Made by a program: the position numbers and the translations under genes
The notes under the pieces: model-generated
Seen by the model: the letters and a program-made list of their open reading frames with translations, nothing else
The model's database searches: none
Told to the model about the DNA's origin: nothing
Assembly: GCA_015063035.1 (NCBI GenBank)
Contig: SUTG01000004.1
Span: forward strand, 1 to 64,000
From: Methanobrevibacter olleyae
GTDB lineage: Archaea; Methanobacteriota; Methanobacteria; Methanobacteriales; Methanobacteriaceae
Reading direction: 5' to 3'
Length of the DNA stretch: 64,000 bases
In this document: one piece after another, positions 1-64,000 of the stretch
How the letters are laid out: each line of letters opens with the position of its first letter
Numbering within the stretch: position 1 is the first letter of the stretch

Positions 1-81
1 TTTTAATTAATTTTTATTTTGTTATTTTTTTTTTTTATTAAGAAAACGATTTTTAAATTTAAAATTAAAGGAGACTTTTAA

Positions 82-852
82 ATGAAAAACTATTTTGATA
101 TAAAAGACAAAGTTGCTATAATTACTGGAGGATCCTCTGGTTTAGGTGTTCAGATTGCAAAGGCATATGCAAGCCAAGGCGTAAAGGTTGCATTATTTGC
201 AAGACGTGAAGAGAAATTGAAAGCAGTTGCAGATGAAATCAAGGATGAATTCGGAACTGATGTAATCTATGCAGTCACTGATGTAAGTGACTATGCAAAC
301 ATTCAAGAATCAGTTAAGAAGGTAATTGATGAATTCGGCAAAATTGATATTTTAGTAAATGCAGCTGGTGTAGGTCATGTAAAGCCTGTTCTTGAACAAA
401 GCGTTGAAGAATGGGATAAACACGTTAAAATCGACTTAAGCGGTATTTACTACATGTGCAAAGCTGTTGGAGAATATATGGTTGAACAAAAATCCGGCAG
501 AATCATTAACTTAGGTTCCATCCACTCCAAAGTAGCCATTGCAGGAGGAGGAATCAGTACTTACACTTCATGTAAAGGAGCAGTTAAAAACTTGACACAA
601 AACCTTGCTGTTGAATGGGCTCCATACAACATTACTGTAAATGCAGTAGGTCCTGCATACTTCATGTCTGAAATGACTCAGGAATTGCTTGAACAGCCTG
701 AATTTGAACAAGTGATTGGAGCATACTGTCCAATGGGCAGAGTTGGAGCTCCTGGGGAGTTGGATGCTCTTTTCATTTACTTGGCATCTGACAATTCAAG
801 CTACACAACCGGTCAATTAATTTGTGTTGATGGTGGTTGGACTTCCATATAA
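82..852 (+). CDS. SDR-family NAD(P)-dependent oxidoreductase
   Basis: Cytoplasmic classical short-chain dehydrogenase/reductase of 256 residues, the usual length. The N-terminal Rossmann signature TGGSSGLG is at residues 15-22, the NAG-type strand motif appears as NAAG, and the catalytic Tyr161-xxx-Lys165 lies in YTSCK. The C-terminus has the family GQLICVDGG pattern. The start follows a GGAG site 8 bases upstream. The closest relative in the window is the minus-strand SDR at 14177-14947, also 256 residues and beginning with the same MKNYFDIKDKVA, so the two are paralogs. It resembles gluconate 5-dehydrogenase or 3-oxoacyl-ACP reductase, but the substrate cannot be read from sequence. The F420H2:NADP oxidoreductase 65 bases downstream could supply its NADPH (inference). 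Confidence 0.9.
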   Translation: MKNYFDIKDKVAIITGGSSGLGVQIAKAYASQGVKVALFARREEKLKAVADEIKDEFGTDVIYAVTDVSDYANIQESVKKVIDEFGKIDILVNAAGVGHVKPVLEQSVEEWDKHVKIDLSGIYYMCKAVGEYMVEQKSGRIINLGSIHSKVAIAGGGISTYTSCKGAVKNLTQNLAVEWAPYNITVNAVGPAYFMSEMTQELLEQPEFEQVIGAYCPMGRVGAPGELDALFIYLASDNSSYTTGQLICVDGGWTSI

Positions 853-916
853 TTTAAAAATTAAGATTTGGGTTAATTCCAGAATCTAATAATTTATTTA
901 TAGATTTGGTGATATT

Positions 917-1600
917 ATGATTAGTGTTATTGGTGGAACTGGACCTCAAGGTCTAGGTATTGCAAAAAGGTTAGCTTTAGCAGGTGAACCTGTTATTGTT
1001 GGCTCCCGTAAGGAAGAAAAGGCATTGCAAATTGTAGAAGAGACTATTGAAGAATTGAAGGATTATTCCATTGCTGAAATTAGAGGAATGTCCAATGAAG
1101 ATGCGGCAAAGGAAGGGGATGTATTGATCATTACTGTACCTTTAGTAGCACAAAAACCAACCCTCGAAAGCATTAAAGAGTTTTGTAATGATAAGATTAT
1201 TTTAGATGCTACCGTGCCATTGGAAACTGCAATCGGCGGAAAGCCATTCAGATTCATTGACTTAATGGAAGGCTCAGCTGCTGAGCGTACTGCTAAAATC
1301 CTTGAAGGTACTGGCGCAAAGGTAATCTGTGCATTCTGTAATATAAGCAATTCTCACCTTGCAAACATTCCAGAAGACATTGACTGTGACTGCTTGATTG
1401 CAGGTGATGACAAGGAAGCTAAAGAGGTTGCAGCCGAAATCATCAATAAGATTCCAGGTGTAAGAACCATTGATACAGGTATTTTGGAAAAATCCAGAAT
1501 CATCGAAAAGATCACTCCTCTTCTCATTGGATTAAACATCAAATACAGATCCCATTATGGAGGACTCAGAATTACTGGTATTCCAAAACTGGACGAATAG
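917..1600 (+). CDS. npdG: F420H2:NADP+ oxidoreductase (NADPH-dependent F420 reductase)
   Basis: Moves hydride between reduced coenzyme F420 and NADP+, giving methanogens NADPH for biosynthesis. The 227-residue product is the normal family length. It opens with the dinucleotide-binding motif IGGTGPQGLG (residues 5-14), and GSRKEEKA is the expected NADP 2'-phosphate-binding stretch. The central DATVPLE and C-terminal RSHYGG segments fit the Npd/Fno family. A GGTGAT ribosome binding site sits 5 bases before the ATG. It follows the SDR gene at 82-852 on the same strand with a 64-base gap, so the two may be cotranscribed. The family call is firm; the in vivo direction is not readable from sequence. 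Confidence 0.9.
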   Translation: MISVIGGTGPQGLGIAKRLALAGEPVIVGSRKEEKALQIVEETIEELKDYSIAEIRGMSNEDAAKEGDVLIITVPLVAQKPTLESIKEFCNDKIILDATVPLETAIGGKPFRFIDLMEGSAAERTAKILEGTGAKVICAFCNISNSHLANIPEDIDCDCLIAGDDKEAKEVAAEIINKIPGVRTIDTGILEKSRIIEKITPLLIGLNIKYRSHYGGLRITGIPKLDE

Positions 1601-2005
1601 TTTCTTTAAAATTTAAGTATCTCTTAAAAATTTTTCTCAACCTAAAGTTAGATAATTAGAAAGTTTTCCATTCACCTCTTATTTTTCATAACTTTCTATT
1701 TATTTAACTTTTAAAAGTAATATAACTCACCTTCTTTTATTGTTCAAAATATTTTTCTAATTTTTTCAAATCATTTATTCAGGCAAATTTCATAAATTTT
1801 TTATATTTATTTTAATAGAATATAATATAATGAATTGAATATGTATTTTATTCGATTAGTTTATGAGGGATTGAATATATTTTTTATCTTAGCAGTTATA
1901 TATGGGATTTAATATAAATTTGAACTATATGTTTTTTAATTTTATATTGGTCTAAAATTAAGTATTTCGATAATGGGTTATTTTATGCATGGATTTTAAT
2001 ATTAT
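1601..2005. other. intergenic, AT-rich
   Basis: About 400 bases of AT-rich sequence between npdG and the FilR1-like regulator. A T-rich stretch follows the npdG stop and could end transcription. TATA-like runs occur near 1800-1835 and 1895-1920 and could serve the downstream regulator. I see no RNA gene or credible coding region. Confidence 0.5.
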
Positions 2006-2860
2006 ATGCGAGGGATGAGATTGCTTAACAATAATGATGCAAATCGTATAAAGGACATACAAAAGGAAATTAAGTTTCTGACAAACTCAGATAACCGTTT
2101 GGATATTTTGTATTGTCTCTACAAATCTCCTCACACATTAAAGGAAATCCATGAAAAGACCGGTTTGAACAATAGTTCCATTTCCATAAACATTTCAGAT
2201 TTGGAAAATAAGAATTATGTAATAAATAAGAATGATGTTTATTATTTGACCAACTCCTCTAAAATGATTTTGACAAATATCTTTTATCTGAACAAGTCAA
2301 TTAATTTCTTCGATTGCAATGCTGATTTCTTGAACTCCCATAAAATCAGCAAGTTAGGAATAAATGCATTGAAGGATATGTCCTATATAGGAGATTCTCA
2401 ACTAGTTGAAGCAAATCATTTAGATATTTACAAAGTCATTCGATTATTTAAGGACTTTAGTTTAGGATCCAAATCTATTAAGACCATCTTTCCATTTATG
2501 CACCCTCAAATTAATGACCTCCTGAATGATTGGTTCAGTAACGATGTGGATGTCAAATTGATTTTAGAAAAGAGGGTTTCAGATGTTTTCATTGATGCTG
2601 TCAGGAACTTTAAGTTTGAAAAGGATTCCAAAAGCGAAATTTCAGTAAAGATCTTCGAGGAAGCTCTTGACTTTGCATTGGTTGTCGCAGACAAGGGAAT
2701 CATTCTAGGATTCAATAAGGAGGATGGAAAATTTGACCAAAATGCAGTTTATATATCTGAAGATGAGGATGCAATAGTTTGGGGCAGGAACCTCTTTGAA
2801 GAATATGAAAAGTTATGCAGCGAATACATTTCATTGAATGAGTTAATGGAGGAATCTTGA
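2006..2860 (+). CDS. FilR1-like winged-helix transcriptional regulator (DUF1724 type)
   Basis: Predicted DNA-binding regulator of about 284 residues. Residues 18-80 form a winged helix (RLDILYCLYKSPHTLKEIHE followed by NNSSISINISDLENKNYV). The rest matches the two-part architecture of methanogen FilR1-type regulators, a middle domain and a sensory C-terminal domain. A degenerate paralog follows directly at 2862. The start is uncertain: ATG codons lie at 2006 and 2015, and a GAGGG at 2010-2014 would best serve the TTG at 2021. A divergent N-terminal tail of a few residues is therefore possible. No DNA target can be named. The family assignment rests on domain layout and on comparison with the neighbour. 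Confidence 0.75.
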   Translation: MRGMRLLNNNDANRIKDIQKEIKFLTNSDNRLDILYCLYKSPHTLKEIHEKTGLNNSSISINISDLENKNYVINKNDVYYLTNSSKMILTNIFYLNKSINFFDCNADFLNSHKISKLGINALKDMSYIGDSQLVEANHLDIYKVIRLFKDFSLGSKSIKTIFPFMHPQINDLLNDWFSNDVDVKLILEKRVSDVFIDAVRNFKFEKDSKSEISVKIFEEALDFALVVADKGIILGFNKEDGKFDQNAVYISEDEDAIVWGRNLFEEYEKLCSEYISLNELMEES

Positions 2861-2861
2861 A

Positions 2862-3685
2862 ATGAGATTTAAGTTATTCAATGTCTTGGATTTCTCTAAT
2901 GAACAATTTGATTTGACAAGATATATTTTAACATCAGAACTTCGATTAAACCTTATTCTAGACTTATATGATGGGGAGAAAGTTTTTGAAGAGATTCGTT
3001 TGCATTTGGATAAGAACCCTGGAAATCTGATAAGGGGATTGAACGAATTGATTGAAAGGAATTTGGTGGTCAAATATGACAAATCCTATTCATTGTCCAA
3101 TATTGGCTATCTGATTGCTTTGAATATTATAAACTTATTTGATAATGGGATGCAATCAATAATCATCATGACTTTTGGCAAAAGCATACAGTTGTTTCAT
3201 TTTCGCCTGAATTCATGAGAAAGATTAATATTTGGAACAATTCTAAGCTAATAGAATCTGATAATGTTGACATTGCAAAGACCTTTAGGATATACTCTGA
3301 GAAAATAAGGCAGTCCAAGGATATCAATATTGATTTGCCATTCTATTCAAAGATGTATGTAGATTTAATTTTGGGTGCGCTTTTGAAAAACGAAGGTCAT
3401 TTAAAGTTAATCACTAATGAAACCATTTTAGATTTGATTTATGAAGAGGACTTTGAAAACATTTTTGATTCTTTAGTTAAGGAAGGCAGAATTGATGTTT
3501 ATTTAACTGAATATAATCTGGAATTGTTTTTCACTGTATGTGATAATTTCTCTTCATTGTCATTATTCTTTGATAAGCAACTGTTTGATGACTCTGAAAT
3601 GCTTTTGATTGAAGATGAAGATGATATTGAAGATGCTTTAAGGATTTTCAATTCATTTATTGAAGGAGTAAATATCATTAATTGA
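2862..3685 (+). pseudogene. FilR1-like regulator, frameshifted paralog of the preceding gene
   Basis: Two open frames together rebuild one protein. Frame A (2862-3218) encodes the winged helix and ends LFDNG followed by out-of-frame residues. The other frame is open from 3146 and reads WDAINNHHDFWQKHTVVSFS into the segment starting at 3215. FFDCNADFLNSHKISKL in the intact neighbour corresponds to FDN/WDAINNHHDFWQKHTVV here, and ESDNVDIAKTFRIY corresponds to EANHLDIYKVIRLF. One extra base near 3143-3148, in the AATGGGATG context, would restore a 274-residue protein beside its 284-residue paralog. A GGAGG site overlaps the upstream stop, so the pair looks like an operon. A sequencing error cannot be excluded. 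Confidence 0.8.
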
Positions 3686-4509
3686 TTCCCTTTTTTGAAA
3701 ATGACTTTTTCTATTATTTTCTTTTTCCATCTTCTTCCAACTTCCTTTTGTTTTTATTCATTCAAATTATCTTATGCTTTCCTCATATTTTTTTACTAAA
3801 ATAACTAAAGTTTATTTTTTATTTAATCCTTTTATTTTAATTTTAAAAGAATATAATTATTTCTTTAATAATAAAAACAATTTTAAATTTTATTTTTTTA
3901 AATTAAACTATTTTAAACTATTTTTTATTATTTCAACAAATTTTAAATTAAAATAACTTTTTGTTAATAAAATCGAAACCTTTATATACTATGAAGTGCA
4001 AGTATTATTTAGTTACAAAAACTAACTAAAAGATTTACATTAATAATTGTTGATAAATTTTTAATAAATTCTTTTAATTCTTTATTTGGTTAATTAAATC
4101 AAATAATTAATGATTAAAGCAATTGAATAAGCGAATTATTGGGATTTAACGAGAATTAATTCTTTAATTATTTATTGATGATTAATTTGTATTTATTTGG
4201 TTATTTAAATAAATTGATGGTCTTTAAATCTTTAGTTTAATTTTAATGTATTTGTTGAAGTTTTTAAAATTTCATTTGTTTGTATTTGACCAATACTTTA
4301 TTTGGATTATTGATTAGATTCAGGCATTAAATAAATAATTTTAAAATTAATTCTAAACAATTGATATTTCTGTGCCATCAATGATTATTAATGGTCTTTT
4401 ACTTTGTAACCAAGATTAGCTAAGCAAATCTTAGTTAAAGATCCAATTAGCTAATTATCATATTTATCTATTCATTACCATTCACAAAAAATAAAAGGAG
4501 TTGAAGATT
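3686..4509. other. long intergenic region and predicted cdc48 leader
   Basis: About 820 bases, very AT-rich up to 3970, then a strong promoter and a roughly 500-base stretch leading to cdc48. Near 4416-4436 AAGATT and AATCTT flank a short loop and could form a small hairpin. The 60-residue open frame at 3774-3956 is built almost only of Phe, Asn, Lys and Tyr and is not credible. No recognised RNA family is visible in the leader. Confidence 0.5.
3974..3988 (+). promoter_or_regulatory. BRE/TATA promoter, probably for cdc48
   Basis: CGAAACC (BRE-like) is followed directly by TTTATATAC, a textbook archaeal promoter. Transcription would start around 4010, leaving about 500 bases before the cdc48 ATG. 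That is very long for an archaeal leader, so an unannotated small RNA in between is an alternative. Confidence 0.65.
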
Positions 4510-6720
4510 ATGGCTGATGTAGAACTTAAAATCAAGGTTGCAGAAACATTATCTCAAAAAGATGTAGGTAAAAACATTGCTAAACTAGATATGGAATCTA
4601 TGTTTAAGTTAGGCCTTAAAGATGGAGATTTGATTGAGATTATCGGATCAAAACACACTGCAGCTGTAGCTGTAGCTTCTCAATCTGACATGGAATCTAT
4701 CATTAGGATAGACGGTACAACCCGTAAGAATTCAGGTGCTTCAATAGGTGAGGAAGTTACCATTAAAAGGGCAGAAGCAAAAGAGGCTAAGAAAATAGTT
4801 CTAGCTCCTATTGATGCAAGAATCAGGATTGGTGGAGATTTCAACAGAGCATTCAGAAACCAAGTAATGGTTCAAGGGGACTTGATAAATACTGGTATTA
4901 AAACTCCTCAAAGAAGATCTGTTGGAAGCGGTTTCTTTGATGATATCTTTGATGACATCATGAATGTTCCAGGCATTGGTGCAATGAGCCAAATCAAGTT
5001 GGCAGTTGTAAGCACTAGCCCTGGAGGTGTTGTAAAAGTCGGCCCAAACACTAAGGTTGAAATCAACGAGGAACCAGTAGATGTTTCCAAATTGGAAGGC
5101 GTATCCAATCTTGTAGATATCAGTTACGATGACATAGGCGGTTTAAAGGATGAGGTTAAAAAGGTCAGGGAAATGATAGAAATCCCTCTCAAGAAACCGG
5201 AATTATTTGATAAGTTAGGTATTGCTCCTCCAAAGGGAGTATTGATGCATGGACCTCCAGGTACCGGTAAGACCTTGCTTGCAAAGGCGGTAGCAAACGA
5301 AAGTGATGCTCACTTCATTGTAATCAACGGTCCTGAAATCATGAGCAAATATGTGGGCGGATCTGAAGAAAACCTAAGGGAATTCTTTGAAGAAGCTGAA
5401 GAAAACGCTCCATCCATCATCTTCATTGATGAACTGGATGCTATTGCACCTAAACGTGAAGAAACTCAAGGTGAAGTGGAAAGAAGAACCGTTGCACAGC
5501 TATTGACCTTGATGGATGGACTTAATTCCAGAGGCCAAGTGGTTGTAATCGGTGCAACAAACAGGCCTGATTCCCTTGATGGTGCACTTAGAAGACCTGG
5601 TAGGTTTGACCGTGAAATTGAAATCGGTGTTCCTGATAAGGAAGAACGTAAAGAGATTATGGAAATCCACACAAGAGGAATGCCTCTTGCAGATGATGTT
5701 GACTTGGATGATTTGGCAGATACAACCCATGGATTTGTAGGTGCAGACCTTGAAGCATTGGCTAAGGAAGCTGCTATGAGGGTTGTAAGAAGAATCATTC
5801 CTGATTTAGGTGCTGATGATGAGATTCCTCCTGAAGTATTGGAGAAACTTGTAGTAAGCAAGGAAGACTTCAAGTCTGCACTTAGAGAGATCCAACCATC
5901 TGCACTTAGGGAAGTTCTTGTGCAAGTTCCAAATGTAACTTGGGATGATGTCGGTGGATTGGACGAGGCTAAACAGGAATTGAAAGAAGCTGTAGAATGG
6001 CCTCTCAAATACCCAGACAAGTTCAAGGAATTTGGTGTAAGGCCACCTAAAGGTACCTTATTGTATGGTATTCCAGGTACTGGTAAGACCATGCTTGCAA
6101 AGGCAGTGGCAAACGAAAGTGAAGCTAACTTCATTGCAATCAAAGGACCTGAACTCTTGTCCAAATGGGTTGGTGAGTCTGAGAAAGGTGTAAGGGAAGT
6201 CTTCAGAAAAGCAAGACAAACTGCTCCTACTGTAATCTTCTTTGATGAAATCGATTCAATCGCAAGTTCAAGAGGTGCAGAATCTGGTGATTCTGGAGTA
6301 ACCAAACGTGTAGTAAATCAATTATTGACTGAAATTGACGGTCTTGAAGAATTGGAGGATGTTGCAATCATTGCAGCAACCAACAGGCCGGACATTATTG
6401 ATCCCGGTTTAATGAGGCCAGGAAGATTTGACAGACACATTAAGGTTGATGCTCCAAATGAAGATGCAAGACTTGCAATATTCAAGGTACACACTAAAGA
6501 CATGCCTCTTGCAAAAGATGTCAAGCTTAAGAAATTGGCTAAAAACACTGAAGGATATGTTGGAGCGGATATTGAAGCAGTCTGCCGTGAGGCTGCTATG
6601 CTAGCATTAAGGGATAATATAGAAGCTAGCGAAGTTTCAGCGAAATTCTTCGATGAAGCTATGGAAAAAGTTAAGCCAAAAACTGTAAGTGATGTGGAAG
6701 ATTTGGTCCAATACTACTAA
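4510..6720 (+). CDS. cdc48: CDC48/VCP-type double AAA+ ATPase (VAT)
   Basis: Hexameric unfoldase that extracts and unfolds proteins, probably feeding the proteasome. The product has 736 residues: a double-psi-barrel N-domain (about 1-190), D1 with Walker A GPPGTGKT near residue 247, and D2 with a Walker A near 520. D1 and D2 Walker B appear as IIFIDELDA and VIFFDEIDS, and both second regions of homology (ATNRPD) are present. D2 has GIPGTGKT where most homologs have GPPGTGKT, which still fits the P-loop. The C-terminus Gln-Tyr-Tyr resembles the HbYX tail that docks on the proteasome (inference). I start at the ATG 9 bases after GGAG rather than the in-frame TTG at 4501, which abuts that site. 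Confidence 0.96.
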
Positions 6721-6880
6721 ATTGGGTCAATCCCATCACTTTTTTCCTCCTTAATAAATCATATTCAATCGCTCAATTAAAATTATAAACACACAAATCA
6801 AACAACAAAACACACTATAAATCGAAGTACATTTTTAATATATCATATATGAAAACACTAAAACACCTATAATATATTGT

Positions 6881-6960
6881 AATGGATTAAAGAATGGATT
6901 TTCATACCTTTTATCCAATCTTTAATCCATTTCCTCTGTTTCTTTTTCTTTTTTTTATTA
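6881..6960 (+). terminator. strong hairpin followed by T-rich tract
   Basis: Arms 6881-6893 and 6919-6931 are perfect 13-base complements. After one A-A mismatch the stem continues with TGGAT (6895-6899) and ATCCA (6913-6917) around a 13-base loop. The T-rich run 6932-6960 follows. This fits an intrinsic terminator about 160 bases after cdc48, or the 3' end of a small RNA transcribed from 6740-6880. Confidence 0.6.
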
Positions 6961-6980
6961 TTTTTCCTTTGTTTTTATTT

Positions 6981-7086
6981 TCCTATTTTTTCAACTTTTT
7001 TAATTAGACTAAATTTAACAATCTATTTTTATTATTTTTCCTATTTTTTCAACTTTTTTAATTAGACTAAATTTAACAATCTATTT
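6981..7086. repeat. direct repeat, two copies of about 48 bp
   Basis: The block beginning TCCTATTTTTTCAACTTTTT at 6981 recurs at 7039 (offset 58) and runs through ATTAGACTAAATTTAACAATCTATTT in both copies (6981-7028 and 7039-7086). It lies between the hairpin downstream of cdc48 and the marker protein 8 gene. It is probably a recent local duplication; no function is evident. Confidence 0.75.
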
Positions 7087-7160
7087 ATCTAAAAAGAAAT
7101 AAATTAATTATTAGCTTTAAAAGTTTTTAACGATTGTTAATTGATTTAAGGAAGATTATT

Positions 7161-7994
7161 ATGGATAAACATGTAATTGAAGCTTTAGGAAGGGCTAAAA
7201 TAACTGTTCAGGATGGAAAAGTCGTTGATGTAGGAGAACCTATGATTGAATACTGTCCCCTCTTTCATAAGCATAGAGGGATAGAGAAATTAACTAAGGA
7301 TAAAATAGAAGAGAACATTCAATTTAGAATAGATGATTTTGGAATGTGCAAATCCAATCGTCAATTGAGATTAAAGGACTTCTTATCCTTTGGAATCTCT
7401 GAAATCTTGTCTACTTTGCTTGCTGATGACATAATTGATTGTGCTGTGATGGTTTGTGAAGGCTGTGGAACAGTTCTCATTACAGAAAGCGAGCTTGCTC
7501 AAGGGGTAGGTGGAAGAGTTTCAGGGCTTGTTGAAACCAGCCCAATTCCAGAGCTTATCGGCGAATTCTTGCCAAATCATGTTTTTGATGAAGAGAATGC
7601 ATCTATTGATCAAGTCGAAGGATTCAAGTTAGCTATTGAAAATGGATATAAGAACATTGCCGTGACAATAGCATTTCCAGAAGACGGAATAATCATTAGA
7701 GAATTGGAAAAGGAATATGAGGATGTAAACGCTTATTTATTTGCAGTTCATACAACAGGACTTTCAAGGGAAGAATCAGAACTTATCTTCGATGTAAGTG
7801 ATGCAGTGACTGCATGTGCCAATAAGCACTTAAGGGATATTGCTGAAGAAGAAGACATATTCTCTGTAGGAACTTCAATCCCTATTTATGGTGCAAGTGA
7901 AAAAGGAGAGGAATTCATTAAATTAAGATTGGATAAGATAGGTGGGCCTAAAAAGAAAACAGGTAACTCCAAGCATCCATATCCTTTGATTTAG
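7161..7994 (+). CDS. Methanogenesis marker protein 8 (DUF2099)
   Basis: Protein of 277 residues matching, by recall of the family, methanogenesis marker protein 8, a conserved methanogen protein of unresolved function. It carries paired cysteine segments: EYCPLFHKHRG near residue 28, FGMCKSNRQ, and VCEGCGTVLIT, the last a CxxC suggesting metal or Fe-S binding. The motif GVGGRVSGLVETSPIPELI is typical. I chose the ATG at 7161, about 8 bases after an AAGGAAG site, over the in-frame TTG at 7134. It is monocistronic with AT-rich spacers on both sides. The exact role is unknown. Confidence 0.85.
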   Translation: MDKHVIEALGRAKITVQDGKVVDVGEPMIEYCPLFHKHRGIEKLTKDKIEENIQFRIDDFGMCKSNRQLRLKDFLSFGISEILSTLLADDIIDCAVMVCEGCGTVLITESELAQGVGGRVSGLVETSPIPELIGEFLPNHVFDEENASIDQVEGFKLAIENGYKNIAVTIAFPEDGIIIRELEKEYEDVNAYLFAVHTTGLSREESELIFDVSDAVTACANKHLRDIAEEEDIFSVGTSIPIYGASEKGEEFIKLRLDKIGGPKKKTGNSKHPYPLI

Positions 7995-8269
7995 AAATTT
8001 TTATTTGATCTTAATCATTATTTTTCCTATTTTTTAATTTTAAAATATTTAGTTTTTTTTTAAATTATTTAGTTTTTTTAAAATTTTTATTTTTTATCCA
8101 ATTTTATTAATTTGATTTTTAGTTTATTTTAATTGTTTTAATAATTTTCCTAATCTTAATTATTTTAATTATTTTAATTATTTTTACCAGTTTAATAATT
8201 AATTTTAAATGTATTGTAAAACAGAAATATAATATTATATATTCATTAATTTTATTTATGGAGATTTAA

Positions 8270-8905
8270 ATGTCAAAAGATGTAGTTTTAATATTATCTG
8301 GAGGGTTGGACTCATCCACTTTATTATATAAATTATTAAATGAGGGGAATAAGGTAACTGCACTCAGTTTCAATTACGGTCAGAAGGCAGCTATTGAAAT
8401 TGAAAGGGCAGTGGAAATCTGCAATATGAATGATGTTCCTCATTTCGTATTTGATATAGAGAATATTGTAGACTTGCTTTCAAGCAGCTTGACTGATTCT
8501 GATAATGACAATGTTGAAGAGCCAAAAAGCACTGTTGTGCCAAGCAGAAATACAATTTTGCTTGAACTTGCAACCGCATTTGCAATAAGCAACAATAAGA
8601 AAGAGGTCTATTACGGTGCAATCAAGGCAGATGTCGGTGATTATCCAGACACCACTCCAGAGTTCCTAAAGCAAATAAACGAACTGAATAAAGTCAATAA
8701 CTATGAATACATTCCAGTATGCGCTCCATTTATTGATACAGACAAAAAAGATGTTGTAAAGCTTGCCTTGAACTTAGGTGTGCCAATAGAAAAGACATGG
8801 AGCTGTTATGTAAATAATGATGGAACTCCTTGTGGTGAATGCTTTAGCTGCAAGTCAAGGATAAAAGCCATTGAAGAGGCTAAAAAGGAATTGGGAATGG
8901 ATTAA
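8270..8905 (+). CDS. queC: 7-cyano-7-deazaguanine (preQ0) synthase QueC
   Basis: ATP-dependent conversion of 7-carboxy-7-deazaguanine to preQ0, the precursor of archaeosine in archaeal tRNA. The product has 211 residues. The PP-loop SGGLDSST is at residues 10-17. The zinc site near the C-terminus is complete: C179, then C188, C191 and C194 in CGECFSC. The VPSRNT stretch is typical. A GGAG site precedes the ATG. It heads a same-strand set with queD (8992) and queE (9416), covering the CDG and preQ0 steps. Confidence 0.95.
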   Translation: MSKDVVLILSGGLDSSTLLYKLLNEGNKVTALSFNYGQKAAIEIERAVEICNMNDVPHFVFDIENIVDLLSSSLTDSDNDNVEEPKSTVVPSRNTILLELATAFAISNNKKEVYYGAIKADVGDYPDTTPEFLKQINELNKVNNYEYIPVCAPFIDTDKKDVVKLALNLGVPIEKTWSCYVNNDGTPCGECFSCKSRIKAIEEAKKELGMD

Positions 8906-8991
8906 TTAAATCAATTAAAATCAATCGAATTAATAAAATTAAAATAAATAATGTTGATTAGAAATTTTTATTAGTTACGGAGGTTATATTT

Positions 8992-9351
8992 ATGTTAACA
9001 TTAGTATCAGAACATAGGATTTATGGTTGTCACAAATTAAAGAATCAAGGTGGAAAATGTACAGAGTGGCATGGACACCAATATAAGGTTATCTTAACCT
9101 TAAAGGCCCCATATAAGGACTTGGATTATAGAAACATGATTATGGACACCTATGACATTGAAGCGATCTTTAATGATTTCATAGGAGTGGACCATTTGAA
9201 TTTAAATGAGTTCATGGACTGCGAAGACCCTACAATGGAAGTAATGAGCAAATTCTTCTATGATGGATTAAAACCTAAAATAGAATGTTTGGTAAGTGTT
9301 GGAGTTTATGAAACTCCTGAAACTGGTGTAACTTACGAACCTATGGAATAA
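8992..9351 (+). CDS. queD: 6-carboxytetrahydropterin synthase QueD
   Basis: Converts 7,8-dihydroneopterin triphosphate to 6-carboxy-5,6,7,8-tetrahydropterin, the step before QueE. The 119-residue protein has the catalytic cysteine in GGKCTEW, the zinc histidines in HGH plus His12-type SEHRIYGCH, the DHLNLNEF segment, and the DPTMEVMS helix with its conserved glutamate. A GGAGG site lies 8 bases before the ATG. It sits between queC and queE on the same strand, so its place in archaeosine synthesis is well supported. Confidence 0.93.
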   Translation: MLTLVSEHRIYGCHKLKNQGGKCTEWHGHQYKVILTLKAPYKDLDYRNMIMDTYDIEAIFNDFIGVDHLNLNEFMDCEDPTMEVMSKFFYDGLKPKIECLVSVGVYETPETGVTYEPME

Positions 9352-9415
9352 CTTAGATTAAATTGCTAATTAGGATTTAAATCGGATTCTTTAAGGTATA
9401 GAGTTTTTAAAGTAG

Positions 9416-10024
9416 GTGATTGAAATTAAGGTTAGTGAAATATTCACATCATTTCAAGGGGAAGGGCCTTACATAGGAACTCCTGCAACCTTTTTAAGGT
9501 TATATGGATGCAATTTAAATTGCCAGTGGTGTGATACTGATATCTCAACATATGAAATGCTGTCTGTTGATGACGTTGCAGAGATTCTAATGACTCAGAT
9601 GGAGTTCAATAATATAAACTTATTAGTCATAACCGGTGGAGAGCCTACTTTACAGATGGAAGAGATAAAGCGTTTGATTAAGGGGCTTCCTGAAGACATT
9701 AAGATTCAGCTTGAGACAAACGGTTCCATTTTTGAATATCTTCCTGAAATTGAATATGTAGTAAGTCCAAAGGAAGATAAGGAAAGGGTCTTTGAAGATT
9801 ATTATAAATATGATAATGTTTTCTTTAAGTTTGTAATTACTTCTAAGGAAGATATAGATGAAGTGATTTCAATAAAAAACAAGTATGGCTATGATAAGAC
9901 AATCTGGCTGCAAGGGGAATTCAGCAAGGACTCTCTAATGGCTGATTTGATTAGGGAAAATTTCCCTCGTTTAGAAAATATCAAATTATCTGTTCAAACT
10001 CATAAATATTTAAGTCAAAGATAA
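9416..10024 (+). CDS. queE: 7-carboxy-7-deazaguanine synthase QueE (radical SAM)
   Basis: Radical SAM enzyme that contracts 6-carboxytetrahydropterin to 7-carboxy-7-deazaguanine. The cluster motif is C32-x3-C36-x2-C39 (GCNLNCQWCD). The SFQGEGPYIGTPATFLRLYG opening and the TGGEPTLQ glycine-rich motif are typical. The start is odd. The first in-frame canonical codon is the GTG at 9416, but it lies inside the GGTGAT sequence (9415-9420) that serves as ribosome binding site elsewhere here. An ATT start at 9425 would give the family-like N-terminus (M)KVSEIF. The gene coordinates use the GTG. Confidence 0.92.
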   Translation: MIEIKVSEIFTSFQGEGPYIGTPATFLRLYGCNLNCQWCDTDISTYEMLSVDDVAEILMTQMEFNNINLLVITGGEPTLQMEEIKRLIKGLPEDIKIQLETNGSIFEYLPEIEYVVSPKEDKERVFEDYYKYDNVFFKFVITSKEDIDEVISIKNKYGYDKTIWLQGEFSKDSLMADLIRENFPRLENIKLSVQTHKYLSQR

Positions 10025-10049
10025 ACAATCTCGTTAACTTTGTTGATGT

Positions 10050-10084
10050 ATTATCGAATGAATTGATAATATACTTATATAAGT
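10050..10084 (+). promoter_or_regulatory. inverted repeat plus TATA upstream of usp
   Basis: ATTATC (10050-10055) and GATAAT (10065-10070) are inverted repeats separated by 9 bases. The TATA-like palindrome ACTTATATAAGT (10073-10084) follows immediately, about 70 bases before the usp ATG. It could be an operator abutting the promoter. Confidence 0.45.
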
Positions 10085-10154
10085 TAAATCAAATATATTA
10101 TTAGGAAAAATATTTTTAAATTTAAATAGTATTTTTAAAATAAAGTGTGGAATT

Positions 10155-10577
10155 ATGTATAAAAAAATTTTGTTACCAACTGATGGATCTGAACACTCTT
10201 TACGTGAAGTTGAAAGAGCTAAGCATGTATTGGCGGAAGATGGGGAAATTATAATTCTCTCTGTTGCTATTAAAATAAGAAAAACCGCTTTTCATAGAAC
10301 AAAAGATGTTAGGAAAATAAATAAGGAAGCTGTAAAGGAAGCTGAGGATAATGTAAAAGCCATGGCAGATTGCTTTGATGACAGTTTTAATGTCAGGACC
10401 ATAGTAAAATCAGGTTTCCCATCTGAACAAATCAATAAAGTTGCTGAAGATGAAGACTGTGATTTAATCATCATTGCATCTTCAGGTGTAAGCGGCATTC
10501 ACAAGTTTGTTCTTGGAAGTGTAGCTGAAAATGTACTTAAAGAATGTGAAAAAGATGTTTTATTAATTCATAATTAA
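10155..10577 (+). CDS. Universal stress protein, UspA family
   Basis: Single-domain cytoplasmic Usp of 140 residues. It begins with YKKILLPTDGSEHS, which includes the family's conserved strand and Asp. It ends with the ATP-binding pattern SSGVSGIHKFVLGSVAENV (G-x2-G-x7-G-S), so it is predicted to bind ATP, and the terminal strand DVLLIHN is present. It is monocistronic behind its own TATA box. The stress or metabolic signal it serves cannot be inferred. Confidence 0.9.
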   Translation: MYKKILLPTDGSEHSLREVERAKHVLAEDGEIIILSVAIKIRKTAFHRTKDVRKINKEAVKEAEDNVKAMADCFDDSFNVRTIVKSGFPSEQINKVAEDEDCDLIIIASSGVSGIHKFVLGSVAENVLKECEKDVLLIHN

Positions 10578-11112
10578 TTAATAAATCATTTCTTTTTTTT
10601 ATTTCAATTTTCCTAATTTATTTTCTTAGTTACTTTCTTAGTCTATTTTCTTAATCTTTTTTATCAATTTTTATTCATCATCTCTATTATTATATTTTTT
10701 ATTATCATTTTTATTATTCTATTTTTCATTATCAATTTTCATTGATTAATTTTCCTTTTTCTATTCTTTCAATATTTTTCTTTTTTAGCTATTTTTAAAT
10801 TATTATTTATAAGGTTTATTTTATAAAATAATCAATTATAATTTATTTATTTTTCCAAAAAACATTATAAAATGTTTAATTCATATTTTTAATAAATTTT
10901 ATGAGGGATTATTGGTTTTTAAAGTCTAATTTACTTTTTATACATCTTAAGTGACAAAATATTTAAATACTCTTTTCAGTATACATTTATTTGTAGTTGA
11001 TTTCCTATGGAACTTAATTAATCATTTAATTAGTTTTCATATTTTAAGGGATTTATATTTTGATAGTTTAAACATTAAAAATTAGCTTAGATTAAATTTG
11101 GAGGATGATATT
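10578..11112. other. intergenic with mtrA promoter
   Basis: T-rich sequence follows usp, including imperfect TTATTATTTTT/ATTTTCATTATC repeats around 10670-10745. TATTTAAATA at about 10960-10968 is the best TATA box for the downstream MtrA gene, giving a leader of roughly 120 bases. No coding or RNA gene was seen. Confidence 0.5.
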
Positions 11113-11688
11113 ATGGCAGATAAAAAACCTGCCGCAGATAATTGGCCTGTTGTAAGTGGAGATTATATTGTTGGAGATCCGGAAAGTCCTGTAGCAGTGA
11201 CTACTTTGGCATCTCACAATGAGGACATTCCCGCTGCTGCTGGTGCAGCTATTGCCGGTCCTTGCAAGACTGAAAACTTAGGTATTGAAAAGGTTGTAGC
11301 AAACATCATTTCAAACCCAAACATCAGATTCCTGATTCTTTGTGGAGCTGAAGTGCAAGGCCATATTACAGGTCAAAGTATTCAAGCATTGCATGAAAAC
11401 GGTTGCGACCCTGAGAAAAAGAAAATCACAGGAGCTACTGGAGCTATTCCATTTGTAGAAAACATTCCAATGGAGGGAGTGGAAAGATTCCAGCAACAAG
11501 TAGAACTTGTTGATATGATTGACAACGAAGACGGTGGAGCAATCACTGCAAAAGTAAAGGAATGTATTGAAAAAGATCCTGGAGCATTGGAAGAGGATGC
11601 ATTGGTAATTGATTTAGATGAAGAAAAAGCTAAGAAAATTACCATTGAAGCACCTTCAAAAAATGAAGAATTAGAGATTGATGCTTAA
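11113..11688 (+). CDS. mtrA: MtrA-type corrinoid protein lacking the membrane anchor
   Basis: Homolog of subunit A of the Na+-translocating methyl-tetrahydromethanopterin:coenzyme M methyltransferase, which carries the methyl group on its corrinoid. [19 protein letters not shown] is the family opening. His84 in LCGAEVQGH falls at the position known as the cobalt axial ligand. The protein has 191 residues and ends in an acidic tail (KNEELEIDA) with no C-terminal transmembrane helix. Classical MtrA is about 240 residues with a C-terminal anchor. No other mtr subunit gene is nearby. The ATG at 11113 follows GGAGG and is preferred to the in-frame TTG at 11098. It is likely a soluble paralog whose acceptor is unknown. 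Confidence 0.88.
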
Positions 11689-11731
11689 ATAAAATTTATT
11701 TTCTTCTTTTTTTCTTTTTTATTTTTTTTTA

Positions 11732-11869
11732 AAATTAGTTATAATAAAAATTTTAATTGCTCTTATTTTTTTTAAATTAGTTTTAATATAAATTTTAAAT
11801 TAGTTATAATAAAAATTTTAATTGCTCTTATTTTTTTTAAATTAGTTTTAATATAAATTTTAAATTAGT
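11732..11869. repeat. tandem repeat, 65-bp unit, about 2.1 copies
   Basis: The unit starts AAATTAGTTATAATAAAAAT at 11732 and recurs at 11797, with a partial third start at 11862. It fills the convergent spacer between the MtrA gene and the minus-strand MarR gene and may be transcribed as a 3' tail. No function is apparent. Confidence 0.8.
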
Positions 11870-11924
11870 CTTACTTTCAAAAGAGTTATAAAATGATTCC
11901 AGTATGGTGTTTGAGGGAATAAGA

Positions 11925-12377
11925 TCATTTTTTAATAATGTTCAAAGATTTATCGGAGATTTTTTTCAATTGTTTCTCCATTCTTTCTTTCTCTTCTGAA
12001 TCATATCCTTCAAAAGTGATTTCATCGAATTCTCCGAATATTTCTATACATTTTTCAAAGGTTTCTTCCCCTTTTTCAGTTAAATGTAAGTTACGACGAG
12101 CGTTATTTTCTTCATCAACAGTCTTATAAACCAATTCCTTTTCTTCTAATTTCTTAAATGTTTTTGTGATGTTTGCTTCAGAAACAATTAAGCTATGTGC
12201 AATTTCCCTTTGGCTAATTCCATCATTGTAATAAATTTTTGATAAGAACATTGCTTCAGCAGGATTGATTTCCAAAGCTGCACTTCTCTCTTTAAAGAAT
12301 TCTCCAAATCCCTTTGTTATATTATACCAGGAGTTTAGATAACTGTTTTCTTGATTGAAAACTGAATTTTTACGCAT
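11925..12377 (-). CDS. MarR-family transcriptional regulator
   Basis: Dimeric winged-helix regulator of 150 residues. An N-terminal dimerisation helix is followed by the DNA-binding region (AMFLSKIYYNDGISQREIAH, then SEANITKTFKKLEEKELV). The beta wing with the Asp-Arg type motif is seen as EENNARRNLHLTEKGE, and a C-terminal helix closes the fold. The start follows AGGTGATATC on the minus strand. It is divergent from the CDF transporter gene at 12864, and a repeated 30-bp element lies between them, so it may control that transporter and itself (inference). The ligand is unknown. Confidence 0.88.
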   Translation of the reverse strand: MRKNSVFNQENSYLNSWYNITKGFGEFFKERSAALEINPAEAMFLSKIYYNDGISQREIAHSLIVSEANITKTFKKLEEKELVYKTVDEENNARRNLHLTEKGEETFEKCIEIFGEFDEITFEGYDSEEKERMEKQLKKISDKSLNIIKK

Positions 12378-12692
12378 GATATCACCTGAAGTTTACCTTG
12401 TTAATTAATAACTCCCTTTTACTATATAAATGTATTGATAAAATTTGAATATTGTATAATTTAATGGAGATTTAATAATTTAATGTATAGTTTTTTTAAT
12501 CTTCATTATTTTTTTATATAAATTTTCAGCATTATTTATGGTATTGTTCACTTTTTAAATAACTTTTTTTAATTATTTCTATATTTTTTTGGTTTGGTTT
12601 GTTGTTTTTCTATAAATTTTTAAATTTTTTAACATTCATTAACTAGATTTAGTATTTGAATCATTAATGAAAATCTATTTTCTCAGCTTCAA

Positions 12693-12788
12693 AGTAAAAG
12701 CATCAATTATATTAAGTTAAAAGTTTTAGCAGTAAGGTTTAATGAAAGGTGGTAACTTAGTAAAATCATCAATTATATTAAGTTAAAA
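12693..12788. promoter_or_regulatory. two copies of a 30-bp element upstream of the CDF gene
   Basis: Positions 12693-12722 and 12759-12788 match over 30 bases with one mismatch; the core CATCAATTATATTAAGTT is identical. The second copy ends about 24 bases upstream of the TATA run at 12812-12820. Placement just upstream of a promoter, between divergent MarR and transporter genes, suggests an operator. Confidence 0.55.
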
Positions 12789-12810
12789 TGGCAAATTATA
12801 TTTTATTTGA

Positions 12811-12820
12811 CATATATATA
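12811..12820 (+). promoter_or_regulatory. TATA box of the CDF transporter gene
   Basis: CATATATATA about 45-50 bases before the start codon is the only strong TATA run in the spacer and would give a leader of 20-25 bases. The rest of the 12378-12863 spacer is AT-rich and shows no gene. Confidence 0.55.
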
Positions 12821-12863
12821 ACTATAATTAAGTATTTCTTTATTAATCAATGGGGACATGTTT

Positions 12864-13964
12864 ATGGATAGGGATAAGATCATAGTCAAAACCAGTGTCA
12901 TCGGAATACTGGTGAATTTAATTCTTGTTGCATTTAAGGCAACCATTGGAATCATGGTAAACAGTATTGCAATCACATTGGATGCAGTAAACAATTTAAC
13001 TGATGCCTTATCTTCAATAATTACAATTATTGGGACAAAATTAGCGGCTAAGGCTCCAGATAAGGATCATCCATATGGTTATGGGAGGATAGAGTATTTT
13101 TCATCTGTAATCATTTCAGTGATTGTTCTTCTTGCAGGTATAACCGCTTTAGAGGAATCTGTTCCAAAGATATTCAATCCGGTCCTTGCAGATTACAGTT
13201 TTGTTTCAATATTCATCATTGCTGTAGCGGTAGTTGTAAAGTTCCTTTTGGGAAGATATGTTAAAGGGAAAGGTAAGGAAATAAATTCCCAGTCATTGGT
13301 TGCATCCGGTAGTGATGCACTCTTTGATGCGGTTCTATCCCTTTCTACAGTAGTTGCAGCTATCATCAGTTTAATTTGGCATATAAGTTTGGAAGGTATT
13401 TTAGGAACCATAATTGCATTTGTCATCATCAAGGCAGCTATTGAAATGCTATCTGAAACCTTAAGCAGCATGATTGGAGACCGTGTCGACAGTGAGATAA
13501 CAGACAAGCTTAAGGATAGGATTGGTGAATTTGATGAAGTGAGGGGAGTCTATGACTTGACTTTGCATAATTACGGGCCGACACAAATGATGGGTTCCGT
13601 TCATGTGGAGTTAAGGGATGATTTGACTGCAAAGGATATTCATAAGTTAACCAGACAGATTGTCTATGCAATCTATGCTGAATTCGGCATCATATTGACT
13701 GTCGGCATATATGCTTCCAATACAGGCAATGAAGAGGTAAGGGAAGTTAAGAAAACTCTTGAAGGGATTGTAGCCAAATATCCGGAAGTCTTGCAGATGC
13801 ATGGGTTCTATCTGGATGATGATATTAATCTGATTACATTTGACTTGATTATTGATTTTGAGGCAAATAGTCATGAAGTAAAAGAGAAGATTTTAGATGA
13901 AATAAGAAATAAATATCCTAAATATCATTTTGAAGCAATCTTGGATGCAGATTATAGTGGCTAA
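12864..13964 (+). CDS. Cation diffusion facilitator (CDF) metal transporter
   Basis: Inner-membrane divalent metal efflux protein of about 366 residues. Several membrane helices occupy residues 10-210, including KTSVIGILVNLILVAFKATI near the start. The cytoplasmic tail repeats a ferredoxin-like domain. The CDF signature HPYGYGRIEYF is present after the second helix. The helix-2 metal motif reads N-N-L-T-D (NxxxD), where many family members have D or H at the first position. The helix-5 motif DALFD is a normal DxxxD. Metal preference is therefore uncertain. An ATG at 12858 is also possible, but GGGGA spacing favours 12864. Its terminator overlaps the stop codon. Confidence 0.9.
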   Translation: MDRDKIIVKTSVIGILVNLILVAFKATIGIMVNSIAITLDAVNNLTDALSSIITIIGTKLAAKAPDKDHPYGYGRIEYFSSVIISVIVLLAGITALEESVPKIFNPVLADYSFVSIFIIAVAVVVKFLLGRYVKGKGKEINSQSLVASGSDALFDAVLSLSTVVAAIISLIWHISLEGILGTIIAFVIIKAAIEMLSETLSSMIGDRVDSEITDKLKDRIGEFDEVRGVYDLTLHNYGPTQMMGSVHVELRDDLTAKDIHKLTRQIVYAIYAEFGIILTVGIYASNTGNEEVREVKKTLEGIVAKYPEVLQMHGFYLDDDINLITFDLIIDFEANSHEVKEKILDEIRNKYPKYHFEAILDADYSG

Positions 13965-13987
13965 TGTCGCTATAATCATATTTTTTT
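13950..13987 (+). terminator. hairpin terminator overlapping the CDF stop codon
   Basis: GATTATAG (13950-13957) pairs with CTATAATC (13970-13977). The TAA stop is in the loop, and an AT-rich run of seven Ts follows. The stem plus T-run is typical of an intrinsic terminator. Confidence 0.7.
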
Positions 13988-14176
13988 AAATATTTATTTT
14001 ATTCGTAAACAATAAAACAATGAATTCTTAAATTATTTTTATAAAAAAGGGATGTAATAGTCTTAAAATAGTATTGAATAGTTTTAAATAGTTTTAAAAA
14101 GAGTGTTTATTTTAAATAATAAATTATGGAGGGACTTTAATAGCCCATCCATTATTAATACTGTTTTTTTTTTTAA

Positions 14177-14947
14177 TTATATTGCAGTCCATCCACCGTC
14201 AACACAGATTAATTGACCGGTACAGAAGCTGGATGCGTCAGATGCTAAGTAAATTGCGAGACCGTCTAATTCACCAGGTTCACCTAATCTGCCAGCTGGA
14301 CAGTATGCTTTAATGAGGTCCATGAATCCAGGCAATTCAATTGAGTCTTCGGTTAATTCGGTTTTGAATACTGCAGGACCAATTGCGTTTACGGTAATGT
14401 TGTATTGTGCCCATTCTACAGCTAAGTCTTTGGTTAAGTTCATTACTCCACCTTTTGCAGAGGAGTATGCACTAATACCTCCACCAGGGAAGATAACTCT
14501 ACTGTGGATAGAACCGATGTTAATGATCTTACCGTAGTTTTGTTTGATCATTATTTCTCCGACAGCTTTACACATGTAGTATACACTGCTTAAGTTGATA
14601 CCGATAATGCTGTCCCAGTTTTCTTTAGGTTGGTCAACTACCATTAAGTTGTTTCCAATACCTGCTGCATTTACTAAGATGTCGATTCTTCCGTATGCAT
14701 CCATTACTTTTTGTACAGATTCTGCAATGTTGTCTACGTCACCTACATCAGTTACCGCATACATTACTTCGCAGCCATATTCATCTTCTAAGATTTTTTT
14801 GTTTTCTTCTAATCTTTCAGCTCTTCTTGCGAATAATGCCATTTTACAACCTTGGCTTGCGAAAGCTTGAGCGATTTGCCAACCTAATCCGGAGGAAGCA
14901 CCAGTTACGAGTGCAACTTTGTCTTTAATGTCGAAATAGTTTTTCAT
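14177..14947 (-). CDS. SDR-family oxidoreductase, paralog of 82-852
   Basis: Classical short-chain dehydrogenase of 256 residues. It has TGASSGLG at residues 15-22, NAAGIGNN, and the catalytic Tyr-xxx-Lys in YSSAKGG. It ends GQLICVDGGWTAI, almost identical to the ending of the 82-852 product, GQLICVDGGWTSI. The open frame extends 22 codons upstream, but the ATG at 14947 has a GGAG site 8 bases ahead and gives the same N-terminus as the paralog, so it is taken as the start. It has no same-strand partner gene next to it. Two near-identical SDRs 14 kb apart suggest an old duplication or related substrates. Confidence 0.9.
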   Translation of the reverse strand: MKNYFDIKDKVALVTGASSGLGWQIAQAFASQGCKMALFARRAERLEENKKILEDEYGCEVMYAVTDVGDVDNIAESVQKVMDAYGRIDILVNAAGIGNNLMVVDQPKENWDSIIGINLSSVYYMCKAVGEIMIKQNYGKIINIGSIHSRVIFPGGGISAYSSAKGGVMNLTKDLAVEWAQYNITVNAIGPAVFKTELTEDSIELPGFMDLIKAYCPAGRLGEPGELDGLAIYLASDASSFCTGQLICVDGGWTAI

Positions 14948-15445
14948 TTTTATTCTCCTAAAAAATTTTTCAACCAATTTGTTGAATCTAATTTTATAAG
15001 TTAGTTTTTTCAACTTTTGTTGGTTATATAATTATTTAGTATTTCAATTATTTAAATATTGTTTATTCAATTTTTTTAGATTTAACCTAGTAAAATTCAA
15101 TATTTTATCTAGTTTTAATATAGTTTTGTTCATTTTTATTTTTAATATTTATCCAGTTATGATTTTTTCATGTTCTTTAATAAAACTTGTAGAATTTTTC
15201 TTAATTTTTTTATTATTTTATTTAGTTTAGCATATCACCAACAATTAATTTTCTCATATTTGATTTGTTGATTATGTCAACAACATTTTATTTTCTCATT
15301 ATTTTTTCACTAAAAATTATTTCATGATAACAAATTAATTAAATAATAAATTACATAATTTAATATGTTATAGTTAATAATCTTATGTAATTATTACAAT
15401 TGTATTTTAAAATTAAAAATGATTTAAATTATTAAAGGTGCTTTA
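14948..15445. other. intergenic between SDR and thiC
   Basis: About 500 bases of AT-rich spacer between divergent genes. It contains the inverted repeat described at 15349-15392. No RNA gene or coding region was recognised, and no TPP riboswitch consensus was seen. Confidence 0.5.
15349..15392 (+). promoter_or_regulatory. 10-bp inverted repeat upstream of thiC
   Basis: AATTACATAA (15349-15358) and TTATGTAATT (15383-15392) are perfect inverted repeats with 24 bases between them, 54 bases before the thiC ATG. This could be an operator for a thiamine repressor of the archaeal ThiR type, or a leader hairpin. It is inferred from position only. Confidence 0.4.
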
Positions 15446-16720
15446 ATGACACAGATGACTGAAGCTAAGAAAGGAAACATCACCCCTGAAATGAAAGCTG
15501 TTGCAGAATTTGAAAGGATAGATGCAGATAAGATATTGAAAGGAGTGGCCAATGGAACTATCGTAATACCAAAGAATATTGGAAGAGATACAAAAGCTTG
15601 CGGTATTGGAAAAGGATTAACCACTAAAATCAATGCAAATATTGGTTCATCAAGTAAAATAGAGGATATTGATCTTGAAATCAAAAAGGCAAAGCTTGCA
15701 GTTGATTTTGGTGCAGATGCAATTATGGACTTAAGTACCGGCCCTAAATTATTGGAGTTTAGGGAAAAGATAATGAACTCTGTAGATGTGCCTATTGGAA
15801 CTGTTCCGATTTATGAAGCGGGAGTTATTACATTAAATAAAGGCAATGAGATCATCGAAATGGATGAGGATGACATATGGGAATCAATCATACATCAGGC
15901 AAAAGATGGTGTTGATTTCATGACCCTTCACTGTGGGATTAATCAGGATTTGGTTGGAAAGCTACAGAAAGCTAAAAGAATGATGGGTATCGTAAGCAGA
16001 GGGGGAACTTTCCTTGCTTCATGGATTTTGCATAATGAAAAGGAAAACCCATTGTATGCAAATTATGATTACCTTCTTGAAATTGCTTTGGAATATGACA
16101 TCACACTTTCCTTAGGTGATGGGCTTCGTCCAGGATGCTTATCCGATGCAACAGACACTTCCCAGATTCAGGAACTGGTTACACTGGGAACACTTGTAAA
16201 AAGAGCTCAGGAAGCGGGAGTTCAAACTATGGTTGAAGGTCCTGGGCATGTTCCATTAAATCAAATCAGGTCCAATATGGAAATTCAAAAGACATTATGT
16301 CACGGAGCGCCATTTTATGTTTTAGGTCCGATAGTTACAGATTTAGCACCGGGTTACGATAATATCACTTCCGCTATTGGAGGAGCTATTGCCGCTTCAA
16401 GCGGAGCTGATTTCCTATGTTATGTAACACCTGCAGAACATTTATCATTGCCATCCCTCGAAGATGTCAAGGAAGGAGTTATTGCAAGCAAGATTGCTGC
16501 CCAAGCGGCTGATGTTGCCTTAGGTTTGGAAACTGCATGGGAGAAGGAAGTTGAAATGGCAACTGCAAGGAAAAACTTTGACTGGGAAGGCCAGTTCAAT
16601 CTGGCTTTTGACAATGTCAAGCCAAGACATTATAGGAACAAATGTGAACTTGATGATGATGAAATGTGTTCCATGTGTGGAGAGTATTGTGCAGTTAAAA
16701 TAGCTAAGGGAGATTTTTAG
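15446..16720 (+). CDS. thiC: Phosphomethylpyrimidine synthase ThiC
   Basis: Radical SAM-type rearrangement of aminoimidazole ribotide to HMP phosphate, the pyrimidine half of thiamine. The 424-residue protein is the short archaeal/anaerobe form, lacking the extra N-terminal domain of enzymes of about 600 residues. DLSTG, the MTLHCGI segment, EGPGHVP and APFYVLGPIVTDLAPGYD are all family landmarks. The C-terminal cluster motif reads C-x2-C-x3-C (CSMCGEYC). GGTG lies 6 bases before the ATG. No other thiamine gene is adjacent. Confidence 0.95.
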   Translation: MTQMTEAKKGNITPEMKAVAEFERIDADKILKGVANGTIVIPKNIGRDTKACGIGKGLTTKINANIGSSSKIEDIDLEIKKAKLAVDFGADAIMDLSTGPKLLEFREKIMNSVDVPIGTVPIYEAGVITLNKGNEIIEMDEDDIWESIIHQAKDGVDFMTLHCGINQDLVGKLQKAKRMMGIVSRGGTFLASWILHNEKENPLYANYDYLLEIALEYDITLSLGDGLRPGCLSDATDTSQIQELVTLGTLVKRAQEAGVQTMVEGPGHVPLNQIRSNMEIQKTLCHGAPFYVLGPIVTDLAPGYDNITSAIGGAIAASSGADFLCYVTPAEHLSLPSLEDVKEGVIASKIAAQAADVALGLETAWEKEVEMATARKNFDWEGQFNLAFDNVKPRHYRNKCELDDDEMCSMCGEYCAVKIAKGDF

Positions 16721-16803
16721 ATCAATTTTATAATTAGATGATTTTATCACTAAGATTTTAAAATAAATTAAATAAAATTCTTAGGATTCTTGGGAGTGGG
16801 AAA

Positions 16804-18459
16804 ATGAAATATCAAGAACTTGTTAATGTTTATGAGGCATTAGGTGCCACTACAAAAAGATTGGAAAAAACAGATATTTTAGCGGATTTTTTCAAAACAG
16901 TTGAAGAGGATGATTTGGAGAAAATCACTTTAATGGCTTTAGGTAGCGTTTTCCCTTCTTGGAGCGAAGAGGAACAGGGAATAGGCGATAAGCTTGTTAT
17001 GAAAGCGGTTGGAGATGCTGTAGGCGTTTCTGTAGATGCAGTTGAAGATGCCATTCGTGATGAAGGGGACATTGGAGCGGCTGCAGAAAAGCTCTATGCC
17101 AAAAAGGCTCAAATGACATTTTTCTCACAACCTTTAACTGTCAAATTTGTTTATAATCAATTAAGAAAATTGGCAACAATATCTGGAAGCAGATCCACTG
17201 CCCGTAAAATCTCAAATATTCTCGAACTTTTATCTTCTGCTTCCGGTAAGGAAGCAAAATACATTTGCAGAACCATTTTGGAAGAGCTTAGGATTGGTGT
17301 AGGAGAAGGAATCATCCGTGATGCGATATCCCAAGCATTTGATGTTGATAAAGCTGTTGCTGAAAGGGCTCATATGTTGACAAATGATTTAGGGCTTGTT
17401 GCAAAGGTATCAAAGGAAGAAGGGGAAGAAGGGCTTAAAAAATTAACTTTGGTTCCAGGAAGACCTGTAAAGCCAATGCTTGCACAACTTTCTGAAGGTA
17501 TTGATATAAGCATTGAAGAAATGGGTTGTGCACTTTGTGAGACTAAATATGATGGTTTCCGTACTCAATTTCATAAAAAAGGTGATGAAATCACATTATT
17601 CACTCGCCGTTTGGAAAACGTAACCCATGCTTTCCCTGATGCAGTTGACTTCATCAGAAGAGGTTTTCCAGATGAGGACTTTATTGCTGAAGGGGAAATT
17701 GTAGGATTTAATGATGAAAAGCCTCTCCCATTCCAAACAGTATTGCAAAGAGTCAGAAGGAAATATGATATCCATGATGCAATGAAGAATGTCCCTATAA
17801 AAATATTTTTATACGATTTGCTATACTTTAAGGAGCCTGTGGTTGATGAACCTATCATTAGGCGTAGGGAAATCTTGGAAAATGCTGTGGACTGTTCAAT
17901 TGATGAATTGAACCTCAGTGATATTGTAAAAGTAGGTCCTGAAAACATAGATGATGCTGTAGAGCTATTCAATAAATCCATAGCCGGTGGACATGAAGGG
18001 ATCATGATTAAAAACTGTTCTGAACCATATATTCCTGGAATTCGTGGAAAGAAAATGTTGAAGTTCAAGGCAGAACCTGAAACATTGGATGCCGTTATTG
18101 TTGGAGGAACAAAGGGAATGGGTAAAAGAGGAGAGTTTATAGGGTCTTATGAGATTGCTCTTCGTGATGAATACGGAGAATTGCTAACCATCACAAAGAT
18201 TGGAAGTGGACTTTCAGATGATGATTTGGCAAATCTAACAAAACAAATGAAGGAAATTATAATCTCAGAAAAGGGAACTCACATTACTGTTCAGCCAAAA
18301 ATTGTTTTAGAAATAAAATACAGTGAGATTGTAAAAAGTCCAGAATATCCTGCAGGATACTCTTTACGTTTCCCAATTGTAAAAAGCATAAGGACAGATA
18401 AGGGAGTAGAGGACATTGATACAATTGAAAGATTGGAATCAATGTATGATGGCCAATAA
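16804..18459 (+). CDS. lig: ATP-dependent DNA ligase (LigA/LIG1 type)
   Basis: Seals nicks during replication and repair. The product has 551 residues, normal for archaeal replicative ligase. It contains an N-terminal DNA-binding domain (about 1-215), an adenylation domain with the active-site lysine K248 in ETKYDGFR, motif III IFLYDLLYF, the GHEGIMIKN motif, and a C-terminal OB fold (ETLDAVIVGGTKGMGKRGEF onward). A GGGAGTGG site precedes the ATG. It starts 83 bases after thiC on the same strand. Confidence 0.96.
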   Translation: MKYQELVNVYEALGATTKRLEKTDILADFFKTVEEDDLEKITLMALGSVFPSWSEEEQGIGDKLVMKAVGDAVGVSVDAVEDAIRDEGDIGAAAEKLYAKKAQMTFFSQPLTVKFVYNQLRKLATISGSRSTARKISNILELLSSASGKEAKYICRTILEELRIGVGEGIIRDAISQAFDVDKAVAERAHMLTNDLGLVAKVSKEEGEEGLKKLTLVPGRPVKPMLAQLSEGIDISIEEMGCALCETKYDGFRTQFHKKGDEITLFTRRLENVTHAFPDAVDFIRRGFPDEDFIAEGEIVGFNDEKPLPFQTVLQRVRRKYDIHDAMKNVPIKIFLYDLLYFKEPVVDEPIIRRREILENAVDCSIDELNLSDIVKVGPENIDDAVELFNKSIAGGHEGIMIKNCSEPYIPGIRGKKMLKFKAEPETLDAVIVGGTKGMGKRGEFIGSYEIALRDEYGELLTITKIGSGLSDDDLANLTKQMKEIIISEKGTHITVQPKIVLEIKYSEIVKSPEYPAGYSLRFPIVKSIRTDKGVEDIDTIERLESMYDGQ

Positions 18460-18490
18460 ATCTTTAAATTAATTATTTTTTTAAATATTT

Positions 18491-18690
18491 TTTCTATTCT
18501 CTTTCTTTTAGTTTTCTTTTCTTTCTTTTTTTCTATTTTTTTCTGTTTTCTTTCTTTTAGTTTTTTTTCTTTTCTTTTTTTCTATTTTTTTTCTGTTTTC
18601 TTTGTTTTAGTTTTTTTTCTTTTCTTTTTTTCTATTTTTTTTCTGTTTTCTTTCTTTTAGTTTTTTTTCTTTTCTTTTTTTCTATTTTTT
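18491..18690. repeat. pyrimidine-rich tandem repeat, 50-bp unit, four copies
   Basis: The phrase TTCTGTTTTCTTTCTTTTAG recurs with a 50-base period (seen at 18541, 18591 and 18641, with a variant first unit at 18491). T-rich runs fill the rest of each unit. It lies directly downstream of the ligase gene, so its start may act as a multi-site T-tract terminator. The remainder up to 18899 is AT-rich with no gene. Confidence 0.85.
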
Positions 18691-18899
18691 AGTTTTTCAT
18701 TGTTGCATTGTCACTAAATTTTTTCATACATTTTTATTATTAATATCATTTTAAATTATTATAATAAGTTTAAAATAATATTCTAATAATAATAAAACTT
18801 ATTTTTTAATTTTAAGTAATATTTATATGTTATTTTCAAAATAAATCAGTTTAATTACTTAAAAATTTATAATTCATGATTTTAAATATTGGTGATAAT

Positions 18900-19298
18900 A
18901 TGGAATTGAATGATAAGTTAATATTTAAGGTGGCATTGATCACATCTCTTGTTGGAATTATTGGGATGCTGGTTTTTGCATCTTACATAGAACCAAAGGA
19001 AATTCAAATAAAGGATATTACAAGAAACAATATTGGGGAAACTGTAGCGGTTACTGGAGTGATTGAATCGATTAAGGAGTCTTCAAGTGGAAGCTCTTGC
19101 TTTATGGAGTTGAATGATGGTACTGGAAAGATAAATCTGATCATATTTGAATCGACATTAGTGGAACTTAAGGATGCGGGAAATGATTTAGACAGCTTTA
19201 GGAATCATAAAGTTAAGGTAATTGGCAGCATAACAGAATACAAGTCTTCAATGGAACTGATTTTATCCAATTCAAATTCAATCAAATTGGTTTCTTAG
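18900..19298 (+). CDS. Membrane-anchored OB-fold nucleic-acid-binding-type protein
   Basis: Protein of 132 residues with one N-terminal membrane helix (about residues 8-28). An OB-fold segment of the tRNA-anti/DNA-binding type runs from about 45 to 125: GETVAVTGVIESIKES, then CFMELNDGTGKINLIIFE, then KVKVIGSITEY. Such domains also occur in envelope proteins, so nucleic-acid binding is not assured. The start at 18900 is fixed by GGTGAT 3 bases ahead; an upstream ATG at 18876 has no such site. Topology with the OB domain outside the cell is possible. Specific function unknown. Confidence 0.75.
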   Translation: MELNDKLIFKVALITSLVGIIGMLVFASYIEPKEIQIKDITRNNIGETVAVTGVIESIKESSSGSSCFMELNDGTGKINLIIFESTLVELKDAGNDLDSFRNHKVKVIGSITEYKSSMELILSNSNSIKLVS

Positions 19299-19407
19299 CT
19301 TAATTTTTAATAAAATATTTAAACTTCATAAACAAAAATATATTTAGATTTAAAGTATTTAAAATATTAAAAATTTAATCATTTATTAATTTTATAAAGG
19401 TCATAAA

Positions 19408-20769
19408 ATGGTAGAAAAAAGATTATTCGGTACATTTGGTGTAAGAAGAACTGCAAATGATGTATTGACTCCAGAATTCGCATCACGTCTTGCAGCAAGT
19501 TATGGATCAATTGTTCAAGGCACTGTAGCTATTGGAGGGGATACAAGAACAAGCACTCCAATGCTTAAATATGCAATTACTGCAGGTTTGCTCTCTTCTG
19601 GATGTGATGTTGTGGATTTGGGAATTCTTCCAACTCCTGCTATTCAATATGCTGTAAGAAACTATTATGATGGTGGAATTATTGTAACCGCTTCTCATAA
19701 TCCTCCAAAATACAATGGCCTTAAATTCGTAGATGAGTTTGGTATAGGAACTCCAGATGATATGGAAATTGAGGTTGAAAAATTATACTTTGACTCAGAT
19801 CCTAATAGGGCTTCATGGGATAAGATTGGAGAATGCTTTACCAATGACACCATAATCAAGGAATATATTGCAGAGACCATAAAAAGAGTTGATGCTGAAG
19901 CAATCAGAAACAGAAAACTTAAGGTTGTAGTTGATTGCGGTTCAGGAGCAGGTTCTTATACAGCACCTTATATCCTTAAGGAATTAGGCTGTGAGGTAAC
20001 AACCATCAACTGTCAAGCCGATGGATTCTTCCCAGGAAGAGACCCTGAGCCAATTGAACCAAATCTCCAGGACTTAATTGCTACCGTTAAAAATTTAGGT
20101 GCAGACATTGGCCTTGCTCATGATGGTGATGCAGATAGGACCATTTGCATAGATGAGAAAGGAAACTTCATTTTAGGGGATAAGACCTTTGCCCTTGTTG
20201 AAAAGCATATGCTAAAGGAAAATGGTGGAGGAATCATTGTAACTACCGTAGCTACTTCCCAAGCTATTTATGACATTGCAGAGGAGTTCGGCGGTGAAGT
20301 GATAGCCACTGCTGTTGGAGATTTGCTTGTTGCAAGAAAGCTTAAATGTACTGATGGATTGTTCGGCGGTGAAGAAAATGGAGGGCTCATTTTCCCAGAC
20401 TTCATATATGGAAGGGATGCAGCTATGACTGTAGCTAAAATACTTGAAATTCTTGTTAAGGAAGATAAACCATTATCCGAGCTTGTAGCAGAGCTTCCGG
20501 TTTATTATCAGGAAAAATTGAAAGTTGAGTGTGCTGATGACTTAAAGAAGGAAGTCATGGCAAATATTGCAGATGAAATCAAGGAAACAACTGATTTCGA
20601 GCTTGATACAACTGATGGGGTTAAAATCCTAAAGGATGATGGTTGGGTAATCATCAGGCCTTCAGGCACTGAACCAATATTCAGATGCTTTGCTGAATCT
20701 GACTCCCAGGAAAAAGCTGATGAAATGGCAAATTGGGGAATCAGTTTGGTAGAGAAATACAAAAATTAA
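19408..20769 (+). CDS. glmM: Phosphohexomutase, phosphoglucosamine mutase type
   Basis: Alpha-D-phosphohexomutase of 453 residues, likely interconverting glucosamine-6-phosphate and glucosamine-1-phosphate for UDP-GlcNAc. The phosphoserine S96 is in TASHNPPKYNG, the magnesium loop is D239-G-D241-A-D243-R, the sugar loop reads GGEENGG, and the phosphate-binding loop is RPSGTEPIFR. The N-terminus has GTFGVRR where the second copy at 29027 has the standard GTSGIRG. The two differ clearly in their sugar loops (EENGG versus EPSGT), so one may prefer mannose or glucose phosphates. AAGGTCAT lies before the ATG. Confidence 0.88.
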   Translation: MVEKRLFGTFGVRRTANDVLTPEFASRLAASYGSIVQGTVAIGGDTRTSTPMLKYAITAGLLSSGCDVVDLGILPTPAIQYAVRNYYDGGIIVTASHNPPKYNGLKFVDEFGIGTPDDMEIEVEKLYFDSDPNRASWDKIGECFTNDTIIKEYIAETIKRVDAEAIRNRKLKVVVDCGSGAGSYTAPYILKELGCEVTTINCQADGFFPGRDPEPIEPNLQDLIATVKNLGADIGLAHDGDADRTICIDEKGNFILGDKTFALVEKHMLKENGGGIIVTTVATSQAIYDIAEEFGGEVIATAVGDLLVARKLKCTDGLFGGEENGGLIFPDFIYGRDAAMTVAKILEILVKEDKPLSELVAELPVYYQEKLKVECADDLKKEVMANIADEIKETTDFELDTTDGVKILKDDGWVIIRPSGTEPIFRCFAESDSQEKADEMANWGISLVEKYKN

Positions 20770-20790
20770 TTTAAGTTTTCAAATTTTTAA

Positions 20791-20810
20791 AAAGCTATTT
20801 CAATAGCTTT
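20791..20810 (+). terminator. perfect 20-bp palindrome, possible terminator
   Basis: AAAGCTATT (20791-20799) and AATAGCTTT (20802-20810) are inverted repeats with a two-base centre. They lie between the phosphohexomutase stop and the next start, followed by a T-rich stretch. It may be a terminator for glmM or an operator for the downstream hydrolase gene. Confidence 0.5.
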
Positions 20811-20831
20811 CATTTCACTATTTTTGAGAAT

Positions 20832-21638
20832 ATGATACCAGATAACAACAAATCAAAACTGATACTTATTTTAGTGATTATATTAGCGATAGCTATTGTT
20901 TTTTTCGGATATGCAATATCTGTTAATAATTCAAACAATTCTAATGATGGAGGCATTGTCAATGTTGATAATGCTATCAATATTAATCAATCATATCCCG
21001 ATGGGCCAACAGCTGAAGCTAAAATAGATTCATCTAATGTAAATTCCAAGATCCTCGGCAGTAATGAGTTAGGATCTGTGGAATTGTTAGGTCCTTTTGG
21101 AAACACAGATTCAGACATTAAAATAGCTTATTCAATCGGTATGCATCCATTGGAAAGCAAGGCGCATAAGGCATTGTTTGACACTGTAAATTCCAAAAGC
21201 GGTTCTTTGAATTATTGTTATTATATCTACAAAATCAATGTAACTAATTATGATGCTGATGATGAAGGCAGAATGGATGGGCAGCTTCTTGCTCAGGAGT
21301 TTGTAGCTCCTCATATAATCAGCAACGATTATGACCTTTTTGTAGATGTTCACAGCAATAAGGGGATGATTTCCGGAACTTATGAAGAAACCAATTTTGT
21401 ATTTGCAGTAGGTCAAGATGAAAAGTCAGAAGCCTTTGTAAATAAGATCTTAAATAAAATGCCCGAGTTGGTTTACTATTTCCCAAGTGCACAGTCAAGT
21501 CCACCGTATATCACATTGCCTACAGAGCAAGCGGGGATTCCAACTGTGAATTATGAAACATATTGTTATGAGCCAATCAACACAACTTATGATTTGATGA
21601 ATAAGTTTGTAGATGTAGTTGATAATTTGGAATTTTAA
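20832..21638 (+). CDS. Membrane-anchored M14-like metallohydrolase
   Basis: 268 residues with an N-terminal membrane helix (about 9-28) and an Asn/Ser-rich linker, so the domain faces outside. The core shows a carboxypeptidase/AstE-like zinc pattern: H105-x2-E108 in IGMHPLESKAH, an arginine in EGRMDGQLLAQE, and H174 in VDVHSNKG. This mirrors the HxxE...H zinc triad of M14 peptidases and amidoacylases. The next gene is a close paralog without the anchor. A possible role is trimming of pseudomurein peptides or surface glycopeptides, given glmM upstream (inference). The M14 call is from motif reading only. Confidence 0.6.
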   Translation: MIPDNNKSKLILILVIILAIAIVFFGYAISVNNSNNSNDGGIVNVDNAININQSYPDGPTAEAKIDSSNVNSKILGSNELGSVELLGPFGNTDSDIKIAYSIGMHPLESKAHKALFDTVNSKSGSLNYCYYIYKINVTNYDADDEGRMDGQLLAQEFVAPHIISNDYDLFVDVHSNKGMISGTYEETNFVFAVGQDEKSEAFVNKILNKMPELVYYFPSAQSSPPYITLPTEQAGIPTVNYETYCYEPINTTYDLMNKFVDVVDNLEF

Positions 21639-21663
21639 TACAGTTTTTAAGTGAGATGTGGAA

Positions 21664-22335
21664 ATGTTTAAGAAAAATTATACTCAAGAGCCTACAGATG
21701 AAGCAAAAGTGGATTCTTCACTATATGATGCAGAATTGATTGGAGAAAATGACTTGGGGACTGTTCATCTTCATGGGCCTTTTGGAAATGCTGATTCAGA
21801 CATTAAAATAGCTTACCTAATTGGTATGCATCCAATGGAAAGCAAGGCCCATAGGGGATTGTTCGATACAATAGTTGAATGGGATAAAGAAGGCAGATTG
21901 AAATATTCCTATTATATTTACAATATAAATGTGGTGGGTGAGCTTGACGTGGAAACAGAAGGCCGTATGGATGGCCAATTGCTTGCTCAAGAGTTTGCAG
22001 CACCACATATAATAGATAACAAGTATGATTTCTTTGCAGATATTCATAGCAATAAGGGGCTAAAAGGGCTTGGAACATATGAAAAGACCAACTTCATTTT
22101 TGCTCCAGGATTTGATGATGATTCAACAGATTTCCTGAATATATTATTGGATGAAATTGATGAATTTGTTTATTATGCGCCGGAGTATAGGACAAGCCCT
22201 CCTTACATTACACTTCCTGTTGTAGAAAGCGGAATTCCAACAATTGTTTATGAAACCTATTCATATGAGCCAATGGAAAAAACATATGGCTTAAGTGAAA
22301 AATTAGCAAAGGCAATTGATAATTTGGAGTTTTGA
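21664..22335 (+). CDS. M14-like metallohydrolase without signal or anchor
   Basis: Tandem paralog of the preceding gene, starting 25 bases after its stop and sharing the core: IGMHPMESKAH (H56, E59), EGRMDGQLLAQEF, ADIHSNKG (H128), SPPYITLP and the ending DNLEF. It begins directly with the catalytic domain, with no membrane helix or signal peptide, so it should be cytoplasmic. A GTG at 21658 is an alternative start two residues earlier. Keeping the zinc triad while losing the export signal suggests a separate intracellular role. The pair is probably cotranscribed. Substrate unknown. Confidence 0.6.
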   Translation: MFKKNYTQEPTDEAKVDSSLYDAELIGENDLGTVHLHGPFGNADSDIKIAYLIGMHPMESKAHRGLFDTIVEWDKEGRLKYSYYIYNINVVGELDVETEGRMDGQLLAQEFAAPHIIDNKYDFFADIHSNKGLKGLGTYEKTNFIFAPGFDDDSTDFLNILLDEIDEFVYYAPEYRTSPPYITLPVVESGIPTIVYETYSYEPMEKTYGLSEKLAKAIDNLEF

Positions 22336-22660
22336 TTTTTAGATAAATTTTTCTTTTCATTATTTTAATTTTAGCTATTATTAAAATATAGCTATATATA
22401 GTAAACCTATTTTTAATTAATTATTATTTTAATTAAATTAATTCAAATTCATTTTTTATTTATTATTAATATAGTAATCTATCCATAAACTAATTAATTA
22501 TCATAAAAGTAGTCAAAAATAGTAAAAAATAGTAAAAAATAGATAATAAAAATTAGTAAAAAAGTATTAAATTAGTAAAAAAATAGTAAAAATAGCAAAT
22601 CAATAAAATTAGCAAATAGATTAAAATATTGAATACGGATAAGAAATTTAAAAACAGTAG
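22336..22660. other. intergenic, AT-rich, convergent spacer
   Basis: About 325 bases between convergent genes, rich in AAATAGTAAAAA-type short repeats around 22505-22605. No gene, RNA or clear hairpin was recognised. Confidence 0.45.
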
Positions 22661-23797
22661 TTACATATTTTCCAAACATTCCATTTTTAGAACTCTTGCA
22701 TCATCGTTTGATGGGTCAAGAGCAAGAACTTTAGTGAAAAGGATTTCAGCTTCATCGAATCTGTCAAGTTCCATTAAGACAACTCCCTTGTTTAGGAGGA
22801 ATGATGTGTTTCTTGGCTCAAGGTCTATTGCCTTGTCATAGCATTCAATTGCCTCTTCAAATCTACCAAGATCAAGAAGAGCGTTTCCTTTTCTGTTTTG
22901 TGCTGTTGCATCTATTTCTGAATCTTCCAAACATAATTCCAAAGCCTTGTCATATGCTTCCAATGCCTCTTCAGGCCTTTCCATATCAGTCAATACATTT
23001 CCACGTGCATTCCAAACTTCCGGATTGGTGTCATCGATTCTTATCAATTTGTCATAAACCTCTAAGGCCTTATCGAATTCTGCCAGGATTTCCAAAATGA
23101 ATCCTCTCCAATAAAGAACCACTGGATTGTTAGGGTTTGCATTCAATGCACCATCACTTGCTTCAAGCGCTTCCTCTATATTTCCAGAGTTAAGCATAGC
23201 TATTGCCTTGTTGTTCCAGATATATTCATTATCCCCTTCTATTTCCAAAGCCTTGTCATAACATTCAATGGATTCATCAAAACGGTCAAGTCTGCTTAAA
23301 TTGTCTCCTTTCTTGTTTAATAGATAAACATCATTAGGATCTATTTTCAAAGCGGCATTATAGCACAAGACAGACTTGTCATATTTCCCTGTATCGAATA
23401 AAATGTCTGCCCTTTGGGTAATCATCTCTTTTTGGTCGATTTTTTCCCCTTTCCATTTATTGATGTCTAGTTTTTCAAAATAGATCACTTGGAACAAATC
23501 GTCATCAGAGATTCCATCAGGATACATTTTCTTAAATTCCTTAATCATTTCCTTGGAATCCTCGTATCCTTCCTCTTGAGCTAACTTATCATTGTTTTTT
23601 ATTTCTTTGAAAGGCAGTGTTTTCACATCAGTAACTTGCGCTTCAAAAATTTTCTTCTTTTCTTTAGATGCTAAATTCCAATAGCAATGAAGCCTATCTC
23701 CAACTTTTAAAGGTGTTTTCCATAGTTTCCTTATAGTCATGGCTTTTTTATTTGTGATTATATTTATGTTCTGACTTCCAAAGGACATGATTGGCAT
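22661..23797 (-). CDS. ASCH-domain/TPR-repeat fusion protein
   Basis: 378 residues in two parts. Residues 1-112 look like an ASCH (PUA-fold, RNA-associated) domain: MTIRKLWKTPLKVGDRLHCY, then IFEAQVTDVKTLPFKEI, then a YPDGISDDDLFQVIYFEKL end. Residues about 125-375 hold seven tetratricopeptide repeats with family residues such as GNVL.....EEALEAYDKALEL, followed by a partial eighth. ASCH domains are linked to RNA modification or translation-related binding; TPRs bind proteins. The start at 23797 follows GGGTGAT on the minus strand. It stands alone, and the binding partner is unknown. Confidence 0.75.
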   Translation of the reverse strand: MPIMSFGSQNINIITNKKAMTIRKLWKTPLKVGDRLHCYWNLASKEKKKIFEAQVTDVKTLPFKEIKNNDKLAQEEGYEDSKEMIKEFKKMYPDGISDDDLFQVIYFEKLDINKWKGEKIDQKEMITQRADILFDTGKYDKSVLCYNAALKIDPNDVYLLNKKGDNLSRLDRFDESIECYDKALEIEGDNEYIWNNKAIAMLNSGNIEEALEASDGALNANPNNPVVLYWRGFILEILAEFDKALEVYDKLIRIDDTNPEVWNARGNVLTDMERPEEALEAYDKALELCLEDSEIDATAQNRKGNALLDLGRFEEAIECYDKAIDLEPRNTSFLLNKGVVLMELDRFDEAEILFTKVLALDPSNDDARVLKMECLENM

Positions 23798-24021
23798 TTT
23801 ATCACCCTTTTTTGGAGACTTTTAATAAAAAATAGTCTAAAATAAATAATTAAGTAATCTTAATTATATTATTATCTTTATTGAAAAATTAATAAACTTA
23901 TCTATTTATTTTTTAGATTCAATTTTAAATTTAAGTTTATTGATTTAAATTAATTTGATAATTTGGATTAATTTGATAATTTGGATTAATTCGTGAGTAT
24001 GAATTATTTTAAATTAACTGT

Positions 24022-24732
24022 TTAAATGCTTTTTTGACCAAATTCTGCAGTTTTTACATTTATATCCTGATTAGGATATGCCTCTTTGATCCTTTTTGCA
24101 ATATCTTCCATGTCATGAGGATTTGGCTCTTCTGCTTCTGCCAATGATTCATCTAAAACGCATCGGTTTCTAAATTGCTGGATGGTGTACAAATCACATT
24201 CCACCTCATCAACTATTGTAAAAAGGTCTTCTTCAGTGAGCAATTTAGGGCAATAAGTGGTTCTGCATTCTAAAGTGATATCCTCATATTCATTTACGAT
24301 TTCCATAGATTCCTTTACCTTTTGCCCAATGTCTGCATTGATGACTTCATTGTATTTGTTGAATGGAGCCTTAACATCCATAGCCACATAATCCACTAAT
24401 CCTAAATCCAATATTTTTTGGAGTCTGTCAGGGTAAACTCCACTTGTATCCAATTTGGTCTTAAGACCAATTTCCCTAACATATTTGAAGATTTCAATCA
24501 CGTCTTCATATTGGACTAAAGGCTCTCCACCTGAAACAACAACAGCATCCATAAACATTGCTGAATCATCAATCTTTTCGCATATCTCATCCAAGCTGAT
24601 TTCAGTTCCTTCTTCCAATATTTCGCTATTGCTGCAATAAGGACATCTGAGAGGACATTTTGCTAAGAATATTACAAAAGACATATTTTTTGGATATTCA
24701 ATTGATGATGTAACTGTAACGCTATATTCCAT
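24022..24732 (-). CDS. nrdG: Anaerobic ribonucleotide-reductase activating protein-like radical SAM enzyme
   Basis: Radical SAM protein of 236 residues with the cluster motif C-x3-C-x2-C in KCPLRCPYCSN, the GGEP motif (VVSGGEPLVQ), and the TSGVYPD and YVAMDVKAP segments typical of NrdG-type and related activases. It would generate the glycyl radical in class III ribonucleotide reductase. No nrdD gene is in this window, so the partner is inferred; a glycyl-radical enzyme of another kind is possible. An AAGGTTTGAT site precedes the ATG on the minus strand. Confidence 0.8.
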   Translation of the reverse strand: MEYSVTVTSSIEYPKNMSFVIFLAKCPLRCPYCSNSEILEEGTEISLDEICEKIDDSAMFMDAVVVSGGEPLVQYEDVIEIFKYVREIGLKTKLDTSGVYPDRLQKILDLGLVDYVAMDVKAPFNKYNEVINADIGQKVKESMEIVNEYEDITLECRTTYCPKLLTEEDLFTIVDEVECDLYTIQQFRNRCVLDESLAEAEEPNPHDMEDIAKRIKEAYPNQDINVKTAEFGQKSI

Positions 24733-24845
24733 TTTATCAAACCTTTAATCTTTAGTTAGTATTTTTAATTTAATAATTTAATAATTTAATAATCTAATTA
24801 TTGGGGATTGTTTCATTTATTGATTAATCGTTATTCCATATTAAA

Positions 24846-25970
24846 TTATTCATTTAAAATTTCTCTCATGACATTTAAGAATTTCTTATCCTCTTCCAAT
24901 GTACAAATGCTTATTCTAAAGTAATATTCATCCAATCCTTTAAATGAGGTGCAATCTCTTACAATCATGCCTCTTTTCATGAATTCTCTTGTAATCTCTG
25001 CAGCGGTGTATCCAGTATCATGGATATCAATCAACATGAAATTGGAATAGGATTTATAGACTTTAACGGATTTCATTTTAGATATCTCATCATAAAGGAA
25101 ATCTCTGCTTTCTATTCCATCCTTAATTGATTTTTCAATGTATTTTGTGTCCTTTATTGTAGTGAGAGCAGCTATGTAGGAAAGTTTTGTAAGTGAGAAA
25201 ACTGGTTTGATTCTGTGCATGAATTCGATGATTTCCTTGCTTGAAATACCATAGCCTATTCTCATTCCTGCAAGTCCCATTACTTTAGACATTGTTCTAA
25301 GAATGAAAATATTATCATACTCGTCTAAAAGGTTTACATTGTTGGTTAAGGAGTATTCAAAGTATGCTTCATCTATTACAACTACTGCATCACACACTCC
25401 CCCTTTGGATTTACTTGTTTTATCGAGAATTGCTCTTAACTCCTCTTGTGAAATCAATGCTCCAGTAGGGTTATTTGGAGTGCATAGGAATAGCATTTTT
25501 GTTTTTTCATTTATTGCATTGAGTACAGAATCCAAATCGAGGGTATTTGTTTCCAAATCCCATTTTGCATAATTTGGAATGGCGCCGTATGGCTTGAATA
25601 AGAACTCATAATACATGTAAGAAGGTAAAGGGACAATAAATTCGTCACCTGGTTCAATGAAGGTTTTTGCTAAAGTGTCAATAAGCTCATCTGCACCATC
25701 TCCTCCAACGATTATCTGTTCTGGCTTTACATTGGAGTATCTTGCAAATTCCCTTTTTAGCTCTTCCAAATCAGATTCAGGGTATCTGTTGATGTTTGCA
25801 AGTTCTTTTTCAATGGCTTCCTTTACTTTTGGAGATGGTCCCCATGGATTTTCATTAGATCCCAATTTGATGATGTCTTCCTTTTTCACTCCAAATTCCT
25901 GTGCAATTTCCTCTTTTGATCTTCCAGGAACATATGGGTCTAATTCCTCTACTTCTTTTCGTACTTTCAT
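24846..25970 (-). CDS. hisC: Histidinol-phosphate aminotransferase
   Basis: PLP fold-type I aminotransferase of 374 residues for histidine synthesis, converting histidinol phosphate and 2-oxoglutarate to imidazole acetol phosphate and glutamate (reversible). Landmarks are [14 protein letters not shown] near residue 37, [20 protein letters not shown] with the cofactor Asp, and the Schiff-base lysine in [17 protein letters not shown]. It begins [15 protein letters not shown] as in archaeal HisC. No other his gene is nearby. Confidence 0.93.
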
Positions 25971-26125
25971 TATTTTACCTTCTAGAATACTTTTTTTAAT
26001 CTTTTTTTAGCCATTATATAATTAGCATTATGATAAGATGAATTTTAAATTTTAATGATCTATAAAAAAAGTTGATGAATAGATGAATTTCTTCATCATA
26101 TTCATTGCAGTTTGAATCAGATGTT

Positions 26126-26602
26126 TTATTCATCGTATTCATTTGCAAGTTCAACATAGTGGGATGCATTCCAAATAATATGGTCTCTTTGTTCTTGGGT
26201 AGTTTCCTTAATAAGCTTTCCAGGAATGCCTAATATTAAGCTGTTTTCTGGAAATACCTTATTCTCGCTAACCACCGCTCCAGCACCTACAATTGAGTTC
26301 TTGCCAATCTTAGCGCCATTTAAGACAGTGGCATTCATTCCTATAAGAACATTGTCATCAATTTCACATCCATGCACTACAGCGCCATGTCCTATGGACA
26401 CGTTGTCTCCAATTTTAAGAGTCAAGTTTGCTGAAGTGTGAAGAACACAGTTGTCTTGCACATTGGAGTTTTTACCGATTCTTATAGGTCCTACATCTCC
26501 TCGAATAACCGCCCCATGCCAAATGGAACAGTTTTCGCCAATTTCAACATCACCGATTACTTGTGCACCAGGGAATATTTTTACGGGTTCATTGAGTTTC
26601 AT
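26126..26602 (-). CDS. Gamma-carbonic-anhydrase-like hexapeptide-repeat protein
   Basis: Left-handed beta-helix trimer of 158 residues, built from hexapeptide repeats starting VKIFPGAQVIGDVEIGE. The zinc histidines of gamma-class carbonic anhydrase appear in order: VLHTS, then IGHGAVVHGC. The catalytic-site Arg and Asp are in IRGDVG. Activity as carbonic anhydrase is plausible, but the acidic loop of Cam-type enzymes is missing, so it belongs to the CamH/YrdA-like group. GAGGAG precedes the ATG on the minus strand. It sits between hisC and glmU on the same strand. Confidence 0.85.
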   Translation of the reverse strand: MKLNEPVKIFPGAQVIGDVEIGENCSIWHGAVIRGDVGPIRIGKNSNVQDNCVLHTSANLTLKIGDNVSIGHGAVVHGCEIDDNVLIGMNATVLNGAKIGKNSIVGAGAVVSENKVFPENSLILGIPGKLIKETTQEQRDHIIWNASHYVELANEYDE

Positions 26603-26810
26603 AATATACTCCTCTTTAAATTTTTTTTATTAATTAGATAAATTAATAAATTTCATTGTATTATTTTTTAATAGATATTTATTTAATCTATTTTTTCATT
26701 AATCAAATGAATCATTAAATTCATTTATTATCTTTTTTAATCAGACAGATTATTAAATTTAATTATTTTTTTAATTAGATAAATTAATAAATTTGAGTTT
26801 CGTTAATATT

Positions 26811-28130
26811 CTATTCTTCTTTATTATCTTCTGCTTCTTCTAAAGATATTTGTCCAGTTTCTTTTTTGTTTTGGAAAATATGCTCTTGCTTTACCAAGAC
26901 TCTCATGTCGGACTCTAAGTCCTCATATAACAAGACACCAGAACCGATTGTAGCTCTTACTCCTATCTTAACTCCTGGACTTAAGCTTGAGTTGATTCCA
27001 GTTTTTACGGAATCCCCTACAATTGCACCTAATTTACGTCTTCCAGTATCTGTCTTCTTATTTTTAATAGTGGTTTTCACAGTCTTATTATCGAAACGTA
27101 AGTTAGCAATATTTGTTCCAGCAGCAATATTACAATTGGAACCTAAAATGGAGTCACCTACATAACTTAAATGGCTAACATTGGTGTTTTCCATGATGAT
27201 TGAGTTCTTGATTTCCACTGCATTGCCTATGTGGACGTTATCTCCAAAGTAGGAATTTCCTCTAATGTATGAATTTGGTCCAATGTCACAGTTTTTCCCG
27301 ATATAAACAGGGCCTTTAATGTAAACTCCGGAACGGAGGAGACTGCCTTCATCTAAAAATACTTCTCCATGGATTGTAACTCCCTCTTCCACTGTTCCTT
27401 TAATTTCTCCTTCAATGTGGTTGAGTAATTCTTCGTTGATTTCAATCAATTCCCATGGCTTTCCAATATCCATCCATTCTTTAGTGGTTTTATGTCCTTT
27501 AACCACTTTGCCATCAGCTATTTGAAGGGATAGGGAATCTGTGATTTCGTATTCTCCTCTTGGGGAAACTTCAGTCTTGTCAATCTTATCAAAGATGTCC
27601 TTATTGAAAATATAGATTCCAGTGTTTATCAAGTTACTTGGAGCTTCCTCTTTTTTAGGCTTTTCGACAATATTGATGATCTTGTCACCATCTAATTCAA
27701 CAACACCGAATGCACTTGGATCTTCAACTTCTGTAAGAACCATTAATGTGTCTGGTTTTGATTTTTCGTAATCTTCAATTATTTCGCTAAGGATGTCCAC
27801 ATCCAATATGATGTCTCCATTAAGGGTGATTAAGCTGTCTTCAATGAAGTCTTTTCCATAGCCGATTGCATCCGCTGTTCCTTCCAATTTGCTTTGGGTA
27901 GCATAACTTATCTTCACTCCAAGATGGGAACCATCCTTAAAGTAATCTCTAACAATTTCCTCTTTATATCCTACAATAAGAAGAATGTCTTTCACACCGC
28001 AGTCCCGCAGTGCCTCTATATTATATTGAATAATAGGTTTTCCAGCAACAGGCAGCATTGTTTTAGGTTTTGTGAGAGTCAAAGGTCTCATCCTTGTTCC
28101 TTCGCCTGCACTTAAGATTATAGCTTTCAC
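26811..28130 (-). CDS. glmU: Bifunctional sugar-1-phosphate nucleotidylyltransferase/acetyltransferase (GlmU type)
   Basis: 439 residues. The N-terminal nucleotidyltransferase half has the signature LSAGEGTRMRPLTLTKPKTM, LNGDIILD with a metal-binding Asp, and VVELDGDK. The C-terminal left-handed beta-helix repeats (from about 250) end with AGTNIANLRFDN, the acetyltransferase-like part. It should make UDP-GlcNAc from glucosamine-1-phosphate with glmM products, supplying pseudomurein and glycans. The start is GTG with GGAGG 6 bases upstream. The archaeal enzyme may also handle other sugars. Confidence 0.88.
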   Translation of the reverse strand: MKAIILSAGEGTRMRPLTLTKPKTMLPVAGKPIIQYNIEALRDCGVKDILLIVGYKEEIVRDYFKDGSHLGVKISYATQSKLEGTADAIGYGKDFIEDSLITLNGDIILDVDILSEIIEDYEKSKPDTLMVLTEVEDPSAFGVVELDGDKIINIVEKPKKEEAPSNLINTGIYIFNKDIFDKIDKTEVSPRGEYEITDSLSLQIADGKVVKGHKTTKEWMDIGKPWELIEINEELLNHIEGEIKGTVEEGVTIHGEVFLDEGSLLRSGVYIKGPVYIGKNCDIGPNSYIRGNSYFGDNVHIGNAVEIKNSIIMENTNVSHLSYVGDSILGSNCNIAAGTNIANLRFDNKTVKTTIKNKKTDTGRRKLGAIVGDSVKTGINSSLSPGVKIGVRATIGSGVLLYEDLESDMRVLVKQEHIFQNKKETGQISLEEAEDNKEE

Positions 28131-28503
28131 CTAATTCCTCCCATAATCATTATTTTTTTTAATCTATTTTTTTCAGTTAATCCCTAATTTTTAGATTTAT
28201 TATTTATTTGTTTTTTGCGTTTTAAAATAAATCCATATTTGATTAAAAAAATATTTTTTTATGAATTTTCAATATTTTAAATCAATATTGGATACCTTAT
28301 TTTTATATTACTTTTTATTCATTTAAATAATTATTTAAAATATTTCATTTTTATATCTCTTATATATAAATAGCATGTAAAAATTTGTTGCACTGATAAA
28401 GAACCATATTAATAAAAAAAGTTTTTTATATAAGTTTGTACATATTAGAATTATAGTTAATTAACTAATTATTTGATTAATTAAATTTAAAAAAGGTGAT
28501 TAT
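28131..28503. other. divergent spacer with rubredoxin promoter
   Basis: AT-rich sequence between the divergent glmU and rubredoxin genes. TATA-like runs at 28362-28372 and 28425-28434 could drive the plus strand. No other gene was seen. Confidence 0.5.
28425..28434 (+). promoter_or_regulatory. TATA box of the rubredoxin gene
   Basis: TTTTTATATA lies about 70-80 bases before the ATG, giving a leader near 50 bases that ends in the AAAGGTGAT ribosome binding site. Confidence 0.5.
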
Positions 28504-28665
28504 ATGGTAAAATATGTATGTATGCATTGTGAATACACTTGGGACTCTGAAACTGGAGATGAAACTTACAAGGTACCAGCAGGACCTATCGAAGACTTCC
28601 CTGATGACTGGGTATGCCCTCAATGTGCTGCAGGTATTGAAGGAATTATTACTGAAGATGAATAA
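28504..28665 (+). CDS. Rubredoxin
   Basis: Small one-iron electron carrier of 53 residues. It reads MVKYVCMHCEYTW at the start, with C6-x2-C9, and DDWVCPQCAAG at the end with the second CxxC; between them are DSETGDE and the FPDDW turn typical of rubredoxins. Residue 10 is Glu where Gly is usual. A GGTGAT site sits 4 bases before the ATG. It probably serves oxygen or peroxide reduction via flavodiiron protein or rubrerythrin, none of which is in this window. It ends at a clear hairpin terminator. Confidence 0.92.
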   Translation: MVKYVCMHCEYTWDSETGDETYKVPAGPIEDFPDDWVCPQCAAGIEGIITEDE

Positions 28666-28691
28666 ATTTTCTAATAATTCTTCAAGCTTTT

Positions 28692-28730
28692 AAAGTTTGA
28701 CTAAAACTTTTTCTTTTTTTATTTTTTTAA
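28692..28730 (+). terminator. rubredoxin terminator
   Basis: AAAGTTT (28692-28698) pairs with AAACTTT (28704-28710) and is followed by a long T-rich run, about 30 bases after the stop codon. Confidence 0.65.
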
Positions 28731-28785
28731 CTATTATTTCTTATTCTTATTTCATTTATAGCTATTTTTTCGAAATTTAATTTAT

Positions 28786-28901
28786 AAAAAGTTATTTTAT
28801 AAAAATTTATTTATAAAAAGTTATTTTATAAAAATTTATTTATAAAAAGTTATTTTATAAAAATTTATTTATAAAAAGTTATTTTATAAAAATTTATTTA
28901 T
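28786..28901. repeat. tandem repeat, 29-bp unit, four copies
   Basis: AAAAAGTTATTTTATAAAAA starts at 28786, 28815, 28844 and 28873, an exact 29-base period. Shorter imperfect copies with AAAATCAATCAATTA follow to about 28980. It fills the convergent spacer before the minus-strand glmM. No gene lies in 28666-29026. Confidence 0.85.
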
Positions 28902-29026
28902 TAAAATCAATCAATTACAAAAATTCATTTATTAAAATCAATCAATTAGAAAAATTTATTTATAAAAATTTAATTCGTAATTATTAAAACTAATTATTTT
29001 TTCTTAAAAAAAAGTTTAGAGAATAA

Positions 29027-30373
29027 TTAAATATTCTCTTTAATAATTCTAATGCAAGTGTCTTTGATCTCTTCAGCCTTCTCTTCTGTTTTGGCCTCTA
29101 AAGTTATTCTAACATAATCTTCAGTTCCAGACGGTCTGACAAGAACCCAACTTCCATCATTGAAGCTTAATCGGATTCCATCGATTGTATTGATGTCCTT
29201 TATGTCATCAAATGCATCTTTCAAAAGGGGTTCCATGTTTTCCATGACTTTGAATTTCTCTTCTTTGGAACAGATAACCTTTTCTCTCATATGAGGGTAT
29301 TGATGGAATTTTTCAAGAAGTTCAGATAATTTTCCTTCTTTGGAAACGATTTCAGCCATTCTAAGGCCAGACAGTATTCCGTCTGGACACATGCAGAAGT
29401 CAGGGTGCAACCAAGTACCAGAAGGTTCTCCACCAAAGCTTGCATTTTCTTCAATCATGACTTCAGCAACATTCACGTCACCTACTTTGGTTCTAAGAAC
29501 TTTTCCTCCAACTTCTTCCATTGCTTCATCCATACATAGTCCTGCATCGACAGTTGTCACAACAGTTCCGCCGAATTTCTTTGAAACAAGAGCTAAAAGT
29601 TTATCGAACTCAGAAACTCTTCCTTTTTCATCAACGGTAATCATCCTATCTGCATCACCATCGTGTGCAATTCCCAAATCTGATTCGGTTGCTACTACTG
29701 CTTTCATTAGGCTTGAGAGATTTGCTTCATTAGGTTCAGGGTTTCTTCCTGGGAAGAATCCGTCAACTTGTGAATTCAAGGTGATAACTTCGCATCCCGC
29801 TTTCCTGAATACGATCGGTGAAAGTTCTGATCCTGCACCGCATGCACAGTCTATAACCACTTTAAGCCCAGGCTTAATGTCTACAATATCCAATAAGTCA
29901 TCGATATACTGCTTTTTGATTTCATCATTATGGCTTATGATGCCTATCTTATCCCATTCCACTTTACCGAAGTCTTCATTATAATAAATCTCTTCGATTT
30001 TCTCTTCCTGTTCTGGAGTGTAAGCCATCCCGTTTTTATTCCAAAGTTTTATTCCATTGTACTGTGAAGGGTTGTGGGATGCTGTAAGCATTATTCCTGC
30101 ATCACCATCAAGCTTTAAAGTTGCATAACCTACAAGGGGAGTTGGCACCATGCCTATTTTAACAACATCAACACCATGTTCAATGAGACCTGCAGTAATG
30201 GCCTGTTCCAACATTCTATTGGTGGTTCTGGTGTCATAGCCAATAATAACTTTTCCTGTATTGTTCAAGTATTTAGCAAGTGATTTACCTATTTTCAATG
30301 CTAGTTCTGAGTTAATTTCTGAACCGATTTTCCCTCTGATTCCAGAAGTTCCAAATAACTTTTTATTTGTCAT
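29027..30373 (-). CDS. glmM: Phosphoglucosamine mutase (second phosphohexomutase)
   Basis: 448 residues. It has GTSGIRGKIG at the N-terminus, the phosphoserine S99 in TASHNPSQYNG, the metal loop DGDADR, the sugar loop GGEPSGT, and RPSGTED at the C-terminal phosphate site. It would convert glucosamine-6-phosphate to glucosamine-1-phosphate, the substrate of the GlmU-type enzyme at 26811. It shares the minus strand with apgM, whose stop lies 56 bases upstream of this start, so the two may be cotranscribed. GGAG precedes the ATG. Confidence 0.88.
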   Translation of the reverse strand: MTNKKLFGTSGIRGKIGSEINSELALKIGKSLAKYLNNTGKVIIGYDTRTTNRMLEQAITAGLIEHGVDVVKIGMVPTPLVGYATLKLDGDAGIMLTASHNPSQYNGIKLWNKNGMAYTPEQEEKIEEIYYNEDFGKVEWDKIGIISHNDEIKKQYIDDLLDIVDIKPGLKVVIDCACGAGSELSPIVFRKAGCEVITLNSQVDGFFPGRNPEPNEANLSSLMKAVVATESDLGIAHDGDADRMITVDEKGRVSEFDKLLALVSKKFGGTVVTTVDAGLCMDEAMEEVGGKVLRTKVGDVNVAEVMIEENASFGGEPSGTWLHPDFCMCPDGILSGLRMAEIVSKEGKLSELLEKFHQYPHMREKVICSKEEKFKVMENMEPLLKDAFDDIKDINTIDGIRLSFNDGSWVLVRPSGTEDYVRITLEAKTEEKAEEIKDTCIRIIKENI

Positions 30374-30429
30374 GATTTAACTCCTTTATTGAATTTAATG
30401 GTGAAAGTCAATAATCGCTTTCTTATTAA

Positions 30430-31668
30430 TCAAGCTCCGAATTTATGTGCATATCCCATTAAATCAGTCATGATATTCATCACATCAGCGCCTCTGATTC
30501 TGCACATGCCTCCTTTAGCTACGGCAAATTCATTGTACTGGCAAACATCATCCACTCTCACTTCCGGACCATTGATTAGGATAGGAACCGGATCTCCTGA
30601 ATGGTTTTTAACGGAAATAGGTGTTGAATGGTCTGCAGTTAAGAAGATATAGCAATCTTCCAATTTAAGGAGTTCGCTCATTACAACTTCATCAACTTTC
30701 TCAATGAACTTCAATTTTTCCTCTGCATTACCGTCGTGGCCTGCTTCATCTGCACCATCAATATTGATTAGGAAGAAGTCATGTTCGCTATTGTTTACTT
30801 GGTCTATGATTGTGTCTCTGATATTTTCGAGGTTTGTATCAGTTCCCCCTGTAACATCTTCCATTTCAATGATGTCCATTCCTGCAAAACGTCCAATACC
30901 CATAATAAGTCCGGTTTCTGCAATGCATGCAGAGTTCACTTCATATTTGTCATTGATGGATTCCACTTCCGGCACTTCTCCAGCACCACGAGGAATGATT
31001 ATGTTTGCAGGCGCTTCACCTTCTTCTATTCTTTTAAGATTTACTGGATGGTCTTTAGTCATTTCATAAGATTTAACTACTAATTTGTTTAATATGTCTG
31101 CAGTTTTTTCCGCTTCTGGACTTCCATCAAGAGCTTTAACTGTTTTAGGCTTGTTTCCTTCAACTTTAGGGTCTGCATCGCTTACTTTGCCGGATAACCC
31201 TTCCCCTCTAAGCACTAAAACTGCTCTGTGTCCAGTTGATTCCTTAAAGATGATTTTAATGTCTTCATAACCTTCAATTTTCATGGTGTTTAAGGTTGCT
31301 ATGATCTCATCGGTTCCATCTCTAATTCTTCCTGCACGTCTATCTGTAATGATTCCATCTTCATCGGATGTTGAAAAATTGCATCTGAATGCTATGTCTC
31401 CAGGGATAACATCTACACCAACACCTACCGCTTCAAATGGTCCTCTTCCAGTGTATACCTCATAAGGGTCGTAGCCTAAAATGGATAAGTGTGCGGTATC
31501 ACTTCCTGGAATGATTCCCGGAGCAATTGAATCCATCAATCCGGTAATTCCTCTTTCTGCCATTTTGTCCATATTCGGAGTTTTAGCCGCTTGGAGTGTA
31601 GTTTGATTGTTGAGTTCCTTTAAAGGACGGCCTGCCATCCCATCCATAACCAATATTAATCCTTTCAT
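30430..31668 (-). CDS. apgM: 2,3-bisphosphoglycerate-independent phosphoglycerate mutase (archaeal)
   Basis: 412-residue member of the alkaline phosphatase superfamily that interconverts 3- and 2-phosphoglycerate in gluconeogenesis/glycolysis. Metal and nucleophile residues are seen in [10 protein letters not shown] at the start and [15 protein letters not shown], which contains the phosphorylated Ser. [15 protein letters not shown] appears as [15 protein letters not shown], and LTADHSTP comes later. It matches the archaeal form in length. A GGTGAAAAT site precedes the ATG on the minus strand. Confidence 0.93.
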
Positions 31669-32106
31669 ATTTTCACCATCACAATAAATTGAAATAGAAA
31701 TAAACTTATTTATTTAATTTTTAATTTTTTATTAAAATTCTAATTTTTTATTAAGATTCTAATTTTTTATTAAAATTTTTATTTTCGATTTGAATAAACA
31801 TCTGAATATTTAAAAAGTAATATTAAATCAATTAATATTTACTATTAATAAAATATATGAATTTATATGCTTATAAAACTTGTTTTTATTTTAGTGGATA
31901 TTTTTTTAAAAAACTTGAAAAAATAGCTGAAATTTCATTTGTATTAAGTAAAATTGAGAAAAATCCTAAAATATTAAACATTACTTTAGAAAATATCTTT
32001 TAAAATAAAAACTAAAAAAGTTTTGAAAAAATGGGTAATGTTAAAAAAATTAAAAAAGTTTTGAAAAAAGAAGGCAATTAAAAAAAAAAATGAAAAATTA
32101 AAGTTT
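31669..32106. other. intergenic, AT-rich
   Basis: About 440 bases. The phrase TCTAATTTTTTATTA recurs near 31737-31770, and AAAAAAGTTTTGAAAAAA occurs twice near 32008-32068. No gene or RNA was recognised. Confidence 0.45.
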
Positions 32107-32805
32107 TTACATTACAGAAACGATACCTATGATTGCTCCACATATGGTAGCAAGCAAGTTGACATGTTCATTGTTTATGTAATGTCTTCTCTCTAGAACT
32201 GCTCCAAGGATACTGTCAATAAAGCAACCTAAAGTTCCGGAGATAACTGATATTTTTATAGCTATTAAAGGATCTGGAATGACCCCTAATAGGAATGAAG
32301 CAATTCCGATTATTCCTGCACCTACAATTGCTGCGGAAGTTCCTAAAATTGATATTGCACCATCGGTTCCAGCAGGCACTTTCTTGAAAGTGGTTATTAA
32401 GCGAGGCTCTTGGAGAACCCCAATTTCACTAGCCAATGTATCTGCTGTAGCTGTAGCGACTGCTCCAATGAACCCTCCTGCCAAAGGAAGGTAATAGCTT
32501 CCAAATGCTGCCATTAGAAAAGCAACCAGTCCATTTGAGATTACATTTTTTGCAGTTCTTGTCTTTTCATACTGTCCGATTTCCTTCTTGTATGGTTTTG
32601 AAAAACGAGTGGCAAATATGCTCAAACCAAAGAACAGCACAATTAAAATGAACCATGGCACTCCTGCTGAAAAGATGATTGTAATTCCCATAAATACCAT
32701 TATAAGGGAACCTAACAAGTCCAAGCTTTTTCTTTTATAGCTTATCCCACCTAAAATAAACAGAAGTATTACATATCCCCAATTAATCACAAATGTTTCG
32801 TGCAT
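32107..32805 (-). CDS. DUF92-family integral membrane protein
   Basis: 232 residues with about six membrane helices. It carries the family landmark ATATADTLASEIGVL near the middle and GTDGAISILGT, resembling the DUF92 family that includes plant VTE6 (phytyl-phosphate kinase). A prenyl- or phytyl-phosphate-related activity in archaeal lipid recycling is a plausible inference, not shown. GTGAT precedes the ATG on the minus strand. No operon partner is evident. Confidence 0.8.
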   Translation of the reverse strand: MHETFVINWGYVILLFILGGISYKRKSLDLLGSLIMVFMGITIIFSAGVPWFILIVLFFGLSIFATRFSKPYKKEIGQYEKTRTAKNVISNGLVAFLMAAFGSYYLPLAGGFIGAVATATADTLASEIGVLQEPRLITTFKKVPAGTDGAISILGTSAAIVGAGIIGIASFLLGVIPDPLIAIKISVISGTLGCFIDSILGAVLERRHYINNEHVNLLATICGAIIGIVSVM

Positions 32806-33192
32806 AGAATCACTTCTATTAAGTAATTATTTGATTTAATTTAGATTCAATTAAATTCAATTTATTAAAACATGATTTTATTTAAAATAATATTCTAATT
32901 CAATTCTTCTTAGTTATTATTTAGTTTCTAATTTTTATTAAATGTTTTTATTTATTTAATTAAATATTCTTACTTATTTAAATAGTTTTTGCTTTTAATT
33001 TGCTTTTTTAAATAAGAATTTGAGTAAAATTAGTTAAAAAGTATTGTAAATTTAGGTTAAAAATAGTTTTTATTGTAAAAAAATGCTTGATAATGCTTAG
33101 AAAAATAGTAATAGTTAAAAAATATTAAGAAATAGTCTAGAGACTAAATAGTAAAAATAATAAATAAAAAAGAAAATAAAATATTAGAAAAT
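32806..33192. other. intergenic, AT-rich
   Basis: About 390 bases between two minus-strand genes, probably including the rps3ae 3' tail and the promoter of the DUF92 gene. No coding region, RNA gene or strong hairpin was seen. Confidence 0.45.
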
Positions 33193-33771
33193 TTATTCTA
33201 ATACTTTACTTTTGATGATTTCCACTCTTTTAAGAGGATAGATTTTTTTAGCTTTGTGGTAAATTTCAGAAGCTAATCTACCGTTTACAGAGTTTTCTAC
33301 GAGTTCATCAAAGGTTTTTTCTGATGCTACTTTAGTAACTAATTCGTTAATGGTTTCTCTCATGTATTTTTGTTGGGAAGATTTTGCTCTTCTGGTAGTT
33401 ACAGCTAATACATGGAGTTTTAATTTACGTTCATCTTGAGTGGTTACGATAACAGGAGCATCGATTCTACTGGTTCCTCTTCTGATCATGCTTCTTACGT
33501 AATCAGTAGTGGTTTTGTGTCCAGTGAATTTAGTGTTTGCGATGTTTCCGTTTACATCATTTACTTCAAATTGTAATTTGATGTATTGTTTGGAGAAGTC
33601 ACCGGTTAATTCTCTCATGGTTACTTCTACAGTTCTTCCGTACACGAGTTCAGGGTCTCTTGCAGGGGTGGTACCGATTTCTTTGTCTCCGAATGCTACA
33701 GGAGTTTTAATTGTGTACCAAGATTTTTCTTTCCAAGTGTCACGTACTCTACGTCTTTGTTTCTTTGCCAT
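33193..33771 (-). CDS. rps3ae: 30S ribosomal protein eS1 (S3Ae)
   Basis: Small-subunit protein of 192 residues. The basic N-terminus KKQRRRVRDTWKEKSWY is followed by FGDKEIGTTPARDPELVYGR, both diagnostic for archaeal/eukaryotic eS1. GAGGAATGAT precedes the ATG on the minus strand. It is encoded alone here, with a long upstream spacer. Confidence 0.95.
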   Translation of the reverse strand: MAKKQRRRVRDTWKEKSWYTIKTPVAFGDKEIGTTPARDPELVYGRTVEVTMRELTGDFSKQYIKLQFEVNDVNGNIANTKFTGHKTTTDYVRSMIRRGTSRIDAPVIVTTQDERKLKLHVLAVTTRRAKSSQQKYMRETINELVTKVASEKTFDELVENSVNGRLASEIYHKAKKIYPLKRVEIIKSKVLE

Positions 33772-34007
33772 TTATATCATTCCTCTCTATATTTTTTGAC
33801 GTAATTATTTTTTTTAGAATAATTGTTTTGTTTTTTAAATTTTGTAAATAAAACATAGCCAAGGCTAAACTAAATTATAATATAAAATAGGATAGAAATC
33901 TAGCTATGGTATAAGTTTTTGTTAAATCCAATGCTTATTGATCTCAAGATGAATAATCATTAGATGAAATAAAAATATAATATTAAATCACAGGTTAATG
34001 GGCTAAT

Positions 34008-34031
34008 GTCACTTTAGATATCTGAAGTGGC
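34008..34031. promoter_or_regulatory. 24-bp near-perfect palindrome
   Basis: The core CACTTTAGATATCTGAAGTG (34010-34029) is self-complementary except for one T/G pair, and the outer bases extend it by wobble and G-C pairs. No T-run follows on either strand, so a protein-binding site is as likely as a terminator. Confidence 0.45.
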
Positions 34032-34352
34032 CTTATATCAAAAATAGATACAAAAATAGTTATAAAATTTGATTATAATCTAAATAATTTTTATAATCTA
34101 TAATTTACCTGCTCTGGAATCAATCCATTTAAATTAAAATAATATCATAAAAGTTTTAAATAAGTTTAAAACCCGCCCATAAAGGTTATTGTTAGTTATG
34201 ATTTTTATAGTATATAAATATTTTTAATATTATAATTTTTATCTAATTTTTATTTTAGTGTATTTAGTTAATTTTTTAAGATATATTTAACATATTTCTA
34301 TTATAATCTTAAATATTTTTAAATATATTTTTAAGATATTTTAAGCATGTTT

Positions 34353-34398
34353 TAATATATTTTTTAAGTAGGTCTTAATATATTTTTTAAGTAGGTCT
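34353..34398 (+). repeat. tandem 23-bp repeat upstream of the amidotransferase operon
   Basis: TAATATATTTTTTAAGTAGG plus TCT occurs at 34353-34375 and again at 34376-34398. Degenerate related phrases lie just upstream (34258-34350). The repeats end about 95 bases before the TATA box. The length of two helical turns fits a repeated operator (inference). Confidence 0.65.
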
Positions 34399-34444
34399 TA
34401 TATATGAAAATATTCTAATATTCCAATATGTTTCCCCTATATCT

Positions 34445-34502
34445 CCGAAAATGTCTTAAAAATTTTCTTACTTTTCGGGTTTGCTACTAAAACATTTAAA
34501 TA
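34445..34502 (+). promoter_or_regulatory. inverted repeat and TATA box of the amidotransferase/gshA operon
   Basis: CCGAAAA (34445-34451) and TTTTCGG (34472-34478) form an inverted repeat with a 20-base centre. TTTAAATA (34495-34502) is the best TATA box and predicts a leader of about 60 bases to the ATG at 34585. Confidence 0.5.
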
Positions 34503-34584
34503 ATGTGAAAAATATAACGATTGTTATAAAACTTTTCATGCTTTAGGGATTTGTTTTATTAAAAAAATGGAAGGAGGTAAAAAA

Positions 34585-35388
34585 ATGTGTGAGCTTTTTG
34601 GATTTAGTTCCTCAAAGGAAGAAGAACTTAATGATTATCTGAGGGAGTTCTATAGTCATTGTGAAGAGCATCCTCATGGTTGGGGATTGGCTATTTTAGA
34701 TTCAGATAAATTCAGTGTGATTAAAGAGCCTGTAAAAGCTCGAAGCAGTGTCATGCTGGGAAATATCTTATTGAATCCAATTGTTTCTAAAAACGCTTTA
34801 GCACACATTCGTTTAGGCACTATTGGTGTGAAGGACTTTTACAATTGCCATCCTTTCGTTAAAAAAGACAATACAGGTAGAAGATGGACTCTTATCCATA
34901 ATGGCACTGTTTTTGACTGTCCTGATTTATGCAAATACAGCACTGAGGAAGAGGGAGAGACAGATTCCGAAAGGATTCTTCTAGCTATTGTTGATTTGAT
35001 AAATAATTTCGAAGCTTTTAAAGGAGAGTCTCTAAGCCTAAAGGAGAGATTCGACATAGTTTCTGACTTGATAGGTTTTATGGCTTTATCCAATAAATTG
35101 AATCTAATTTTTTATGATGGAGAACAGATGTACGTTCACACAAATTATAGAAATTCATTATGCTATTTGAAAACTGAAAATGGCATTTTCTTTTCAACTC
35201 AAGCTTTGGATTCAAATGATTGGAAGGACGTGCCTTTAAATACTGTGATTTCCTTTTCAAATGGGGAATTGTTATTTAAGGCTAAACCTCATTCATTTGA
35301 ATATGTTGAAACTGAAGAGCAGCTTAGCTTTATTGAAAAATTTGCCAACACATTAAATAGCGATGTTGATGAAAAAAATGTTTGGTGA
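34585..35388 (+). CDS. Class II (Ntn) glutamine amidotransferase, EgtC/YafJ-like
   Basis: 267-residue N-terminal-nucleophile hydrolase. The mature enzyme would start at Cys2 (MCELFGFSS). Supporting residues are HPHGWGLAI, HIRLGTIG, and NCHPF followed by LIHNGTV; these are the class II amidotransferase motifs for binding the gamma-glutamyl group. There is no fused synthetase domain. I take the ATG at 34585, placed after AAGGAGGT, since an upstream ATG at 34567 would bury the nucleophile. The glutamate-cysteine ligase gene follows 40 bases later. That is the combination seen for EgtC with EgtA in ergothioneine synthesis, which suggests this enzyme removes gamma-glutamyl from a thiol conjugate (inference). 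Confidence 0.8.
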   Translation: MCELFGFSSSKEEELNDYLREFYSHCEEHPHGWGLAILDSDKFSVIKEPVKARSSVMLGNILLNPIVSKNALAHIRLGTIGVKDFYNCHPFVKKDNTGRRWTLIHNGTVFDCPDLCKYSTEEEGETDSERILLAIVDLINNFEAFKGESLSLKERFDIVSDLIGFMALSNKLNLIFYDGEQMYVHTNYRNSLCYLKTENGIFFSTQALDSNDWKDVPLNTVISFSNGELLFKAKPHSFEYVETEEQLSFIEKFANTLNSDVDEKNVW

Positions 35389-35428
35389 TTGTCTATTATG
35401 ATTTTTATGAAAATGGGGATATGATAGA

Positions 35429-36871
35429 ATGGATAGGATATTCAATTTATCTCAATTGCATAAGCATGCAAGTTCAGAGGATTTAAAGAAAGGATCCTTT
35501 GGTTTAGAATGGGAAGGATTGAGAGTTCGTGGAAATGGAGAGCTCTCACTTAGTCCACACCCTGAAATATTTGGAAACAAGTTATCAAATCCTTACATAA
35601 CAACAGATTTTTCAGAAAGTCAAATAGAGATCATCACTCCTACATTTGATACAATTGATGAGGCATTTTCATTCTTCTCATTCATGTCTGATTTAGTTAA
35701 CAGCTCCTTAGATGATGATGAGTTCTTATGGTTCCAATCATTGCCTTGCATACTTCCAGATTCAAGCAAAATCCCAATTGCAAAATATAAGGGCAGAGAA
35801 TTGGCTGAGGAGTCAATGGAATATAGGAAAGGATTAGCTAAAAAATATGGTCTTAGAAAGCAATTGATTTCAGGAATTCATTTTAACTTTTCATTTAATG
35901 AGGAACTGATAGAGAAATTATATGAAAATTTGGACATCGCTAAGATTGAAAGTGATGGGTATTCTAAGATTTCCTATAAGGAATTTAAAGACATGCTTTA
36001 TCTAAAGATATCAAGAAATTACATTCGTTATGTTTGGCTAATAATATATCTTACAGGCTGTTCTGTTGCAGCTCACGAGACCTTCACTCCAGAATGCACC
36101 AAATTGATGGAGCATAGCGATAATCGGGGAGGGCTTTATAGTGAAAGGGGCCCTTCATTCAGGAATGCATCATGCGGATATAAAAATCTAGAGCATTTAT
36201 ATCCTAGTTACGATTCAGTAGATGAATTTGCTAGAGATGTTCAGTCTTTCATAGATGAAGGCCACCTATCTCAAGCTAAGGAATTATATGCCCAAATCAG
36301 ATTAAAGCCTAAAGATCCAAGTGATCTTCTTTCATCTTTAAAAGATGATGGAATTCAATACCTTGAAGTGAGAACTTTAGACATCAATCCATTTTATAAA
36401 TGCGGTTTAATAAAAAAAGACATGGAGTTTCTTCACCTGTTCCTTATTTATACCTTGATTGCCGAGGAATCCGATTATGAAAATTGGCAAGAGGAGGCTC
36501 TTTACAATGAGGAAATGGCTGCTGAGGCAGCATATGATTATAATATGAAATTGCTTAAAGATGGTGAGGAAATAAGCTTGGAAGAATGGGGATTGAGAAT
36601 TCTTGATGAAATTGATGATATGTGCAGAACCTTAGGCATTGGCAGCAGGTCCCTTATAGATTCAATGAGACAAAGAATTGCAGATCCATCCTTGACATAT
36701 GGAAAAGGCCTCATTAGATTGATTAAAGAAGAAGGGTATATCAACAGTCAAATAAAATTGTCTAAAATCAATAAGATAACAAGCAAGTATCTTTTGGAAA
36801 ATACAAGCTTGCTGGAAGATGAAAGATTCAAGGATTATGTTCCGATTGCTCTTCAAGGTGCTAAAAAATAA
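35429..36871 (+). CDS. gshA: Glutamate-cysteine ligase, E. coli GshA type
   Basis: Makes gamma-glutamylcysteine from glutamate and cysteine with ATP. The 480-residue protein has the GshA landmarks in order: FGLEWEGLRVRGNGELSL with the ATP/Mg glutamates, LSPHPEIFG, NPYITTDFSESQIEIITP, LISGIHFNFSF, and the C-terminal IQYLEVRTLDINPF. E. coli GshA is 518 residues with the same pattern. No glutathione synthetase gene is in the window, so the product may be used as gamma-glutamylcysteine itself, as in haloarchaea. It is the second gene of a predicted operon with the amidotransferase. Confidence 0.88.
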   Translation: MDRIFNLSQLHKHASSEDLKKGSFGLEWEGLRVRGNGELSLSPHPEIFGNKLSNPYITTDFSESQIEIITPTFDTIDEAFSFFSFMSDLVNSSLDDDEFLWFQSLPCILPDSSKIPIAKYKGRELAEESMEYRKGLAKKYGLRKQLISGIHFNFSFNEELIEKLYENLDIAKIESDGYSKISYKEFKDMLYLKISRNYIRYVWLIIYLTGCSVAAHETFTPECTKLMEHSDNRGGLYSERGPSFRNASCGYKNLEHLYPSYDSVDEFARDVQSFIDEGHLSQAKELYAQIRLKPKDPSDLLSSLKDDGIQYLEVRTLDINPFYKCGLIKKDMEFLHLFLIYTLIAEESDYENWQEEALYNEEMAAEAAYDYNMKLLKDGEEISLEEWGLRILDEIDDMCRTLGIGSRSLIDSMRQRIADPSLTYGKGLIRLIKEEGYINSQIKLSKINKITSKYLLENTSLLEDERFKDYVPIALQGAKK

Positions 36872-36900
36872 TATTTGACATTTTTAACACTAATTTATCA

Positions 36901-37239
36901 TTAGATTTTAATGTTTTTCATGAAATTAACATGGTCTATGTATTTTCTCAAGACCTCTTCAACGGTTCCTTCATCCTTTACCAATTTTAAGCCAGCATCC
37001 TCTGCATAGATTGCTGCTTTAGGACCGAATTGTTCACATATTGCCACTTCACAGTCTTCAATTGCCTTAATGATCTTTGGATTTTGATGTTTCATATCAG
37101 CTTCAATTTCAACAGTTCTATGGCCAATGAAATCCAATTCATCCTTTTCTTCATAGTATTCGTAAACATATAATGAACTTGCCTTTCCAAAGTGCAAATC
37201 TACATTTTCTCCATCAGTTGAAGCAACAGCTATTCTCAT
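36901..37239 (-). CDS. NifX/NafY-like dinitrogenase cofactor-family protein
   Basis: 112 residues of the Fe-Mo-cofactor-binding-like fold. It starts RIAVASTDGENVDLHFGKA, which carries the family HFG motif, and includes AICEQFGPKAA. These small proteins bind Fe-S or metal cofactor precursors; in methanogens without nitrogenase their role is unclear. The ATG at 37239 follows GGTGACTAAT on the minus strand, so the longer MVTN start is not used. It is convergent with gshA. Confidence 0.8.
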   Translation of the reverse strand: MRIAVASTDGENVDLHFGKASSLYVYEYYEEKDELDFIGHRTVEIEADMKHQNPKIIKAIEDCEVAICEQFGPKAAIYAEDAGLKLVKDEGTVEEVLRKYIDHVNFMKNIKI

Positions 37240-37302
37240 ATTAGTCACCATTTTTTTTTTTTAATTTGAATTTAAGATAAGGGTTAATCCTTTTTCTAAG
37301 GG

Positions 37303-38874
37303 TTATTCCTTTTTCCAATTATTGTAAATCAAGGATTCTATTTCTTGATTATCCTCAGAGTATGTGTTCTGGTTCATGATGATGAACAATTCATCAGCAT
37401 ATTTCAATTCCAGATTCTCATCGGGAATCAATGTGTTCCCGCTTCTTACAACGGATACCACCATAGCGGATTTAGGTATGGGAAGTTCCCAGATTTTTGT
37501 GCCTATCAATGCACAGTCCATTGGAACAACATACTCTTCCAATACGCTTTTTGTCTTATCGAAGTCAATTCCTTTGTTCTTTTTCAATAATCTCATAAGC
37601 AATGTTTCATAGATTGGGTCATTTCCAAGAATTGTTGGAATGATATATGCCAGTATGGTCACCACAATCATTGCAACAAGTGAGTTTGTAACTCCAGTCA
37701 TCTCCGCAATGAGTACAATCGCGGTAATTGGAGTTCTAACAGAACTTGCAAACATTGCAGCCATTGAAATCATGATGAACTTATATGCAATCATTGGGTC
37801 CAATCCAAAAATTGGGATGACGATTGCACTGAATATTGCACCGATATAAGCTCCAATTACAAGAACTGGATAGAATATCCCTCCAGGGGCACTTGAACCG
37901 AAACAGAATATTAAAAGCAGGTATTTTCCAATTAATAGTACAATTAAAACTGATAATGGAGGCAAGGTATATTCTATTAAATGCATCATAGAGTATCCTC
38001 CACCAAGCACATTAGGCAAAATTAGGCCGACAACTCCTGTTATGAGAAATACAATGATGTATTTCACTTCAAGTGGGAGAAAGCTTAACCTTTCCCACAT
38101 TTCAGAAGCCTTTATCATTCCAACATTGTAGATGTAACCTAAAATTCCTACAAGAATTCCCAATACAATAAGTAACCAGAAATAGTTTAAAGGCAAGTTT
38201 AAAGATGTAAATGGAAATATTGGGCTTTGTCCAAAAAATATTTTTGATACCACGTCTGCCACAACAGCAGAAACCAATCCTACAATAACGATGGACCTGT
38301 CAAATCCCTTATTGATTTCCTCTAAAGTGAAAATGAATCCTGCAAGAGGGGCACTGAATGTAGCTGCAAGTCCTGCTCCACTTCCGCATACCAAAAGACG
38401 TTTTTCATCGGTTTTGCTGTTTGGAAGGTATTTTGAAACCCCTTTTGCAGCCATTGCTCCCAATTGTACAGATGGCCCTTCCCTTCCTAATGAAAGACCT
38501 CCAAGTGCTGTAAGGGTTCCTCCAATAAACTTGGCAATCAAGGTTTTCCACCAGCAAACATCAAAGTATCCCTTAACTTCTCCCATCACTATAGGTATCC
38601 CGCTTCCTAGACTGTCTGGATCCCATTTCATTAAAAGGGCAGTGATGAATCCCATAAGTGCAAGTATTGCAAACCATGCAACTGTTAATAGAAAGTCGCC
38701 TTGTATGTACTTTAATGTGGAAAATAGGATGTTTTCACTATTGTCCAATCCAAATCTGTATAATGATACAATCAGCCCTGAGAATAAACCGATTAGAATC
38801 GCTTCTATAATCAGTTTGACGTAATATTTGGAATCATCTACATTTAAACCTAATGTTTGCTTAATCATTTTCAT
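37303..38874 (-). CDS. ClC-family chloride transporter with TrkA-C-like tail
   Basis: 523 residues. The family signatures are GSGIP (in LGSGIPIVMG), GREGP (gating glutamate present), and GGIFYP. The residue pair EE in FTLEEINKGF matches the internal proton glutamate of ClC exchangers, so this looks like a Cl-/H+ antiporter rather than a channel. The soluble C-terminus (after about residue 440) resembles a RCK/TrkA-C domain, implying ligand control. About 10 membrane helices precede it. A run of ten G lies 47 bases upstream of the start and may affect expression. Confidence 0.88.
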   Translation of the reverse strand: MKMIKQTLGLNVDDSKYYVKLIIEAILIGLFSGLIVSLYRFGLDNSENILFSTLKYIQGDFLLTVAWFAILALMGFITALLMKWDPDSLGSGIPIVMGEVKGYFDVCWWKTLIAKFIGGTLTALGGLSLGREGPSVQLGAMAAKGVSKYLPNSKTDEKRLLVCGSGAGLAATFSAPLAGFIFTLEEINKGFDRSIVIVGLVSAVVADVVSKIFFGQSPIFPFTSLNLPLNYFWLLIVLGILVGILGYIYNVGMIKASEMWERLSFLPLEVKYIIVFLITGVVGLILPNVLGGGYSMMHLIEYTLPPLSVLIVLLIGKYLLLIFCFGSSAPGGIFYPVLVIGAYIGAIFSAIVIPIFGLDPMIAYKFIMISMAAMFASSVRTPITAIVLIAEMTGVTNSLVAMIVVTILAYIIPTILGNDPIYETLLMRLLKKNKGIDFDKTKSVLEEYVVPMDCALIGTKIWELPIPKSAMVVSVVRSGNTLIPDENLELKYADELFIIMNQNTYSEDNQEIESLIYNNWKKE

Positions 38875-38920
38875 GGTTTAACCTCAGTTTCATTATATTC
38901 TGCTTATTTCTGTTTTGTTA

Positions 38921-38930
38921 GGGGGGGGGG
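38921..38930. repeat. homopolymer tract of ten G
   Basis: A perfect G10 run (C10 on the minus strand) sits between the tyrA stop (38963) and the clc start (38874). The flanking DNA is AT-rich. Runs of this kind are prone to slipped-strand length change. Confidence 0.95.
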
Positions 38931-38962
38931 TTAACAGTGTCATGAAAAATAAAAATTAATTA

Positions 38963-40270
38963 TTATCTTGCAATCCCGCCAAATCCTTTTATTAGCTTTT
39001 CACATTCTTCAAGTGATTCTTTGCTTAATGATTGAATTGAAAAGGTGTAACTGATTTCATCTTCTTTTATAGGTTCGCCTTTGTAAATGTCAATTATTTC
39101 CACATCCACAACATCATCAATTCTTTTTAAAGCGTCTTTGATGATGTGGGGATTGGATTTTCTCCTGAAGATGGCGCTAAGGTCTCTTGTGTGGATTTTC
39201 TGATTCTTGACTTTCCAATTGAACAGTTCCTCTTCATCCAGAATTTCAGCATTTGATATCTTTATCTTTTTAAGCTTGCCGTTTCCATTTACCAAGTATA
39301 CGAAATCCACATCAATTTCCTTGATTTTTCCAACATGGATTTTATCTGAATAAATATGCTTAAGCCCTACTTCCCGTCCAATGGATTGCATTAATACATT
39401 ATATTCTTGGGTAAGTGCATTTATTGCCTTGTCACTTCTACCTAAAGCAGCTTGAATGTCTCCCATATGCTTTGTTGCCCTTAGAGCGATTTCAACAAAC
39501 TCATCTTCATTCTCATTTGTCAACGCTTCTTTCAGTTCGCTTATGGAATCAAAAAGAGCTTGCCTGATCTTTTCTCCACGCTTGTTTTCATGTTGAATTG
39601 AGTATGTGAGATATGGATTTTGAGATACTATCCTAGCTATTGTATCAATCATTAGATTGTAAATTGGGCTTTCATAGTTTTCAGTATCCTTAATGTCGAT
39701 TTGAAGTTTTTCAATAGCTGAAGCTGTAGAGATGTATGAAAAGTGAGTCAAGACCTGTACAATTCCCATCATGTCATCGTGATGCTCTGGGCTTGTTTCC
39801 ACTATTCTCATTCCCTTGTCTTCAAGGAACTTGTAGACTTTAGGGTACCAGTTACCCTTGTCAATTGGTGTAAGCACTATGATTTGCCCTTTCAAATCGG
39901 TGGTTCTCGGACCAAAGACTGGGTGGGTAGGAATGAATTCAACTCCTTCACTAAGGCATTCCTTCATTTTGAGGCTAGGCCCTTCTTTCACTGAAGTTAC
40001 ATCAATCATCAATGAACCTTCTTTCATAAATGGTCCTAATTCTTCAATAACTGCTTCAGTACTTGAAATAGGAACGGAAATAATCACGATATCGCTATCT
40101 TGAACAATCTTCTTATTATTGTCGCTATATTTTATTCCAAGTTCCTCGCTGACTTGTTTTCCGACAATGGAATCTCTTCCAGTAATTGTAACGTCAAAGT
40201 CAAAGTCTTTCATATACCATGCAATGGTCCTTCCTAAACCTCGTGTTCCTCCAATAATCCCAACTTTCAT
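38963..40270 (-). CDS. tyrA: Prephenate dehydrogenase TyrA with C-terminal extension
   Basis: Oxidative decarboxylation of prephenate to 4-hydroxyphenylpyruvate for tyrosine. The 435-residue protein has an N-terminal NAD(P)-binding motif GIIGGTRGLG and the TyrA core ending about residue 260, with catalytic-region HPVFGP and THPVFGPRT. A long C-terminal part follows. Its last 60 residues (VVDVEIIDIYKGEPIKEDEI, then YTFSIQSLSKESLE) resemble a ferredoxin-fold anticodon-binding/ACT-like domain, perhaps regulatory (inference). The whole length agrees with TyrA of other methanogens as I recall it. Confidence 0.88.
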   Translation of the reverse strand: MKVGIIGGTRGLGRTIAWYMKDFDFDVTITGRDSIVGKQVSEELGIKYSDNNKKIVQDSDIVIISVPISSTEAVIEELGPFMKEGSLMIDVTSVKEGPSLKMKECLSEGVEFIPTHPVFGPRTTDLKGQIIVLTPIDKGNWYPKVYKFLEDKGMRIVETSPEHHDDMMGIVQVLTHFSYISTASAIEKLQIDIKDTENYESPIYNLMIDTIARIVSQNPYLTYSIQHENKRGEKIRQALFDSISELKEALTNENEDEFVEIALRATKHMGDIQAALGRSDKAINALTQEYNVLMQSIGREVGLKHIYSDKIHVGKIKEIDVDFVYLVNGNGKLKKIKISNAEILDEEELFNWKVKNQKIHTRDLSAIFRRKSNPHIIKDALKRIDDVVDVEIIDIYKGEPIKEDEISYTFSIQSLSKESLEECEKLIKGFGGIAR

Positions 40271-40557
40271 TTTATTAACTCTATTAGTTTTGTTTAAGAA
40301 ATTGAAAAAAATTATTTAAATTGATTTTGAAAATTATTAATTGTTTTTTACTAATTGATTTTTGTAAATTGATTTTTGCGAAGTGATTTTGAAAATTATT
40401 TTTTTTAAAATTACTTAATTTTATATATTACCAATATTCATACTTTATATTGTTATAATAATTATATGGATATTGAGTTTTTTATAATTTTTGATTAATT
40501 TATAATTAGAATTAGTGATGAACATATATTTTTTGCAGGCTTTAATGAGGTTTATTC

Positions 40558-41619
40558 ATGAAAATAACTTATCAAGATAGAAAGAAAGGAATTATTGAAC
40601 TACTTCCAGAAACTTTAGATGACTTATGGCATCTATCTCACATAATCGCTGAGGGAGATACTGTATACTCTAAAACAACAAGAAGGATTCAGGACAATAC
40701 TGGAGATAAGTTAAGAAGTGATAGGGGGGTAAAAAAGACCTTTACTTTAGGCGTTTCAGTAGAGGATGTAAGTTTTCACATATTCACTGGAAAGCTTAGG
40801 ATTATAGGTTCAATAATTAAAGGCCCCGAAGACTTGATTCCTTTGGGATCTCATCATACGATTGAAGCCAAATTGAACACTCCCATTAAGATATTCAAGG
40901 AACATTGGTCAACTTATGCATTGAAGAGAATCAAGCAAGCCATTGAAGCTTCCAAGAAACTCTCTGCAATCATTGTGGTATTGGAAGATGATGTTGCAGA
41001 CTTCGGTTTGATGAGGCAGTTTGGCATTGAATATTACGGGCCAGTTATGGGAAATGTTTCAGGAAAAAGGATAATTGACAAGAACCGTGCAAAGAATATT
41101 GAGAAATTCTATCAAAAGATAGTTGATTACATTCTCAAGTTTGACAATATTCAGACCATAGTTTTGGCAGGTCCAGGATTCTATAAGAATGATTTCCTAA
41201 AGTATCTTGAGTTGAAACATAAGGATTTGGCTAAAAAGTCCATAGTTGAAGCAACTGGTTCCGGTGGAAGAGTTGGAATCAATGAGGTTCTTAAAAAGGG
41301 AACAGTTGAAAAATTGGCTGCTGAAAATAGGGTCGCCTTTGAAATTTCAGCGATTAATGAAATCCTTCAGGAAATAGCCAAATCTTCCAATTTAGTTGTT
41401 TATGGAAAAAAGCAAGTGAAAGAGGCTATCGATTTGGGAGCTATTGAAAAGCTATTGGTTTTGGATAATCTAATCAGAAGTGAAGACCTTGAGGAATCCA
41501 TGGATATGGTGGAAAACATGGCTGGTGAAGTTTTAGTCATAAGCAGCCAGCATGAAGGTGGAAAACAGCTTGAAGGTTTGGGTGGTATGGCCGCTACCTT
41601 AAGGTATTCCATTAATTAA
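40558..41619 (+). CDS. pelA: mRNA surveillance protein pelota
   Basis: Ribosome-rescue factor that works with an ABCE1-type ATPase on stalled ribosomes. The 353-residue protein has the Dom34/pelota order: an N-terminal Sm-like domain (MKITYQDRKKGIIELLPETL to FTGKLRIIG), a central eRF1 domain-2-like region without the GGQ motif, and a C-terminal eRF1 domain-3-like part ending MAATLRYSIN. GAGG precedes the ATG. It is followed on the same strand by the MraY-like membrane gene after about 150 bases. Confidence 0.93.
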   Translation: MKITYQDRKKGIIELLPETLDDLWHLSHIIAEGDTVYSKTTRRIQDNTGDKLRSDRGVKKTFTLGVSVEDVSFHIFTGKLRIIGSIIKGPEDLIPLGSHHTIEAKLNTPIKIFKEHWSTYALKRIKQAIEASKKLSAIIVVLEDDVADFGLMRQFGIEYYGPVMGNVSGKRIIDKNRAKNIEKFYQKIVDYILKFDNIQTIVLAGPGFYKNDFLKYLELKHKDLAKKSIVEATGSGGRVGINEVLKKGTVEKLAAENRVAFEISAINEILQEIAKSSNLVVYGKKQVKEAIDLGAIEKLLVLDNLIRSEDLEESMDMVENMAGEVLVISSQHEGGKQLEGLGGMAATLRYSIN

Positions 41620-41771
41620 TCTATTGGCATTCTTCCATTATTTTTTTAACTTCCATTTTTTAACCTTTTAAGCTATAAACATAAAAGTACATTATCTTAA
41701 AACTTAACATTATATATGATGAAAATTATAAAAATATTAATATTAATTAAAAAATTAAAGGATTTTAAAAC

Positions 41772-42728
41772 ATGTTTTTAGAATTATTTTTAGTATTTAT
41801 TGCAACATTTTTAGGGACTGGAGCATTGAATATCATATTCCGTTTCTTAGGTAAGAGAGGTTATATGGGAAACCTATATGAGACAGTGCGTGGAGGCACT
41901 CCTCGTGCAATTGGCCTAATTCCATTTATTGTAATTAGTCTCTTTTTGCCAGCAGGATATAACAATCTTGTTTTAGTGATAGGATTATGTGCTCTTGTTG
42001 ATGATGTGATAGGTAGAAGAAGAATCGCTAACTTGCCAATTGAAATAGGTCAGCTTGCCAGAGGAATAGGCATGTTATGCGTTATCGGATTAGGGTATCC
42101 TCTTATGGGGATTTCTTCTATTTTAGTTGCTTTAATGATTCAGCCTATGAACATTGCAGATATGCAACCGGGATCTGCAGTAAGCGTAGTTATTATAATG
42201 AGCTTCTTTACAATCCTTGCTACATTGATATTAGGTGTAGCCCCTGTAGCACAGATTCCAGCATATTATGTTCCATTGCTTACTTTAGTCACATGTATAG
42301 CATACGCTCCTTTAGACTATTCCGGAAAAATCATGTTAGGTGAAGTGGGGAACCATACCTTTGCAATAGCTTTGGGAATAAGCTTTTACATTCTTGGAGG
42401 ATTTTTAGGAACCTTAATATTGTTCATTGTAACCACTGCATTGATTGCATACATTAGAAGAAAGAACCTCTCAAGATTCCTTATCAATAAATTGCATATA
42501 AGCAATCCCACTTTCGGTGATTTGTTTATGGATGTCTTAACAGGTGGAGGTTTAGGCGATTTATTCAGGAAAATCATTCTTGGTGAACGTCAGCAAGTCG
42601 TAACCGATAATCTATTAATTTCCCTCGGATTTAGAAGATTGCTTTACAATCCATATTCCCCTAATCTTGAAAGAGTGGTTGAAAAGGATGTTAGAACAAA
42701 ACCGATTGATTTAAGAAAGTTAAGCTAA
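41772..42728 (+). CDS. MraY/WecA-like polyprenyl-phosphate transferase
   Basis: 318 residues with about nine membrane helices and the family's cytoplasmic loops in order: RGGTPRAIGLIPF near residue 40, the acidic pair D77-D78 in CALVDDVIG, NIADMQPG where MraY has an Asn-x-x-Asp-Gly loop, and LGEVGNHTFA where MraY has GDVGS. It probably loads a sugar phosphate onto a lipid carrier, for pseudomurein or glycoprotein assembly. Two active-site loops differ (Glu for Asp, and M-Q-P for the usual D-G), so the chemistry could be altered. The call is from motif alignment by eye. Confidence 0.65.
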   Translation: MFLELFLVFIATFLGTGALNIIFRFLGKRGYMGNLYETVRGGTPRAIGLIPFIVISLFLPAGYNNLVLVIGLCALVDDVIGRRRIANLPIEIGQLARGIGMLCVIGLGYPLMGISSILVALMIQPMNIADMQPGSAVSVVIIMSFFTILATLILGVAPVAQIPAYYVPLLTLVTCIAYAPLDYSGKIMLGEVGNHTFAIALGISFYILGGFLGTLILFIVTTALIAYIRRKNLSRFLINKLHISNPTFGDLFMDVLTGGGLGDLFRKIILGERQQVVTDNLLISLGFRRLLYNPYSPNLERVVEKDVRTKPIDLRKLS

Positions 42729-42806
42729 TCAGAATGTTTAATAAACTTTTAAAAATCAAAATTTAATCATTTAAATTAATTTAATATATTTCATTATGGT
42801 GATCTT

Positions 42807-43352
42807 ATGAGTGATATTTTTGAAGTCATTAAAAATCGTAGAAGCGTAAGAGCTTACAAAGATGAACAGATTGACGATGAACAGATTGAACAAATTTTGG
42901 AAGCAGCCATTATGGCTCCTACTGCAAGAGGAGAAGCTCCATGGCATTTCACTGTAGTTCAAAACAAGGAAACCCTTGCAGACATCAATGATTCTGTACT
43001 CAATATCTTATCCAATTCCGGTGATGAATTCCTTGAGGCAATAGCTGAATCTAGAGTTAATGTGATGCACAATGCTCCAACAGTTGTATTTGTTTCTGCC
43101 AAATCAGATGCAACCAATATGCAAGCAGACTGTTCTGCAGCTATTGAAAACATGCTTCTTGCAGCAGAAGGATTGGATATTGGATCCTGTTGGTTAGGTC
43201 TTGTAGCTATTTACTTCAGTGTTGAAGAAAACTTGAAAAAACTTCACATTCCTGAAGGATACACTCCATTGTATGGTGTTGCTTTAGGTAAAAAGGTTGA
43301 ACCAAATGAACCAAACCCACGTAAGGATGTTTTCGTAAACTGGGTAAAATAA
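42807..43352 (+). CDS. Nitroreductase-family flavoprotein
   Basis: FMN-binding reductase of 181 residues. It begins EVIKNRRSVRAYKDEQI, with the Arg pair contacting FMN phosphate, and continues with AAIMAPTARGEAPWHF; LGLVAIYF and PLYGVALGKK are the C-terminal family motifs. The electron donor and acceptor are unknown. GGTGATC precedes the ATG. It is convergent with the flavoprotein gene at 43504 across a bidirectional terminator. Confidence 0.9.
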   Translation: MSDIFEVIKNRRSVRAYKDEQIDDEQIEQILEAAIMAPTARGEAPWHFTVVQNKETLADINDSVLNILSNSGDEFLEAIAESRVNVMHNAPTVVFVSAKSDATNMQADCSAAIENMLLAAEGLDIGSCWLGLVAIYFSVEENLKKLHIPEGYTPLYGVALGKKVEPNEPNPRKDVFVNWVK

Positions 43353-43431
43353 GATTTAATAATTTTTTATTAAATTTTTATTTATTTTTTATTTTTAATT
43401 TATTTCATTAAACTATTTTTAAAAAAAGAGT

Positions 43432-43465
43432 TGGATAAAATAATGAAAATTTTATCCATTTTTAT
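43432..43465. terminator. bidirectional terminator between convergent genes
   Basis: TGGATAAAAT (43432-43441) and ATTTTATCCA (43449-43458) are perfect inverted repeats with a 7-base loop. An A-run lies on the left and a T-run on the right, so it can end transcription from both strands. Confidence 0.75.
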
Positions 43466-43503
43466 ATTTTTCTTATTTTTTTATTACTTATTTTTTCAAT
43501 CAT

Positions 43504-44883
43504 TTACATGATTTTTAAGATTTTATAATAAGTATCTGTAGATGGATGAACTTCAAGGAAATCGTCGAAATCCTCTTTTGTTATTCCCATATTCATCAGG
43601 AAAGCAAGATAGGCCGTATCATCAATTGAAGATGGTGATATTTGGCTTGCCCTCACTATCTCTTCTGTTTCAGTGTTTAATGAAACTTTTGTAATGCCTG
43701 TTTCCCCTCTTAAGATTCTCCAAAAGGCATGTGGCCCTCCAATACTTGGAATGATTACATCTTCAATATTTTTGCTGTTATCCTCCTCAGATTTTGATGT
43801 GTTTTGAGTGAAGCTCACATCCAAATCCAATGTCAATGATTGTGGAACTATCATATCCTCGAATTTATTCAGATATCCTGCCATGTTTCTTGCAGCTGAA
43901 ATTCCCTCTTTTCTTGCATATGGAGTAAGGGTGATTCCTCCTGTAACGTCTCCTGCAGCATAGATATTCGGATTTGAGGTTTGGAAGAATTCATTCACCT
44001 TAATTGATCCATCTTCATTCAGGTTCACAATATCTGCAACTATCTCTGAATTAGGAACTCTTCCAGTAGCTATCAATGTTTTTCCTTCAAACTCTCCCTT
44101 GTCGGTTATGATGGAGTTTTCAGTGATTTCCAAAACATTGGTGTTTTCATGGATATCCACTTCATCAATGAGCTTTTTAACCACATAAGACTTGATTTCC
44201 GGTTCTAAATCCTTTAGGATTTCGCTTCTTGCAATGATTTTCACTTCACTTCCAAAGCTTGAGAATAGGTTTGACAATTCGGTAGCAATTATTCCTCCAC
44301 CAACTATATTTAATTTGCTTGGAACTTCCTCCAAGGAAAGTATGTCACTGCTTGTCAAAGCATATTTTGCTCCATCGATATTTGGAATAAATGGTCTTGC
44401 ACCAGTAGCTATCAAAAGATTTTCTGCCTCGTATATATCATAATCCCTATTTTTCACACTTTCTCTTTGAAGTGGATTGTCATTGTCCAATTTAACCTTA
44501 ACTATGATCTTATCATCATCGTTTATTTCCACACTAGCTTCACCATAGATGACATTATTGTTAACGCTTTCATTTTCCTCTTGGTTAAGCTGACGGAGGA
44601 ATAGTTGGGTCTTTTTAATGTTGTCGCATGCAGATTTATAATCCAAGCTTATGCTTCCATCGATAAATCCGATTTCATTATACCTTTTGAAGCTTCTTAT
44701 GAAACGGCTTATGTCAGTAAGTGCACAAACGACCATGCATCCTTCATTAAGACAGGTTCCTGCAATGTATTTCTTTTCAATAAGAAGAGTTTCCTCTCCC
44801 AATTTGCCAAGTTCAAATGATCCAAGTCTTCCAGCAGGGCCTGCTCCAATAACAATGTTTTTTACTTTTTTTATTTCTTCCAT
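43504..44883 (-). CDS. Pyridine nucleotide-disulfide oxidoreductase (dihydrolipoamide dehydrogenase-like)
   Basis: 459-residue FAD flavoprotein. It has the FAD motif GAGPAGRLGSFE at residues 13-24 and the redox disulfide C44-x4-C49 in GTCLNEGCMVV. An extra Cys53 follows directly where dihydrolipoamide dehydrogenases have Ser/Lys. The NAD(P) motif NIVGGGIIATEL, the FAD motif IYAAGDVTGG, and a C-terminal His-Pro (EVHPSTDTYY) complete the fold. The usual catalytic Glu after His-Pro is not present. The substrate is probably not lipoamide, since no 2-oxoacid dehydrogenase genes are here. Reduction of bis-gamma-glutamylcystine made from the gshA product is a testable guess. Confidence 0.82.
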   Translation of the reverse strand: MEEIKKVKNIVIGAGPAGRLGSFELGKLGEETLLIEKKYIAGTCLNEGCMVVCALTDISRFIRSFKRYNEIGFIDGSISLDYKSACDNIKKTQLFLRQLNQEENESVNNNVIYGEASVEINDDDKIIVKVKLDNDNPLQRESVKNRDYDIYEAENLLIATGARPFIPNIDGAKYALTSSDILSLEEVPSKLNIVGGGIIATELSNLFSSFGSEVKIIARSEILKDLEPEIKSYVVKKLIDEVDIHENTNVLEITENSIITDKGEFEGKTLIATGRVPNSEIVADIVNLNEDGSIKVNEFFQTSNPNIYAAGDVTGGITLTPYARKEGISAARNMAGYLNKFEDMIVPQSLTLDLDVSFTQNTSKSEEDNSKNIEDVIIPSIGGPHAFWRILRGETGITKVSLNTETEEIVRASQISPSSIDDTAYLAFLMNMGITKEDFDDFLEVHPSTDTYYKILKIM

Positions 44884-45069
44884 ATTATCACTTGAATATT
44901 TTTTTTATATTGTTGGCTAATTAAGTCAGAATTAATTATTAATTGAAAAACTAATTAATTTTATTATGTTTATTTTATTATAAAAATTTATTAATATATT
45001 TTTAAAAATAGCTATTTAAAATGAGTTATAATTGTTCTAATAAAAATAGTTTTTATAAAAAATAGTGAA

Positions 45070-45102
45070 AAGTATTATTAATTTCCTCCAGGAGTAATAC
45101 TT
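45070..45102 (-). terminator. hairpin downstream of cbiO
   Basis: AAGTATTA (45070-45077) and TAATACTT (45095-45102) are inverted repeats with a 17-base centre, followed on the minus strand by a T-rich run. It likely ends the cbiMNQO transcript. Confidence 0.55.
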
Positions 45103-45157
45103 TATGGTATTAAGTTATGAATAATTTTATGATTTAAAAAAAAATTAGTTTTAAGAA

Positions 45158-45991
45158 TTAGTTTTTATTCAATAATTCCAAGAACTTCTCTTTAGCTTCG
45201 GCAATTGTTAAAGGATAATCGTTGTTCATATCAAATCCTTCTTTTTCGAGGTCTTGGAAAAGCTCTGTAACAATTGGTACTTCCAAGTTTGCCTTATCAA
45301 GAATTTCAGGTTGTGCAAAAATCTCTTTAGGTGTTCCTTCCGCAATCAATAAACCGTCAACCATAACGAACACTTTTTTTGCATAATTTGGAACCAAGTC
45401 AACTTCGTGAGTTGAAATGATGATTGTGATTCCCTCTTCATTAAGTTCCTTCAATAATTTGCTTAAACTTCTTACACCTTGAGGGTCTAAACCTGCAGTC
45501 GGTTCATCCAGAACCATGATTTCCGGTTGCATTGCGAGAATTCCTGCAATAGCCACTCTTTTCTTTTGGCCACCGCTTAAATGATGAGGTGCTTTTTTCT
45601 CATAGCCACTCATTCCTACACGAGCTAAGCTTTCAGTAACCCTTTTTTGAACCTCTTCCATAGGTAACTTTAAGTTTAAGGGTCCGAATGCAACATCCTC
45701 TTCTACAGTAGGTGCAAATATCTGATCATCAGGGTTTTGGAACACGATTCCAACTTTCTGTCTAAATTTAAGCAAAGACTTCTTGTCATATTTCAATTCT
45801 TCGCCATCGATGAAGACTTGGCCTTCATCTGGTTCATAGATACCATTCAAATGAAGAAACAAAGTGGATTTTCCGGCACCGTTTTTACCTAAAAGAGCAA
45901 CCATTTCTCCTTTTTCAACCTTTAAGCTAACTCCTTTAAGTGCTTGAAAATCCTTGTTATAAGAATATTTGATATTTTTCACTTCTAACAT
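45158..45991 (-). CDS. cbiO: Cobalt transporter ATP-binding subunit CbiO
   Basis: ECF-type ABC ATPase of 277 residues powering cobalt uptake. It has Walker A LLGKNGAGKSTL, the Q-loop (IVFQNPDDQ), signature LSGGQKKRVAIAG, Walker B IMVLDEPTAGLD, and the switch His in STHEVD. The ATG at 45991 follows AAGGAGG and starts MLEVKNIKYSY; the upstream extension is not used. It begins 1 base after the cbiQ stop, which indicates tight coupling. It is the last gene of cbiM-cbiN-cbiQ-cbiO. Confidence 0.95.
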   Translation of the reverse strand: MLEVKNIKYSYNKDFQALKGVSLKVEKGEMVALLGKNGAGKSTLFLHLNGIYEPDEGQVFIDGEELKYDKKSLLKFRQKVGIVFQNPDDQIFAPTVEEDVAFGPLNLKLPMEEVQKRVTESLARVGMSGYEKKAPHHLSGGQKKRVAIAGILAMQPEIMVLDEPTAGLDPQGVRSLSKLLKELNEEGITIIISTHEVDLVPNYAKKVFVMVDGLLIAEGTPKEIFAQPEILDKANLEVPIVTELFQDLEKEGFDMNNDYPLTIAEAKEKFLELLNKN

Positions 45992-45992
45992 T

Positions 45993-46685
45993 TTATTCCT
46001 CCTTTGGTGGTACATAAACCGGAAGTTCTCCGTTGTAACCTCTTGAATCTAAACTATGTTGTAATGTTTCACTTTTATCTAATGATCTTAAAAATATATT
46101 GCTTATGAGGCTTGCTAAGCATTTCATTGAATTCATGTATGAATTATATCCCATTCTTGTTTTCTGTGCTTTCTGCATTGTATCAATTTCGTTTAGGAAT
46201 ATGAATATTGTATTATACATCAAAAGCCCAATTTCAGTGAGAATCTTAGGGACTTTCAAGGTATCCAAACAATGGAAAATCTTTGCGATTGGTGTTGTCA
46301 ATGCAAGAAAACCTAATAAAGGGAAACACCCTAAAACTCTAAAGAATGTGTATAACCCATAATGCCATGAGTCATCAGTAACTACAATGCCGAATATTCC
46401 TGTTTCATAAATGACTTCTCCACTTCCAAAGAAGAAGATTAAGAATATACATGTTATGATAAGAAATGCCATCGGAATTGATAAAAATTTCAAATATGAT
46501 CTTATGTTGATTTTTGCTACTCCCAGTATGATGATTGAGAATAAAATGAAAATAAATACATCAAAATATAGATTATCCAATGCTAAAGTAACTATCAATA
46601 GAATTACTGTTAAAAACAACTTAAAATATGGGTTTGTTTCACTTAATTCATTATGGTGAGCAATATAATCCATATCAAATTTCAT
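45993..46685 (-). CDS. cbiQ: Cobalt ECF transporter transmembrane subunit CbiQ
   Basis: 230-residue T component with about five membrane helices that couples CbiO to CbiM. It starts MDYIAHHNELSETNPYFKLF, and the coupling-helix arginine motifs appear near the end as RMGYNSYMNSMK and LQHSLDSRGY. GTGAT precedes the ATG on the minus strand. Order and spacing with cbiN and cbiO support the family call. Confidence 0.92.
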   Translation of the reverse strand: MKFDMDYIAHHNELSETNPYFKLFLTVILLIVTLALDNLYFDVFIFILFSIIILGVAKINIRSYLKFLSIPMAFLIITCIFLIFFFGSGEVIYETGIFGIVVTDDSWHYGLYTFFRVLGCFPLLGFLALTTPIAKIFHCLDTLKVPKILTEIGLLMYNTIFIFLNEIDTMQKAQKTRMGYNSYMNSMKCLASLISNIFLRSLDKSETLQHSLDSRGYNGELPVYVPPKEE

Positions 46686-46777
46686 AAAATCACTAAAAAT
46701 TGTTTTTTTTTTAAAATTTCTAAAAATATTAGTTTAATTAAAAATCTTTTAAAAAAAGAAAAAGGGATAAAGAAGAT

Positions 46778-47065
46778 TTATTCTTCTTTACCTTGTCCTC
46801 TCCAGTAACCGAAGAAGTAACCAATAATGATTGCTCCGATAGCTGCTTGAAGAGCGAATAATAAACTTTCTATTTCACCACTAGGCGGTTCCCAAATTGA
46901 GGAGAACCAAGGTTTGAATCCAGATTCTTCAATAGCTTCACCAGCTGCGTCGTCTGCTCCACCGAAGTATCCATCATCTTCACCGAGACCACTGTACATA
47001 ATGAGTGGTGCGATAAATAATATAATACAAACGACTGCTAAAATAATTAATGTTGATCTTTCCAT
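46778..47065 (-). CDS. cbiN: Cobalt transporter small subunit CbiN
   Basis: 95 residues with two membrane helices (about 4-24 and 68-88) and an extracytoplasmic loop, as in CbiN. The start at 47065 lies after AAGGTGATTAAT, which overlaps the cbiM stop region; the longer MKHKVIN start is not used. Presence of CbiN argues for cobalt over nickel specificity of the importer. Confidence 0.92.
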   Translation of the reverse strand: MERSTLIILAVVCIILFIAPLIMYSGLGEDDGYFGGADDAAGEAIEESGFKPWFSSIWEPPSGEIESLLFALQAAIGAIIIGYFFGYWRGQGKEE

Positions 47066-47075
47066 ATTAATCACC

Positions 47076-47741
47076 TTATGCTTCATTAGGAGCTAAAGCA
47101 CCTAATTTGTCTAATAATTTTGGTTTGTAAGCTTTTAATCTGTCCCATATAATTACGGTTAAGAGACCTTCACCAATAGCTAATGGTACTTGAGTTACTG
47201 CGAAAATAACTAAGAATTTGGTTAATGCACTGCCGAAACTAGGAGCAGGGAATGCGAAAGCTAATTGGAATGAAGTAGCTACGTAAGTTAATAAGTCACC
47301 TAAGAATGCTGCAAAGAAGATTGCAATGGTAGATGAGATATTAGCTTTAGTTAAACCTTTGTATACTAACCAAGCAACGAATGGGCCTACAATACCCATT
47401 GAGAAAATGTTTGCACCTAAGGTGGTTAATCCACCGTGAGCGAGTAATAATGCTTGGAACAAGAGTACGATAGTTGCGAGTACAGCAGTTACAGCAGGGC
47501 CGAATAATGCTGCACCTAATCCGTTACCACAAGGGTGAGAACAACTTCCAGTAACGGAAGGTAATTTTAAAGATGATAAGATGAACATGAATGCTCCACT
47601 TACAGCGAGTAATGCTTTGGATTCAGGGGTTTCATCTACGATTTTTTTGATTTGATAAATACCGAATGCAACAATAGCGAATGATATGACGAACCATATG
47701 ATACACCATGTTAATGGTAAATATCCTTCCATAATATGCAT
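47076..47741 (-). CDS. cbiM: Cobalt-binding membrane component CbiM
   Basis: Substrate-specific S component, 221 residues with about six to seven helices. It starts [13 protein letters not shown], whose N-terminal His2 ligates the metal in this family. The [18 protein letters not shown] segment is typical. Cobalt is needed for the corrinoid of the methyltransferases. GGAGG precedes the ATG on the minus strand. The promoter with a palindrome lies upstream (47761-47870). Confidence 0.94.
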
Positions 47742-47760
47742 AAATAATTTCCTCCAAATA

Positions 47761-47870
47761 ATATCAATATAATTTGATATCTTAATAAAGTTAAATTAAG
47801 TTTACTTTTATTAAAGTTATATTGATAAATTAATTTTTATATTTTATTATATATAAACCTTATTAACTAT
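47761..47870 (-). promoter_or_regulatory. cbiM promoter and palindromic site
   Basis: ATATCAA (47761-47767) and TTGATAT (47774-47780) form an inverted repeat 20 bases upstream of the cbiM start, and a related TATTGATAA lies at about 47820. The best minus-strand TATA run is near 47850-47866. The palindrome would sit in the leader or just after the start site and may bind a metal-responsive repressor. The remaining spacer up to hypC shows only AT-rich DNA. Confidence 0.45.
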
Positions 47871-48053
47871 TTTAATTATATTTAAGTTTTGTAATACTTT
47901 TTTAATGATTTAAGGGATTATGGAGTGTTTTTAAACCTTAAAAAATTATGGTCTTATAATTAGTGTCTTAAGTTATGTTTTTATGATTCTTTGTTTGTGA
48001 TTTTGTTTGTGAAAATTTGTTTGAAAAAGATAATTTGTTTGATAAAATAAAAA

Positions 48054-48063
48054 TATTTATATA
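48054..48063 (+). promoter_or_regulatory. TATA box of hypC
   Basis: TATTTATATA about 100 bases before the hypC ATG is the clearest plus-strand promoter in the spacer between cbiM and hypC. Confidence 0.5.
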
Positions 48064-48161
48064 ATCTAAAAACTAATAATTAAAATATCAAGTAATAGTG
48101 ATTTTAATTAAGGATTTCAAATTAATTAATTCATTTAAATAAACTAAAGGAGATGTTGTTA

Positions 48162-48428
48162 ATGTGTATTGCTGCACCGGCTAAAATTGTAGAGATTGAC
48201 ACTGAATCTAACATTTGCGCTGCAGACTTTGGAGGAGTAAGACAAAATGCAAAATTGGATCTTCTTCCAGATGTTGAAATTGGTGATTATGTATTGATTC
48301 ATGCAGGATATGCTATTGAAAAATTATCTGAAGAGGCTGCAAAGGAATCTTTAGAATCCTGGGATGAATTATTGGAAATGTTAGAAGAGGAAGACAGAGA
48401 ACGTGAAAAAATGATGAAAGACATGTTA
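48162..48428 (+). CDS. hypC: Hydrogenase maturation chaperone HypC
   Basis: Small chaperone that binds the Fe(CN)2CO unit during [NiFe]-hydrogenase maturation. The 89-residue product begins MCIAAPAKIVEID with the essential Cys2, and GDYVLIHAGYAIEKL is the C-terminal family motif. The ATG at 48162 is chosen because Cys2 must be next to the start; the upstream ATG at 48153 abuts the GGAG site. The C-terminal tail is rich in Glu and Lys. No other hyp gene is adjacent. Confidence 0.94.
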
Positions 48429-48573
48429 TAGTCTTTTTCATTTTCTTTCTATTTTTTAATTTTTATTGACAATCAACATTTTTTATTCGATTATTAAGCG
48501 TTTAAATAATTTAAACTGATTTTACTATTTTTAAATTAAATTTTTGATTATTTTCATTTTTAATTGTGATTAT

Positions 48574-49068
48574 ATGGATGAGGAAATAAGATTATTGAAG
48601 GAATTAGGCTGTCCTGAATGGGTAATTGAGCATTCCAAAGGAGTTTCAAGAAAAGCATGTGAAATCGCATCCAATTTTGATGATGTGGATATGGAGCTTG
48701 TAAGGGTCGGCGGACTCTTGCATGATATAGGAAGATCAAAAACCAATTCCATTGAACATGCAGTTATTGGTGCTCAGATACTTAAGGAAAGAGGTTACCC
48801 TCAAGAGATAATCAATATTGTAGAAAGGCATATGGGGACTGGCCTCAGCGAAGATGATGCAAGGCAGTTAGGATTGCCTATAAAGGATTACACTCCTCAA
48901 ACATTGGAGGAAAAGATAGTTTCCCATGCAGATAATCTATTCAATGGTGCCGATGAAGTGGATGTTGAGTTCACCATAGAAAAATGGAAAAGGAAATTAG
49001 GCGAAAATCATCCATCAATAGAGAAGATTAAGAAGATACATGAAGAGCTTGTTTTAAGATTTGAATAG
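48574..49068 (+). CDS. HD-domain phosphohydrolase (TIGR00295-like)
   Basis: 164 residues. The metal-binding HD motif is in [11 protein letters not shown], preceded by an upstream His-containing helix and followed by the IEHAVIGAQ and ERHMGTG histidines and SHADNLF. The family is archaeal HD hydrolases acting on nucleotides or nucleic-acid-derived phosphates. The ATG at 48574 follows GTGATTAT; the upstream hydrophobic extension lacks a site. Substrate unknown. Confidence 0.85.
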
Positions 49069-49257
49069 TTTTTCTAGTAATGAATTCTATTTTATCAATA
49101 TTCTAATAAATTATCAATATTCTAATAATTATCAATAAATTAATAAATTTTATAAAAACTATTTTATAAAAGAAATTTAAATATTAAATTGATATTAGTT
49201 TTTTAAATGTTGGTTTTTAAACTTATTTTGATTTTATAATTTTACACGAGGAAAAGA

Positions 49258-50169
49258 ATGAAAGTTAATTGTTCAAGTGATGAGTCATTATACAGGCCTG
49301 AAGTAGTCAGATGGAGAGAGAGGATGTCAATGATGGAACCTTTAGGGGATGTTGTCGTTGCACTTCCTTGCAGTATGAAAAAGCCATACTCCAATTCCCA
49401 GTCTCATCAGAAATTCAGAAGGGCTACCAAAGGCTATCAGGAAGTGATTGTAACTTCTCCATTCGGAATCTGTCCAAGGGAATTGGAAAACACCTTCCCA
49501 ATCCAATCATATGATGTAGCGGTTTCAGGTGATTGGAATGATGATGAGATTAGATTGGCTGGAGAGCTTCTTCGAGATTATGTTGGAGACAAACCGGTTA
49601 TAGCAAATGTTGAAGGAGGCTACGAAGAGGTTTGTCGTGAGTATTTGGATAACTGCACCTACGTATGCGACGGTGGCAGGCCTACCTCTCCGCAATCCCT
49701 TTTTAACTTAAGGGAAGAGCTTAAGAAATATCCGAAGACCAAACATAGGGATAGAGTGTTGAATGAGCTTAGATCTGTTGCCAAATACCAGTTTGGAGCG
49801 GAAGCTGAAGCAATGATCACTGATGATGTTGTTGCCAAAGGAAGATATCATAGAACCCTTTATTCCAATGGAAAGACAGTGGCTCTTCTTAATAGGGATG
49901 TTGGATTATACACCCTTAACCTTGAAGGTGGAAGAAGACTTGCTGAACTCGGCATTCATGTAGTTGAAATAGACTTTGACTTAAAGACAAACTCATTGTT
50001 TGCTCCAGGCATTGTAAATGCAGATCCAAGCATCCTTCCAAAGGATGAAGTCGTTGTCGTTAGAAATGATGAAGTCGTTGGAGTTGGAAAAGCTGTCTTG
50101 ACTGGTCGTGAAATGGTCGAGTTAAGAAATGGTATTGGCGTAAAGATTAGGCACAGAAAGAAAAACTAA
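49258..50169 (+). CDS. arcS: Archaeosine synthase ArcS, short form (DUF5591-PUA)
   Basis: Last step toward archaeosine: adds the lysine-derived group to preQ0 in tRNA position 15. The 303-residue protein carries the diagnostic motif PCSMKKPYSNSQSH (PC-x3-KPY-x2-S-x2-H) near residue 40. A C-terminal PUA-type RNA-binding domain covers about residues 225-300 (SLFAPGIVNADPSILPKDEV). The N-terminal TGT-like domain of longer ArcS proteins is missing, so this is the catalytic-plus-PUA half. With queC, queD and queE at 8-10 kb the window covers both ends of the pathway. Confidence 0.85.
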   Translation: MKVNCSSDESLYRPEVVRWRERMSMMEPLGDVVVALPCSMKKPYSNSQSHQKFRRATKGYQEVIVTSPFGICPRELENTFPIQSYDVAVSGDWNDDEIRLAGELLRDYVGDKPVIANVEGGYEEVCREYLDNCTYVCDGGRPTSPQSLFNLREELKKYPKTKHRDRVLNELRSVAKYQFGAEAEAMITDDVVAKGRYHRTLYSNGKTVALLNRDVGLYTLNLEGGRRLAELGIHVVEIDFDLKTNSLFAPGIVNADPSILPKDEVVVVRNDEVVGVGKAVLTGREMVELRNGIGVKIRHRKKN

Positions 50170-50179
50170 TCGTTTTTTC

Positions 50180-50199
50180 TTTCATTTTTAAAAATGAAA
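50180..50199 (+). terminator. 20-bp palindrome after arcS
   Basis: TTTCATTTTT (50180-50189) and AAAAATGAAA (50190-50199) are exact inverted repeats, 11 bases after the arcS stop and just after a T-run. It is a weak terminator candidate. Confidence 0.45.
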
Positions 50200-50373
50200 T
50201 TACTTAATTTCAATTTAATATTTATATGCACTTTTTTATTAATATTGATAAGTTTAAATATAATTAAAACAATAGTTATATTATTAACTTTTTGTTAGGA
50301 AATAAAATTTTAAATTTTATTCTTATCACTAATTTAATTAAACAATTATTTAAAAAAAATTTGAGGAGATAAA

Positions 50374-50664
50374 ATGTCTGAAGAATTAGCACTTTCTGTA
50401 AAAGATGCAGTTTCTGTAGTAAACGACCCTCACATGGGCGTAAGTATTGTAGAAATGGGTATTGTACAATCTATTGCAATTGAAGGTTCAACTGCTGAGA
50501 TCGTAATTAAACCTACCAACCCAGGTTGTATGAGTGTTACCCGTATAGCTGCTCAAGCTAAAGCTGAAGCTTTAAAAGTTGAAGGAATCGATAAAGTTAA
50601 ACTCATCATTGAAGGTCACGTAATGGCTGACTCTCTTAATGAGATGCTTAACAAAGATAATTAA
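50374..50664 (+). CDS. DUF59/MIP18-family Fe-S assembly-type protein
   Basis: 96 residues of the MIP18/SufT-like fold. It has the NDPHMGVSIVEMGIVQSI opening and the family cysteine in TNPGCMSV. These proteins help transfer or insert Fe-S clusters, a role inferred from family only. GAGGAG precedes the ATG. It stands between arcS and tRNA-Ile with its own spacer. Confidence 0.85.
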   Translation: MSEELALSVKDAVSVVNDPHMGVSIVEMGIVQSIAIEGSTAEIVIKPTNPGCMSVTRIAAQAKAEALKVEGIDKVKLIIEGHVMADSLNEMLNKDN

Positions 50665-50754
50665 GTTTTTTAAACTTAATTACCTATTTTTTATTAAAGT
50701 TTTCTTTGAATTTTAATTATTCATGTTTTATTCATGATTTTTTTATACAAAAGA

Positions 50755-50763
50755 TTTATATAT
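50755..50763 (+). promoter_or_regulatory. TATA box of tRNA-Ile
   Basis: TTTATATAT, about 40-48 bases ahead of the mature tRNA 5' end, preceded by purines resembling BRE. Confidence 0.55.
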
Positions 50764-50802
50764 TAGATTACATATAATTAATAATACTTGTATTTGTTAT
50801 AT

Positions 50803-50877
<75 letters not shown>

Positions 50878-51069
50878 CTTCTAATTTTTCTTATTTTTTC
50901 AAACTTTTACCCTTTATGTCAATTCTATCGTCTTTTTTTAGAAACTCTTTATTTTTTCATCAATGCTAAATTTTAGCAATCCTTTTTTTAATGTACATTT
51001 TTATGTATTATTATACATTTATATACTTAAAAGTACAATATATTATTAGATAAATATCTTGGTGATAAG

Positions 51070-51573
51070 ATGTGGGAAAGTTTAAATTTAAAATTTAGTA
51101 AATATCCTGCAAGAATGGCTGTAGCTCAAAAAATGTTTGAGTTAGGCTTAAGAATAGCTGAAGATGGTAAGATATATTGTGGTGATTTGAAAATAAGTGA
51201 TTCCGCATTGGCAACTGCTGCAAATGTTGATCGTAGAGTAATCAAATCCACAGTTGATGTCATAATTGCAGATGAAGGATTGTATGAGATATTCTCAAAT
51301 ATTATTCCGGCGGGAACATTAATAAAGAACATTGCAAAAAGCTTGAATTTAGGAGTTATTGAAATAGAGGCTGGTGAAAAAAGCGATGGTGTTCTAGCGG
51401 AAGTTGCTTGGATTATGAGCAAGCATGATATAAGCATTCGTCAGGCTTATGCAGGAGACACCCAATTGAACATAAATCCTGTTTTGACAATCATTACAGA
51501 AGATCCGATTCCTGGTGAACTTTTAAATGAATTCATCAAAGTGGAAGGGGTCTTGAAGGTTTCAATTTTATAA
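51070..51573 (+). CDS. ACT-domain regulator of amino acid metabolism (COG2150-like)
   Basis: 167 residues. The N-terminal half is helix-turn-helix-like (ISDSALATAANVDRRVIKST), and the C-terminal half, about 95-167, is an ACT-type ligand domain (GVLAEVAWIMSKHDISIRQA). The family is described as archaeal regulators with ACT domains that sense amino acids; ligand and targets are not known. GGTGAT precedes the ATG. It is monocistronic and follows tRNA-Ile. Confidence 0.82.
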   Translation: MWESLNLKFSKYPARMAVAQKMFELGLRIAEDGKIYCGDLKISDSALATAANVDRRVIKSTVDVIIADEGLYEIFSNIIPAGTLIKNIAKSLNLGVIEIEAGEKSDGVLAEVAWIMSKHDISIRQAYAGDTQLNINPVLTIITEDPIPGELLNEFIKVEGVLKVSIL

Positions 51574-51927
51574 TTCTTCTAAGATTTATTTTAATAAATT
51601 ATTTTAATAACTTTTAATAACTTTTAATAACTTTTAATAATTTATTTTAATAACTTTTAATAATTTATTTTAATAACTTTTAATAACTTTTAATAATTTA
51701 TTTTAATAATTTATTTTATTATTTTTTATATTTTTTAAAATTCTTTTATTTTTTTATGAATTTTTCACTATTTTTTATATAAAAACATTAAATTTATAAT
51801 ATAGTGTGTATATAAATATAGATATAATGTAATTTATTAAATCATTTACTATGGCTATTATCCATTAAGTGATTTTTTTAATTTAGTTTTGATTTGAAAT
51901 TTAAATATTTGTAAGGAAGACTATATT
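51574..51927. repeat. short tandem TAATAACTTT repeats in a spacer
   Basis: From about 51590 to 51715 the phrase AATAACTTTTAATAA is repeated at irregular 12-24 base spacing, ending in T-rich DNA. No gene was seen. It probably marks the terminator side of the ACT gene and the promoter region of tfe (TATA-like TATATAAATATAG near 51810). Confidence 0.6.
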
Positions 51928-53043
51928 ATGTTAAGGGATCCTATTATTCAAAATTTATATCCGGAAATTTTTGAATTCGAAGAAGCTGTAGATGTTATCG
52001 GATGTCTTAAAGAATGGCCTAAGAGTAGATTATGCGATGATAAGGCTATTGCTAGAAAAACTAAAATAGATATTAAAACAGTTAAAGATATTCTTAAATT
52101 GCTTGAAACAAATAACTTCGTTTACAATATAAAAGTCAACGAGGTTTGTATAAAAATCATTAAACACTTTAGGTCTGGAAAGCTTAGCCATGAAGAGATA
52201 GCTAAAAAAGTCAAATTGGATTTGGAAATTGTAGACCAATTCATTGAGGAAAATGAATCTCTTCTTTTGGAAACTAAAAAAACATATTCTCAACAAACCT
52301 TAAAAACATTAAACGATAATTTAAATGCTTTAATTAAGGGAGAGAAAAAGGAAGAAACTGAAGAAGGAGCAGAGGAAAAGAAAGAAGAAGCTAATGCTGA
52401 AGAAGTCAATGAGGAATCCTCTGATGATGATAAAAAGGTCATGAATGAAGATAAGGATTCTGATGAAGCAGTTGTTAAGGAAGTTATTGAAGAGACTTCA
52501 CAAGAAGATGAAAAGCCTGCTAAAAAATCTAAAGCTAAAAAGCCTAAAAAGGAAAAAGCTAAAAAAAGAACCGTTAATCAGAAATTCTGGTATCTCACCT
52601 TTGATGAAATCATCGATTGCCTTAAGAGCGGTTATACAACAGATGAGGAGATTTCTGAAAAGACCAACTGTAAGTTAAACATTGTAAGAAAAATCCTTTA
52701 CAAATTATATGATATGCGTTTAGCAAGTTATAAAAGGGATAAGGATAAGGAAACTCAATGGTACACTTACGATTGGAGATTCAATGAAAATGAGTATAAA
52801 AAATTGGAATTTAAATTAGCAAGTTCTGAACTTAAAAGATTAAATTCTGAATTGGAATATGAAGAAAACAATATGTTCTTCGTTTGTCCAAATGGGCATT
52901 ACCGTCTTGACTTTGAAGATGCTTCAACTGTTGAGTTCCTATGTCCAGAATGTGATCTTGATTTGGAATTCGAAGACAATCAAGAAAAAATAGACAGGAA
53001 AAAAGAAGAAATAAGAGTTCTTGAAGAAATAATTTCAGGATAA
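51928..53043 (+). CDS. tfe: Transcription factor E alpha (TFE), enlarged
   Basis: 371 residues, about twice the usual TFE. It starts like a normal TFE (MLRDPIIQNL, EEAVDVIGCL). Helix-turn-helix-like units follow at about 33-67 and 82-112, then a Lys/Glu/Asp-rich linker (about 125-205). The canonical TFE winged helix comes next (about 222-290, including LNIVRKILYKLYDMRLASY), and then a zinc ribbon with C320, H324, C339 and C342. The second zinc ligand looks to be His (CPNGH). TFE stabilises the open promoter complex with TBP, TFB and RNA polymerase. The repeated winged-helix part and charged linker are odd. Confidence 0.85.
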   Translation: MLRDPIIQNLYPEIFEFEEAVDVIGCLKEWPKSRLCDDKAIARKTKIDIKTVKDILKLLETNNFVYNIKVNEVCIKIIKHFRSGKLSHEEIAKKVKLDLEIVDQFIEENESLLLETKKTYSQQTLKTLNDNLNALIKGEKKEETEEGAEEKKEEANAEEVNEESSDDDKKVMNEDKDSDEAVVKEVIEETSQEDEKPAKKSKAKKPKKEKAKKRTVNQKFWYLTFDEIIDCLKSGYTTDEEISEKTNCKLNIVRKILYKLYDMRLASYKRDKDKETQWYTYDWRFNENEYKKLEFKLASSELKRLNSELEYEENNMFFVCPNGHYRLDFEDASTVEFLCPECDLDLEFEDNQEKIDRKKEEIRVLEEIISG

Positions 53044-53059
53044 TTTCTATTTTTTCATT

Positions 53060-53185
53060 TTTAATTTTTTTATTTTTTTTACTATTTTTACTATTTTTAC
53101 TATCTTTATTTTTTTTACTATTTTTACTATTTTTACTATCTTTATTTTTTTTACTATTTTTACTATTTTTACTATTTTTAATACT
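53060..53185. repeat. short tandem repeat TTTTACTATTTTTACTATC
   Basis: Multiple copies of TTTTTACTA at 9-10 base spacing, interrupted by TCTTTATTT, fill the convergent spacer after tfe. It may serve as a T-rich terminator zone. Confidence 0.65.
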
Positions 53186-53267
53186 TTTAATTATTTTTAA
53201 TGCTTTTAATTATTTTTAATTATTTTTCTATTTTTACAATTCTAATTTTTTTAAAAAAGATTAATTT

Positions 53268-54170
53268 TTATTCCATTTTTCTAATTAGAACTGCAGGGGT
53301 ATGAATGATGGAATCTAATGATTCTACAGTAACTTCATGAGTATCAGAATCCAACACATCTTTTACGCTGTAAATAGTTTCCATTGCAGTGGATAATGAT
53401 TTTTGATAATCTTCTGCAACATTCGCTATTTCTATGGCTTCATCGACATCTATCTCTCTTGAACATCCTAATGGGGTTGATCCCAAGTTTTCAGAAAGCT
53501 GTCCTAATGTGTATCCGAAAACTCCCTTGTCTGCTTCAATTCCTGGAATGGCTATTGGAAGTCCTGTAAAGTATTTGTTTCCTCTTCTATATGTTGCATC
53601 AGTGTCAATGATTAATGTTGTTATAGTGTTGTTGGTTTTGTTTTTTATATCTTCGCTTATTTCTTTCGCTACCTTTTCCGGGTTTTCTGGAAGGAGTGAT
53701 ACGCATGTTCCAGGGGCATTGCTTAAATCGATTCCCGCTTCTGAAGCAGGTTTCAATGCATGTTTCCAACCGTAAAGCTGTAAAACAACCTCTTTATGTC
53801 TTTTGGATTCTTCTGGAAGCTTCCTTAAATTTTTAATGGTTCTTTCCTTGATTCCTAGAATCGGTCCAAGAACATATCCCCAGAAGTATTTGCTCCAGTA
53901 TGTAGCCAAGAATGTTGCCTTTAGTGATGGTGTGTAGTCTGCTTCATCAACTAATCTTCCTTGAGAGACAGAGATGGGAGTTTCTGCAATGACTAGGTAA
54001 TCTCCTTCATTTGCTAATTGGGAGATGTCCTCTATCATGAAGTCTATGCTTTCATTAGGTTTGATGTAATGTGTTTCAATAGGAATTACCTTGTATCCCT
54101 TGATTTCAACATATTTGTATTTTTTACCATCTTTGGTTTCCGCTTCTTTATAGGTTGGATTAGTTGTCAT
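53268..54170 (-). CDS. CofE-like coenzyme F420-0:glutamate ligase family protein
   Basis: 300 residues with the F420_ligase fold: YVEIKGYKVIPIETHYIKP at the start, VSQGRLVDEADY, IIDTDATYRRGNKY and VFGYTLGQLSENLGS with GTP/metal-type residues. True CofE is about 250 residues. This one has a longer C-terminal part and an insert with WSKYFWGYVLGPILGIKE, so it looks like a paralog that may add amino acids to another acceptor, possibly in pseudomurein precursors (speculative). The start is ATG on the minus strand. Confidence 0.75.
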   Translation of the reverse strand: MTTNPTYKEAETKDGKKYKYVEIKGYKVIPIETHYIKPNESIDFMIEDISQLANEGDYLVIAETPISVSQGRLVDEADYTPSLKATFLATYWSKYFWGYVLGPILGIKERTIKNLRKLPEESKRHKEVVLQLYGWKHALKPASEAGIDLSNAPGTCVSLLPENPEKVAKEISEDIKNKTNNTITTLIIDTDATYRRGNKYFTGLPIAIPGIEADKGVFGYTLGQLSENLGSTPLGCSREIDVDEAIEIANVAEDYQKSLSTAMETIYSVKDVLDSDTHEVTVESLDSIIHTPAVLIRKME

Positions 54171-54468
54171 GTTATCTTCATCATTTGAAAAATTCTATAA
54201 AAGTTATTTGTTAATTAATTCTTAATTATTTCTTAATTATTTCTTAATTATTTCTTAATTAATAGTTATAATAGTTAATAATAGTTTTAATAGTAAATTA
54301 ATAGTTAATTCGATTAATAGTATAATTTTATATTAGTAAATATATAATTATTATTGTATAAACTTATAGAATTTATAGAACTTTGAGAGTTTATAGAACT
54401 TATAGAATTCGTAGAACTTGTAATTTTTTACAATTCAAATTTCAAGATTATTTTATAGGAGAATTTTT
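54171..54468. other. divergent spacer with short repeats
   Basis: TTCTTAATTA occurs in about four consecutive copies near 54218-54258. A TTATAGAAC/TATAGAATT phrase repeats about five times at 54362-54420, just before the next gene. No RNA or coding gene was seen. Confidence 0.5.
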
Positions 54469-55035
54469 ATGGAAAAAGCAATCACTTATTTTGAAAAACC
54501 AGGCATTGAAAATACCGATGCACTTATTGAACTTGTTAAAGAAAGATTGGAAGGCTCTGATATCAAATATGTAGCTATTGCATCATCTACTGGTGCAAGT
54601 GCATTAAAACTTAATGAAGCCTTGAATGACTTGGACGTGACAATTGTAAACTGTTCCCATCATGTAGGTTTCAAGGAAGCGAATAAGGCACAAATGGATG
54701 ATGAAACCAGAGCAAAACTTGAAGAGGAAGGAATTGTAACATTTATGGGATCACATGCATTAAGTGGTGTCGGAAAAAGCATCTCCAAGAAATTTGGAGG
54801 GGCCACTCCTGTGGAAATCATTGCAGCAACCTACAGAACATTCTGTCAAGGAATGAAAGTTTGTGCAGAAATCTCCATCATGCTTGCTGATGCAGGATTG
54901 ATTCCAGTAGGCGAAGAGATAATAGCTATCGGTGGAACAGGCCATGGGGTTGACACTGCTGTTGTCATGACTGCAGCTAACATGACTAATGTATTTGACA
55001 TGAAATTCCATGAAATCATAGCTATGCCAAGATAA
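54469..55035 (+). CDS. Pyruvate-kinase C-terminal (alpha/beta) domain protein
   Basis: 188 residues corresponding to the isolated C-terminal domain of pyruvate kinase (COG1751): IASSTGASALKLNEAL, VGFKEANKAQMDDETR, FMGSHALSGVGK and ATYRTFCQGMKVCAEI. It lacks the catalytic barrel, so it is not a kinase. The role may be sensing or binding a phosphorylated metabolite (inference). GGAG precedes the ATG. It sits divergent from the CofE-like gene. Confidence 0.85.
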   Translation: MEKAITYFEKPGIENTDALIELVKERLEGSDIKYVAIASSTGASALKLNEALNDLDVTIVNCSHHVGFKEANKAQMDDETRAKLEEEGIVTFMGSHALSGVGKSISKKFGGATPVEIIAATYRTFCQGMKVCAEISIMLADAGLIPVGEEIIAIGGTGHGVDTAVVMTAANMTNVFDMKFHEIIAMPR

Positions 55036-55200
55036 GCGTAATTTAGTCAAATTAGTTTTAATTTATTAAAACTTTTCTCTTCTTTTATTTTTATAAGATT
55101 AATGGGTAATGATTATATACTATAAAATTAATAATAAAAATACTAATTTAAAAAATAATTTAAAAAGCAATTTTTAAATAAATTTAAAAATTTTATATAT

Positions 55201-55253
55201 TTTTTAGTAATATTTCATTTACTTTTTAGTAATATTTCATTTACATTTAAATA
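55201..55253 (+). promoter_or_regulatory. tandem 22-bp repeat and TATA box upstream of ftsZ
   Basis: TTTTTAGTAATATTTCATTT plus AC occurs at 55201-55222 and again at 55223-55244. The TATA-like TTTAAATA follows at 55246-55253, about 90 bases before the ftsZ start. The rest of 55036-55341 is AT-rich and shows no gene. Confidence 0.6.
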
Positions 55254-55341
55254 TTACTTTAAACATATTTAATAAATAATAGTAAATAATTTATACTTAT
55301 TAAAAATAATTTTAAATTAATGAAATTTGTGGGGTTTACTC

Positions 55342-56508
55342 GTGAAATTTATAGATGATGCAATTAAAGGATCAGAAGAAACAATTGAAAATTCTGCTCC
55401 TAAAAAATCAAACGATGATTTAGACGAAGAATTGTTAAAAATCATTGAAGGAAGCCGTGCTAACATTATTGTAGTTGGTACTGGTGGTGCAGGAAACAAT
55501 ACCATTTCCAGATTAAATGAAATTGGTATTGAAGGTGCAAAAACTATTACTGTAAATACTGATGCTCAAGATTTATTCTACAGTACTGCTGATAAGAAAT
55601 TACTTTTAGGCAGACAAACTTGTGGCGGTCTCGGTGCTGGTGGAGAACCTACCGTTGGTGAAGAATCCGCTGAAGAAAGTGAAGAAGACATTAGAGAAGA
55701 ATTAGAAGGCGCCGACATGGTATTTGTTACTTGCGGTCTTGGTGGAGGAACCGGTACTGGTTCTGCACCTGTAATATCCAAAGTAGCTAAAAAAGCTGGC
55801 GCTTTAACTGTTGCTGTAGCAACCATGCCATTCTCTGCTGAAGGTGTAAAAAGAAGAGAAAATGCAGAAATCGGTTTAGAAAAACTTCAAGAAAATGCAG
55901 ATACTGTAATTGTCATTCCTAATGACAAGTTATTAGAAGTTGCTCCTAACCTTCCTTTAAACAAGGCTTTCATGGCTTCTGACGAAATCTTAGGAAGAGC
56001 TGTTAAAGGAATTACCGAACTCATTACCAAACCTGGACTTATCAGTTTAGACTTTGCTGACATCAGTTCCATCATGAAAGGTTCCGGTATGGCTATGATT
56101 GGTATGGGAGAATCCGAATCTGGTGACAGAGCTATTGAATCTGTACATGAAGCATTAAGCAGCCCATTATTGGACATTGACATTTCCAATGCTAAAGGCG
56201 CTTTAATTAACATTTCAGGCAGTTCTGACTTAACCTTGAATGAAGCTGAGAAAATCGTTCAAATTGTCGGTGACAGATTAGATCCAGAAGCTAACATCAT
56301 TTGGGGAGCTCAAATCGATGAAGAATTGCAAAACATGATAAGAACTACCATTGTTGTTTCTGGTGTAAAGTCCCAATATACCATTGTGCCTAAAAACGAT
56401 GATTTCGAAGAAGTCGATATAGATGATGATTTTGAAGGAACTGTTTTAGGACAAGCTGATGATGCTCCTGCAGATCCTTTAGATGAGTTCTTAGATGGCA
56501 TATTCTAA
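55342..56508 (+). CDS. ftsZ: Cell division protein FtsZ
   Basis: Tubulin-like GTPase that forms the division ring. The 388-residue protein has the nucleotide motifs TGGAGNN (residues 47-53), the tubulin signature [10 protein letters not shown] near 134, and T-loop residues in NTDAQDL. The N-terminus [13 protein letters not shown] is typical. The start is GTG at 55342 with GGGG just upstream; an in-frame TTG at 55327 is rejected. The acidic C-terminal tail ends DEFLDGIF, a likely partner-binding peptide. It lies upstream of secE-spt5. Confidence 0.95.
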
Positions 56509-56910
56509 GCTCGAATTTTAGATTTAATTTTTAAATTTAATTTTAGATTTAATTTTTAGATTTAAGTTTTAAATTTAATTTTAGATTTAATTTTTAGATT
56601 TTCAGTGTTTTGACTAGTTCAAAACACATCAAAATTTTTTTATCATTCCATTGATGATAATTCTTTTTTTCTTTTTTAATTTATTTTACAATTTTATTTT
56701 ACAATTTCATATTCTATTTTTACAATTTTTTGTCATGATTCTTTAATAATTTCATGCAAAACTTTATTAATGTAATTAAATAAAAGATATAATATTATTA
56801 TAAATTAAGATTAAATTAGAGATTGATATAAAGATTAAAATTAAAGCTTAAATTAATCTTATTTCTAAAAAATTATTATTGATTAACTTTTATTTATGTA
56901 GGGATTTTCT
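56509..56910. other. spacer with short repeats after ftsZ
   Basis: TTTAGATTTAATTTTTA-like phrases repeat about five times in 56517-56600. The strong hairpin at 56605-56627 follows. Further downstream is AT-rich DNA leading to secE. No gene was seen. Confidence 0.55.
56605..56640 (+). terminator. ftsZ terminator
   Basis: GTGTTTTGA (56605-56613) and TCAAAACAC (56619-56627) are perfect inverted repeats with a 5-base loop, followed by AAAATTTTTT. Confidence 0.75.
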
Positions 56911-57090
56911 ATGAATATTAAGGAAACTACCAGTGATTTTATAAAACAAAGTAAAAGAGTATTAAAAGTAGCTAGAAAACCAGACCGTGAAGAATACTTT
57001 AATTTTTCCAAAGTTACTGCAATAGGTATTGCAATTATTGGAGTAATCGGTTTTGTAATTGTTTTATTAGGCCAATTATTAGGTTTATAA
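56911..57090 (+). CDS. secE: Protein translocase subunit SecE (Sec61 gamma)
   Basis: 59 residues. An amphipathic, basic N-terminal helix (DFIKQSKRVLKVARKPDREE) is followed by one membrane helix of about 20 residues near the C-terminus, the standard SecE/Sec61-gamma plan. GTAGGG lies before the ATG. Its position between ftsZ and spt5 is the classical archaeal order. It is too short for many gene callers. Confidence 0.92.
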   Translation: MNIKETTSDFIKQSKRVLKVARKPDREEYFNFSKVTAIGIAIIGVIGFVIVLLGQLLGL

Positions 57091-57578
57091 GTTTAGATCT
57101 TTATTTCTTTTTGAATTTCAAAAACGTCTAAAATTTTTATAAGTTTTTATAAATTAATTAGCTATTTTTTAATCATTTTTTTAATGGCTGACTTCAGCTA
57201 TTAAAATTCTTATTTTTGTAATTTTTTTTCTTTAGAAAGTACAAAAATTGAAACATTTATATATTATAAATAATATACATATTCTTATTATATGAATCTA
57301 ATTTTATTTATTTTACTTTAAAATTCATATTTTCTTAAATTTAAATTGTAGATTTCGGTCTATATATTATTTAATTTTGTTAGTTTTTTCAAAATTCAAA
57401 TAATTGCTGCTGTTTTGTAATTTTACAAAAAATAGATTGGAATTGAAAGAAAGTGCTTCTATATGAATATTTAAATTAAAGGAAATAATAAAATTTTACT
57501 TTATATAACTATCAATTTAATCTATAAATTTATTATAAATTATAAAAAATTATAAATATTAATTATAGGTGAATTTAA
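57091..57578. other. long leader/intergenic region upstream of spt5
   Basis: About 490 bases. A promoter lies at 57250-57264, giving a leader of up to 300 bases. A TGTAATTTTACA palindrome is near 57416-57427. No RNA gene was recognised. Confidence 0.5.
57250..57264 (+). promoter_or_regulatory. BRE/TATA promoter of spt5-rpl11
   Basis: GAAAC (BRE-like) followed by ATTTATATAT, the best promoter match of the spacer. Confidence 0.6.
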
Positions 57579-58070
57579 ATGGAAGATGATAAAAATTCCA
57601 TATTTGCTCTTAAAACATCAGCAGGTCAAGAAAGAAATGTTGCAAGACTTTTAGCGATGAAAGCGGACAAGCCTGGAGTAGATATTAAATCAATCGTGGT
57701 GCCGGAATCATTAAAAGGTTATATTATAGTTGAATCTGCAACTAATCTTGATATGAAGAACCCTGATATGAAGGTTCGTCATTTAAGAGGTATTGTAGGT
57801 GCTAAAAAAGATGGAACTATAGATGCAAACAGTCAAATAACCTTGGAAGAAGTTAAAAAATTCTTGAAACCACAACCTATCATTTCTTCAATACAAAAAG
57901 GAAGTATTGTTGAACTTGTTTCAGGTCCTTTCAAAGGTGAAAAATCTAAAGTTGTTCGTTTAGATGAATCTCGTGAAGAAGTAGTTCTCGAGTTAATTGA
58001 AGCAGCAGTTCCTATTCCTGTTACTGTTAAAGCTGATCAAATTAGAATTATTAAAAAGGAGGCTGACTAA
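57579..58070 (+). CDS. spt5: Transcription elongation factor Spt5 (NusG)
   Basis: Elongation factor that closes the RNA polymerase clamp. The 163-residue protein has an NGN domain ([17 protein letters not shown] to [10 protein letters not shown]) and one KOW domain (about 105-160; [20 protein letters not shown]). Archaea have one KOW. GGTGAAT precedes the ATG. The stop TAA shares its last base with the ATG of rpl11, so the two are translationally coupled. Confidence 0.95.
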
Positions 58071-58552
58071 TGGCTAAAGATACAGTTGAAGTTCTTCTCG
58101 AAGGTGGAACAGCTACTCCTGGACCACCATTAGGCCCTGCAATTGGACCTTTCGGTGTTAATATGATGCAAGTAGTTGAAGAGATCAATAAGAAAAGTGC
58201 TGATTTCGCTGGTATGAAAGTGCCTGTCATAATCACTATTGACAGCAGCACCAAAGAATTTGAAATCGAAATTGGTACCCCTCCAACAACTGCACTTATT
58301 ATGGATGAACTTAGCATTGAAAAAGGTGCTCATGAGCCTGGTGCTGAAGTTGCAGCAGATTTATCTGTAGAGCAAGCATTCAAGATTGCAAGAATGAAAT
58401 TCGATTCATTACTTGCAAATGATTACAAGGCGGCAACCAAAGAAATTATGGGTACTTGTGTAAGTATGGGCATTACCGTTGATGGTAAAGATCCTAGAGA
58501 TGCTCAAAAAGCAGTTGATGCTGGAGAGTACGATGATATTTTAGTAGAATAG
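58070..58552 (+). CDS. rpl11: 50S ribosomal protein L11
   Basis: 160 residues. The N-terminal domain has [20 protein letters not shown] and the rRNA-binding C-terminal domain follows (about 70-140). GGAGG overlaps the end of spt5, with the ATG at the shared base. It forms the GTPase-centre base with P0. Length and motif order are as expected for archaeal L11. Confidence 0.96.
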
Positions 58553-58930
58553 ATTAACTATTCTCCTAAGATACTTACTAATGCTTAAAATTTAATTAAA
58601 AATTTATGCTTAATATATTATTTATTTAAGTGATTAATTTGCATGATTGAATTTAATTATAAATTAGATTATTAAAATTTATGTTTATAACTTTCTTAAT
58701 CTATCTTCTTAATTTAATATCAACAGCTAATTATGATAAATAGATAATATTTATTCACTTAAATGTAAATGATATTGGAATTGCATTGTCTTACTTGTTC
58801 TAGGATAATGTGGTTTCAATTGATATATTAAAAGGAATCTAAAGATTTTATAAATGCTTTTAAAAGATTTTATTTAATTTGAAGATTTCTCGTAAAAATT
58901 CCAAATGAACAAAGTTCATGGAGGATATAT
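58553..58930. other. spacer between rpl11 and rpl1 with leader hairpin
   Basis: About 380 bases, AT-rich. TTTTATAAATGC near 58850 resembles a TATA-like stretch, so rpl1 may have its own transcript. A hairpin sits right before the rpl1 ribosome binding site (separate entry). Confidence 0.5.
58905..58924 (+). promoter_or_regulatory. hairpin next to the rpl1 ribosome binding site
   Basis: ATGAAC (58905-58910) pairs with GTTCAT (58914-58919) around AAA, and the GGAGG ribosome binding site (58920-58924) follows at once. L1 represses its own mRNA in other methanogens, so this may be part of such a control site (inference). Confidence 0.45.
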
Positions 58931-59569
58931 ATGACACAAGAGATTATTGATGCGGTGAAGGAGGCAAAAGAACAAGCTAAGCCGAGAAACTTCACTCAAT
59001 CCATTGATGTTATCATTAACCTCAAGGATTTAGATGTCAGAAAACCAGAAAACAGATTTAGCGAAGAAGTAGCTCTTCCTAATGGCCGTGGCAAAGAGAT
59101 TAAAATCGGAGTCATCGCTGATGGGGAATTAGCTCTTGCTGCTAAAAATGCTGGTGTAGATGTCGTGATTTCCAAAGAAGATTTACAAGAATTTGGTAAA
59201 GACATTAAAGCTGCTAAAAAAGTAGTCAATTCTGTCGATTCATTTATTGCACAAGCAGATATGATGCCACTTGTAGGTAGATTCTTAGGTCGTATTTTAG
59301 GACCTCGTAACAAAATGCCTAAACCAGTGCCAGCTAGTGCAAGAATTGAACCATTGCTTGAAAGAACTCAAGCTACCATTAAAGTAGGGGTTAAACAACA
59401 ACCTTCTATTCAAATCTTAGTTGGAACTCAAGATATGGATGACGAGAAGTTAGCTGAAAATATTGAAGCTGTTCTTGCAGTATTAGACCGCAATTTAGAA
59501 AAAGGAAGAAACCAAATAAAATCCATGTATATTAAAGCGACAATGGGTTCAGTAGTGAGGGTGATCTAA
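58931..59569 (+). CDS. rpl1: 50S ribosomal protein L1
   Basis: 212 residues. [17 protein letters not shown] at the N-terminus and the rRNA-binding [14 protein letters not shown] motif are diagnostic. GGAGG lies 6 bases before the ATG. The next gene (P0) starts two bases after the stop, so they are cotranscribed and probably translationally coupled. L1 is a known autoregulator of this operon in Methanococcus. Confidence 0.96.
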
Positions 59570-59570
59570 G

Positions 59571-60578
59571 ATGGCTCACGTTGCTGAATGGAAAAAAGAA
59601 GAAGTTAATGAACTTAAAGGATTAATTGAATCTGCAGAAGTTGTAGGTGTTGTTAACTTATTAAACATTCCTGCTAGACAATTGCAAGAAATGAGAAAAA
59701 CTCTTGCAGGAAAAGCAACTATCAGATTATCTAAAATTAACCTTATGAAATTAGCTTTAGAAGATTGTGATAATGAGAAAGCTAACATTACTGGGCTTTC
59801 TGATTTTATGGAAGGTCAACCTGCACTTGTATGTACTGACATGAATCCTTTCAGATTGTACAAAATATTAGAAGACAGTAAAACATCTGCTCCTGCAAAA
59901 GCTGGCGCAACTGCTCCTGATGATATTGTTGTACCTGCTGGAGACACTGGATTCCCACCAGGTCCGTTCCTTGGTGACTTACAACAAATAGGTGTACCTG
60001 CTAAAATCGACAAAGGAAAAATTGTAGTTTCTAAAGATACTGTTGTAGTAAAAGCTGGAGAAGAAGTTTCTAAACAAGTAGCAGCTGCTTTAACCAGAAT
60101 GGATATCAAACCTATGGAAGTAGGTATGGATCTTAAGGCTGTATATGAAGAAGGCTCTATCTTTAAAGCAGACGTATTAGCTATTGATGAAGAAGAAACT
60201 ATTGCAGATATTCAAACTGCATTTACTAAAGCATTTAACTTATCTGTATTTAGTGCTTTCCCAACTAGCCAAACTATTTCAACTATTATCAGTACTGCTC
60301 ATACCAAAGCATACAATGTTGCTATTGAAGCGGCTATTCCTACAGACAAAACTTCTGATATGTTAATTGCACTTGCAAACGCTAAGATGTTAGCATTAGC
60401 TGGTGAATTATCTTCTGACGCTATCGATGAAGAAATTGCTAATAAATTAGCAAATGTTGCAGTAGCAGCAGCTCCTGTCGTTGAAGAAGCAGCAGAAGAA
60501 GAGGAAGAAGAGCCTGAGGAAGAAGAAGATAAAAGTGAAGAAACTGCAGCACTTGGATTAGGTGCTTTGTTCGGTTAG
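59571..60578 (+). CDS. rplP0: 50S ribosomal protein L10 (P0)
   Basis: 335 residues. The rRNA-binding N-terminal domain ([20 protein letters not shown]) and long P0-type insertion agree with archaeal P0. Helical stalk-binding spines for P1 dimers lie in the C-terminal third. The acidic tail ends GLGALFG, shared with the P1 gene. It starts 2 bases after rpl1. Confidence 0.95.
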
Positions 60579-60689
60579 ATAAAATTTAAAATTTATACTT
60601 TTTAATTTAAAACACAAGATTCAATATAAAAAAATAATATGTATTGGATTTTTAAAAAATAAATTATTATAACAAAAAACGGTGATAAC

Positions 60690-60998
60690 ATGGAATATAT
60701 TTATGCGGCAATGATTTTGCACACCACAGAACAAGATATTAATGAAGAAAATGTAACTAAAATCTTAGAAGCAGCTGGCGATGATGTAGATGAATCCAGA
60801 GTAAAAGCTTTAATCGCAGCATTAGAAGATGTTGATATTGAAGAAGCTATGGAAACTACCGCTATGGCAGCAGCTCCTGCAGCAGCTCCTGCAGCTGAAG
60901 CAGCAGCAGAAGAAGAGGAAGAAGAAGAGGAAGAAGAAGAAGACGAAGAACAAGCAGCTGCAGCAGCAACCGCTGGTTTAGGTGCTTTATTCGGATAG
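60690..60998 (+). CDS. rpl12: 50S ribosomal protein L12 (P1)
   Basis: 102 residues. The N-terminal dimerisation helices ([20 protein letters not shown]) are followed by an Ala-rich hinge, an uninterrupted Glu tract and the conserved factor-binding tail GLGALFG. GGTGATAAC precedes the ATG. It is the last gene of the stalk block, and its terminator overlaps the stop. Confidence 0.95.
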
Positions 60999-61035
60999 AT
61001 TCTTTTCTATCCTTTATTTTTTCTTTTTTTTAAAC
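60993..61035 (+). terminator. rpl12 terminator overlapping the stop codon
   Basis: GGATAGA (60993-60999), which includes the TAG stop, pairs with TCTATCC (61006-61012) and is followed by a T-rich run. Confidence 0.7.
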
Positions 61036-61125
61036 AATTTTTAATGTTCGTATTTTTTCAAACTTTTTTAAACAATCAATCTGATCTTTCCTATTTTTTG
61101 AAAATATCTAATTTTCCATTATTTC

Positions 61126-61160
61126 TCAATTTTAACTATTTTTGTATAGCTATTTTTCAA
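61126..61160 (+). promoter_or_regulatory. 35-bp element shared with 62698-62732 (copy 1)
   Basis: TCAATTTTAACTATTTT, then a variable core, then AGCTATTTTTCAA. It matches the copy upstream of the zinc-ribbon gene at 32 of 35 positions. It lies about 28 bases before a TATA-like GGTATATATAAA (61188-61199) upstream of the surface-protein gene. Confidence 0.6.
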
Positions 61161-61241
61161 TTCTTTTTTTTAAAATTACAAAGTAAAGGTATATATAAAA
61201 TTATTTATATATTTAAAATTAATAAGAAATGAGGTAAAATT

Positions 61242-62504
61242 ATGAAATTAAATTTAAAAAAGGTTGCCCTAATCTTTTCATTATTTTTTATTTTATTAAT
61301 TTCTTCAGCTCTTGTGTGTGCTGAGGAGTTGGAATCATCAGATTCTGTGTCTGATGGGGTAGATTATCAAGTTTCAGGAGTGGAGACTAAGTCTAATCCC
61401 TCTGCTGTTGATGATGGGCATTCTGAGCCATATCCTGTTTCAGGCAATGTAATCACTTCTGAAAATGATGTTAATGCTGTTCATCATTCGGAGGCTATTG
61501 GCCAAAATGGTGAAGCAATATCCTATGTAGGGGATTGTAATGGTAATGTTGTTGAAAACAATGTTTTCTTAACTGACTCTAACATTAATGATGGCTCCGA
61601 TAATCTTAAAGCAGTGGCTGATGTCAATTATTCAATTTCTGTAAAAAATATTTCCGCTACTGAAAATACAAATGTAACAATAATAGCCAATGTAAAAAAT
61701 TATGATACCCCTGTAGAATTTGGTTATGTGTTATTTAGCTTATGGGATGATGATGGTAATGATATTGGGGAACTTGTTCCAGTTGAAAATGGTCAAGCAG
61801 TTTTAAAAACCAAATTGCCTTCAATTCCCAAGACTTCTGCAACAAATTGGCTATGTGGTGCTGATTTTTATGATGAAAATTATAACTATCTAGTTGGCAC
61901 TACCTTTTTAACCCAAATAAAGAAAGCTGTTAACCCAACACAAATCTTAGTTAGCAACATTATAGGCAAAATGGGTAAAAAGGTTACTCTTGTCGCTAAA
62001 GTTTATGATGAGGATGGTCTTTTGGTCACTGGAGGCAAGGTTACCTTCACTGTCAATGGAAAATCATACACTGTTGATGTAAAGAATGGTAAGGCATCAA
62101 AAACCATCACTTCTCCTTTTGTAGGCATTTATACTGTCAAAGTGAATTATAAAGGTGTTGGAGCTTATAAAGCTAGCAGTGCCAAGTTTAAATTAGGGTC
62201 TGATTTAAAGATTAAATTTGCTTACTACAAAACTTTAGTTGTTAAAAAAGGAGCTAAGAAGTATTATAAAATTACTTTAACTAACTATTATACTAAAAAA
62301 CCATTAAAAAGCTTTAAAATTAAATTTAAAGTAAAAATAAATAAGAAAACATGGAAAACTTACACTTTAAAATCCAACTCCAAAGGGATAATTAAATGGT
62401 CTACAAAAAAATTATCTGTTGGAACACATAATGTTAAGATCTGTTCTGCTTACAAGTATTTCAGCACTAATTTAAAAGGAAAAATAGTTGTTAAAAGGAA
62501 ATAG
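61242..62504 (+). CDS. Secreted Ig-like adhesin-type surface protein
   Basis: 420 residues. The N-terminal signal peptide reads LKKVALIFSLFFILLISSAL with a likely cleavage after VCAEE. A Ser/Asp/Asn-rich region follows. The Ig-like region (about 215-320) is of the bacterial Big type: ILVSNIIGKMGKKVTLVAKV, then VTFTVNGKSYTVDVKNGKAS. A Lys-rich C-terminal domain ends the protein (YYKITLTNYYTKKPLKSFK, then LKGKIVVKRK). It resembles the small adhesin-like proteins common in Methanobrevibacter. The anchoring mode is unclear; no membrane segment lies at the C-terminus. GAGGT precedes the ATG. Confidence 0.8.
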   Translation: MKLNLKKVALIFSLFFILLISSALVCAEELESSDSVSDGVDYQVSGVETKSNPSAVDDGHSEPYPVSGNVITSENDVNAVHHSEAIGQNGEAISYVGDCNGNVVENNVFLTDSNINDGSDNLKAVADVNYSISVKNISATENTNVTIIANVKNYDTPVEFGYVLFSLWDDDGNDIGELVPVENGQAVLKTKLPSIPKTSATNWLCGADFYDENYNYLVGTTFLTQIKKAVNPTQILVSNIIGKMGKKVTLVAKVYDEDGLLVTGGKVTFTVNGKSYTVDVKNGKASKTITSPFVGIYTVKVNYKGVGAYKASSAKFKLGSDLKIKFAYYKTLVVKKGAKKYYKITLTNYYTKKPLKSFKIKFKVKINKKTWKTYTLKSNSKGIIKWSTKKLSVGTHNVKICSAYKYFSTNLKGKIVVKRK

Positions 62505-62614
62505 ATTTTAAAATTCATTTCCTCTTTTCCTATTTTTGTCTAATTTTCATGTATTTTTTCTTTTTATTATTTTTTTCTATTATCTTTTTCTATTATTTTT
62601 TTAATATTTTTTTT

Positions 62615-62690
62615 AATATTCTTTTTTATTATTCTTTTTTATTATTCTTTTTTATTATTCTTTTTTTATTATTCTTTTTTCATTATTTCT
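62615..62690. repeat. short tandem TTATTATTCTTTTT repeats
   Basis: TTATTATTCTTTTTT recurs about five times in 62615-62685, after the surface-protein stop. This T-rich tract is a plausible terminator region. Confidence 0.6.
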
Positions 62691-62697
62691 CATTCCC

Positions 62698-62732
62698 TCA
62701 ATTTTAACTATTTTCGAAGAGCTATTTTTCAA
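62698..62732 (+). promoter_or_regulatory. 35-bp element shared with 61126-61160 (copy 2)
   Basis: Same 35-base element with three mismatches; the TATA-like CTATATATGC follows at 62737-62746. It lies about 56 bases before the start of the zinc-ribbon gene. Confidence 0.6.
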
Positions 62733-62788
62733 AATCTATATATGCTTATTTTAATAAAGTATTACTTAGTAAATAGGGAGGTGTAATT

Positions 62789-63490
62789 GTGGTATTTTGT
62801 CCAAATTGTGGGGCTGAAAATGCAGATTCCGCAAAGTTCTGTAAGCAATGCGGTCAGGCATTAGGTGCAAATCGTCCAATAAAAGACAATTATGTAAATA
62901 CTGGAATTGATCCATCTGAAAAGGTAAACGGCAATTCAAATTTAAGTTCCAACAATAATTCAAATTCCAAATCAGATAATAAAAACTTAATAATAATCTG
63001 TTTAACCATTGTTATCTGTGCACTTTTAATTGCAGGTGCTATGGTAATGTTTTCAAACAGCAATGCCAATGATGATTCTGATGCTCTTTCAGATTCCGCA
63101 TCATTGAATTCAGGGTCTGTTGATAATGCTTCTGATATGGAAACAAGCACTCAAGCTACTCAAGAGTCTTATCCAACTATCCAAAGCGGTAGCTTCTCAA
63201 CAGGAAGTTCGGCGTCAGATAAGACATATTGTACTGTTTATGTAGGATCTGAGCATGCTGGAGAAAAAGTGAAAATAAGCGTATTGTACAGTTATAATGG
63301 ATATGCATTGAATCAAGGAAAAGTTGTTCCTAAAACCGTAAGCAGTGACGGTTATGTAAAAGTTGCAAGTGCAAGTGCATTGGATTACTACCCTGATGAT
63401 GCGTATATTACTTTATATGACAATGACGGAAATGTTTTAGATACAAAAGAAATCTATTTGAATACAAATAGCGGAAAACAAACATTTTAA
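62789..63490 (+). CDS. Zinc-ribbon membrane protein
   Basis: 233 residues. A double-CxxC zinc ribbon at the N-terminus (FCPNCGAE, then FCKQCGQAL) is followed by a Ser/Asn-rich linker, one membrane helix (about 68-90), and an outward-facing Ser-rich stalk. A beta-rich C-terminal domain (KTYCTVYVGSEHAGEKVKIS) ends the protein. The ribbon would be cytoplasmic and the rest outside. The start is GTG with GGGAGGTG upstream. It shares its promoter-side 35-bp element with the adhesin-type gene. Function unknown. Confidence 0.78.
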   Translation: MVFCPNCGAENADSAKFCKQCGQALGANRPIKDNYVNTGIDPSEKVNGNSNLSSNNNSNSKSDNKNLIIICLTIVICALLIAGAMVMFSNSNANDDSDALSDSASLNSGSVDNASDMETSTQATQESYPTIQSGSFSTGSSASDKTYCTVYVGSEHAGEKVKISVLYSYNGYALNQGKVVPKTVSSDGYVKVASASALDYYPDDAYITLYDNDGNVLDTKEIYLNTNSGKQTF

Positions 63491-63509
63491 TTGAGTTTAG
63501 AGGAAAAAT

Positions 63510-63884
63510 ATGAAATGTCCAATTTGCGGATGCGAGAATCCGGATGATTATAAGTTTTGTCATGATTGTGGAAGTCCTTTGAACTTTACAGAATCAATTG
63601 ATGACTTAACTGATGAGTTGAATAATTTAGATGATTTTCCATCTTTAGACAGCAAAAAGCTGATTATAATAGGCTATATAATAGCTGTTCTATTCGGTTG
63701 GGGAAGCTTTATTCTCAGTTTCTTCCTTGGGTCATATGGATTTGTCGGATTCATTGGACTATTTTTCCCAGGATTCATGTTGAATAGCAAGGATTCTAAT
63801 ATTAGAAAGCATGCATACATCCAATTGGCAATAATGCTAATTGGAATTATTTGCACAGTCATGTTTTTATTTAGATTATTTTAA
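63510..63884 (+). CDS. Small zinc-ribbon protein with two membrane helices
   Basis: 124 residues. The zinc ribbon MKCPICGCENPDDYKFCHDCG is followed by an acidic linker and hydrophobic segments (about 50-72, 77-92 and 99-122). AGAGG lies before the ATG. It starts 19 bases after the preceding zinc-ribbon gene, which implies cotranscription. It resembles other zinc-ribbon plus membrane proteins seen near surface genes. Function unknown. Confidence 0.75.
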   Translation: MKCPICGCENPDDYKFCHDCGSPLNFTESIDDLTDELNNLDDFPSLDSKKLIIIGYIIAVLFGWGSFILSFFLGSYGFVGFIGLFFPGFMLNSKDSNIRKHAYIQLAIMLIGIICTVMFLFRLF

Positions 63885-63896
63885 GAACCGATTCAT

Positions 63897-64000
63897 ATGA
63901 ATAAAAAAATTAAAATAGCATTGTATATTATCCTAGCTTCAATCATATTTCTTGGATGTTTTAGCATATGGTATGTAAATAATTATTCTCATGCAGACCC
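63897..64000 (+). CDS. N-terminus of a membrane or lipoprotein-like protein (partial)
   Basis: The open frame starts at the ATG 12 bases after the previous stop and runs off the window. It encodes MNKKIKIALYIILASIIFLG followed by CFSIWYV, a signal-anchor-like helix. LGC resembles a lipobox, but lipoprotein export cannot be confirmed from 34 residues. Confidence 0.5.
   Translation, partial: MNKKIKIALYIILASIIFLGCFSIWYVNNYSHAD

Follow-up and report, generated by a model that had tools for sequence, protein, structure and literature searches.

A putative regulated operon for gamma-glutamylcysteine turnover, with a candidate palindromic operator, in gut Methanobacteriaceae

Why would a methanogen encode a glutamate-cysteine ligase directly behind an enzyme of a type that could cut the bond the ligase makes? 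The thiols usually described in methanogens are coenzyme M and coenzyme B. The two genes lie in a 64,000-nucleotide stretch of Methanobrevibacter olleyae DNA (assembly GCA_015063035.1, contig SUTG01000004.1), referred to here as the window. We consider it somewhat more probable than not (roughly 0.55) that they form a regulated operon for the turnover of gamma-glutamylcysteine (gamma-Glu-Cys), which would be made by GshA and hydrolysed back. The following features of the window are relevant:

34352-34397, plus strand: two exact tandem copies of the 23-bp TTAATATATTTTTTAAGTAGGTC (2 exact matches, 0 expected by chance)
34495-34502, plus strand: TATA-box-like TTTAAATA, conserved across seven aligned upstream regions, a putative promoter element
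34513-34528, no strand assigned: palindromic operator candidate TATAACGATTGTTATA, one mismatch from the consensus TATAACAATTGTTATA
34585-35388, plus strand: predicted class II (Cys2) gamma-glutamyl amidohydrolase, 267 aa, GATase_4, EgtC/YafJ fold
35389-35428, plus strand: 40-bp junction, a putative deletion scar where relatives hold a plant-type (GCS2) ligase gene of about 1.4 kb
35429-36871, plus strand: glutamate-cysteine ligase GshA of the GshF N-terminal type, 480 aa, PF04262, no GshB domain

The identity of the ligase is well supported. It matches the Pfam family Glu_cys_ligase (PF04262) with E=3e-90, at 303 bits against a cut-off of 27. Among solved structures, it is closest to the N-terminal halves of GshAB proteins (3ln7, E=6e-59), followed by the Francisella and E. 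coli GshA enzymes; the "E. coli-type" label of the preliminary description therefore holds for the family and the catalytic set, but not for the closest kin. At only 480 aa and without a C-terminal GshB/ATP-grasp half, the protein is not a bifunctional GshF/GshAB. Residues E27, E29, D60, E67, H151, E313 and R315 are invariant among 13 homologues and, in a profile alignment, fall on E27, E29, D60, E67, H150, E328 and R330 of E. coli GshA, which we take to be its metal- and substrate-binding residues. All seven are thus present, as the preliminary description had proposed to check, and since the catalytic residues are kept, the window GshA should be an active ligase. A conserved neighbour downstream of gshA (36901-37251, minus strand) encodes a small dinitrogenase FeMo-cofactor-like protein (PF02579).

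This ligase type had also been called uncommon in archaea. That view does not hold for the family concerned: profile searches found GshA in 85 of 139 Methanobacteriaceae genomes, commonly in Methanobrevibacter and Methanosphaera, and a 2020 review (PMC7278568) already notes M. ruminantium M1 and M. stadtmanae as carrying GshA without the GshB part. The named records nearest to the window ligase are all Methanobrevibacter, mostly metagenome-assembled genomes (MAGs) from rumen or gut samples.

The upstream gene starts at an ATG at 34585, with an alternative in-frame ATG possible at 34567, and its product begins with Met-Cys, C2 being the nucleophile. It matches GATase_4 (PF13230, E=6e-29), and C2, R76, N106, G107 and D127 are invariant among 20 homologues. 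An AlphaFold2 model (pLDDT 90) matches the YafJ-like protein 1te5 and all EgtC structures (4zfj-l being those named) with TM scores of about 0.65/0.75 at 16-20% identity in Foldseek; the best solved relative is 1te5, whose function is not known. Cys2, the conserved pocket of Arg, Asn-Gly and Asp, and the EgtC/YafJ fold are all features of class II glutamine amidotransferases/Ntn hydrolases, and the earlier identification of a 267-residue Cys2 enzyme of this class, 40 bases ahead of the ligase, was borne out on both counts. The predicted hydrolase accordingly has the invariant nucleophile and the gamma-glutamyl-binding residues expected of its fold. It scores below the EgtC equivalog cut-off (TIGR03442; 50.7 vs 218.65 bits). 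In G040 (contig C55; L272, about 6250-6930), the hydrolase gene beside an intact gshA is a stop-riddled pseudogene.

Comparison with relatives indicates that the pair was once a trio. In close relatives, the amidohydrolase gene and gshA stand about 1.5 kb apart with an open reading frame of about 466 aa between them, as in G016 (whose ligase is 94% identical to that of the window), G003 and G007. The product of this middle gene is unrecognised by Pfam. It matches the NCBIfam model for plant-type glutamate-cysteine ligase, TIGR01436, with E=4e-18, although its 65 bits are far under the 463-bit cut-off. Plant ligase structures are its sole credible sequence relatives in the PDB (plant GCL, E=1e-14), and its AlphaFold2 model, of moderate quality (pLDDT 75), matches the plant GCL 2gwc with TM scores of 0.75/0.80, with YbdK second. 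Judged by sequence and modelled fold, the middle gene is a divergent plant-type glutamate-cysteine ligase. A phylum-wide search found this ligase in 78 of 152 genomes, none of them outside the family. A plasmid collection yielded only nine distant alphaproteobacterial ligase matches, at about 22% identity.

Profile searches for the hydrolase, the plant-type ligase and gshA across the 139 Methanobacteriaceae genomes revealed how tightly these genes are associated. Hydrolase and plant-type ligase are adjacent in 73 of the 76 genomes that hold both (one of the 76 being the window's own, counted only through a contaminant contig), and all three genes stand in tandem in 53 of the 139. Every genome with a close hydrolase (81/81) holds at least one ligase. 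GshA is the sole ligase accompanying the hydrolase in six genomes, including that of the window, and the plant-type ligase occurs with the hydrolase but without gshA in four, MAG gaps permitting. Each is thus found as the only ligase in some genomes, and the two act as alternative partners of the hydrolase. Distant members of the hydrolase family in G133 and G138 are accompanied by neither ligase, and all three genes are absent from G041. The hydrolase gene directly adjoins gshA in the window, G015, G012, G025 and G026; in genus g12, gshA usually lies away from it.

A second hydrolase/plant-type-ligase pair in the window organism's own assembly (G000 contig C61; L044 1-13001) was rejected as binning contamination. 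This contig is 99.87% identical over 3765 bp, at identical coordinates, to contig C3 of a genus g12 genome (G126). Because contig C61 is treated as contamination, GshA is probably the only such ligase of the window organism.

The same comparison bears on how often the middle gene was lost. The window and G015 both lack it, and because their break points differ, the pattern is consistent with separate deletions in the two lineages. On the marker tree, losses in which the hydrolase gene and gshA were kept fall in at least three separate places. In the complete genome G002 (2,937,203 bp), a frameshift interrupts the plant-type ligase gene (L041 6290-6300); this could reflect either true gene damage or a mistake in the sequence. 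Read in this way, the two genes of the window are left over from an operon of three genes that is common among gut methanogens and has here lost the plant-type ligase. The proposed check on conserved neighbourhood was upheld, as the genes stay together in the family, often with the plant-type ligase between them. The pairing with GshA is likewise kept well beyond the window's own genome, but the commonest neighbour of the hydrolase is the ligase that the window no longer has.

The region upstream of the operon provides evidence of common regulation. The preliminary description placed tandem 23-bp repeats in the promoter. These repeats exist, but they are absent from all six aligned relatives and were rejected as a promoter element; they are a local oddity, probably without function. 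The elements conserved across seven upstream regions are the TATA-like box and, after it, a palindrome of 16 bp, TATAACAATTGTTATA, which lies at 34513-34528 in the window. With up to one mismatch and within 200 bp upstream, the palindrome precedes 24 of 30 hydrolase genes in the family, against a background of 2 in 532 ORFs, counted over the window and 800 kb of G002; one of these two is the window's own hydrolase site. The operator is missing from four of the 30 hydrolase genes examined; all four are from Methanosphaera (genus g12) and have glutathione-peroxidase-like genes nearby instead. The palindrome also precedes standalone gshA genes (L120, L132) and a standalone plant-type ligase gene (L121); no close match was found before the standalone ligase genes of L106, L114, L271, L272 and L130. 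Elsewhere, often with two mismatches, it stands before genes for FdhD, ThiF/MoeB-like proteins, LarE and NMT1-like ABC substrate-binding proteins. Sites outside the window include:

L126, 9182 and 10853; L131, 10978; L043, 3319; L264, 9813; L123, 5399: palindromes preceding FdhD, ThiF/MoeB-like and LarE genes
G002, 323409: before a pyridoxamine-kinase-like gene (identified by eye)
G002, 328806: before a copper-type P-ATPase-like gene (identified by eye)
G002, 33853: part of a double site, 33822/33853

As these scattered chromosomal genes share one rare palindrome, the sites suggest that a single regulator controls sulfur, thiol or metal handling, and the set can be regarded as a candidate archaeal sulfur regulon.

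Whether the ligase product would be carried on to glutathione depends on a second enzyme. The GshF-type GshB domain (PF18419) is absent from all 139 genomes. Searches with the generic GshB domain (PF02955) gave short or weak matches only, that in the window's own genome spanning 63 of the 175 positions within a frame of 415 aa, and these look like other ATP-grasp proteins. Glutathione synthesis in these genomes is therefore unlikely, as far as such searches can tell. The genome-wide search for EgtD or GshB that the preliminary description called for thus came back empty for EgtD above its cut-off and for PF18419, and left only the weak PF02955 matches.

These observations can be combined into a model of turnover. 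It builds on the identity of the genes, their catalytic residues, the conservation of operon and operator, and the lack of EgtD and of the tested GshB-type domain. GshA would join glutamate and cysteine at the expense of ATP, and in cells without glutathione synthetase gamma-Glu-Cys would be the end product, available as a low-molecular-weight thiol or as cysteine kept in protected form. In most relatives, the plant-type ligase would act as a second ligase within the operon. The Cys2 amidohydrolase would then hydrolyse gamma-Glu-Cys, the corresponding disulfide or an S-conjugate at the gamma-glutamyl bond, releasing glutamate and cysteine (or a cysteine adduct), much as yeast Dug2-Dug3 does with glutathione. 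A regulator bound at the palindrome, which lies downstream of the TATA box and ahead of the start codon, would switch the operon together with the sulfur-transfer genes, in response to a signal that is probably sulfur, cysteine, metal or redox state. Which substrates are used, which way each step runs and what signal is sensed are the parts of this model that we infer. It is supported by the operator common to the operon, standalone ligase genes and the FdhD, ThiF-like, LarE and NMT1-like genes. Against it stands an early survey, cited in PMC7278568, in which five unidentified methanogens yielded neither glutathione nor gamma-Glu-Cys.

If one operon both forms and breaks a single bond, ATP is spent to no purpose, which also speaks against the model unless the operon is regulated (a cysteine store drawn on demand) or the real substrate is a conjugate (detoxification); one or the other is to be expected. 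The simplest reading is that both ligases feed one hydrolase-linked function; the presence of two families in one operon, however, also raises the possibility that one of the enzymes acts on another amine. More tentatively, we propose that gut Methanobacteriaceae possess either a regulated cysteine store-and-release cycle or an undescribed gamma-glutamyl-derived thiol, based on two interchangeable, unrelated ligases, one hydrolase and a palindrome-binding sulfur/metal regulator.

Several side enzymes were considered as further parts of such a system. A gene for a flavoprotein resembling glutathione reductase (GR) and lipoamide dehydrogenase (43504-44883, minus strand), with the motif GTCLNEGC, is found in 135 of the 139 family genomes. 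A role as dedicated disulfide reductase is unsupported, as the gene is there whether the cassette is present or not; it was used as the single-gene marker for the tree. Glutathione peroxidase (GPx) was rejected as a member of the operator regulon, no palindrome being found before the four GPx genes examined. On the marker tree, GPx presence follows the hydrolase (12 independent pairs, 7.0 the same way and 0.2 opposite, median p=0.016), a result that comes from a single-gene tree and from one among several trait pairs compared; the corresponding test of gshA against GPx was not significant (median p=0.125). This association, together with adjacency in genus g12, is suggestive of a link to oxidative stress. 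In genus g12 (L044 1843-3541, L122, L124, L125), the hydrolase belongs to a conserved block of neighbours that includes a protein-ADP-ribose hydrolase (macrodomain)/SIR2-like pair, one or two glutathione-peroxidase-like genes and a flavodoxin-like gene. Genes for O-acetylhomoserine sulfhydrylase and a cysteine-synthase-like protein share a region with the hydrolase/plant-type-ligase pair in one genome of genus g13 (L129).

Other functions have to be weighed against turnover of gamma-Glu-Cys. In the manner of EgtA and EgtC, the gamma-glutamyl group could serve for protection: a ligase would add it to cysteine or another amine, a further enzyme would modify the product and the hydrolase would free a sulfur compound. 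The modelled EgtC fold of the hydrolase speaks for this possibility, two ligase families would make sense with different amine substrates, and the operator-sharing FdhD, LarE and ThiF-like proteins are sulfur-transfer enzymes. It is nevertheless doubtful, as no tailoring enzyme lies consistently inside the operon in the loci compared, the six genomes with GshA alone and the four with the plant-type ligase alone show that no fixed two-ligase pathway is needed, and EgtD exceeds its cut-off in none of the 139 genomes.

Scavenging is slightly less likely again. Here the hydrolase would degrade glutathione or gamma-glutamyl peptides from feed, host or microbes for their cysteine, and GshA would be independent of it. 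The fungal glutathione-degrading Dug3 is of the same Pfam type (class II glutamine amidotransferase), rumen or gut MAGs account for most of the named records found for homologues, and the operator also precedes NMT1-like ABC substrate-binding genes. Scavenging leaves unexplained, however, why the hydrolase always occurs with a ligase and adjoins one in nearly all genomes, and no peptide transporter is linked to it in the loci read.

A general YafJ-like glutaminase or amidotransferase role for the hydrolase, with no metabolic meaning in its closeness to ligases, is improbable: 1te5 is its best solved relative and the distant members in G133 and G138 lack both ligases, but such a reading fits poorly with the 73/76 adjacency across several genera, the way the hydrolase gene came to abut gshA once the middle gene was lost, and the common operator. 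Ergothioneine synthesis can practically be dismissed, since EgtD (TIGR03438) was above its cut-off in 0/139 genomes and the hydrolase, despite its EgtC-like modelled fold, scores far under the EgtC cut-off; the ergothioneine-type EgtA/EgtC analogy of the preliminary description fails with it, although the broader pairing of a ligase with an EgtC-like hydrolase is sustained by their linkage through operon and operator and by the intact catalytic set.

If gamma-Glu-Cys turnover is correct, rumen Methanobrevibacter and Methanosphaera, the organisms making most ruminant methane, would possess a second thiol economy, and the common palindrome makes a regulator of archaeal sulfur-transfer genes findable. 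The three-gene cassette, the repeated ligase loss and the common operator were not found in the literature searched, a scope that excluded most subscription journals.

How does the proposed operon compare with known systems? Methanosphaera and Methanobrevibacter have already been reported to possess GshA but not GshB (PMC7278568), and the GshF N-terminal domain/GshA of these genera (3ln7, 3ln6) shares family and catalytic residues with the window ligase; a linked hydrolase, a second ligase and an operator are not described in the passages of that review consulted. The third gene of relatives has the fold and conserved core motifs of plant/alphaproteobacterial glutamate-cysteine ligase (TIGR01436, 2gwc), but at about 20% identity, and it is absent from the window; in the comparisons made it resembles plant GCL rather than the actinobacterial ligase. 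Mycobacterial EgtA/EgtC likewise combines a gamma-glutamyl ligase with a class II Cys2 hydrolase of the same fold, but the genomes studied here lack EgtD and the hydrolase is only 16-18% identical to EgtC in Foldseek alignments. The yeast Dug2-Dug3 glutathione amidase, compared by Pfam type, has a class II glutamine amidotransferase domain whose substrate is a gamma-glutamyl thiol (Kaur 2012, cited by PMC9012958), whereas no glutathione synthesis was found in the methanogens here. The haloarchaeal system combines GshA, with only 15% identity to E. coli GshA according to PMC7278568, with a bis-gamma-glutamylcysteine reductase. No dedicated reductase can be assigned here, the GR-like gene being kept also where the cassette is absent; the likeness lies in that GR/lipoamide-dehydrogenase-like protein and in archaea without GshB that would use gamma-Glu-Cys as a thiol.
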